This document shows, piece by piece, positions 1-38,976 of a stretch of DNA of 38,976 bases. Source of the DNA: Nitrospirota bacterium (GTDB lineage Bacteria > Nitrospirota > Leptospirillia > Leptospirillales > Leptospirillaceae); contig DAHXNG010000116.1 of assembly GCA_027366615.1 (NCBI GenBank), positions 1 to 38,976 of the forward strand, given 5' to 3'. Every line of letters starts with the position of its first letter. The first letter of the stretch is position 1. Position numbers and translations under genes: made by a program. Under the pieces are notes generated by a model. It did no database searches and had not been told where the DNA came from. It worked only from the letters and a program-made list of their open reading frames with translations.

Positions 1-53
1 AGCGGGTCTTTCTCGAACGCCTCGGATCGTCGCATTTGTCGATACGGTCGACC

Positions 54-890
54 CTATCCCCCACCTGAAGCAAGGCCCACGACAACCCTCAGCGCCGTCA
101 GGAGGAGCAGCCCTCCCTGAAAAAGACGGATTCTCGAGGCACCCAACCGCCTTGTAAATCGGGCTCCCAAAAAGGAGCCGACAAGCGCGCCGGCAACGAT
201 CGTCACGGTCTGCGAGGGGAGACCACCCGACACCCAGACCTTCGTCGTTGCGGCTACCGCCGCCATGGGAAACATGACCGCAAGGCTCGAGCCCACCGCC
301 ACAAACGACGGATATCCAAAGAGTAGCGTCAGAACGGGATAGAGCAAAAAACCCCCTCCGACGCCCAGGATCCCGCTTGAGAGTCCAATAGCCGACAGGG
401 CAAAAAACTCCCCGGGAAGACGTCCCGGATCCCGGCGCCCGGGAACCTCTCCCTCCCGGGGGCGAAAGAGAAGAAGTGTCAGTGCCAGAATGGTTTCAAG
501 AAGAAAGATCCAGAGAATGGTTCGCCCCGAGAGACGGCTTGAGAGGAAGGCTCCCGCCGCTCCTCCCGCCAGAGCCGATCCGGCCCAGAAAAAAAGTCGG
601 GACAGGGGAACATGGGCCGAAGGGCGGTGTACAAGAATCCCCGTCAGGGAGGCAAAGGCGACCTGGACCATCGAAATCTCTGTGGCAGAGAAAACGGAGA
701 GACGGGCTCCATGAAGAAGCGGAAAAAGATAGAGCAGTGCGGGAAGAAGCACCACCCCTCCCCCGATCCCCAGAAGGCCGGACAAAAAGCCCGAGAGACA
801 GCCGAGGAGAAGGGTCACCCCGTCAAGCCCCATGCCGTGCATCACCTTCCGGTCTCCCGTCCCCGCCACGAATCCGCAGAGACGTCCCAA
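54..890 (-). CDS. TauE/SafE family membrane permease
   Basis: 278-aa hydrophobic ORF with two glycine-rich repeats (GCLSGFLSGLLGIGGGVVLLPAL and IGLSSGILGVGGGFLLYPVLT) typical of TauE/SafE. True start may be an internal ATG. Confidence 0.88.
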   Translation of the reverse strand: MGRLCGFVAGTGDRKVMHGMGLDGVTLLLGCLSGFLSGLLGIGGGVVLLPALLYLFPLLHGARLSVFSATEISMVQVAFASLTGILVHRPSAHVPLSRLFFWAGSALAGGAAGAFLSSRLSGRTILWIFLLETILALTLLLFRPREGEVPGRRDPGRLPGEFFALSAIGLSSGILGVGGGFLLYPVLTLLFGYPSFVAVGSSLAVMFPMAAVAATTKVWVSGGLPSQTVTIVAGALVGSFLGARFTRRLGASRIRLFQGGLLLLTALRVVVGLASGGG

Positions 891-936
891 ATGGACCCAT
901 CAAACCGGCGAGCCGGGCCCCGGAAAACCCGCCCGA

Positions 937-1962
937 TCATGAGCTCCCCGTATAGAGGGCCATCGCCCCCAGTGAGAGTCCCGATGCAGGCGCAATTGTT
1001 CCGAGGCTTCCCACCGTTCCGGGAGGATTGAGAACGGAGTTGAGTCCGAAGAGGGAGACCGTCCCCCCCGAGGCGGCGATCAGAAAGTTCTGGGCGGGGT
1101 CGGTCGCAAGGAGCGTGGGGGCTCCCGGCAGAGAAAGCCCCGCAATAAGGAGGGGGCTAATCGCCCCCCCTCCGCCGTTATAGAGTGTCGTCACCTCGTA
1201 GATATCGACAGCGGCAGAAACCGGGTCGGGAATAAGAATCACGCTGGAAAGCGCCACGGCCGACAGGGGCACGCCTCCGGAGAGGGAGTGGGGAAGTGAC
1301 CAGGTTGCCTGGGGGCTCGCAAGGGAGCCCCCGCCCAGAACTGTCGTAAGAGGGTAGAGCAAGAGTCGGGTACTCCCCCCCGAGACCGTTCCGACAAGGC
1401 ACTCAATGCCATCGGCCAGGGGAAGCAGGAATCCCCCGGAGAGCGTTGCTCCGGAGGAGAGCGCCACGCAACCGTTCCGGGAAGAGGTCTGTCCTCCCGA
1501 GGAAGAGAGGGAAAGCAGTTCTTTGGAGGGAAATACCTCAAGACATCCCTGAGGAGAAGAGGAGGTTGTCTCCAGGACAACAATCTCCTGTCCCGACTGG
1601 GCCAGGGCATAAGGCGTTCCGGAAAGGCCTGTCACTACGGCTGGGGATGCCGCGGAGGAGAGCGGGAGGGGGGAGAGGAGAAATTGTCCCAACCCCGCTC
1701 CGGTTTGGGCCAGGAGGATGAGTGTATTGTCGGCATCTGTGGCCCCCCAGAGACTGACTCCTGCAGGGAGACTCTGAGAGGAGATCGTTCCCGGGGCGGC
1801 TCCGAAGGGAACACTGTAGCCATCAGTAGCCCCAACCGAGGCCCCCCCCGATGCCGTCACCAGAACCTCAGGAGGAGTTGAGGCATTGGGGCTAGGAGCA
1901 AGCCCGCAGGAAACAAGGAGAAGAGCAAGGGAAATCGCCGGGAGAAGACGGCGGATCGTCAC
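937..1962 (-). CDS. Hypothetical lipoprotein, possible beta-propeller-like
   Basis: N-terminus MTIRRLLPAISLALLLVSCG is a signal peptide with lipobox (LVSC). Low-complexity Ser/Gly/Leu-rich body. Confidence 0.7.
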   Translation of the reverse strand: MTIRRLLPAISLALLLVSCGLAPSPNASTPPEVLVTASGGASVGATDGYSVPFGAAPGTISSQSLPAGVSLWGATDADNTLILLAQTGAGLGQFLLSPLPLSSAASPAVVTGLSGTPYALAQSGQEIVVLETTSSSPQGCLEVFPSKELLSLSSSGGQTSSRNGCVALSSGATLSGGFLLPLADGIECLVGTVSGGSTRLLLYPLTTVLGGGSLASPQATWSLPHSLSGGVPLSAVALSSVILIPDPVSAAVDIYEVTTLYNGGGGAISPLLIAGLSLPGAPTLLATDPAQNFLIAASGGTVSLFGLNSVLNPPGTVGSLGTIAPASGLSLGAMALYTGSS

Positions 1963-3215
1963 GGACGACTTCCCTCTTTTTCAGGAGATCCCCCTCCCTC
2001 CAGACCAAGATGACGTGCCACCGGTGCCGCCACGAGAGCCCCAACCGCAATCGTTCCAACTACGACAGCAAATACGACCGCCGAGGCCGAAGGGGGGAGG
2101 GCATCGTGGACAAGTCCCAAAAGGGCTCCGGCCATGATCCCGGTCTCCCGCACCGCCGACATGAAGGCCATCTCCCGCCATGAGAACCCGGATCTCCGGT
2201 CGAGAGGGACGAGGGAGAAAATAACAACGGGACGGACAACAAGAAGGAGCGCCACGAGAAAGAAAAGGATTCCCAGAAGATTCATCCCGATCCTGGCATG
2301 CGGAATAAGCGTCCCCATAACAAGAAAGATAAAGAATGTCGCCAGATAGACCAGAAGGTCGTTCATCATCCCAAAGTCCCCGTAGGTTTGAACTGAGGGT
2401 GAATCGCTTGCCGTGGGCATCCCCCTGCGCTCCCCGCGTCCGGCCGCCAGACCCAAAAGATAGCCGCAGAGGAGCGTCTGCAGGTGGAGGAGGAGGGAGA
2501 GACCGAACCCGCAAAGAAGAATGGCCACGAGAAAGACGGGAACGCTTCTCCTGAAGATCCCGAAACGGGGATGCCTTGTCAGAAAAACGAAGAGCCATCC
2601 AAGAAAAAGCCCCGCCCCGCCTCCGCCTGCGACGGACCAGAGGAACTCCCCTCCCGTGCTGAGGAGAGCGCCGCCGGAGGAGCCCTCCGACAGAAACGAC
2701 AGGAGAAAGAGCGTCAGGAGGCTCCCCGTCACATCCCCGATCGCGCTTTCGGCAACGAGCGTCTCGAGGACGCGGGAAGGAACGGGGAGTCGCCTGAGGA
2801 TCGGAAGAATGGAGGCAGGGTCGGTGGTCGACAGGATCGCGCCCAGAAGCAGGCCCTGGGAGAGCGTATAGCCAAGCAAAAGGTGGGCGCCGGCGGCAAG
2901 CAGGGCCGTCGTCAGAAGGAGGCCGACCGTCACGAGAAGGCCCACCAAAAGGGCATGCTCCCTCAGGAGGGAGATCCGCGTTCCCGTTCCGGCCTCGTAG
3001 AGGACAAGAAAAACAGCCCCCAGAAGAAAGACGTGGTCCTTCCCCATCAGTCCGTCGCCCGAGACGAGGTTCAAGCCGAAAGGCCCGATGACAAGCCCCA
3101 AGAGCATGAACCAGAGAATGTCCGGGACCCGCAGCCTTCCAGCCAGGCGGGAAAGAAGAAGCGCCCCGGTCAGAATCACCGAGACAATAACACATAATGC
3201 GGCTGTATGGTCCAA
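1959..3215 (-). CDS. Cation/proton antiporter (CPA/Kef-like) membrane protein
   Basis: Multi-TM protein with LLLGAILSTTDPASILPILRR and VRETGIMAGALLGL motifs. The listed ORF extends to 3500, but the N-terminal extension is not protein-like and overlaps the plus-strand ORF at 3318; start placed at an in-frame TTG near 3215 (a GTG just downstream is an alternative). Confidence 0.82.
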   Translation of the reverse strand: MDHTAALCVIVSVILTGALLLSRLAGRLRVPDILWFMLLGLVIGPFGLNLVSGDGLMGKDHVFLLGAVFLVLYEAGTGTRISLLREHALLVGLLVTVGLLLTTALLAAGAHLLLGYTLSQGLLLGAILSTTDPASILPILRRLPVPSRVLETLVAESAIGDVTGSLLTLFLLSFLSEGSSGGALLSTGGEFLWSVAGGGGAGLFLGWLFVFLTRHPRFGIFRRSVPVFLVAILLCGFGLSLLLHLQTLLCGYLLGLAAGRGERRGMPTASDSPSVQTYGDFGMMNDLLVYLATFFIFLVMGTLIPHARIGMNLLGILFFLVALLLVVRPVVIFSLVPLDRRSGFSWREMAFMSAVRETGIMAGALLGLVHDALPPSASAVVFAVVVGTIAVGALVAAPVARHLGLEGGGSPEKEGSRP

Positions 3216-3317
3216 TGGATCCTTTCCCCGACGTCTGGTAGAATTTCTCCGTTGGTGTATAATAGCCCTAAACGTGCCTCCGACTCCATCCCCCCTATCC
3301 AAGAGGACCTTATTTCC

Positions 3318-3611
3318 ATGCCCGTCTACTCCCTCGTCAGCCGAGACCCCGACCATACGGGAGAGATTGACCTGTGGCATCCGGACCACCTCTCGGAGGA
3401 AGAGTTTGGCGAGCTTCTCCTCGAAGCCATGCGCTGGACCAGTTCCTCCCTCTGGAAAGACCAGATCTTCGAGACGGCCCGATACCTGATCGACAAGCAT
3501 GGCTTCCGTGATGCCGGCGGCCTCGTCCGCATCTCCTACCCTGCCGACTGGTCAAAGACAAAGGTAAAAGGGCTTCTCCAGAGCCTCCTCAACAGGGACC
3601 GCTCGGACTAG
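3318..3611 (+). CDS. Conserved-looking hypothetical protein (97 aa)
   Basis: In-frame ATG at 3318 gives MPVYSLVSRDPDHTGEIDLWHPDHL...; compact soluble protein just upstream of the PAP2 gene. Confidence 0.6.
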   Translation: MPVYSLVSRDPDHTGEIDLWHPDHLSEEEFGELLLEAMRWTSSSLWKDQIFETARYLIDKHGFRDAGGLVRISYPADWSKTKVKGLLQSLLNRDRSD

Positions 3612-3623
3612 GCTCCGGAAGAG

Positions 3624-4226
3624 ATGGCCCCCCTCATCGCAATCGACCAGAGCCTTTTTCTTTGGCTCAACAACTCCCTGGCCCGTCCCTGGCTCGACCC
3701 TGTCATGGAGGCGGCCACGGCCCTTGGCAACGGATTTTACCTCTTCCCTCTGGGACTCCTCCTCATGACCCTTTTTGCGAAGAGGAATTTCAGGCGGGAC
3801 TTCGTTTTCTGGGCCTCGACCTCCTTTATCTCCTTCATCATCGGAACGCTCCTCAAGCACCTTGTCCACAGGGATCGTCCCCTCGCGGCTCTTCATGCAA
3901 GGATTGCCGACCATCAGGCCACGGTCCATGTTCTGGGCCCCTCCCTCTATGCCAACTCCTTTCCATCGGGGCACACCTTCACCGTCTTCTCCACCGCCTC
4001 TCTTTTTGCGGGGCTCTACCCGGGACTCGCGATTCCCCTCTACACAGTGGCTACACTTACCGGCCTCTCCCGGATCTACGTCGGAGCCCATTTCCCTCTT
4101 GATGTCCTGGGAGGGGCCCTTATAGGACTTCTTTCGACGGCGATCGTCCGCCGGTGGATCATTCCTCGATGGAGGGGCGATCAGACCGCCGCTCCCCAGA
4201 CCCAGAACACGAAGCCCTCCCGATGA
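3624..4226 (+). CDS. PAP2 superfamily phosphatase, membrane-bound
   Basis: Motifs KHLVHRDRP, PSGHTFTVF and SRIYVGAHFPLDVLGG match the three PAP2 signature blocks. Confidence 0.93.
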   Translation: MAPLIAIDQSLFLWLNNSLARPWLDPVMEAATALGNGFYLFPLGLLLMTLFAKRNFRRDFVFWASTSFISFIIGTLLKHLVHRDRPLAALHARIADHQATVHVLGPSLYANSFPSGHTFTVFSTASLFAGLYPGLAIPLYTVATLTGLSRIYVGAHFPLDVLGGALIGLLSTAIVRRWIIPRWRGDQTAAPQTQNTKPSR

Positions 4227-5290
4227 ACCTTCTCGACCATTCCCCGACCCGATGGGGAGATCTTCTGGAAGCCCAAGGACAGCCCGCCTACCGGGGACGC
4301 CAGATCGCCCACTGGGTCTTCAAGCGGCTCACAACCGATCCTTATTCGATGACCAACCTTCCGCCGGCAGTCCGACGGCTCATCGAGGAAGGAACACTCT
4401 CCCTCGCCCTCCCCTCCCTGCTCTCCTCCGAAAGCGCCGATGACGGCACATGCAAGATCGCCCTGGCGCTTGCCGACGGTCCGGCAATCGAGTCCGTCCT
4501 GATCCCCCGAAAAGGACAGATGACGCTCTGCCTCTCCACCCAGGCCGGTTGCGGCATCGGTTGCCGCTTCTGCCGGACCGCCTCCATGGGCCTTATTCGC
4601 AACCTGACGGTCTCAGAGATTCTCGCTCAGTGGATCGTCGCCGCCCGTCAGCTTGGCACCTCCCCGAACGCGCCCCGAATCGACCACATCGTCTTCATGG
4701 GCATGGGGGAGCCCCTGGCGAACCTCGATGCCCTCATCCCCGCCATTCGGGCCCTCACCCACCCCGACGGGGTGGGCCTCTCGCCCCGCCGTATCACCGT
4801 CTCGACCTCGGGGCTCGTCCCCCGCATCGAGGCGCTGGGAGAGGCCAATACGGGAGTTCGGCTCGCGGTCAGCCTCTGCGCTCCCGACGATGCTCTCAGG
4901 CGAACCATCATGCCGCTTGGCCGCATCTACCCCATCGACCAGATCCTCGAGGCCTGTCGCCGGTTCCCCTTGAGAAACCGGGACAGGATCACCTTCGAGT
5001 ACGTCCTTCTCGCGGGCGTGAACGATAGCCCGGAGATGGCCCGGGCCCTGGGACGCCTTCTCGCCCCCTTCCGGTCGAAGGTCAACATCATTCCCTTCAA
5101 TCCCTTCCCCGGATCTCCCTACGCCCGGCCCTCCGAGGCCGATGTCGTAAGGTTTCATGAGATCCTGGGCGGACTCCACATCACTGCCACCGTCAGGAAG
5201 ACAATGGGCCCCGACGTCCTGGCCGCCTGCGGCCAGCTGGCCCGGGAGATGGAAAGTCAAAAAGTGCTAACGGGAGGCGACACTCCGTGA
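4223..5290 (+). CDS. rlmN: 23S rRNA (adenine2503-C2)/tRNA methyltransferase RlmN, radical SAM
   Basis: Radical SAM CGIGCRFCRTASMG; GMGEPLANLDAL; VSLCAPDDALRRTIMPL; FEYVLLAGVNDS. Start at ATG 4223 (MNLLDHSPTRWGDLLEAQGQPAYRGRQIAHWVFKR). Confidence 0.96.
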   Translation: MNLLDHSPTRWGDLLEAQGQPAYRGRQIAHWVFKRLTTDPYSMTNLPPAVRRLIEEGTLSLALPSLLSSESADDGTCKIALALADGPAIESVLIPRKGQMTLCLSTQAGCGIGCRFCRTASMGLIRNLTVSEILAQWIVAARQLGTSPNAPRIDHIVFMGMGEPLANLDALIPAIRALTHPDGVGLSPRRITVSTSGLVPRIEALGEANTGVRLAVSLCAPDDALRRTIMPLGRIYPIDQILEACRRFPLRNRDRITFEYVLLAGVNDSPEMARALGRLLAPFRSKVNIIPFNPFPGSPYARPSEADVVRFHEILGGLHITATVRKTMGPDVLAACGQLAREMESQKVLTGGDTP

Positions 5291-5604
5291 ATGACAAGAC
5301 AGCCTTTCACGCCCGGATCATTCTCTATCTTGGAATCGAGTTCCTCCTGATCCAGGGCGGCATGACGCTCAACCTCTATGCCTCGATGCACAACATCGGG
5401 GGGCTCGAAATGATCTCGTGGTTTGGCATTACCGGAAGCCTGGCCGCCGCGGTCGGATTCGGAGCCCTCCTCGTCGAAGCCCGACCCGAGATCCCCTCGG
5501 GCACCGACCCGGGATTCCTCTTCCGGATCGCCCCCCAGCTTCCCTGGATATTTGCCTTTGCCCTTCTCTTCGGAGAATCCCTCATCTACTTTCCCAAGCT
5601 CTGA
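5287..5604 (+). CDS. Small multi-TM hypothetical membrane protein (105 aa)
   Basis: GTG start overlaps the rlmN stop by 4 bp (translational coupling); about three hydrophobic helices. Confidence 0.65.
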   Translation: MNDKTAFHARIILYLGIEFLLIQGGMTLNLYASMHNIGGLEMISWFGITGSLAAAVGFGALLVEARPEIPSGTDPGFLFRIAPQLPWIFAFALLFGESLIYFPKL

Positions 5605-5645
5605 ATAACGGGCCCAAGCTCTGCTAACACGAACAGCTCTCGAAA

Positions 5646-5684
5646 GAAAAAAGGCCGGACGGGAGTAACCCCGACCGGCCTTTG
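5646..5684. terminator. Rho-independent terminator, usable on both strands, strongest for the minus-strand cheV-like gene
   Basis: AAAGGCCGG-acgggagtaacccccga-type loop-CCGGCCTTT inverted repeat, with a run of A on the plus strand (T-run on the minus strand). Lies between convergent genes. Confidence 0.85.
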
Positions 5685-5707
5685 CCATTTTTGCGAATGT
5701 CGTCTGC

Positions 5708-6697
5708 CTAGGGATTGGGGGCCGCCATCTTCGCCTGATGTTTGGAGAGTGCCAGGTTTAAAGCCTCAAGGAACTTCTGGGGCTCGAACTTCACCACATA
5801 TTCATCGATACCGAGCTCCCGGCCCTTCCGGACGTTTTCCGTTCCGCTCATCGAAGAGTTCATGATGATCGGAATGTTCTTCCATTCGGGATGTTCCTTG
5901 ACTTTCTTGACGAAGGAATACCCGTCCATGATCGGCATCTCCACGTCGGAGATAATGGCGGCCAGGTCGGCAGGATTCTTGTTCCAGATCTGGGCAAGGA
6001 CCGTAAGTCCTTCCTCACCGTTTCGTCCCAGGATTACCTTGTAGCCGTCCTTGTCGAGGGCCTTGGAGAGCATGTTTCTCGCCACGGCGCTGTCGTCGAC
6101 AACAAGAACGACCTTACCGGTGGGAGGCGCCTTCTGCATGGATTCGAGGTCGTGTTCCTGGCGCGAGTAAAGCCCCATCTCCTCAACGATCGTCTCGAAG
6201 TCCAGGATGAGAAGGACCCGCCCCTCGTCTGGACCGTCGGTAAGCTTGATCGTCCCCACCACACTCGAATCCTTGTGGCCGGCGGAAGAGGGCAGGTTGA
6301 TCGGGACGATGCTCTTCCAGGAGACCCGGCGGATCTGAACGCTCTGGTGCACGAGAAAGCCCAGGCGGATGTTCGAGAACTCCGTCACGATCACCTGGGT
6401 CGACGTGATTCCGGTCGGCTCGGTGACCCGCATCCAACGGGCGAGATTGATGATGGGGATAACAATGCCCCGGAGGTTGATGACTCCGTCCTGGAAGGGA
6501 TTGGCGTTGGGCACCGGCGTGATCTCGGGAAGCTTGATGATCTCGATCACCTTGGCGACATTGACCCCGTAGATCCCTTCCATGACCTTCTCGGGGTTGT
6601 TCTTGTCGACCTGGAAGATACGAAAGTCGACCAGCTCCATCTGGTTCGTGCCGACCTGGAGAACGAGGTTCTCGATATCTGTCTTGCCACTGCTCAT
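5708..6697 (-). CDS. CheV-like chemotaxis coupling protein (CheW domain + receiver)
   Basis: N-terminal CheW-like part (VDFRIFQVDKN...NPFQDGVINLRGIVIPIINLARW) and C-terminal receiver (VVLVVDDSAVARNML...AIISDVEMPIMDGYSFVKKV). Confidence 0.93.
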   Translation of the reverse strand: MSSGKTDIENLVLQVGTNQMELVDFRIFQVDKNNPEKVMEGIYGVNVAKVIEIIKLPEITPVPNANPFQDGVINLRGIVIPIINLARWMRVTEPTGITSTQVIVTEFSNIRLGFLVHQSVQIRRVSWKSIVPINLPSSAGHKDSSVVGTIKLTDGPDEGRVLLILDFETIVEEMGLYSRQEHDLESMQKAPPTGKVVLVVDDSAVARNMLSKALDKDGYKVILGRNGEEGLTVLAQIWNKNPADLAAIISDVEMPIMDGYSFVKKVKEHPEWKNIPIIMNSSMSGTENVRKGRELGIDEYVVKFEPQKFLEALNLALSKHQAKMAAPNP

Positions 6698-6754
6698 GAG
6701 ACTCTCCTGTGGAAAACGGGGGAGGGCGTTCCCTCGCCGGGGAACCCGGTGTCC

Positions 6755-7504
6755 TTAGGTAAAAATATTTGCATCGAAGCCGACCTTGGCCCGGGAAATC
6801 CAGTCGATGAACTGACGGGCCTCCTTCTCGCGGAAGATCGATCCGTGCTGCGGACAGATCATCTTGATGGGGAGGTTCCGGATCTTTCCGATCCAGTACT
6901 CGATCGCCTTTGACGTTCCGACATAGCGAACGTGAAATCCTTCCATATGCTTGACGTGGTCCTCGAAGTTCTCCACATAGAGAGGCGTCTCTCCCTTGGG
7001 ATAGATTGCCGCCCCCACGTCCCCCGTAAAGAGTATCCCCGAGGCGTGGTCGAAGACGTGGAAATTCCCGGGAGAATGCAGGAAGTGGGCGGGAACGAAT
7101 TCAATCCGGCTCCCGGAGGCCAGAGTGAGCGTCCCTCCCCCATCAGGAATCCCTTCGATCCGGTCAAGGGCCGTCACTCCGTAGTGGAGGAGAAACCGGA
7201 TCCAGAGTGCGGAAACATGGACGCGGGCGGGGGTCATGTCGAGCCATGAGGCCAGCCCCCCTCCCACATCGGGGTCCTGGTGGCAGAGGAAGATATGATC
7301 AACCTTCTCCGGATCGACAAACTCGCTCATATTCACAACAACGCGGGAAAAGACGCCGAAGCCGCCTGGATCGAGCAAGGTCCCTCGGCCGTTGTCCACA
7401 ATCAGGTACTGATTGGTCTGGACCCCTTCTTCGAGGCCCGTTTCATCGCGGCCCAGCCAGCAGAACTTGTGGTTCGGGGAATCGTAAATAATCTCCGAGG
7501 ACAT
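6755..7504 (-). CDS. ODP-like metallo-beta-lactamase-fold diiron protein, stand-alone, no flavodoxin domain
   Basis: FDP-type ligand pattern: HQDPD (HxDxD), FLHSPGN, LFTGDVGA, CPQHGSI. Encoded between an MCP and a CheV-like gene. Confidence 0.85.
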   Translation of the reverse strand: MSSEIIYDSPNHKFCWLGRDETGLEEGVQTNQYLIVDNGRGTLLDPGGFGVFSRVVVNMSEFVDPEKVDHIFLCHQDPDVGGGLASWLDMTPARVHVSALWIRFLLHYGVTALDRIEGIPDGGGTLTLASGSRIEFVPAHFLHSPGNFHVFDHASGILFTGDVGAAIYPKGETPLYVENFEDHVKHMEGFHVRYVGTSKAIEYWIGKIRNLPIKMICPQHGSIFREKEARQFIDWISRAKVGFDANIFT

Positions 7505-7545
7505 GACACCTCCTTAAGAACAGTTGATCGACGGACACCGGTGGC

Positions 7546-8748
7546 TTATAAGGAGCCGCGCACCTTTTTCATGATGTCCTTGAGCCCCGTGACGAGCCCT
7601 TCGAGTTGCTTCTTGACGGAAGAGACACTCCGGGACTGGTTCTCAGTGACTCCCACGATCGACGAGAGCGTGTTTGAGAGGACGGTGGCGTGGTCGACGA
7701 TAGACTCGAAAACCGTTCCTACAATCTCGGCCTTTTTCTGGCTCTCTTCGACCTTCCCCAGCGTACCGTGGATCAGGGTCACCGTACGGGTTGTATCGCT
7801 CTGGGTCTCCCGGATGGTGGATCCGATCTCCTTGGTCGCCCGGATGGTTCGTTCGGCAAGCTTTCTCACCTCATCGGCCACTACCGCAAATCCCCGACCC
7901 TGCTCTCCGGCCCGGGCCGCCTCGATGGCGGCATTCAGGGCAAGCAGATTGGTCTGGCTTGCGATGTCGTCGATCACCTCGACGACCTTGCCGATCTCCT
8001 GGCTCCGGGAGTTGAGCCCGTTCACCACATCGACCAGGGCCCGCATGGCCTCGCCCGACTCGCGGACCTGGGAGAGAAGGTCTTCAAGCGTTTTCCGCCC
8101 GGCCTCCCCTTCGGTACGGGTCTTCTGCGCCTCATTCGAAACCCGGCCGGTTGTGGTTACGATCTCGCGAATCCCGGAGTCGAGCTTGTCCATGGCGGAG
8201 GAGAGCTCATTGGAGGCCCCTTCCTGCATGTCGACAGAAGAGGAGAGGAGCTTCTCGCTTGTCACATCGCGAAAAATAGTCATATAGCCCAGAAGGGCCC
8301 CCGTCGACTCGTCAACAAGAGGCTCCGTCGTCGAAAGGAGGGAGATCCCGCCGATCTCCATCACCTGATTCTTCCGAACCTCGCCGGGACGAAGCCCTTC
8401 GAGGATCTTCCGGATCCGGTCGGGGTCCTTGTGGAAACGGTGGATGGAGCCCCCCATCACCTCGTTGGCCGAGACGCCAAAACTCTTTCTCATCTCGGCT
8501 TCCATCTGGGAGACGATCACCTTCATCGCCTGATTCATATAGAGGATGGTGTTTCCACCCCGACCCGAACCCATATCGGGCGAGGCCACGGCGATGCCAA
8601 GATTGGGAATCGCATCGAGAATATGGAGAAGGACCCGGGCATTCTGGGTCAGGCCCCTGCCAGCACTCTCCTCTCCATAAGAACTCCGCCCCGGACTCTT
8701 CGAGACTGGTTCCTCACCGCCACTTCCTCGCCCGAATAACGCCGCCAT
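7546..8748 (-). CDS. Soluble PAS-type methyl-accepting chemotaxis protein
   Basis: Signalling hairpin [43 protein letters not shown]-terminal PAS-like region; no TM helix. Start at ATG 8748 preceded by GGAGGAGAG. Confidence 0.93.
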
Positions 8749-8835
8749 CTTTCTCTCCTCCGGATCATAAAACAACCTTAAACAACCTTTTACCACACAC
8801 ACGCGTCTTGGTGGTACTGATGGTCCATGATACTC

Positions 8836-8862
8836 TTATCGGGAGCATTTTCCAAAACTGTA
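8836..8862 (-). promoter_or_regulatory. Sigma28 (FliA)-type promoter for the MCP/ODP/CheV operon
   Basis: Minus strand reads TACAGTTT-N11-CCCGATAA against the textbook TAAAGTTT-N11-GCCGATAA; about 90 bp upstream of the ATG at 8748. Confidence 0.8.
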
Positions 8863-9102
8863 ATGGAGACTCTCTTTTCCTCTTTCCGAACGGCCAGACA
8901 ATCCGGAAGGCTTCAAGTAAAACATTTACGAACAAATAACAACCTTTATGTCACAATATGAGCAAACAGATTACCCTCGCCTCATTTCCGATTCCCAGTA
9001 AAACAAGCCAAACAAGGACGAAAGGACATGGTATGACAATTGCAATATATTCAGCAGGGAACAATGATATGGTATCGATCAGGATCGAAGGAGAAGAATC
9101 CC

Positions 9103-9273
9103 ATGGAGAGTGACACCAGGAAAGCCAGCGATATTGAGACCGAGAGCGGGGAGGATTTGCGCGAGAGCGCCTTTCTAGAGGACGAACACGAAGGAGAGAT
9201 CAGCCCCATCGACGGCTGGATCGACTCTGTCACCGACGCGGCCGACAAGTTTTTTTCCGAGAGCCTTCCTTAA
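9103..9273 (+). CDS. Small highly acidic hypothetical protein (56 aa)
   Basis: ATG at 9103 preceded by AAGGAGA at good spacing. Product MESDTRKASDIETESGEDLRESAFLEDEHEGEISPIDGWIDSVTDAADKFFSESLP. The ORF track starts earlier, at 9040. Confidence 0.5.
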   Translation: MESDTRKASDIETESGEDLRESAFLEDEHEGEISPIDGWIDSVTDAADKFFSESLP

Positions 9274-9356
9274 CCCGGAGACATCCCACGCGTCCCTATC
9301 CAAAAACGAAACACTCTCGTCCGCTTCCGGTTCAAATCGAATCACCTCCAGTTACG

Positions 9357-10169
9357 TCACGGTGATTCTTCCACCACTTCAACCGGATCGAAGCTCACCA
9401 GAACCTGCGCAAGACCCTCGATTCTCTCCCGCCCCCAAAGCCGTCCGCCACTTGCCCCCAATCCTCTGAGAAGATGGAGTTCCCGGAGCCTCCCCGGAGG
9501 ATCGAGGAGATCAAGAACCTCCCGCCCCAGAGAGGGAAGAAGTCCCCAGTCGGGAGAGGCGCCCCCCACAAGGGCATCGACAACTCTGTCCGTCCACAGG
9601 GGGATCCTCAGGTCTTCCCTCCCACGGGCCATCTCCAGCGGATTCTGGGAGAGGACTCCCGAGAGGAGCAAAAGGATTTTCTCCCTTTTCTTCGAGGCGA
9701 GATGGCGGAGTGACTCTCCAAGCAGGGAGGCCTGGCGGACACCGCTGAGAGATTGAGAGACCGGGAGAACCGGGGTCGTCCCCTCCGGCAGGAGAAAAAA
9801 GAGCGGGACCGATACGGCGTGATCAATCCCGTGGATTCCCGGAGCTACCGCCATGCCGACCTTCTTCGCCTCCTGAAGGAGCCTCTGCCCCAGGTCGGGC
9901 GATCCGGGCGGATCGTACTGATAGTGGTGGCCAAAGCCTGAAAAGTCCCGGGAGGAGATGTGTTCGGAAGAGAGGTCGAGAAGTGTAATGTGCCGGACCT
10001 GCCATCCTGGAGTATAGGCGATGACGGCATCGAAGGGCTCTGCCGACTGAGCGAAGAGCTCCTGCCGCAATCTGACGAAGGCTCCGGCCATCTCGCGCTC
10101 CGCTCCCCGGAGAAAGGAAGAGAGAAGGTCGGGGCTGTGAGGCGCCATGACAGGCCAGATCCGGATCAT
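9357..10169 (-). CDS. LigB/DODA-type extradiol dioxygenase-like protein
   Basis: Topology and blocks consistent with LigB fold: FDAVIAYTPGWQ, GHHYQYDPPGSPDLGQRL, GIDHAVSVPLFFLLPE...PVLPVSQS. Confidence 0.65.
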   Translation of the reverse strand: MIRIWPVMAPHSPDLLSSFLRGAEREMAGAFVRLRQELFAQSAEPFDAVIAYTPGWQVRHITLLDLSSEHISSRDFSGFGHHYQYDPPGSPDLGQRLLQEAKKVGMAVAPGIHGIDHAVSVPLFFLLPEGTTPVLPVSQSLSGVRQASLLGESLRHLASKKREKILLLLSGVLSQNPLEMARGREDLRIPLWTDRVVDALVGGASPDWGLLPSLGREVLDLLDPPGRLRELHLLRGLGASGGRLWGRERIEGLAQVLVSFDPVEVVEESP

Positions 10170-11263
10170 GAAGGCTCGCGGCCTCCCGGTTCAAACGGGC
10201 GTCCGTCCGGATGGAAAAGCCTGACGATGGGCCGATCCTTCGGCCAGTCGAAAAGACCGGTCTTCACTGGGGGCCAGTCGGGCGGGGGCGCGATCGTCTC
10301 TCCCCGCCTCAGCCGGGAAAAGTCCCGGGTCAGCTCCCCCTTGTTCCGTGTCAAGAGGCGGATTCTCGCCCATGCCCGTCCGTCGCAGAAATCTCCCCAG
10401 AAAAGACCCTTTTCCCGGTGCAGAGGGGAGACGAGGCGAAGGGCGGGGGCCTGCAGGGGGGACGATCTCGAAAAAAGAAGGTAGGTCATCTTGAGAGCAT
10501 CCTTGACGTGGCCCACCGCTTCGGCCGTCCGCAGAAGCTCTCCGGAAAATCCTGCCGGCCTGTCCTCGTGGCACCAGTTGTCAGGATCGGAAAGCGCCGG
10601 ACAAGGGGCGCTGCGCGACCCGGGACAGGGGGCCAGAAGAACAAGTCCGGGAGTGCGCTCGAGAAGGCTGTCTCCCAGAGACAGAAGAGCTCGTGAGGAT
10701 CGTTTGTCGGCCGGCTCCACAAGAAGAAGAAGACCCTCGGGAGACAAAACGTCGACCACGGCTCCAAAGAGCTCTGCGAAGCCTTCATGGGCCGACTCGT
10801 TTTCGGCGAGGCAGTTCGCCATGGAGACGATGTCCCAGCCTTCGCCCAGAAAAGGTCTCTCAGCCGGCAGAAGAGCCCTTGAATAAGAGAGAGACAGACC
10901 AGACCCGTCCTTGTCACCGGCGATCCGGACCAGCGCCTCTTCCGAGCGGTCGACCATGTGCAGGTCCACCGAGACCGGACAGCTTGCCAAAAGAGTCCGG
11001 GCCAGCGCCAGGGAAAACTCTCCCGTGCCCGAGCCAAGATCGAGAATCCGAAGCCTCTCCTTCCGGAAGAGCTCCGGAGCCCCCCGGAGAAGAATTTCCT
11101 CTCCCAGCGCCTCTCCCTTGGCCCGCCCCACCTCGCCGTAATAGGCGCCATAGGCCTCCCGGCTCTCGGAGCGGTCCATGTAATCCGCAGGGATCGTTCT
11201 TTGGGAGAAGCTCCGGGAGAGTTCCCGGACCTCTCCGATGATCTGGCTCTTTCTGTTTTTCAC
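10166..11263 (-). CDS. Rsm22-like methyltransferase family protein
   Basis: SAM motif RILDLGSGTGEFSLAL and cysteine block LLAPCPGSRSAPCPALSDPDNWCHEDRP resembling the Rsm22 APCPHDGPCPL...WCHF region. Confidence 0.75.
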   Translation of the reverse strand: MKNRKSQIIGEVRELSRSFSQRTIPADYMDRSESREAYGAYYGEVGRAKGEALGEEILLRGAPELFRKERLRILDLGSGTGEFSLALARTLLASCPVSVDLHMVDRSEEALVRIAGDKDGSGLSLSYSRALLPAERPFLGEGWDIVSMANCLAENESAHEGFAELFGAVVDVLSPEGLLLLVEPADKRSSRALLSLGDSLLERTPGLVLLAPCPGSRSAPCPALSDPDNWCHEDRPAGFSGELLRTAEAVGHVKDALKMTYLLFSRSSPLQAPALRLVSPLHREKGLFWGDFCDGRAWARIRLLTRNKGELTRDFSRLRRGETIAPPPDWPPVKTGLFDWPKDRPIVRLFHPDGRPFEPGGREPS

Positions 11264-11400
11264 AGTCCTCTGATAGAATAAGGGTTCCGGGCGTTTTACC
11301 AGACACTAAAAAACAGTTAAAATCCTGCGTGACCGGCCATGATACGCGTTTCATCATGGACCGCCGCGAACAGGGATCTCGACAAAGAGGATTTCACTTC

Positions 11401-12684
11401 ATGAAATATCAGGCCCCTCGCGGTGTCAAAGACCTTCTCCCCCCGGAATCCGAGACGTTTCGGCGCCTTGAGGAGGAGCTTCAGGCCCTCTTTGCCCTCT
11501 CCGGCTTCCGGGAGGTCCGGCTTCCGATTTTCGAATCGGCCGCGCTTTTTTCGCGCTCGATCGGCGAGTCGACCGACATCGTCGAGAAGGAGATGTATCT
11601 CTTCGAGGGGAAGGGCGGTGAGCGCCTTGCCCTCCGACCCGAAGGAACCGCCTCTCTTCTCAGGGCCGCCATCGAGCATCGGCTGGCCGAACCCGGACGG
11701 ACGACACGTCTCTCCTATCAGGGTCCGATGTTCCGACACGAGCGCCCCCAGGCCGGGCGCCTCCGGCAGTTTCACCAGGCGGGAGCCGAGATTCTGGGGA
11801 CAAACGATCCCGACACCGATGCCGACCTGATCGCCATGGTCAGCCGGTATGCCAAAAAGACGCGTATCCCCGGATCGACCCTTCTCATCAACAGCATGGG
11901 GTGCGATGCCTGCCGGCCGGCATATCGCGCCCGGCTTGTCGACTATCTCGAAGCCCACAAAAACACCCTCTGCGAAACCTGTCTTCGCAGAACGGCGACA
12001 AACCCCCTCCGCGTTCTCGACTGCAAGGTGGAAGGCTGTCAGGAGGTTCTTGAGGCGGCTCCCCCTCTCACCGAATTTCTCTGCACCTCTTCGCGGGAGC
12101 ACTTCGAGAGTGTCTGCCGTGGGCTTATCGACCAGGATATCCCGTACACACTCTCCCACCGCCTGGTGCGAGGACTCGACTACTACACGGAAACGGCCTT
12201 CGAGTGGGTCTCCGATGCCCTTGGATCCCAGTCAACATGGGCCGCAGGCGGACGCTACAACGGACTTGTCAGCTCTCTCGGTGGCCCCGACATCCCCGGG
12301 GTTGGCCTCGCGATCGGAGTCGAACGGCTCCACCTCCTGCGGGAGAAGGCAGACACCCTTCCCCTCCCGACCGATCCGCCGGTCATGATCGCCCTCCATC
12401 CTCTTGATGAAGCCTCCCGGGGGTACATCCACCGGATCCTTTCGGCACTTCGGGAGGAAAACATCTCCTCGGTCGGACTCTTTGGCCAGTCCCGCCTCAA
12501 GAAGGCCTTTGTCTCGGCGGAGAGGGAAAAAGCCCGATATATCGGGCTGGCAGGAGAAGATGAGCGGGAGAGCAACACCCTCACGATCAAAGACCTTGCA
12601 ACCGGAGCCCAGAAGACGGTTCCGGCCTTCCCTGCGGCCGCACTGGCCAATCTCCTCAGGATGGGGTGGGGAGCGGAGTCCTAG
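11401..12684 (+). CDS. hisS: Histidyl-tRNA synthetase
   Basis: MKYQAPRGVKDLLPPES; class II motifs LALRPEGTASLLRA, YQGPMFRHERPQAGRLRQFHQ; HisRS motif RGLDYYTETAFEW. ATG at 11401. Confidence 0.97.
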   Translation: MKYQAPRGVKDLLPPESETFRRLEEELQALFALSGFREVRLPIFESAALFSRSIGESTDIVEKEMYLFEGKGGERLALRPEGTASLLRAAIEHRLAEPGRTTRLSYQGPMFRHERPQAGRLRQFHQAGAEILGTNDPDTDADLIAMVSRYAKKTRIPGSTLLINSMGCDACRPAYRARLVDYLEAHKNTLCETCLRRTATNPLRVLDCKVEGCQEVLEAAPPLTEFLCTSSREHFESVCRGLIDQDIPYTLSHRLVRGLDYYTETAFEWVSDALGSQSTWAAGGRYNGLVSSLGGPDIPGVGLAIGVERLHLLREKADTLPLPTDPPVMIALHPLDEASRGYIHRILSALREENISSVGLFGQSRLKKAFVSAEREKARYIGLAGEDERESNTLTIKDLATGAQKTVPAFPAAALANLLRMGWGAES

Positions 12685-12712
12685 CCCGGGGCTCCGCCCA
12701 TACCCTGATATG

Positions 12713-12730
12713 TTCGGGCCAAGGCCCGCT
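12713..12730 (+). terminator. Possible hisS terminator
   Basis: CGGGC-caag-GCCCG followed by CTTTT between the convergent hisS and ccoG-like genes; short stem. Confidence 0.4.
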
Positions 12731-12740
12731 TTTGCAACTC

Positions 12741-14072
12741 CTACCCCTGCCCCTTGTTCACGATATAGACCGCCGCATCCTGCCTGAACCGGCCCGGCTT
12801 GGGGGTAAAGCTCTCCACATCCACCCTGAAGTTGTGAAGTCCCGGAGAGAGTTCCCTTCCCGCTTCAACCGTCATGACGATCTTGCGGTGTTCTCCCGGC
12901 GGGATCGACACTGCCGTCTCAGCGAACTTCACACTGGGAGCCGGAAGCCCCTCCTGCCCGATGACAAATCTCTCAGCGCGGGGGGTCTTGTTGTAGATCC
13001 CCACCTCGAACTGGTCGAAGCGCCCCGGAACCTGGCTGAAGGTGACCCTATAGGGTGAATAGGTCGCGATTCCGTAGATAAAGAGCCCCAGAGGAACAAG
13101 GCTGAAGACAGTGGCCACGACAAAACGAACCGTTCCCGGAGAAAGCCGCCGCCCCTTCATGGCTCCCTTCTCGTCGACATAGACGCCGTTTTTGTGGAAG
13201 GTGAGAAGGGAGGGAAGCCCGCGCTTTGCCGAATAATCCTCGCAGACGACAACGCACTCTCCACAATTGATGCACCGGGAATAGTTCTTTGTATCCCGGG
13301 GATCGATATCGATAAAGCAGGACTTCACACAGAGATTGCACCCGGTGCATTCACCCCTGCGGGCGTGGTCGAAAGCGACCTTCAGGGTATCGTCGGTCTT
13401 GAACATGTGCTGCCAGAGGGGATAGGGACAGACCCATTTGCACCAGTAGTGACGGACGAGCAGAAGGTTCAGGAACATGACCCCACCAATGCCCAGGACC
13501 AGCCAGTAGGCGGTAGGGCTCGCTCCTGTCAGAAGATCGTGAAGGAGGCTCTTGGGGGGGATCACATAAGCGGTTATGATCACGGAAACAAGAAGGGAAA
13601 AAAGAGCGACCCCTCCGGCAAAGAGGGTCCACTGACCGATCTTTTTTAGCACCCCGACCTTTTTGGGACGGGCAGCCGAAAGGGTCACCTCCCCGAATCC
13701 CGGACCCAAAGCCGCCGAGCCGAAGGAGAACTTCGCCAGGGCATTGGTCCATTCGGAAAAGGTGTTCTGAAGACAGGCCCATCCGCAGTAGACCATGCCA
13801 AGTACCGCATAGACCGCCGTCATGGCCGATATGACAAAGATCCAGAACGGAAGAATGAGGAAGAAGTCGCTCCACCAGACCTGGTAGCCCATGATAACGA
13901 AGCGTCCGGTGGAGAGATCGATATGGAAGACACCCGTAAAGGGAAGGAGGACGAGAACAACGATGAAGGCCACCTGAACGATGGTCCGCACCTGGGTGAC
14001 CCGAAGACCTGCGGCCTTTTGTGAGGACTTGCCGATCTTCGGCATCGGTATGAGTGGTTGCGTTTGTTCCAT
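12741..14072 (-). CDS. ccoG: CcoG-like (RdxA/FixG family) 4Fe-4S membrane protein
   Basis: GWACLQNTFSEW, WVCPYPLWQHMF, CTGCNLCVKSCFIDID...CINCGECVVVCEDY, and the C-terminal beta-domain typical of CcoG. Confidence 0.92.
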   Translation of the reverse strand: MEQTQPLIPMPKIGKSSQKAAGLRVTQVRTIVQVAFIVVLVLLPFTGVFHIDLSTGRFVIMGYQVWWSDFFLILPFWIFVISAMTAVYAVLGMVYCGWACLQNTFSEWTNALAKFSFGSAALGPGFGEVTLSAARPKKVGVLKKIGQWTLFAGGVALFSLLVSVIITAYVIPPKSLLHDLLTGASPTAYWLVLGIGGVMFLNLLLVRHYWCKWVCPYPLWQHMFKTDDTLKVAFDHARRGECTGCNLCVKSCFIDIDPRDTKNYSRCINCGECVVVCEDYSAKRGLPSLLTFHKNGVYVDEKGAMKGRRLSPGTVRFVVATVFSLVPLGLFIYGIATYSPYRVTFSQVPGRFDQFEVGIYNKTPRAERFVIGQEGLPAPSVKFAETAVSIPPGEHRKIVMTVEAGRELSPGLHNFRVDVESFTPKPGRFRQDAAVYIVNKGQG

Positions 14073-14109
14073 GGAAGAGAAGCCCCGCTCGGTTTAAGGA
14101 TGACGGGAC

Positions 14110-14448
14110 CTACTCCTCCCCTTCCTCGTCATGGCCACCCTGACCACCGTCCCGCCCGCCAATAAGACCTGAACCATGGCCTGAACCGTGGCCCGGTTTT
14201 TCAAGCTCGTGCTTAAAATACCAGGAGATCCCGAGATACAGGAAGACCGGTATCAGGATTCCCAGCAGAAAGAACAGGTAGGCAAACCAGGGAAGTCCCA
14301 GAGTGACGTGGACATATCGGGGAAGATAGGCCCATGCCGGGGTCGAAAGAAAAATTACCCCTCCCCCCCATAGTGAACCCAGCAGAAGGGGTTTGTAAAG
14401 AAACCCCTTCCCCCCAGACCTCCCCGTTGAACTTCCAACATGTCTCAC
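14110..14448 (-). CDS. Hypothetical membrane protein (112 aa) with a Gly/His-rich tail
   Basis: Two hydrophobic helices and C-terminal HELEKPGHGSGHGSGLIGGRDGGQGGHDEEGEE; stop abuts the upstream CcoN-like gene. Confidence 0.65.
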   Translation of the reverse strand: MRHVGSSTGRSGGKGFLYKPLLLGSLWGGGVIFLSTPAWAYLPRYVHVTLGLPWFAYLFFLLGILIPVFLYLGISWYFKHELEKPGHGSGHGSGLIGGRDGGQGGHDEEGEE

Positions 14449-15035
14449 TAGGAGCGCCCTTCGCCGGCAGCCGCCACGGTGGCCCCCAGTGACGAAGAAA
14501 TCTCCTCACGCTCGTTTTCCGGAAGGGTTTTCCGCCCTTTCGCCACCTGAACCGTCATGTAGATGTTGTAGGCAAAGATGATGTTGGCAAGAAGGACGAA
14601 GGTGCCGAAGATGCCGACCATCTCCATGTAGGGAGCCTCAACAGGCTTGATGTCGGCGACATTTCCGTGAAGGAGGATCATGCCTCCCTTGTAGCCGGCG
14701 ATGCAGAAGGCCAGGACCATCCCGACGAGGCTGATATTGTGCATCCAGAAATGTATCCGGAGAAGGCGATAGCTATAAAGCGGGCCGGCGAAGATCCGGG
14801 GGACGATGTAGTACATGGAGCCGAAGATCGCCATCTCGACCCAGCCCAGAAGGTTGATATGCGTATGGCCGAGGACAATCAGGTCTGACGGTCCGCCCGC
14901 TCCCGCCTGGACAAAATTCCGGAAGGTCTCCACTCCACCCATCACCGCCCCCCACGAAAACCCGATGATCGCGTACAGAAGGCAGGCATAGTAGAACTTC
15001 ATGATATAGTCCTTGATCCGTTCGTCCCTGGTCAT
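14448..15035 (-). CDS. Short haem-copper oxidase subunit I-like (CcoN C-terminal-like) membrane protein
   Basis: GHTHINLLGWVEMAIFGSMYYIVPRIFAGPLYSYRLLRIHFWMHNISLVGMVLAFCIAG resembles the CcoN HVHSGALGW...YHLIPRLFG...YS.RL...HFWLATIG region. Only about 195 aa. Start MTRDERIKDY at 15035. Confidence 0.8.
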   Translation of the reverse strand: MTRDERIKDYIMKFYYACLLYAIIGFSWGAVMGGVETFRNFVQAGAGGPSDLIVLGHTHINLLGWVEMAIFGSMYYIVPRIFAGPLYSYRLLRIHFWMHNISLVGMVLAFCIAGYKGGMILLHGNVADIKPVEAPYMEMVGIFGTFVLLANIIFAYNIYMTVQVAKGRKTLPENEREEISSSLGATVAAAGEGRS

Positions 15036-15089
15036 TGCTCTCTCCTGTTTTTTCCTTGCGGCTATCATTACCTTGTCACTATCCGAAGA

Positions 15090-16217
15090 CTATCTCCGGG
15101 CGTCCATGCAGAGCCGGAAGCCAAAGAAGTCGGAGGCGTAAACCGGCCACGTCGGATTTCTTGCCGTCACGCGGGCGCTATACTGGTCGCTCTTCCACGA
15201 GCCGCCCCGGAGGACATAGTAGCTCTTTCCCTCCACCGGGTGCAGGGCGCCGGTTGCATCGACCCGATAGGCAAAGAAGCGCGCCTTGTTGGCAGTGTTC
15301 CCCGGGTAGGGGCGATAGGGCGAACTCGTCCACTCGAAGACGTTGCCGGCCATGTCGAGCACCCCGTAGGGGCTGGCCCCCATAGAATAGCGATTGACAG
15401 GAGAGGTGTCCCCGACCGTGTAGTTGGCATTAGCCCGCCGCGGATCCCAGACACTCCCCCAGGGCCACATCCTCTTGTCCTGACCACGAGCCGCCTTTTC
15501 CCACTCCTCCTCCGTGCAGAGCCTGGCCCGGCGAAACCTTGCATAATCCCGGGCATTCTCCAGGGACACAAAGGTCACCGGGTAATCTCCCCGCCCGGCG
15601 GGATAGCTCCCGGTCTTCCAGTTGGCCGGGGCCAGATAGTGAAGCTTGTCCACGAAATCCTTGTACTCCCTGTTGGTCACGAGGTGGCGTTCGATGAGAT
15701 AGGGAGGAAGGTAGACCTTGTGGATCGGCTTTTCGTCAAAATTCGCAAAATTGTCCTCGGCCCCCATCCAGAATGGCCCTGCCGGAATCAGGACGAAGCC
15801 CTGGGGGATGCGGTACCCCGAGACGTCAACCTTTATCTGTTCCGTCGGGGAGAGATCCTTTCCTTCTGCCAGCTTCTTTGAGGCCTCCCCCTGGATCATG
15901 GCGTTTTTTGACCCTGGCATCGCCTCTGTAAGCACCCCGCCCATCGGCCTGAACTCCCCGGGCTCTGCCCCGTGCTTTCTGATCGAGGCAGTCGAGAGGC
16001 GAACGATTCGGTTCGAGGCAAGTCCGACCACATGAACGGCCCCTGCGATAAGAATCAGGAGAATAATCGTGATGGCAATCGCTTTCCAGGGAAGCTGCCA
16101 TGGAGACATTTCGGCCGGGGCCAGATCGTCGTCATCGCTGGTAGTGATTTTCTTGCGGGGTTCACCATCGGCCTTTTCAGAGGGAGACTCTTCGTGACCA
16201 TCCTTTAAATCATCCAT
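15090..16217 (-). CDS. Membrane-anchored formylglycine-generating enzyme (SUMF1/FGE-sulfatase)-like protein
   Basis: One N-terminal TM helix, then GFVLIPAGPFWMGAEDNFANFDEKPIHKVYLPPYLIERHLVTNREYKDFV...ASPYGVLDMAGNVFEWTSS...VLRGGSWKSDQYSARVTARN. Confidence 0.92.
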   Translation of the reverse strand: MDDLKDGHEESPSEKADGEPRKKITTSDDDDLAPAEMSPWQLPWKAIAITIILLILIAGAVHVVGLASNRIVRLSTASIRKHGAEPGEFRPMGGVLTEAMPGSKNAMIQGEASKKLAEGKDLSPTEQIKVDVSGYRIPQGFVLIPAGPFWMGAEDNFANFDEKPIHKVYLPPYLIERHLVTNREYKDFVDKLHYLAPANWKTGSYPAGRGDYPVTFVSLENARDYARFRRARLCTEEEWEKAARGQDKRMWPWGSVWDPRRANANYTVGDTSPVNRYSMGASPYGVLDMAGNVFEWTSSPYRPYPGNTANKARFFAYRVDATGALHPVEGKSYYVLRGGSWKSDQYSARVTARNPTWPVYASDFFGFRLCMDARR

Positions 16218-16222
16218 CCTGA

Positions 16223-16798
16223 CTAGATCCTTTCCTTTACCGGAGCGGGAGTCCCTTCAATGACAGCATTCTTGTCCCGCGATAAAACTGTCGCGAAAAC
16301 ATTCCACACAAATGTCCAGTGGCCGATGCCCATAAAGAGGGCCGCCAGGACAAACCCTATCCGATGGTAAGGCTGGTAGACGGCTCGTGCCAGGGGATAG
16401 ACGATCCCCTGGGCAAGCATTCGATTGCCCTCGAGGATACCAAAGGTCAGAAGTACGGAATAAAATCCGACCACTCCCGCCACCATGAAGAAAAAGCTCA
16501 TTTCTCCGAGAAAGGGGCTCCAGATTTTCTTTCCCGAAAGGCGCGGCAGGAGGTAGTAGACCATCGCCATGACCACAGACACCACCCCCCCGATCAGATT
16601 GATGTGGGCATGTGCCAGGGGATCGACAAGATGTCCCGCCTGGCCGGTCATATGGATCCAGTGACGAATCCGGGGGGTCGACTGGAGAAAGCCCTGCATC
16701 GTTCCCACGAAAAGACAAAAGACCCCGAACAGGATAAATCGGAGTCCCAGCTGATCGGTCGAGCTGCTGGCAGATTCGGAGAGTAGTTCGTTCTTCAT
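16223..16798 (-). CDS. Second short haem-copper oxidase subunit I-like membrane protein
   Basis: VDPLAHAHINLIGGVVSVVMAMVYYLLPRLSGKK parallels the HTHINLLGW...YYIVPRI block of the 14448-15035 product. ATG at 16798. Confidence 0.75.
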   Translation of the reverse strand: MKNELLSESASSSTDQLGLRFILFGVFCLFVGTMQGFLQSTPRIRHWIHMTGQAGHLVDPLAHAHINLIGGVVSVVMAMVYYLLPRLSGKKIWSPFLGEMSFFFMVAGVVGFYSVLLTFGILEGNRMLAQGIVYPLARAVYQPYHRIGFVLAALFMGIGHWTFVWNVFATVLSRDKNAVIEGTPAPVKERI

Positions 16799-16823
16799 TC
16801 GCACCTCAAAAAAAGTAGGAAGG

Positions 16824-17264
16824 TCAGGAGATCCGTTCCGGCCCACGGGGTTTGGGGGAGGCGGGGGATGTTCCACGAGCATTTCTCCTTCTCCGGAGGA
16901 CCTCTCCTACATATCCTCCGAGAAAGGAGACCTCGGGAACGGTAATAAAAAAGATCATCATGAAGGGTGCGACGGGGATCCCCACCGTCATCCCCGAGGG
17001 GTGATAGACCTCGTAGAGATAGGTAAAAAGGAGATAGGCCATGGGAGGTATGGGCCCCAGAAGCTTCCCGAATGGCCCGGCAATGTATCCGGTGACAAAG
17101 GAGACAACCAAGGGTGCCAGAAGGTAGGAGAAGAGAATACCCGTTCCGAAAATATGATGAAACGCCCCATCGGTCAGTCCAAGCAGGCGATCTCCCGCAA
17201 AAAACAACAGAAGACCCGCCCCGACTCCCACAAGTGCGGCGGTAGGGTTTAATTTCTTTTTCAT
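16824..17264 (-). CDS. Hypothetical multi-TM membrane protein (146 aa)
   Basis: About four hydrophobic helices, in-line with the oxidase-like cluster. Confidence 0.65.
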   Translation of the reverse strand: MKKKLNPTAALVGVGAGLLLFFAGDRLLGLTDGAFHHIFGTGILFSYLLAPLVVSFVTGYIAGPFGKLLGPIPPMAYLLFTYLYEVYHPSGMTVGIPVAPFMMIFFITVPEVSFLGGYVGEVLRRRRNARGTSPASPKPRGPERIS

Positions 17265-17288
17265 CGAGGGCGGTTCCTTATGAGCCGA

Positions 17289-17507
17289 TCAGGGATTATG
17301 GCTCTTGGGCGTCGTGGCCGAGTCGGAGCCATGTTCGTGAGGCGGGGTCTTGGCGTCTCCGTCCTCCTCGTTAAAGATGATGTATTTGATGTTTTCGTCA
17401 AACTGACCATTCTTGTAGGACCAGTAGATCCCAAAAACGATGATCACAAGCGATACAAGACCCGTGGCAGTCCATAGATATGCAACGATCCCCTCTGGCA
17501 GTTTCAT
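17289..17507 (-). CDS. CcoS-like cbb3 oxidase maturation protein
   Basis: Single TM followed by IYWSYKNGQFDENIKYIIFNEED, resembling the CcoS W-x-x-x-x-GQFDD-x-E...I-L-F-D-D signature. Confidence 0.65.
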   Translation of the reverse strand: MKLPEGIVAYLWTATGLVSLVIIVFGIYWSYKNGQFDENIKYIIFNEEDGDAKTPPHEHGSDSATTPKSHNP

Positions 17508-17550
17508 CTTATTCTCCTTGCGCGAACCGGGGCTCTATCCGGAATGGCGA

Positions 17551-17982
17551 CTATTTGGGCGGTTTTGGATAATTGGGCGAACCTGGGAGAGCCTTCAGGC
17601 TCATCATGAGGTCGACGAGTTTATCTTTCTCCTCTGGAGAGATCTTGTCAAAGGTCGGAGCAAATTTTCCGCTATGCGCCGTTCCCGGGACAAGAGATCC
17701 CGGATCGTTGAGATAGGAATGGAGCCAGGCTGCCGTTCTGCGCGTCCCTTCTCCATCCATGTCCGGACCATCGTAGTCCCCCTCTCCGTAGACCACATGG
17801 CAATCGCGGCAAGAGTATTTCTCGAAGACTTCGTATCCTGCCGCCGACTTCTTGCTGAAAAGATAGACGTCGTTTGTTGTCCAGAAGGTCACCACATGCA
17901 AACGGGCCAGCACATAGAGGACCATTGCGGACAAAACCATCAATCCGGCCAGAAGAAATACGACTTTTTCACCGGTTTTCAT
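17551..17982 (-). CDS. Membrane-anchored monohaem cytochrome c
   Basis: N-terminal TM and CRDCH haem motif; C-terminal PTFDKISPEEKDKLVDLMMSLK. ATG at 17982 (MKTGEKVVFLLAG). Confidence 0.88.
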   Translation of the reverse strand: MKTGEKVVFLLAGLMVLSAMVLYVLARLHVVTFWTTNDVYLFSKKSAAGYEVFEKYSCRDCHVVYGEGDYDGPDMDGEGTRRTAAWLHSYLNDPGSLVPGTAHSGKFAPTFDKISPEEKDKLVDLMMSLKALPGSPNYPKPPK

Positions 17983-17989
17983 CGATTGT

Positions 17990-18184
17990 CTACACCAGGA
18001 TTCGTAAGAGAAGCTGGATGACGGCAAAGCAGATCACGCTTATGATACCGACAAAGCTCATGGCGATGATAACCTGCTCCCCGCGCTTGAGCTTTTTGAA
18101 GGGTCCGATGATATATCGGGACATGATGGTAAAGGTAATAACCGATGCGGAGAGAAAGGTAAAGATGACAACAGAAACTGACAT
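17990..18184 (-). CDS. Small membrane protein (two TM)
   Basis: MSVSVVIFTFLSASVITFTIMSRYIIGPFKKLKRGEQVIIAMSFVGIISVICFAVIQLLLRILV; start taken as the internal ATG at about 18184. Confidence 0.55.
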   Translation of the reverse strand: MSVSVVIFTFLSASVITFTIMSRYIIGPFKKLKRGEQVIIAMSFVGIISVICFAVIQLLLRILV

Positions 18185-18249
18185 TTTAATGGACATACAC
18201 ACCTCTTGGACCGATTGTACACCCCCACCATCGGGCCTGCAACTGGAAA

Positions 18250-18288
18250 AACAAAAAAGGCGGAATCCGTGAGGAAACCGCCCTTTTA
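18250..18288 (-). terminator. Rho-independent terminator or attenuator inside the oxidase-like cluster
   Basis: Minus strand: GGGCGG-TTTCC-tcac-GGATT-CCGCC followed by TTTTTTGTTTTT. Confidence 0.75.
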
Positions 18289-18335
18289 TGTATACGGAGA
18301 ATCTCCGCCTGACTCCCTGACCGAATGACCGCCCC

Positions 18336-18440
18336 TTACTCGGGCTTCACGTCATCGATAAAGAAGGAATAGATGAGTGCTGAGAAAAGCATGGTCAAAG
18401 CAATGCACCAGAATACGATAGGACTATTGACATTCCACAA
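18336..18440 (-). CDS. Tiny single-TM peptide (34 aa), not in the supplied ORF track
   Basis: TTG start preceded by GGGAGGTGAG; translation MWNVNSPIVFWCIALTMLFSALIYSFFIDDVKPE, then TAA. Lies in the gap between clustered oxidase-like genes. Confidence 0.6.
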   Translation of the reverse strand: MWNVNSPIVFWCIALTMLFSALIYSFFIDDVKPE

Positions 18441-18521
18441 AGGACTCACCTCCCTTTGGATTGTGATTATTCAAAGAGGAAGGCCCTCGAAGCCACAAGC
18501 GCGAGAGACACCGGCCAGTGA

Positions 18522-18854
18522 CTAGAAGTCGCGGGCAACTTCCGTTCTCTTCATCAGAAGACCGACCCAGGTAAAGAAGATCGAAACGTAGATCGAGTTT
18601 ACCACATACCCCTGGTCCCACCACGGACGGGCGAAGTTGGGGGAGGTGTGGGCCTTCAGGACAGGAGCCCCCTGAACGATCCAGAAATGCAGGTTCCCGG
18701 GAAGCTGGGGACGGGCGCCGAAGAGAGGAAAGGTCAGAAGCTCGGCCGTCACCACAACCATGACCAGGAGAAGAATGATGATGCCGGGAACATTGTTCGT
18801 TCCTTCGAGCATCCCGTCGAATCGCATGTTAAGAAGCTCTTCAGTATCGGCCAT
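18522..18854 (-). CDS. Hypothetical membrane protein (110 aa)
   Basis: Two hydrophobic helices; collinear with the cytochrome cluster. Confidence 0.65.
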   Translation of the reverse strand: MADTEELLNMRFDGMLEGTNNVPGIIILLLVMVVVTAELLTFPLFGARPQLPGNLHFWIVQGAPVLKAHTSPNFARPWWDQGYVVNSIYVSIFFTWVGLLMKRTEVARDF

Positions 18855-18973
18855 TACGCCACTCCTTTCGGATCAATGAGGCCTCCCGACTCATAAAGTC
18901 GAGAGTGCCTGACGAATCGATTATCAGATGAGTCCCCGCACCTTTAACGGCCAGGGACCCGACACATTTTACC

Positions 18974-19504
18974 CTACTTGAGGCTCATCATGTAGTCTGC
19001 CAGGGCATTCAGGTCTCTCTTGGAGAGATAGTTGAATGACGGCATCTGGGACATGGGCTGAACCGCGCGGGGATTCGCGTGGTGAACAAGATGCCATCCC
19101 TTGATCGGGAGGCGCGATCCCACGTGGAGAAGGTCAGGAGCCTTCCGGTCAGAACCGAACACGGTCGGAGATTCACCCACGAAGTCGGAAACCCGGGGAG
19201 GCGCACCGAAGTACTGCCAATCCTGGGTCTGCTCCGGAAGGAGCGTATGGCACCACCAGCACCCTTCGCGAACAAAGATCACCTTACCCTTACCGATCAT
19301 GGTCGGACGGTTATCACCGGTCATGAAGGGATCTTCAATCGTGAATCCGCTTTCCGGGCCGTAGTCCTTGGCCTTCTGGATGGCGGTTGCAGACGGGGGA
19401 ACCTTGCTCATCTGCATGGAAGGGAACAACACGGTAATGGACATGGTCACAGCAAAAATTGTTCCGGTCATCATCACGCCAAACTTGTACTCGCGAAATG
19501 CCAT
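18974..19504 (-). CDS. CcoO-like monohaem cytochrome c subunit
   Basis: N-terminal TM anchor; GKVIFVREGCWWCHTLLPEQ resembles CcoO EGCWYCHTQ...; C-terminal MPSFNYLSKRDLNALADYMMSLK. Confidence 0.85.
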   Translation of the reverse strand: MAFREYKFGVMMTGTIFAVTMSITVLFPSMQMSKVPPSATAIQKAKDYGPESGFTIEDPFMTGDNRPTMIGKGKVIFVREGCWWCHTLLPEQTQDWQYFGAPPRVSDFVGESPTVFGSDRKAPDLLHVGSRLPIKGWHLVHHANPRAVQPMSQMPSFNYLSKRDLNALADYMMSLK

Positions 19505-19641
19505 CTCGCACTCCTTAAACGATCTTGAGTTTTACTCTGTCCCACCAATATGCGGGGAACAATCAGGCAACGGCCTTAAAGACCGTGCCCCCAGAAAGGG
19601 GATATCGGCGTGAGATCCCCCATCCACCGACAAAGCAGTTC

Positions 19642-19899
19642 TTACTTCTTGCGAGACGGATCGAACTTCGCCCGGGCGCCCAATCCCGCCATGCAGACGA
19701 GAAGAAGAACAAGGCTCCCGATGGCCGAGGCCGTTCCCATGGCGGCGGCAAAAGAGGCCACGCCCGAGCTTGCCCCTCCCGGGGTCATTCCGCAACAAAA
19801 ACCGTACTGCGTAGGAAGCACATGCGTCGGATCACCAGGATTCGACAGATCCTTCAGTTGCTGGGGGGTCAAACTTGTGATCGCATTCAACATCCACAT
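19642..19899 (-). CDS. Small hypothetical membrane protein with GFCCG motif (85 aa)
   Basis: MWMLNAITSLTPQQLKDLSNPGDPTHVLPTQYGFCCGMTPGGASSG... followed by one TM helix; GGAGGTGGTGG SD upstream. Confidence 0.6.
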   Translation of the reverse strand: MWMLNAITSLTPQQLKDLSNPGDPTHVLPTQYGFCCGMTPGGASSGVASFAAAMGTASAIGSLVLLLVCMAGLGARAKFDPSRKK

Positions 19900-19948
19900 A
19901 CCACCACCTCCTTAAAATTTGAAAAAAGAATCCTGAAAACCCAAAAAC

Positions 19949-20185
19949 CTACCAGTTTTCGCGCTTCCGGTGGTATGAATAGGAATAAAGACCAATGAGC
20001 GCTCCGGTAATGGCGGTCAGGACCATGATCCAGTAGATCCAGACATACGACTCGCGCCAGGTTTCAAACCGGTGCGCACCGAACCATTCCTGAAGACAAA
20101 AACCAACGACTGAGCCGCTACCGACAGCCGAGAACGCTGCGTTTAGCCAGTAGCCGACGATCCCCTTCTGACCGCTTTGAGCCAC
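19949..20185 (-). CDS. Small membrane protein (78 aa), first gene of the oxidase-like cluster
   Basis: GTG start preceded by AAAGGGGGT; two hydrophobic segments. Confidence 0.55.
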   Translation of the reverse strand: MAQSGQKGIVGYWLNAAFSAVGSGSVVGFCLQEWFGAHRFETWRESYVWIYWIMVLTAITGALIGLYSYSYHRKRENW

Positions 20186-20233
20186 GACAGACCCCCTTTA
20201 AATAAAGATAAGGAATAAGTGCCACATTCACAC

Positions 20234-20251
20234 GTCCCTGCAGTCAGGGAC
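20234..20251. promoter_or_regulatory. Perfect inverted repeat GTCCCTG-CAGT-CAGGGAC, candidate operator
   Basis: Seven-bp perfect arms, about 50 bp upstream of the first oxidase-cluster gene and in the divergent region with the VIT-family gene. Confidence 0.45.
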
Positions 20252-20381
20252 ATGCAAACCTTAATTTTGAGGGCATTACACACCCGAAGAATACGCTTTG
20301 ATGTTTTTCTTGTCAAGCCTCTTTTTCTCCTTCCCGAAATTTCCATGGAATCCATTCCTGCGTTCGGTTATTATCCTTATT

Positions 20382-21119
20382 ATGATCAACTCCTCCTCTC
20401 CCGAATCCCCTTTCCCTCCGGAAAAGGGACACCTCTCCCCCGGTCTCCGGATCCGTGATCTTGTGCTGGGAATGAACGACGGGATGGTGACTCTTACGAG
20501 CTTTCTCGGCGGTCTCTCCGGCTCTCCGCTCCCCCGCACATCGATTCTCTATTCCGCCCTCATGACGGCACTTGCGGGGAGTCTTTCCATGGCGGCAGGG
20601 GCCTATCTCGCCACCCGGAGCCAGAACGACCTTGTCCGTCGAGAGATCAAACGCGAGCAATGGGAGATCGAGAACGTTCCCGACCTTGAGAGGAAGGAGG
20701 TCTATGAACTTTTCCTCTCTTTTGGCCTCCCTCCCGCCGAATCGGCCCATGTCACCGACCGGATTGTGGCCGATCCGGCAGTTTGGCACCGGTTCATGGT
20801 CAGGGAGGAGCTGGGCATCCATGAGGAGACGATCGAGTCCCCCATGAAGGGGGCCCTGGTCCTGGGAACATCTTTCCTTGCCGGATCCCTTCCCCCCCTC
20901 CTCCCCTATTTTATTTTTCCCCGGATCGGTGAAGCCTTCTCGGCCTCCCTTCTTTTTTCCCTTCTGGCCCTCGGCGTCACAGGCTCCATCAAATCACGGC
21001 TGGCCGGAGAGAAGGCCTTCAAGGGAGCCGGAGAGATGATTATTCTTGGGGGACTTGCCGGAGCCGCCGGCCTCTTTCTGGGAGAACTGCTTCCCCGTTT
21101 TTTCAACCTTGCCCCCTGA
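20382..21119 (+). CDS. VIT1/CCC1-family Fe2+/Mn2+ transporter
   Basis: IRDLVLGMNDGMVTLTSFLGGLSGS, MTALAGSLSMAAGAYLATRSQNDL, and a cytosolic acidic/basic linker. ATG at 20382 preferred. Confidence 0.88.
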   Translation: MINSSSPESPFPPEKGHLSPGLRIRDLVLGMNDGMVTLTSFLGGLSGSPLPRTSILYSALMTALAGSLSMAAGAYLATRSQNDLVRREIKREQWEIENVPDLERKEVYELFLSFGLPPAESAHVTDRIVADPAVWHRFMVREELGIHEETIESPMKGALVLGTSFLAGSLPPLLPYFIFPRIGEAFSASLLFSLLALGVTGSIKSRLAGEKAFKGAGEMIILGGLAGAAGLFLGELLPRFFNLAP

Positions 21120-21230
21120 GCGCGGCGTCTTCATAAACTCCTTAATTTCCGGCCGTCGTCTGTGATAAAATGCCACGATGATACCTTCTTCTTTCCCCGA
21201 CGCCAGACCTGCGAAGGAGCCTTTCCTGAC

Positions 21231-22172
21231 ATGAGCACCCCCGCCCCCTACATCACCGTCTACGCCCCCGCCTCGGTCGGAAACATCGGACCCGGATTCG
21301 ACACCCTGGGAATGGCTGTGACCGGCATGGGCGACACACTCTCCGCCCGACTTGATACCTCTCTCGCCGGCGACCTGATCGAACGCATCACAGGAGCCTG
21401 GGCCCCCCTTCCCATTGATCCCAAGGAAAATACCGCCGGTATCGCCCTTCGGATCATGCTCGACCGCGCTAAAGTGAGTACCCCCTTTCGACTTGTCCTT
21501 GAAAAGGGAGTCCCTGGATCGGGGCTCGGCTCGTCTGCGGCTTCCGCAGTCGGAGGAGCCTATCTTGGAAGCCTTCTCTCCGGCAAGAACTTTCCCCCGG
21601 AGGAGATCCTTGCCGCCGCTCTCGAAGCCGAAGCCGGGGTCAGCGGAGGAGTCTTCCTCGACAACATCTCGGCCTGTCTCTACGGCGGAGTTACCGTGAG
21701 CCACGGAGAAAGCCGCTCCTCACTTCCGGCCGGCGTCGTTGATGGGATCCACCTCGTCTTTATCGTCCCCCGCAAAACACTCAAGACATCCGACGCCCGA
21801 AAGGTCCTTCCCGAGATGGTCCCAAGAGACCATGCCGTCGGCGCACTCTCCAACACCGCCGGAATCCTCCTTTCACTTCTCAGAAATGAGCCAGCACTTT
21901 TCTGTGAACGGGTCCGCGACCCCCTGATCGAGCCCTACAGGAAGGCTTTGATTCCCGGCTTTGACAACCTTCGAGAGGCCGCCATGAAGGCCGGCGCCGG
22001 GGGCTTTGCCATCTCCGGTGCCGGCTCGACGACCGTCGCACTGACACACCGTCCGGATCTTGTCTTCTCCATCAGGGAAGCCCTCGAGAAGGCCGTCGCC
22101 GACCATTCACTCGAAGCCACCGTTGTGACCTCCTCCATCGATCCGAAAGGAGTGCGTCTTGCAGATCGCTGA
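21231..22172 (+). CDS. thrB: Homoserine kinase (GHMP family)
   Basis: VYAPASVGNIGPGFDTLGMAV; GVPGSGLGSSAASAVGGAYLGS; GAGGFAISGAGSTTVAL. Confidence 0.93.
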   Translation: MSTPAPYITVYAPASVGNIGPGFDTLGMAVTGMGDTLSARLDTSLAGDLIERITGAWAPLPIDPKENTAGIALRIMLDRAKVSTPFRLVLEKGVPGSGLGSSAASAVGGAYLGSLLSGKNFPPEEILAAALEAEAGVSGGVFLDNISACLYGGVTVSHGESRSSLPAGVVDGIHLVFIVPRKTLKTSDARKVLPEMVPRDHAVGALSNTAGILLSLLRNEPALFCERVRDPLIEPYRKALIPGFDNLREAAMKAGAGGFAISGAGSTTVALTHRPDLVFSIREALEKAVADHSLEATVVTSSIDPKGVRLADR

Positions 22173-23238
22173 TCCCGTCTACGCCATAGAAAAGTCTTAC
22201 GATGAAAACTATCTGGAAGGTCCGGTCTTTCACGGGCGAATCCCCAAGACCATCCCTGAAGCTCCCCCGATCTCCTTTCTTGGACTTCCGGCAAACAGTC
22301 GCCTGGGGATCCCGGCCGGCCCCCTCCTGAATTCGGAGTGGATCAGCTTCTATGCCCGGATGGGGTTCGACCTTCTCGTCTACAAGACCGTGCGCACACA
22401 CCCCCATCCTTCCTACCCCTCCCCCAATTGCCTTTATGTCTCCGTCAACGGTGACCTGACTCCAGACGTACTCTCAACACCCCTGATCGGGATTCCCCGG
22501 ATGGAGCCGGCCTCGATGCGGGATATCACCATCACGAACTCCTTCGGCATGCCAAGCCAGGACCCCTCGGTCTGGCAAAAGGACGTGGCACTCTCCCGAA
22601 CAATGATCGGCCAAGGACAGGTCCTGATCGTCAGCGTTGTGGGAACGGAAAGGGGGGGGGAGTCGATCGGCGACAACTTTGCCCGGGCAGCAAAGATGGC
22701 GGTTGAGGCTGGAGCAATGGCAATCGAAATGAACTTCTCCTGCCCGAACGTCAAGGGGTCGGAGGGCCAGCTTTTTCAGGACCCCAAAGCGGCCGGAGAG
22801 ATCGCCCGAAAGGTTCGGAAGGAGCTTGGCACAGGCACTCCTCTCGTCGCCAAGGTCGGCTATATAGAAAGCGACAAAGCCGCCGGGGATCTCGTCAGTG
22901 CGGTCGCCCCCCACCTCGACGGAATTGCCGCCATCAACACCCTGTCTGCCACGATCATCAACCCGGAAGGCCGCCCGGCACTACCGGGAGAGGGACGGGA
23001 AAGGTCGGGCGTCTGCGGAAACGGGATCCGCAAGGCTGCGCTTGGAGTCGTCTCGCGCCTGGCCCGGGAGATCTCTTCCCGGAAAGTCTCTCTCTCACTG
23101 ATTGGTGTCGGGGGAATCATGACGGTGGAGGATGTCGACCTCTTCCTCACCTCGGGGGCCGACTTTGCGATGGCCGCTACAGGGGCAATGTGGGACCCAT
23201 TTCTGGCCTACCACATGAAGCAGCAGAACCTCAGGTAG
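22159..23238 (+). CDS. Dihydroorotate dehydrogenase-family protein
   Basis: RLGIPAGPLLNS, MAIEMNFSCPNVKG, PLVAKVGYIESD, AAINTLSATI, LIGVGGIMTVEDVDLFLTSGADFAMAATGAMW. Confidence 0.85.
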   Translation: MQIADPVYAIEKSYDENYLEGPVFHGRIPKTIPEAPPISFLGLPANSRLGIPAGPLLNSEWISFYARMGFDLLVYKTVRTHPHPSYPSPNCLYVSVNGDLTPDVLSTPLIGIPRMEPASMRDITITNSFGMPSQDPSVWQKDVALSRTMIGQGQVLIVSVVGTERGGESIGDNFARAAKMAVEAGAMAIEMNFSCPNVKGSEGQLFQDPKAAGEIARKVRKELGTGTPLVAKVGYIESDKAAGDLVSAVAPHLDGIAAINTLSATIINPEGRPALPGEGRERSGVCGNGIRKAALGVVSRLAREISSRKVSLSLIGVGGIMTVEDVDLFLTSGADFAMAATGAMWDPFLAYHMKQQNLR

Positions 23239-24685
23239 ACTCTCTCTTTTGGCTTTCTCTTCCGGGGAAAAGCCTGGAAAAGTACTCCTCGACCTCCTGC
23301 CGATAGCTCCGGTAGGGGTCAAGCATATAGAGGATCTCACCCTCGTCGACCTGAACGCCGAACCACTGGATGATATAGTCGAAAATCCCGGGCGTCTCCA
23401 TAATCGTCTGAATGGCGATTGCCCGACCCTGGGCGCGGGTTCCGACAGGCCCGTCCCGAAGTGCCTGACGCGTCGCCGAGGGGGAGACCAGCCGGCGATG
23501 CGTCCCCTCCTCTTCGAGGGGAAAGAAAAGACCCGTCTCAGGATTGGTGTCGTGGTAAGCCAAATCGAGGCTCTCCATCCAGGGATCATCCCACGACACC
23601 CCCTCCTCCCTGGAAAAACCGTCGAGAAGAACAAACTTCTGTGCCCAGTCGACGCGATCGGCGATGAGGAACGGATCCTTTTTCTCGAGATCGGCAAGGA
23701 CCTCTCTCCAGTTATCGAGAATCCAGTCCGTATCGTCATTTTCCCCGCGAAAGGCCTTTTCTGCCGCTTCGTAGAAGGCCCATTGGATATCGACCGCCTC
23801 GATCGTTCTCCCTTCAGACAGCTCCACCAGCCACTGCATCGACAGATCGTGCGACACCCCCCTGACCGCGGCTACAGGGTCGGCCAGGGGAATGTGCGGA
23901 GCCTCTCCCCGCTCGATCAATGCCAGAACGAGCCGCGTTGTCCCGACCTTGAGCCCCAGGGCAAACTGCGACATGTTCGAATCCCCCAGAAGGAGATGGA
24001 TCCTCCGAAAATGGAGGGGATCGGCCAGAGGTTCGTCGCGGGTATTGACGATGGAGCGGTTCATCTGGACCCACTGATAGAAGGTATTGACCACATAGTC
24101 CGCGCGCTGGGAGATCTGGTAGGGAACAGAGGAAATGTTGTCCGAAAAGGGAAGAATGATGTCGTTGATGTGGGAGGCTCCAACGCGGCCGGCCCCGGCG
24201 AAGATCTGGCGAGTGACGAGGAAGGCCACGAGAGGATCAAGCCCCCGCTCGTTGAAGGGAAAACTACGGGGGACTGAATAGTTTTCGTGGGAGCCGAAGG
24301 TGGCAAGTGTCTGGTGGTCGATATTGTTCTTGATAAAGGAGACCTGGCCGGAGAGTCCCAGGTCGGCCAGCGCCTCGGTCAGAAGAAGATCTCCCGCGCG
24401 GTCCATGGCCACGAGGTCCAGGATCGTCCCGCATTCGGGAGAGGCATATTCGACATGGCCCATGTCGACATAGAGACGGCCTCCATTTAGCAGGAAGCCT
24501 CCGTTTCCGGGAGGCTCATCGTAGGCCCTCTGATGGAGGTCGATAAGGCCCGCCACCTTTTCCCGGAAAAGATGGTCGCGGACCTTGCGAAAGAGCTCCT
24601 CCTGACGGATCATGGACGCCCCCTGACCCTCCGGATCCCGGATGAGGAGACCGAACTCCGTCTCGATCCCGCAAAGAAACTTCAC
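23231..24685 (-). CDS. pafA: PafA-type Pup/UBact ligase
   Basis: CGIETEFGLLIRD; NGGRLYVDMGHVEYASPECGT; FIKNNIDHQTLATFGSHENYSVPR; NTRDEPLADPLHFRRIHLLLGDSNMSQ; LDLAYHDTNPETG. Lacks the acidic Dop-loop insertion seen in the 26484-28061 paralogue. Confidence 0.93.
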   Translation of the reverse strand: MKFLCGIETEFGLLIRDPEGQGASMIRQEELFRKVRDHLFREKVAGLIDLHQRAYDEPPGNGGFLLNGGRLYVDMGHVEYASPECGTILDLVAMDRAGDLLLTEALADLGLSGQVSFIKNNIDHQTLATFGSHENYSVPRSFPFNERGLDPLVAFLVTRQIFAGAGRVGASHINDIILPFSDNISSVPYQISQRADYVVNTFYQWVQMNRSIVNTRDEPLADPLHFRRIHLLLGDSNMSQFALGLKVGTTRLVLALIERGEAPHIPLADPVAAVRGVSHDLSMQWLVELSEGRTIEAVDIQWAFYEAAEKAFRGENDDTDWILDNWREVLADLEKKDPFLIADRVDWAQKFVLLDGFSREEGVSWDDPWMESLDLAYHDTNPETGLFFPLEEEGTHRRLVSPSATRQALRDGPVGTRAQGRAIAIQTIMETPGIFDYIIQWFGVQVDEGEILYMLDPYRSYRQEVEEYFSRLFPGRESQKREST

Positions 24686-25434
24686 CGAAACCAGTCCGGG
24701 TTGGCCGGGATCCTTCGGATCCTTGCCGTATTGTGCCGATCGACTAAGATGCCCTCCCAGACCCTCTCAGAAAGAAGCCTCCTCCCGCACTCCCCCGCCT
24801 TTTCGGGAATGACGGCGTGACCGGATTCATCCTGCCCAAGCTCTTCCGGAGAGTAGAGAGCCTCGAGAAGAGCCCGCCCGATCCCGGGGAGTACCGAGGA
24901 GAGAGGGGAGAGGTCGGAGGGAAGTCGTCCCTCGAGAAGCTTGGCGATCTTCACCCTTGTCTCTTCGTCAGGGGCCAGGACCGATTGACGTGTGGAGCGA
25001 AGAATATTTCCATCGAAGGAGACCTGGAGGAGGAGGTCCTGATCCGGACTCTGTCCGACTTCGGCCAACAGGACATTCAGGATCACCGGAGGAACGGAGA
25101 TATCCTCGAAGGCTCCCTTGAGTTTGGGAGCCAGACCAAAAAGGGCCAGCCTCTCGATCGTTACGTCTGACGAGGAGCGCTGAAATCCTTCGACGTGAGC
25201 AAGGGAGAGAAGCTGTCCCCGCACCGACTCAAGGTCGGCCGGATGGCCGATCCCGGCGAGGGCCATCCGGTCATAGAGCTCGAAGAGCTTGGGCGTCTGA
25301 CGGTGGAATGTGGCAAGAACGATCCCCTCGAGGACGGAGACGGCCAGAACCGGTGCCGCCCGTTCGAGCTGGGAAGAGATGTAGTCCCGCCGTTGATGGA
25401 TGGCATCGATCCAGCGGTAGGGCTCATCGAACAC
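24682..25434 (-). CDS. prcA: 20S proteasome alpha-type subunit
   Basis: Position in cluster; N-terminal helix then APVLAVSVLEGIVLATFHRQTPKLFELYDRMALAGIGHPADLE (proteasome alpha core). Overlaps pafA by 4 bp. Confidence 0.9.
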   Translation of the reverse strand: MFDEPYRWIDAIHQRRDYISSQLERAAPVLAVSVLEGIVLATFHRQTPKLFELYDRMALAGIGHPADLESVRGQLLSLAHVEGFQRSSSDVTIERLALFGLAPKLKGAFEDISVPPVILNVLLAEVGQSPDQDLLLQVSFDGNILRSTRQSVLAPDEETRVKIAKLLEGRLPSDLSPLSSVLPGIGRALLEALYSPEELGQDESGHAVIPEKAGECGRRLLSERVWEGILVDRHNTARIRRIPANPDWFR

Positions 25435-26254
25435 GCATCACCTCGCTTCTGTAAAGGAGGGCGATCTCCTGGTCTGCGACCGTCTCGAGAGAGCTTCCCG
25501 TCAGGAGGCGAACGACCGGATAGACAGGATCCTGGCCCTCAACCCCCCCTGTGGCCGAATCAAAATAGGAGGCGGTCTCAAGAAGACGGAGCGAGAGGAG
25601 TAGTGCCTCCTCCCGCGAAAGCGAGCCAAGCCGTTTCTCTCCCCATCGGTCAAGATAGCGAAGGATTCCCTGAACCTCGGGAGAGCCTGAGCCGCCCACA
25701 GAAAACTCAACCCCTTCGAAATGCGCCCCCAGGATGTCGTAGAAATAGATTCTGACGACATCACCATCCCGGGCGACGAAGAGAGGAGCCACGGCGCCGA
25801 TGCCCTCCACGGCCATGGAAAGATTGTCCTTGAGAAGCTGTGCCAGGATCCGAAGCTTTCCCTCGAGCGAGATCTCGGAGAGCTGGCTTCTCCGATAGAA
25901 CTTGAGAGAATGATCGAGGATGCGCCCCATCTCGAGCGCCATGGCGGGGGAACCGGAGATGGCAAGAAGGGCCGATCCGTCGATTTCGAGGATCTTGTCG
26001 ACCCGGTTGGACATGATCCGGTTGGATGCGGTCGCTCTCCGGTCTCCCGCCACCAGAACGCCCTCTTTATAGTGGAAGGCCAGGATGGTCGTTCCGTGGG
26101 CGGCGCCCCGGAGCCCCTCCCCGCCAGAGAGGCGTGAGCTCCCCCCGGTCAGACCGGAGGAGCTATAGGGACGAAGAAGATCGGGAAGATAACCCGGTCG
26201 CGGAGGGGGAAAGCCTCCAGCTCCCGGAAGGGAATGTCTCTCGGAAGAGTTCAC
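25424..26254 (-). CDS. prcB: 20S proteasome beta-type subunit with cleavable propeptide
   Basis: Propeptide ending ...GLRGAAHG followed by TTILAFHYKEGVLVAGDRRATASN (catalytic Thr1); GTG start 3 bp after the ubact stop. Confidence 0.95.
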   Translation of the reverse strand: MNSSERHSLPGAGGFPPPRPGYLPDLLRPYSSSGLTGGSSRLSGGEGLRGAAHGTTILAFHYKEGVLVAGDRRATASNRIMSNRVDKILEIDGSALLAISGSPAMALEMGRILDHSLKFYRRSQLSEISLEGKLRILAQLLKDNLSMAVEGIGAVAPLFVARDGDVVRIYFYDILGAHFEGVEFSVGGSGSPEVQGILRYLDRWGEKRLGSLSREEALLLSLRLLETASYFDSATGGVEGQDPVYPVVRLLTGSSLETVADQEIALLYRSEVMRVR

Positions 26255-26257
26255 GGT

Positions 26258-26500
26258 CTACTCCCCTGTCCGTTGGCGGTAGCGCTCCGACTGTTTCGGG
26301 TCGACCTTCCGCATGCGATCCATCATTCTGTCCCGAATGGGCTTCGGATCAAGGTTTTTGGGGGCCGGAGCCGTTGGATCCTGGCTTTTTTTGGAGGGAA
26401 ACGGAACCCGATCCTGTTCGTCAAGCGTTCCTGGTGTTGTCAAGGCGATGCCCTCCAACCGGTTGCCTTTCAGAGTCCCGAGCCTACCTGTTCGCTCCAT
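26258..26500 (-). CDS. ubact: UBact/Pup-like protein modifier (80 aa)
   Basis: Disordered Pro/Lys/Asp-rich peptide ending ...RDRMMDRMRKVDPKQSERYRQRTGE, encoded between dop and prcB exactly where pup lies in actinobacteria. Confidence 0.93.
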   Translation of the reverse strand: MERTGRLGTLKGNRLEGIALTTPGTLDEQDRVPFPSKKSQDPTAPAPKNLDPKPIRDRMMDRMRKVDPKQSERYRQRTGE

Positions 26501-28061
26501 CGAAGCCTCCTTCTTTGTTCATCTCCCGAATGATCGCCTCAAGATGTGCAGGATCGTCCATTCCGGCAATCCGGTCCAAAAGACGCCGAACCTTGCCCGC
26601 ATCGGTTTCAAGATAGGGGGGAAGATCGAAGGTCACCCCCCCTGAAAAGGCAATCCTCTCCCACCCGGCCTCCCGGACCTCTCCTCCGAAGCGGGAGAGA
26701 ATTGCCGAGCGGATAGGGGCACGGCCCAGGGCGGGAGGGTGCTCGCAGGCATCACGGACATCCTCCGGCCGGGTCAACCGCCTCATGCTTCCCTCCTCTT
26801 CGAGAGGCCAGAAGAGCCCCTCGCCCGGATCGATGTCATGATAGGCCAGATCGAGGCTCTGGAGCCACGGATCCCCCGGGACCACACGTTGCTCCTGGCA
26901 AGCCCACCCGAGAAGGGATTCCTTGGCCACCCAATCCACCCGGTCTCCAAGGCGGTCAGAATCAGCCCGGTAGTCGGAAAGTGCCCTGTCCCACTCCTCG
27001 ACAACCCAGCGGTCCTCTTCGCTCCGAACGACGACATCGACGCGTTCCCGGTAGAGGGAGAGGATTCCGTCCGCCGTCATCATCCTCCCGTCCTCGCAGG
27101 CCACTGCGACATCTCCCTTTCTGGACCGGGAGATGGAGCGGATGGCCGCCACCGGATCGGCGAGGTCGGGGACTTTGCCGGGATGGACAAAAAGGGAGGC
27201 GAGGACGAGACGCGTCATCCCCATCTTCATGGCCGTCTGCCACTCCGACATGTTGGCATCCCCGCAGATAAGGTGGAGGCGGCGGTAGCGCTCCCTGTCG
27301 GCATGGGGCTCGTCGCGACTGTTCACCAAAGGGCGACGCTGCATGGTATCGACCCCTGTCAGGGTCTCCATGAAGTCTGCGCGCTGGGAGAGCTGATATC
27401 CGTCAGACCGGATCCCGTCCTCCCCCTCCTGTCCCACCTTCCCCGCGCCGGTCAGAATAATGCGGGCCACGAGGAAGGGGGTAATACCCCGGACAATCTC
27501 GGAGAAGGACATCTCCCGGGGAAGAAGGTAGTTTTCGTGACAGCCGTAACTGTGTCCATGGAAGTCGGTATTGTTCCGGTAGAGTCCGAGGACACCGGGC
27601 TGTCCGACGACAGCCTCCCGGAGACGCACCGCCTCCCGGAGGATCTCTGTCCCCGCCCGGTCAAAGAGAATCATATCGCGGAGCGTCAAACACTCGGGGG
27701 TGGAGTATTCGGGATGGGTATGGTCGTTGTAAAAGCGGGCCCCGTTCTTCAGAATCCGGTCGCTCTTGGACTCCCGAAACGAAAACCCACGCCGAATATC
27801 CGTCTGGAGGAATGCCTCCTCCTCCTCGTCCTGGGCGAGACGCTCTGCCCGACCGCCCCGGGCATCGGCCCGGGGATCCTCCTCGTCATAGGCCCAGATG
27901 CCGAACGAGGTCTCCCGATAGGCCCGGACAAGCTCCATTGATTCGAGGACCGGATCGGAGATCTCCAGATCCTTTCGAATGATGCCAAACTCTGTCTCGA
28001 TCCCGCAGAGAATGTCGCCCGTTCCGAAATTGCAGGGATCCCTTCGCCGCTGTGGCTCCAT
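26484..28061 (-). CDS. dop: Dop-type depupylase/deamidase homologue
   Basis: CGIETEFGIIRKD; acidic insertion DPRADARGGRAERLAQDEEEEAFLQ; NGARFYNDHTHPEYSTPEC; YRNNTDFHGHSYGCHENYLLPR; NSRDEPHADRERYRRLHLICGDANMSE. Confidence 0.93.
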   Translation of the reverse strand: MEPQRRRDPCNFGTGDILCGIETEFGIIRKDLEISDPVLESMELVRAYRETSFGIWAYDEEDPRADARGGRAERLAQDEEEEAFLQTDIRRGFSFRESKSDRILKNGARFYNDHTHPEYSTPECLTLRDMILFDRAGTEILREAVRLREAVVGQPGVLGLYRNNTDFHGHSYGCHENYLLPREMSFSEIVRGITPFLVARIILTGAGKVGQEGEDGIRSDGYQLSQRADFMETLTGVDTMQRRPLVNSRDEPHADRERYRRLHLICGDANMSEWQTAMKMGMTRLVLASLFVHPGKVPDLADPVAAIRSISRSRKGDVAVACEDGRMMTADGILSLYRERVDVVVRSEEDRWVVEEWDRALSDYRADSDRLGDRVDWVAKESLLGWACQEQRVVPGDPWLQSLDLAYHDIDPGEGLFWPLEEEGSMRRLTRPEDVRDACEHPPALGRAPIRSAILSRFGGEVREAGWERIAFSGGVTFDLPPYLETDAGKVRRLLDRIAGMDDPAHLEAIIREMNKEGGFDGANR

Positions 28062-28070
28062 GGACAGAAA

Positions 28071-29771
28071 TTACTCGATCGCCCGGGAGACAAAACGGGC
28101 TCCCGGGGAGGCGGTCCGGACGCGTCGGACATCGACCACGTCCTGGGTCTCGATGTCCTGGAGGCCCATCCAGTCGAGGGCCATCTCCGGTGGGGGGAGG
28201 ATATCCCCCTCATCAAACTCTGTATTCACGGCCCAAAGGAGATCGTCGAGGGTCACGCCTCCCCCCTTCGCCTCCTCGATTTCGCGAAGAAGAGCCCGCT
28301 CCTTCGCCCGCTGGACAACCGACCCGAGTACGGCCCCGCTCGAAAGGTCGGAGCGGTAGATCGGCGTTCTCGCACCTGAGCGCCGGAGCACCTCAAAGAC
28401 AATATTGCCATCGGAGCGCTCGAAAAACCGGTCGCGGAAGATCCGCAGGAGCGTCTGCCGATCGCCTGAGGATGTATCAAGGGGAACGGTCTCTCCCATG
28501 TGGATCCCGAGGATCTCCAGTGCGGCATCCGAAGAGGGGCGGAGCACCTTTATCTTGCGGTCGATCCGACCCGGGCGCAGGATCGCCGGGTCGATCATCT
28601 CGGGACGATTGGTGGCAAGGATAACCATCTCGAAGCCACCGGGGCCTTCAAGACCGTCGAGAAGCGCACAGAACATCGGGACGATCGTATTGTGGATACT
28701 GAAACCGCGCCCGGATCGACGGGTTCCGAGGATCGCCTCCGCCTCATCGATGAAAAGAACGGGGAAATCGCCCGCCGACCTGATCTTCTCTCCCTCTTCG
28801 AAGAGCTCGCGGACGATGCGCTCGGACTCGCCGAGCCACATATTGAGAATCTCGGGGCCCTTGATGTGAAAGAAGACCCCCTTGAGATCCCGCCCCTTCT
28901 TGCTGGAGAGACGCTCGGCGATCTCCCGGGCGGTGGCCTTTCCGATCAGCGTCTTTCCGCACCCCGGGGGGCCGTAAAGAAGAAATCCCCGGGGAGAGCG
29001 GAAGTTGTAGCGGGCATAAGACTCCGGATAGAGAAGCGGGTTCAGGATCGCCTTCTTGATCTCTCCAATGGCATCCTGCTGTCCACCGATCGACTCCCAG
29101 CCGACCTTGGGCACCTCAGCCAGAAGATATCCCTCTTCCCTCTTCCGGACCTTTTCGACGATCACCCGCGAGGTACTGTCGAGGCGGACAAGATCTCCCG
29201 CCGACAGGCTCTGCCCATCGAGGATCTCGGACCGGTCGAGAACGGTGCCGAGCTGGCTGTCGGGACGGTCGGATCCCACCTCGACGCGCCCGTCGGAAAG
29301 CTCCCGTGCCACCCGGACCACAGGTCCGGCCATGTCGGGGCCGAGTGCGCCCAGAACGGAGAGCGCCTCGTTAAGACGAACCCTGTCCCCCTTCTTGAGG
29401 GTCAATAGGTCGACCCGCGGATCCACAGAGGCCTGGTAGTCTCCCCCACCGACCGTGACCCAAACAAGTCCGTCCTCTGCCCGACCCAGACAGGTTCCGA
29501 TCCGAAAAGCCGGCTTTGTCACCTTCTCCAGGACCTCGGAGAGCCGAGCCGACTCGACGGAAAGCTTCTGCCAGTCGTTTTCGATCTCGAGAAGCCGCTT
29601 CTTGATCCTGTAGGCCAGTCGAATCTCCTCCTCTCTCCCGTCGAGTCTCCGCAGGAGGCTCTCCACCCCTTCGAGGATCTCCCCAAAGGGGCCGGCCCCC
29701 CCGCCCTCGCCCTGGGAATGTCCTGAGGAGGATGCGGGAGACTTTCTTGTCAGCGGATCATTCTTGTCCAT
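28071..29771 (-). CDS. arc: Proteasomal AAA ATPase ARC/Mpa
   Basis: Coiled-coil N-terminus, OB domains, Walker A GFLLYGPPGCGKTLIGKATA, Walker B PVLFIDEAEAILGTR, NMWLGESERIVRE, RPGRIDRKIKV. Start taken at MDKNDPLTRK (29771). Confidence 0.94.
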   Translation of the reverse strand: MDKNDPLTRKSPASSSGHSQGEGGGAGPFGEILEGVESLLRRLDGREEEIRLAYRIKKRLLEIENDWQKLSVESARLSEVLEKVTKPAFRIGTCLGRAEDGLVWVTVGGGDYQASVDPRVDLLTLKKGDRVRLNEALSVLGALGPDMAGPVVRVARELSDGRVEVGSDRPDSQLGTVLDRSEILDGQSLSAGDLVRLDSTSRVIVEKVRKREEGYLLAEVPKVGWESIGGQQDAIGEIKKAILNPLLYPESYARYNFRSPRGFLLYGPPGCGKTLIGKATAREIAERLSSKKGRDLKGVFFHIKGPEILNMWLGESERIVRELFEEGEKIRSAGDFPVLFIDEAEAILGTRRSGRGFSIHNTIVPMFCALLDGLEGPGGFEMVILATNRPEMIDPAILRPGRIDRKIKVLRPSSDAALEILGIHMGETVPLDTSSGDRQTLLRIFRDRFFERSDGNIVFEVLRRSGARTPIYRSDLSSGAVLGSVVQRAKERALLREIEEAKGGGVTLDDLLWAVNTEFDEGDILPPPEMALDWMGLQDIETQDVVDVRRVRTASPGARFVSRAIE

Positions 29772-30014
29772 GAACTGGGACCTCGTTATCAAAAGAGTTG
29801 TCTGCCCGATCCCTTCCCGACCCTGGAATTCCAACAAGACTTATGGGAGGGAATCTGCATACGGACGCGGCCAAAGAGGTGAAGATTTACATTAGGAGAA
29901 TCTGCCCCATGAAAAAGACTCCTCCCAAGCTGGAGGAAAGGTCCACGGTCTCCATTACCATCCTACGGCCCTCCGGCTTCGAGGTCAATTCTGGCGTCAG
30001 CGGAAAACTCCGGA

Positions 30015-30698
30015 TCAGAGGTTCTGAAGAATATGCTCCTCGGGAATCGCCCGCTCCTTCAGGACCGCAACCGTCTCATCGACCATCTCCTTCATTCCGC
30101 AGATGTAGGCCACCGTTCCCGGAAGGGGATGGGTTTCGGCTCTGAGAATGTGCTGGACAAACCCCGAGTGCCGGTCCCATTTCGAGTCAGGGAAGGTAAC
30201 CGTCACGACAACGTCCACACCCATCGCGCTCCATGCGGCAAGCTCTTCTCCGAAATAAAGGTGGTTCGGCGTCATTGTCCCGAAATAAAAAGCCAGGCGT
30301 CCGAACTCCGACCTTCGTCTGAGGGCCTCGAGCAGGGTCGAACGAAGGGGGGCGATCGCCGTCCCGACACCCACGAAGAGGAGATTCCGGCTCTTGTGGG
30401 GATCGAGGGGAAAGCCGTTTCCTAGAGGCCCCTCAAAGGACAGACTCTCTCCCCCCGACAGGGAGAAAAGCTTCTCCGAGACCCCCTTTCCCCGCTTGAC
30501 CAGAATCTCGAGATATCCCTTTTCGTAGGGAGGGGAAGCGATGGCAAAGTAGGCGCCCTTCTCCCCCTCCCAGAGGACCCGGATGAACTGGCCCTGGACA
30601 AAGTCCAGCGCCTTCGTCTCCGGCACCAGCCGAAAAAGCCTCACATCCTCGGCAAAAGGGTCGATCCGTTCAATCCGCGCCGTCATCACATCTCCCAT
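30015..30698 (-). CDS. Ferredoxin/flavin reductase-type FAD/NAD(P)-binding oxidoreductase
   Basis: FVQGQFIRVLWEGEKGAYFAIASPP; SFEGPLGNGFPL; LLFVGVGTAIAPLRSTL; YICGMKEMVDETVAVL. Confidence 0.9.
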   Translation of the reverse strand: MGDVMTARIERIDPFAEDVRLFRLVPETKALDFVQGQFIRVLWEGEKGAYFAIASPPYEKGYLEILVKRGKGVSEKLFSLSGGESLSFEGPLGNGFPLDPHKSRNLLFVGVGTAIAPLRSTLLEALRRRSEFGRLAFYFGTMTPNHLYFGEELAAWSAMGVDVVVTVTFPDSKWDRHSGFVQHILRAETHPLPGTVAYICGMKEMVDETVAVLKERAIPEEHILQNL

Positions 30699-30734
30699 GA
30701 GTTCGATTCTCCTTCTATGCTTTTATCTCCTGCC

Positions 30735-30763
30735 TTGCAGGCGGAGCGGCTTTCGCCTATTGT
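30735..30763 (+). promoter_or_regulatory. Sigma70-like promoter for the RuBisCO-like gene
   Basis: TTGCAG-N17-TATTGT, about 70 bp upstream of the ATG at 30833. Confidence 0.5.
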
Positions 30764-30832
30764 AGAGCGTGAGGGGAGAGAGGCCCATACCGGGGCTCTC
30801 ATCACATCCACACACGACCTTTTGAGGTTCCC

Positions 30833-32014
30833 ATGTCAAAGACTGAACTGATCCGGACCACCTATACTATCCGCACCGACGACATTCCCCGCGCGGCGAA
30901 CCTGATCGCCCGGGAGATGAGCCTGGGGGTCAAGAAGACCTCCTATGAGACGGCCCAGACGGAGAGCTTTGCCGCCCGTCCGGCCATTTTGAAGTCCGGC
31001 AAGGGCAAGGCCACGGTGGAGATCATGGTTCCGTCCCAGCGCATCGCCTCGGCCTACGGACTGGTCCTGTCGATCGCCGGGGAGATCAGCTGTCTCAACA
31101 TCCTGAAGTCGATCGAGCTCACCGACTTCCATCCGCCGGAGACCCTCCTCTCCCGGTTCCCGGGCCCCCAGTTCGGCGCCGGGGGGATCGCAAAACGGCG
31201 CAAGATCAAAGACCGCCCTCTCTTCATCACCGTCCTCAAGCCGTCACAGGGACTCACGCCCGCAGAGTACGCCCATATCGCCTACGAAAGCCTGGTGGGC
31301 GGCATGGATGTGGTCAAGAGCGATGAACTCCTCCAGGAGCCTGCGGAGGATTATATCAAACGTCTTGCGGCAACTGTCGAGGCCGCCCGACGTGCCGAGG
31401 AGGAGACAGGGGAGCCCAAGTGGGTCATGATGCACACCGTGGACAGGCCCTCCGTCATGGTCGAGCGATACCTGGCCGGGGGACGGGCCGGAGCGAAAAT
31501 CGCCATGCTGAGCCCTGCCGCCTCGGGGTTTCCCCTGCTCGAAGAGCTGGCCCGACATGCCGTCGCCCCGATCATGGCCCACATGGCGACCTCCGACTGG
31601 CTCTGGCAGCCCCACGGGATGTCCGTCCGGGCCTGGGCCCGGTTCATGCGGATCCTGGGCTCGGATATCATCCTCTACCCGGCCCTCGCAGGAACACTTA
31701 AGGCCAAAAAGACGCATCTCAAGAGCGTCCTTGAAATCTGCCGGGAGCCCATGGGCTCCCTGAAAACATCCCTGATCGCCGTAGGCGGAGGGATGCATGC
31801 GGGGACCCTGGGGCTCCACGCCGACATGTTCGGACCCGACTTTGCCTATCTCTGCGGGGGCGGTGTCTGCGGACATCCCGACGGCGCGCGGGCGGGAGGA
31901 CAGTCGATCCGGCAGTCCTGGGAGGCCTGGTCCCAGAAGATCCCCCTTGATCGCTACCGCAAGACCCACAAAGCCCTGGATCGCGCTCTTACAGCCTTCG
32001 CGACCTACGTATAG
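30833..32014 (+). CDS. RuBisCO-like protein (form IV)
   Basis: RuBisCO large-chain fold blocks: ITVLKPSQGLTPAEYA, SLVGGMDVVKSDELL, GGGMHAGTLGLHADMFGPDFAYLCGGGVCGHPDG. Several carboxylase residues substituted. Confidence 0.92.
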   Translation: MSKTELIRTTYTIRTDDIPRAANLIAREMSLGVKKTSYETAQTESFAARPAILKSGKGKATVEIMVPSQRIASAYGLVLSIAGEISCLNILKSIELTDFHPPETLLSRFPGPQFGAGGIAKRRKIKDRPLFITVLKPSQGLTPAEYAHIAYESLVGGMDVVKSDELLQEPAEDYIKRLAATVEAARRAEEETGEPKWVMMHTVDRPSVMVERYLAGGRAGAKIAMLSPAASGFPLLEELARHAVAPIMAHMATSDWLWQPHGMSVRAWARFMRILGSDIILYPALAGTLKAKKTHLKSVLEICREPMGSLKTSLIAVGGGMHAGTLGLHADMFGPDFAYLCGGGVCGHPDGARAGGQSIRQSWEAWSQKIPLDRYRKTHKALDRALTAFATYV

Positions 32015-33234
32015 CCATCGTGGCAGTGGAGCCTCTCCCCCCTCCGTTCGGGACCGCGGCCGATCAAAAGCGCAATCGTCAGCGCCGCCGCTCCGGCAAC
32101 GACAACAAGTGCCAAATCCAGGCGCCCTCCGGTGACCTTCGCCAGATGGGCCTCTAGCGGAGCGGTTGCAGCTGCCAGAAGGTTTCCGGTCTGGTAGACA
32201 ACACCAGGGAATGTACCCCGTATCCCCGGAGGGGAGAGTTCGTTTAGATAGGCGGGAACCACACCCCAGGCCCCCTGGACGGAAAACTGCATCAGGAAGG
32301 CTCCCGCCGCGATCGTGGCGAGCGACCCGCCAAACCCCCAAAGCGGGAGGATGGCGATCGCCATGAGTGAGGCAATCCAGATCGCCCGCCTCCGGCCGAT
32401 GCGCTCGGAGAGCGTCCCCAGGACAACCCCGCCCATGATTGCCCCCGTGTTGTAGAGTACGGCCAGCCCCCCGACCGTTCCCGGGGAGAGCCCCCGACGG
32501 GTTTCGAGGAGGGTCGGATAGAGGTCCTGGGTCCCGTGTCCCAGAAAGTTGAAAGCGGTCATGAGAAGGATGGCAAAGGCCCCGACCTTCCAGAACCTCC
32601 GGAGTGTCGCCAAAAATGCAGGCGCGGGAGATCTCCTCCCCTCGGCAAAGGCGGCCGACTCCGGCACCCCCCGTCGCACAAAAAAGACGACGAAGGCCGG
32701 AAGGATACCGAGCATCAGAAGTCCCCGCCATCCGGTCACGGGATAGAGCAGGGCATAGGCAAGAGCCGCCAGAAGATAGCCGAACGGATACCCGGCCTGG
32801 AGAACTCCCGAGACGAACCCCCGACATCGGGGAGGAACGCTCTCCATGACAAGGGAGGCACCCGACCCCCACTCCCCGCCCATCGCGATCCCGAAGAGAC
32901 CCCGGAGAACGAGGAAGCTCCCGATCGAAGGTGCCAGCGCAGAGAGAAAGGCAAAAAGGGGATAGAGCGCCACGACCGCCATAAGGACCGGTCGCCGCCC
33001 GAAGCGATCGGCGAGGCGCCCGAAGAGAAGTGCCCCGACAGGGCGGGCCGCCAGGGTCAGAAAGAGGGCCATCGTAACCGTGATCAGCCCCACACCGAAT
33101 GTCTTGGCCACATCCTTCATGACAAAGACCAGAAGGAAGAAGTCGAAGGCATCGAGACTCCACCCCAGGAAGGCCGCTCCCACGACCCGACGCTCATCGC
33201 TTCCCAAGGCCCTCCAGTCGCTTCTAAACGGCAC
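32005..33234 (-). CDS. MFS transporter (metabolite:H+ symporter type)
   Basis: FLGWSLDAFDFFLLVFVMKDVA; GALLFGRLADRFGRRPVLM; GIAMGGEWGSGASLVMESVPPRCRGF. Confidence 0.92.
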   Translation of the reverse strand: MPFRSDWRALGSDERRVVGAAFLGWSLDAFDFFLLVFVMKDVAKTFGVGLITVTMALFLTLAARPVGALLFGRLADRFGRRPVLMAVVALYPLFAFLSALAPSIGSFLVLRGLFGIAMGGEWGSGASLVMESVPPRCRGFVSGVLQAGYPFGYLLAALAYALLYPVTGWRGLLMLGILPAFVVFFVRRGVPESAAFAEGRRSPAPAFLATLRRFWKVGAFAILLMTAFNFLGHGTQDLYPTLLETRRGLSPGTVGGLAVLYNTGAIMGGVVLGTLSERIGRRRAIWIASLMAIAILPLWGFGGSLATIAAGAFLMQFSVQGAWGVVPAYLNELSPPGIRGTFPGVVYQTGNLLAAATAPLEAHLAKVTGGRLDLALVVVAGAAALTIALLIGRGPERRGERLHCHDGYT

Positions 33235-33263
33235 AGGACCTCCGGACTCCAGGGAATCTCTCC

Positions 33264-36200
33264 CTAACCCGCATTGTATTTTTTCACAAAGGACCTGATG
33301 CGTTCTGTTTCGCGTTCGATCTTCTCTTTCATTCCAATAAAGCCCGGTTTCTTCTCGAGCTCCGCCGAGAGTGCCGCCAAGGGCTTCGCGCCCATATTGG
33401 CGGCCGCCCCCTTCATCTCATGGGCGGCGGCGGAGATCTCCTCCGGACTCCCCCCGACCAATGCCTGATCAAGCCGGGTGGACATTTCGGAGAGCGAGTC
33501 GAGAAAAAAGGCCAGCATCTCCTTCCATGCCACCGGGTCGTCTCCGAAAATCTCGGCAAGCCGTCCCATATCGACGGGCGGAGCCTCGCCTTCCAGCCAC
33601 CGGGCCACCACCGTCTCGAGAAGCTCCCTCCGGAGGGGCTTTGAGATATAGTCGTCCATCCCGGCGGAAAGACAGGTTTCCCGGTCCCCTTCCATGGCGT
33701 TGGCTGTCATGGCAATAACGGGAGTATGTGCCCCCCCCTTGCCTGCCTCTCGCTCGCGAATCAGGCGCGTGGCTTCAAGCCCGTCCATGACCGGCATGCG
33801 CACATCCATGAAAACGACCCCGAAGGACTCCCTTTCAAGACGGTCGAGGGCCTGCTGCCCGTCCGATGCGACGGTGACCATAAGACCCATCTGTTCGAGA
33901 AGAAGCCTTGCCACCCTCTGATTGACTGCATTATCCTCAACGAGAAGGACTTTGGCTCCCCTTGCTTCCGTGATGGCGGGCATCGTCTCCCTCATTGTCA
34001 AATTCTCCTCCCCGGAATTCGCGCCCCCCCTGCCCGCACTGGCCAGTAACAAAAAAAGACGCGAGGGAAGCAGGGGAAACTCGACCGGAATCCCCCCTGC
34101 CTGCCTGATACACTCCTCCGTTTCGGGAGCGCTCCCTCCCCCGCAGGGATAGAGAAGAACCGCCCCCCCGAACCTCCTCCTGAGATGGGCAACGAGAGTG
34201 GCACAACTCTCTCCGGACTCAGCATCCTTCTCATAGAGCCAGATGACCACCTTGGACACCCCTTCCCCGAGTTCGTTCCCGGGAAGGCTAAAATCCCCCT
34301 CTACAACAGAAAGGTCTACCTCCCAGGCCTTGAGAAGACGGACAAAGGGAAGCCGCGCTGCCTCGCCCCCTCCCCCGATGAGGATGGGGGTTCCCGAAAG
34401 AGCGGAAAATGAACGGCCTGCCCGGAAGGTCGCCGGGGGATCCAGCGGAATGCGAAAAGAAAAGGTCGAGCCCTCTCCCGGGATGCTTTCGACACCCACA
34501 TCCCCCCCCATCGCAAGAACCAGTCGACGGCTGATGGCAAGCCCCAGGCCCGTCCCCCCAAAACGACGGGTCGTGGAGCTGTCGCCTTGCTCGAAGGGTT
34601 TGAAGAGACGGGACAGTGCCTCTGGAGCGATCCCGATTCCGGTATCCTTCACCTGACACAGAACCCAGACCCGACCCTCTTCGTCGATGGCCCCCTCCCC
34701 CTGATCGATGCGCTCAAGCGAGAGTCCAATCGAACCCTTTTCGGTAAACTTCACCGCGTTGCCAAGAAAGTTCAGAAGGATCTGCCGGAGCCGTGTTCCG
34801 TCAACCCTGACAAACTCGGGAAGTGCGGGGTCAATGAAGACAGAGAGTGCCAGCGACTTCTCCCGGGCCCGGGGACTTGCGACAAGAACGGCATTTTCCA
34901 CCAGCTCGTAGAGCGACACATCCTCCATATTGAGATCCATCCGCCCGGCCTCAATCTTCGAAAAATCAAGAATGTCTCCGATGATCGAAAGGAGGCTGTC
35001 GGCCGAGATCTTTATGACGTGGGCAAAGTCTTGCTGGACGGCGTCGAGATGTGTGTCGAGAAGAAGGTCCGCCATCCCGACGACGCCGTTGAGAGGAGTC
35101 CGGATCTCGTGGCTCATTACGGAAAGAAAGTCCGACTTGGCCCGGCTCGCATCCTCTGCCAGCTCCTTCGCCTGGCGAAGCTCCTGCTCCATCTGGAGAC
35201 GCTTGGCGATATTTCGGGCGTAGACGATAACGACAGGGCCTTCACGCATCGTCATCCTCTGGAGAAAGGTCTCTACAGGATAGTCGGTCCCGTCGGCCCG
35301 GCTGTGCACTGAGCAGTAGGAGAGGCTTTGCTCCTCTCCCTCGAGGAATCCCCGGAGGCCCCCCTCAAATTCTGCCCTTTCCACACTCTCCGAAAAAGGG
35401 GTCCGGAGAAGGCTCTCGAGCGGCCGGCCAAGATTTCCAAGGGCCGATTCGTTGGCATAGAGAACTGTCCCGCTGTGGCCATCAACGATGTAGATCTCCT
35501 CGTGGCTCTGTCGCAGGACCCGCGAAAGAAACTTGATCTCGTCGCGAGCGTTCTGCATGTCCTCCGCGATCGTCCTGGCCACCGCCTCGATCTCGGAGAA
35601 AGTCTTCCCCTCTTTTACCGCGGGAGAGGAGGGTGATGTTCCCGAGAGAAGCCGGGCCAAGGAAGAAAAGGGAAGAAGGATCCCCTTTTGGACATGACGG
35701 ATGAGGCGAAGTGTCGCGAGAGCGGAAAGTGTCGACAGGAGAAGAATGAAAAGAGCATCGGCCAGGATGACCCTTCGGATTTTTGCGAGAACGGCAAGGT
35801 GATGTTTTTTTTCCTGGCGAAGGGCCCCCGATAACCCTTCGCGGTCGACCGACTCGAAAACCGACTGGAGAGCCGCCAATGATTGCCTCCGCGCGTGATC
35901 GCTCCTGGAGAGAAAAAGGACCGTTGAAAGAGCCCGCGTCTGAACAAGGAGGAGTGTCGCCTTCCGCTGATCGGAAACAGGAAGAAGATCCGGTGACTTA
36001 ATGGCTGATGAGAGACGGGCATAGACGCGGGAGAAGGCCAGGCGTTGCGAAGGATCGTGATCGAGATAGTAGCGCCCGACATCGGACTCGAGGTAGAGAA
36101 GGTCGTCCCGGAGGGAGACGAGACGAGAGACTCTTTCGGAAGAGCGGGAGAGGGCGTTGACAGAGCCAATGATGTTTGCAAGGGCAACGACGGTTACAAA

Positions 36201-36308
36201 CAGCCCCAGAACGGCCAAGACCACGTTCAGGCGGGTTTCAAAGCCCCCCCCCTCCCTGTCATCCGTCCTCCTGATCCCCATCCCAAAAACCGGCAATCTT
36301 CCATTCAT
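33264..36308 (-). CDS. Hybrid sensor histidine kinase (TM-sensor, PAS, HisKA/HATPase, degenerate receiver, receiver, HPt)
   Basis: [34 protein letters not shown]; receiver [16 protein letters not shown]...[13 protein letters not shown]; HPt [15 protein letters not shown]. Confidence 0.95.
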
Positions 36309-36365
36309 TGGGATCGTCCCTCCGGCCTTGGATATTCCTCCAGGCGGGGAAAGATTGCAAGAGGG

Positions 36366-37016
36366 CTAACGGTGGCGGGAGGAGAAGGCTCCCCGGATCG
36401 TCTGGACAATCCGGGCGGTCCTCGAGGTCACGATGTTCAGAAGCCGCTTCAGAAGATTTCCGGAGGTCATCTCGCGCATGTTGGCCACACTCTGGGCCAG
36501 CTTGTCGGAGAACTCCCTCATCTCTCGCATTTTTGACTGGAGCTCCTGAATGTTCCCTGTCACCGCATCGAGCTCCTTGTCGATTGAGGAGACGGTCCGG
36601 GCAATCTCCTCCACCGCCTTCCGCGTCCGGTCGGAAAGCTTCTTGATCTCGTCGGCCACCACCGCAAATCCCCGTCCGGCCTCCTTGGCATGGGCCGCCT
36701 CTATGGCCGCATTGATCGAAAGGAGATTGACCTGGGTCGAGATCTCGCGGATCTCTCCACCAATCTTTCCGATCGTCTCAAGAACACCCCGGAAGCTTGC
36801 CAAGTTGGAAATAGCCTGATCGGAGGCCGTAATCAGCGCTCCTACATCCACCCGCTCCATCTGCCCGAGGAGAATCCCGTTGATCTCCCGCATATTCCGG
36901 TCGTGCATGCGGTTGACCTCTTCGAGCTGGACGATGTAGTTCTGGATGAAGACAATCTCTTTCTGGATGTCTCCCAATGCGAGAAGATCTGTCTGCTCCC
37001 CTTCAGCGATCGGCAT
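36366..37016 (-). CDS. Soluble minimal MCP signalling-domain protein (no sensor, no TM)
   Basis: [44 protein letters not shown] in a 216-aa protein without hydrophobic helices. Confidence 0.9.
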
Positions 37017-37049
37017 GCCGTACCCCCTGTTTTAACGTCCGGCCGAACC

Positions 37050-37424
37050 TCAGCGCTTTATCGCTGTCAGCACGGCGATCTTACTCAAAAGACTCACAAA
37101 ATCGACCGGTTTGGACTCGTACTCGTCGCATCCCGCCTCAAGCGCACGTTCCCGGTCACCGGTAATGGCGTTTGCCGTCAATGCAATAACAGGAATGTGG
37201 CGAATCGCCCCGTCGGCACGGAGTTTGGTGGTCGCATCCCACCCGTTCATCATGGGCATGCTCATGTCCATCAGAATGATGGAGGGCGCCTCCGTCTTCG
37301 CAACCGAAAGCGCTTCTTTCCCGGTAGTCGCCACTACAACCTGAAAGCCCTCACGCTCGAGCCGCCGAAGCATGATCTCGCGGGTCAGCGCATTGTCGTC
37401 GACAACAAGAATCTTCGTGGCCAT
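37050..37424 (-). CDS. Stand-alone response regulator receiver (CheY-like)
   Basis: ATG at 37424 with GGAAGGAGG upstream: MATKILVVDDNALTREIMLRRLEREGF...IILMDMSMPMMNGWDATTKLR. The longer ORF extension to 37784 is not protein-like. Confidence 0.93.
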   Translation of the reverse strand: MATKILVVDDNALTREIMLRRLEREGFQVVVATTGKEALSVAKTEAPSIILMDMSMPMMNGWDATTKLRADGAIRHIPVIALTANAITGDRERALEAGCDEYESKPVDFVSLLSKIAVLTAIKR

Positions 37425-37713
37425 GGAAACCTCCTTCCCCGGAACACGGGGAGCCGCAAGGATTGTCAGAGAACCTGCGACCCAATGGTGACATATTCTC
37501 CCATGGATTCCAAGAGAAGGCGTATAGTCCCTCCGAAGCCTTTTCCAACGCGGCGGGAGAGGCCTCGTTCTTGTACGGCGGGCCGCGCAATGGCCGGACG
37601 GCTCAGGGACTCTTCGGCACGGAGAGCGAAGAACTTGAGATTGCGGACTCCCTCTTTGTTCTCGAGATACCCCTGAGAGGAAGCGCCATATGCCGGTCTG
37701 GGCGCTCCTTCTC

Positions 37714-38880
37714 TCAAACGAACCCGGCCCTCCCCCGGGCAGATGTGACATCGGCACCTGCCTCGATACCATAGAGCTCCGCAAGCGTCAATGGACCGGA
37801 TACAATTTTTGAAAATCCGCGCGCCCTCCCCCAAGCGAGACACTCCTCCTCCGAAAGTCGTCCGATATCGATATGGGCATGAAGCCGTCCCGGACGGCGT
37901 ATCGCTTCATGAATCCGGTTGACCGGCTCGTTTGCCGTCAGCAGGAAAAGAACCCGGAGACCACGTCCAATAAAGCCATCGCTCGAGTTGAGGAGAGTCG
38001 AAAATCCAGGCGACATCTGACCGTCCACCCCTAGGAGGTCCCCGACGTCTTCGAGGACGATGAGGGTCCATCTTCGAGACGAGTCTTCCTCGTCCTCGGC
38101 GACCGAGGAGAGAAGAGAAAAGACAGACTGCTCCTCTGTCAGGAAGGTCGCGGGAGACCATACGATCGATGTTTTGCACCAGGAACGCCAGGCTGTCGCC
38201 AGCGCATGGATGAAATGACTCTTGCCCGTTCCGGGCAGTCCGGTCAGGAGAAGAAGCCTGCCAGTAAGCAACTCCGGCTTGAGTAAAACCAGCGAGTCCA
38301 TTCTCTCTCTCACTCCGCCCGGATAGTTTCCGCGGATTGCTTCCCATGAAAGAGGTTCAAGCTTTCGTTCGATCTGTTCGGGATGACCGTAGGATCCCTT
38401 GCACCAGAGCTCTATCGGGATATCCTCCCGTTCTCCCTTCCGGTTGGGGAAATCCGTCTTCGAGATCGCCTCCACTATCCTGTCTCTGCTTTCCGGGGTT
38501 CGACAAAACCAGGTGACGCTGACCGTCTTCTTTTTACCGGAACGCTCGACCTTCACGACTCTGTCTCCATTTTCCCCTCTATACACGGACTCTTCCGGAC
38601 CCCGGTTCCCGTCTTGGTCCTCCGTGTCGTCGCATGCCGAAAAGGTCAATGATTTTTGAGAGCCAACCATCTCCCCCAGAAGGCCCATTTCCTCCAGCCT
38701 CCGTTCGACATCCCGGGAAAGATTGCCAAACTGTACCCAAAGAGTATGAGGGTGAGACCTCTCGAGTAATGGAGTGAGATGGACCTCGATCCCAGCCTCA
38801 GGCGCTCCTGCCGGATCCGGGACCCAATGGGCAGGCTCAAGCCTCCTTTTCTCGCTGACAAGAAAGTCCTGTATTTGCAT
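37714..38880 (-). CDS. AAA-family ATPase with an uncharacterised N-terminal domain
   Basis: Walker A LLLTGLPGTGKSHFIHALA; Walker B TLIVLEDVGDLLG; VLFLLTANEPVNRIHEAIRRPGRLHAHIDIG. Confidence 0.85.
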   Translation of the reverse strand: MQIQDFLVSEKRRLEPAHWVPDPAGAPEAGIEVHLTPLLERSHPHTLWVQFGNLSRDVERRLEEMGLLGEMVGSQKSLTFSACDDTEDQDGNRGPEESVYRGENGDRVVKVERSGKKKTVSVTWFCRTPESRDRIVEAISKTDFPNRKGEREDIPIELWCKGSYGHPEQIERKLEPLSWEAIRGNYPGGVRERMDSLVLLKPELLTGRLLLLTGLPGTGKSHFIHALATAWRSWCKTSIVWSPATFLTEEQSVFSLLSSVAEDEEDSSRRWTLIVLEDVGDLLGVDGQMSPGFSTLLNSSDGFIGRGLRVLFLLTANEPVNRIHEAIRRPGRLHAHIDIGRLSEEECLAWGRARGFSKIVSGPLTLAELYGIEAGADVTSARGRAGFV

Positions 38881-38976
38881 ACGAATCCTTTCGCAATACC
38901 AGATCGTTAAAAACCATTTGGCAAGGAATGTCTCTTGATCAAAAAAGGGGATGCACCTTCCTATATGGAACGAGCG

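Follow-up and report, generated by a model that had tools for sequence, protein, structure and literature searches.

The 38,976-nucleotide stretch of DNA analysed here, referred to as the window, carries an operon that, judging from its tag family and linked genes, is a UBact-type Pup-proteasome system, a known kind of which this is a new species-level member. The operon probably serves a UBact-specific degradation pathway in which the docking between the ATPase and the 20S core has been re-keyed and which is kept apart from the Pup pathway. The evidence is a Tyr-less ATPase tail, an altered tyrosine site in the core, and a second operon in the same genome that encodes the canonical versions of both.

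Operon, tag and 20S core

Six genes are read on the minus strand, from 29771 to 23231, in the order arc-dop-UBact-prcB-prcA-pafA (Table 1). The dop and tag genes overlap by 17 bp, prcB and prcA by 11 bp, and prcA and pafA by 4 bp; arc and dop are separated by a 9-bp gap and the tag gene and prcB by a 3-bp gap. A preliminary description made from the sequence alone had placed a complete operon at 23231-29771, with the same three overlaps, the order of the actinobacterial Pup operon, and a UBact-like modifier in a probable Gram-negative host. The open reading frames, strand and overlaps agree exactly with it, the order is the same, and the profile search that it proposed matches the six proteins to the ARC, Dop, UBact, PrcB, PrcA, and Pup_ligase/PafA families. 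The host is a partial MAG of Nitrospirota, an acid-mine relative of Leptospirillum; those of its relatives that carry a name are MAGs labeled "Leptospirillum sp." and "Nitrospirae bacterium".

Table 1 Features of the UBact-proteasome operon in the window
Feature	Positions	Strand	Basis
arc, UBact-type AAA ATPase of the proteasome, 566 aa (ATG start)	28071..29771	-	TIGR03689 345 bits; AAA and two OB domains
ARC pore-loop Trp312 (NMWLGE; KYVGE in Pup-ARC)	28836..28838	-	pore-loop comparison
ARC last three residues Ala-Ile-Glu, replacing the (Gln/His)-Tyr-Leu docking end	28074..28082	-	tail comparison
dop, enzyme of depupylase type carrying the Dop-loop, 525 aa	26484..28061	-	TIGR03688 391 bits, PafA model 320
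Dop catalytic Asp113 (RFYND)	27723..27725	-	matches the canonical Dop Asp in the alignment
Dop residues 331-435, block common to the UBact ligase, not canonical Dop	26757..27071	-	sliding identity, partition trees; post hoc
UBact modifier, 80 aa, ends RTGE	26258..26500	-	NF033388 63.7 bits, PF20513 54.7 bits, alignment
prcB, 20S beta subunit, 276 aa, 54-aa propeptide	25424..26254	-	TIGR03690 136 bits
PrcB Thr55, predicted catalytic Thr1 once processed (G/TTILA)	26090..26092	-	sequence motif
prcA, divergent 20S alpha subunit, 250 aa	24682..25434	-	TIGR03691 56 bits; AlphaFold fold
PrcA Lys49 (Mtb Lys52)	25288..25290	-	retained in 118/118 UBact-PrcA
PrcA Ile118 (Mtb Glu119)	25081..25083	-	Ile/Leu/Val in 118/118 UBact-PrcA
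PrcA Asp141 (Mtb Asp144)	25012..25014	-	retained in 117/118 UBact-PrcA
pafA, predicted UBact-protein ligase lacking the full Dop-loop, 484 aa	23231..24685	-	Pup_ligase PF03136 419 bits; loop length
Ligase catalytic Asp74 (RLYVD)	24464..24466	-	alignment
Ligase residues 298-405, counterpart of the shared UBact-pair block	23471..23794	-	sliding identity, partition trees

The concern, raised in the same description, that the modifier might have no homologue beside proteasome genes elsewhere falls away. The cassette recurs across the phylum: the tag gene is linked to arc, dop, prcB, prcA and pafA homologues in the relatives as in the window, and the six-gene set is also present in other Nitrospirota genera and families and in records titled Nitrospinota, so a chance arrangement is excluded. 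The class itself is not new, as had been pointed out. Discussion of proteasome loci in Leptospirillum goes back to 2007-2008, and UBact-proteasome systems were named in 2017 (Lehmann et al., as cited in PMC12751074). The neighboring genes (oxidoreductase-, DHOD- and RuBisCO-like, ThrB, VIT1, MFS) are syntenic in close relatives only and were set aside as functional clues.

The tag exceeds the curated cut-offs of both NF033388 (35 bits) and PF20513 (27.8 bits), and is the only product of the operon that does not fall below the NCBIfam equivalog cut-off of its best model. Its C-terminal Gly-Glu stands beside a conserved RMRKVDPKQxERYRQRT segment, and UBact family members end in RTGE or RTGQ. The window tag, ending in TGE, has neither the Pup C-terminal domain (TIGR03687) nor the GG[EQ] ending, and between TIGR03687 and NF033388 only the latter is matched. 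A second UBact-like match in one other genome was discarded as chance, as it scores 24 bits, under the cut-off, and sits on the antisense strand inside a long ORF that resembles a membrane transporter.

PrcB has the features of a beta subunit, a propeptide followed by the catalytic Thr at the Gly54/Thr55 junction. The profile score of PrcA is low and lies under the Pfam gathering score. Its AlphaFold model (pLDDT 91.7) matches the 20S alpha subunits of M. tuberculosis and Rhodococcus in the PDB (best E 3.6e-14, TM-score about 0.7-0.8), and an N-terminal H0 helix (residues 3-23) and the pocket Lys49 are in place, as in alpha subunits.

ATPase tail, pore loop and core pocket

Bacterial proteasomes are known largely from actinobacterial Pup systems, in which the C-terminal GQYL motif is accepted as the key to the core. 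The ARC encoded in the window, for which a longer form starting from TTG at 29837 is possible, is modeled with a long, coiled-coil-like helix (residues 47-85) and a disordered tail (554-566; overall pLDDT 72). The end of this tail should be noted. The penultimate Tyr of the HbYX/GQYL docking motif is found in none of 88 non-redundant UBact-ARCs, including that of the window. Ile or Val followed by Ile, Val or Glu closes 86 of the 88, whereas all 18 Pup-ARCs end in His-Tyr-Leu, and the contrast holds inside each of the 10 genomes in which both operons were read. The final residue of UBact-ARC varies by lineage (Ile-Glu in the window; Ile-Ile, Ile-Val or Val-Ile in others), and thus no one fixed motif is shown. 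The pore loop also differs, being MWLGE or MWVGE in 90/92 UBact-ARCs and KYVGE in 18/18 Pup-ARCs.

In the Mpa-20S complex, Lys52 binds the C-terminal carboxylate of the activator, Asp144 makes a backbone contact, and the Tyr of the activator tail is bound by two residues, Glu119 and Arg26 (PMC9599533). The Lys and Asp equivalents are kept in UBact-PrcA and the Glu is replaced by an aliphatic residue (Table 1), while Glu occupies position 119 in all 17 Pup-PrcA sequences. Arg26 is still Arg in the window PrcA, and the change of the pocket is partial there. In the searched literature, which did not include the 2017 UBact paper, no description of a UBact-specific ARC tail, pore loop or PrcA pocket was found; an earlier description of the tail difference is possible.

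Eroded loci are found in one family, f24. In genome G130, prcB and prcA are truncated and fused by an internal deletion and the ARC tail ending is also lost, and in G296 the locus keeps only dop and UBact. The fusion is seen in a single MAG, and may be an assembly fault.

Dop and the enzyme of the last gene

The Dop of the window has both the catalytic Asp and the Dop-loop, and in UBact Dops 93-95 residues separate GxExE from this Asp. The product of the last gene gives nearly tied scores with the PafA model (310.1 bits) and the Dop model (306.6 bits). It keeps Asp74, lacks most of the Dop-loop, and has an alpha-loop different from that of canonical PafA. The name PafA is given because of the position of the gene and the absent Dop-loop, more than because of the profile score.

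In whole-length trees the two UBact enzymes group together (support 100/98 and 96/96). Most of the signal lies in one block (p 0.0003), and this value is not an unbiased test because the block was picked after the sliding-window view. The block groups the UBact Dop and ligase with each other and not with canonical Dop and PafA, and looks as if it had been converted or had co-evolved as a pair in the two enzymes, a less certain reading. An origin of the UBact ligase independent of canonical PafA was considered and is not established, as trees forced to an ordinary Dop clade are not rejected (AU p 0.19 and 0.08).

Parallel Pup operon, proposed pathway and related systems

Another contig (C105) of the same MAG carries a parallel operon with the same six-gene order and a true Pup, which ends in KGGE and scores 60.7 bits with TIGR03687. 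Its ARC ends in GHYL, its PrcA has the canonical pocket, its ARC, Pup, PrcB and PrcA are all over the NCBIfam cut-offs, and the contig ends within its pafA. This locus had been thought tagless; its Pup is invisible to the UBact profile. Likewise, the Pup-type operon of Nitrospira, thought to have lost Pup, has its Pup gene elsewhere in those genomes. Both tags are present in 96 of the 103 UBact-bearing Nitrospirota genomes; 7 have UBact only, and 41 others have Pup only.

We infer the following pathway. The PafA-like ligase of the last gene would join the C-terminal Glu of UBact to target lysines; no deamidation step would be needed, because the gene already encodes the RTGE end. Dop would take the tag off. 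The ARC hexamer may catch UBact via its N-terminal coiled coil, thread it through the Trp-bearing pore loop, and dock on its own PrcA/PrcB core, where the mature Thr1 of PrcB would cut the substrate. At the joint, the Lys52 and Asp144 equivalents would hold the carboxylate and backbone of the Tyr-less tail, and the Tyr site of PrcA would have turned hydrophobic. Since the same genome has a Pup operon with a GHYL ATPase and a canonical PrcA pocket, the tag, the ligase and the ATPase/core joint probably keep the two pathways insulated from each other. Co-variation within one operon can also come from drift in a long-separate lineage.

Such drift, without function, is what a redundant copy would display: the UBact and Pup machines would be interchangeable, with both ATPases docking on both cores. 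The order and all parts are common to both operons, the retained Lys52 and Asp144 may provide a common basic docking chemistry, and the single-tag genomes indicate that one system can suffice. The differences are, however, non-random, with Tyr in no UBact-ARC, Glu119 in no UBact-PrcA and uniformly hydrophobic replacements across families, and most UBact-bearing genomes retain both systems, which makes redundancy rather unlikely. It is improbable that UBact acts mainly as a reversible regulatory modifier, with the ATPase/core arm secondary or unused. The loss of the docking Tyr could then mean weakened coupling to proteolysis, as the two eroded f24 loci might suggest, but almost every locus read retains both core genes, together with the catalytic Thr motif and the pocket Lys. 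Conservation, which would be unexpected for an unused end, extends to the ARC tail, and this tail is gone where the core is gone (locus L074).

The last gene might also encode a second Dop-like hydrolase, with the conjugation of UBact left to the PafA of the Pup system or to some other enzyme. The nearly equal scores, the different alpha-loop and the tendency of the trees to pair the product with UBact-Dop would fit this. The largely missing Dop-loop beside a kept catalytic Asp argues against it, the gene stands at the pafA position in all complete loci read, and genomes with UBact alone, such as G019, have no more than this enzyme pair; we regard the proposal as very improbable. We lean, with some reserve, toward two complete insulated pathways in most UBact-bearing Nitrospirota, where the Tyr-less hydrophobic tail and the Glu-to-Ile pocket of PrcA would be the UBact key, and thus toward a natural orthogonal proteasome, not a redundant copy.

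A whole family branch keeps every component without the GQYL key, and usually coexists with the standard version in one cell. This opens two questions to direct test: what keeps parallel tag-proteasome pathways free of cross-talk, and whether the docking motif can do without its Tyr if the pocket changes too. The UBact parts are candidates for orthogonal protein-degradation tools.

The window operon resembles the known UBact-proteasome systems (NF033388/PF20513) in tag family, gene set, order and Gram-negative Nitrospirota host, and its tail, pore-loop and pocket traits apply to the whole class. Two full copies of the system in one genome are likewise described for the L. ferrooxidans L2 locus (PMC3511204; De Mot 2007), two copies having been reported in this species in 2012, and the second tag without GGE is consistent with a UBact TGE end; that locus belongs to another organism, and in the present MAG one copy lies on a separate contig with pafA cut at the contig end. 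With the actinobacterial Pup-proteasome (Mpa/ARC, Dop, Pup, PrcBA, PafA) the operon shares gene order, enzyme folds, catalytic residues and the pocket Lys52 and Asp144. In contrast, its tag is alignable at the last residues only, its ARC has MWLGE in the pore loop and no GQYL/GHYL tail, its PrcA has Ile for Glu119 and starts about four residues later, and the alpha-loop of its ligase is replaced. The Pup operon of the same genome has the same order and overlapping style, but apart from the tags the proteins of the two operons are only 27-38% identical, and its KGGE and GHYL ends differ from those of the UBact operon.

The UBact operon and its neighbourhood

The operon in the window is a genuine UBact-proteasome system, belonging to an already known kind. 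Re-reading of the sequence put all six genes on the minus strand and reproduced the coordinates and the overlaps (dop/tag, 17 bp; prcB/prcA, 11 bp; prcA/pafA, 4 bp) of the preliminary description, and its assignment of the modifier to UBact is borne out by the profile search. The same search, run on all six proteins, also names ARC, PrcB and Dop, and places the last gene between PafA and Dop. PrcA scores 10.9 bits in Pfam, below the gathering threshold of 22.4 bits; its AlphaFold model (pLDDT 91.7) structurally matches the 20S alpha subunits of Mycobacterium tuberculosis (Mtb) and Rhodococcus.

Features of the UBact operon and neighbouring genes in the window
Feature	Position	Strand	Observation
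arc	29771..28071	minus	matches proteasomal ATPase profile
dop	28061..26484	minus	first ligase-fold gene, named Dop by profile search
UBact tag	26500..26258	minus	above both curated UBact cut-offs
prcB	26254..25424	minus	matches beta-subunit profile
prcA	25434..24682	minus	divergent; alpha-subunit fold via AlphaFold model
pafA	24685..23231	minus	PafA 310.1 vs Dop 306.6 bits, near tie
RuBisCO-like gene	30833-32014	plus	187 bits against the best type III model, well under cut-off
VIT-family gene	20298-21119	plus	iron/manganese transporter-like; upstream of thrB
COX1-like ORF	16223-16882	minus	short; COX1 C-terminal part only
FGE-domain gene	15090-16217	minus	sulfatase-modifying-factor domain; between COX1-like ORFs
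COX1-like ORF	14448-15068	minus	short; COX1 C-terminal part only

The RuBisCO-like gene adjoins the operon, with synteny in close relatives only, and the VIT-family gene also shows synteny near the UBact operon in relatives. The COX1-like ORFs are possibly degenerate or unusual oxidase-related genes.

The host MAG is 1.38 Mb and 70% complete. Its label as an acidophilic iron oxidiser would rest on relatives, since the closest named ones are 'Nitrospirae bacterium' (e.g. FK3.bin81) and 'Leptospirillum sp.' MAGs. The Leptospirillum proteasome is long known. A 2012 review credits it to De Mot 2007 and describes the whole system of L. ferrooxidans in two copies, one with a tag lacking GGE (PMC3511204). 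Iyer 2008 counts nitrospirae as carriers of Pup and aligns a Leptospirillum sequence with PafA (PMC2588565), and in a 2014 metatranscriptome of three mine waters, proteasome genes of L. ferrodiazotrophum make up 0.44-1.45% of the transcripts (PMC4478699). The name UBact is ascribed to Lehmann and colleagues, 2017, in a citing paper (PMC12751074).

The Pup-type counterpart

The window cell carries a Pup-proteasome besides the UBact-proteasome. A search of its genome for the ligase family finds a second pair on another contig, in an operon of the same order (arc2, dop2, Pup, prcB2, prcA2, pafA2), where the contig end interrupts pafA2. The ATPase ends with GHYL, the tag is a true Pup ending with KGGE (TIGR03687, 60.7 bits), and paralogues of the two operons are 27-38% identical. 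UBact tags end with RTGE or RTGQ, whereas Pup tags end with KGGE or KGGQ.

Among 296 Nitrospirota genomes, UBact is found in 103 and Pup in 137. The two tags occur together in 96 genomes, while 7 have UBact without Pup and 41 have Pup without UBact; therefore, the double system is the rule among UBact carriers. One UBact-only genome of the window's own family, G019, is 99% complete on a single contig. It forms one genus with G066 and G074, and in all three genomes of that genus UBact is present and Pup undetected, a natural single-system counterpart to the double-system genera.

The position of Pup should also be noted. It lies inside the operon in the window's family but outside in Nitrospira-type genomes of family f10 (L059 in G009:C3 and L060 in G018:C140), where dop is followed by prcB with no tag gene in between in the Pup-type operon (arc-dop-prcB-prcA-pafA), and Pup itself (G009:C3:198657 and G018:C56:8813) is encoded tens of kilobases off or on a separate contig.

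ATPase tail and core pocket

The accepted key to the proteasome core is the C-terminus of the proteasomal ATPase. The last two residues of UBact-ARC are II (53), IE (16), IV (12) or VI (5) in the 88 non-redundant sequences, with two exceptions, and a penultimate Tyr is found in none of the 88. Contrarily, Pup-ARC of the same phylum ends with HYL in 18/18, and this contrast is seen within each of the ten genomes in which both operons were read. The pore loop also differs: MWLGE or MWVGE in 90 of 92 UBact-ARCs versus KYVGE in all 18 Pup-ARCs.

In the GQYL tail of the Mtb ATPase, the penultimate Tyr contacts Arg26 or Glu119 of the alpha subunit, the terminal carboxylate can bind Lys52, Asp144 and Ser146 provide backbone contacts, and R26A or K52A abolishes PafE-driven degradation (PMC9599533). 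Pocket residues of PrcA were read from three alignment methods, which agreed. UBact-PrcA retains Lys52 (118/118) and Asp144 (117/118), while Glu119 is replaced by Ile, Leu or Val (118/118) and Arg26 mostly by Gln. Pup-PrcA has Glu119 and Arg or Lys at position 26 (both 17/17). Thus, one Tyr partner is missing wherever the Tyr is missing, and the anchors for the carboxylate and the backbone remain. In the window PrcA the change is incomplete, because Arg is kept at position 26. UBact-PrcA also starts approximately four residues later than canonical PrcA, the N-terminal end of which closes the gate in Mtb.

Judging from these sequences, the ATPase/core lock of the UBact branch appears altered on the ATPase and the core side alike, and we regard this as the most useful new point. 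No earlier account was found in the literature searched, which excluded the 2017 UBact paper; the change is therefore graded as apparently unreported rather than certainly new.

Ligase-fold enzymes and apparently eroded loci

The catalytic Asp is kept in both UBact Dop and the predicted UBact ligase. Leaving out two outlying regex matches, the spacing from GxExE to this Asp is 64-68 residues in the UBact ligase versus 50 in canonical PafA, and 93-95 in UBact Dops versus 82-89 in canonical ones. Most of the Dop-loop is missing from the UBact ligase, and a Trp-bearing sequence, e.g. NDFYQWVQFNRA, stands in place of the alpha-loop, which in canonical PafA has been linked to the binding of targets (PMC7947786).

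Whole-length trees group Dop and PafA by system, the UBact enzymes in one pair and the Pup enzymes in the other (support 100/98 and 96/96), but a constrained ordinary Dop clade is not rejected over the whole length (AU p 0.19 and 0.08). A sliding window accounts for this: residues ~331-435 of the window Dop (27071..26757) and the corresponding part of the ligase (23794..23471) are far more similar to each other in the UBact pair than between systems. This block, which was chosen after inspection of the profile, rejects the Dop clade (p 0.0003); residues 95-330 lean non-significantly toward the usual Dop/PafA split. Gene conversion would fit the likeness of the block, as would shared recognition of the same tag.

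Family f24 offers a small series of apparent erosion. In G272, prcB and prcA are intact. In G130 (L074, C37, 3990-4460), a 96%-complete MAG, an internal deletion has apparently joined the start of prcB in-frame with the end of prcA, and ARC lacks the [IV][IVE] ending; the fusion may reflect genuine erosion or an error of assembly. At the UBact locus of G296 (L174, C69), arc is absent within 2.9 kb upstream, and prcB, prcA and pafA within 1.7 kb downstream. The series would look like the expectation for loss of docking function, as read from one ATPase in one MAG. With dop and UBact alone left, the G296 locus is an analogue of proteasome-less pupylation.
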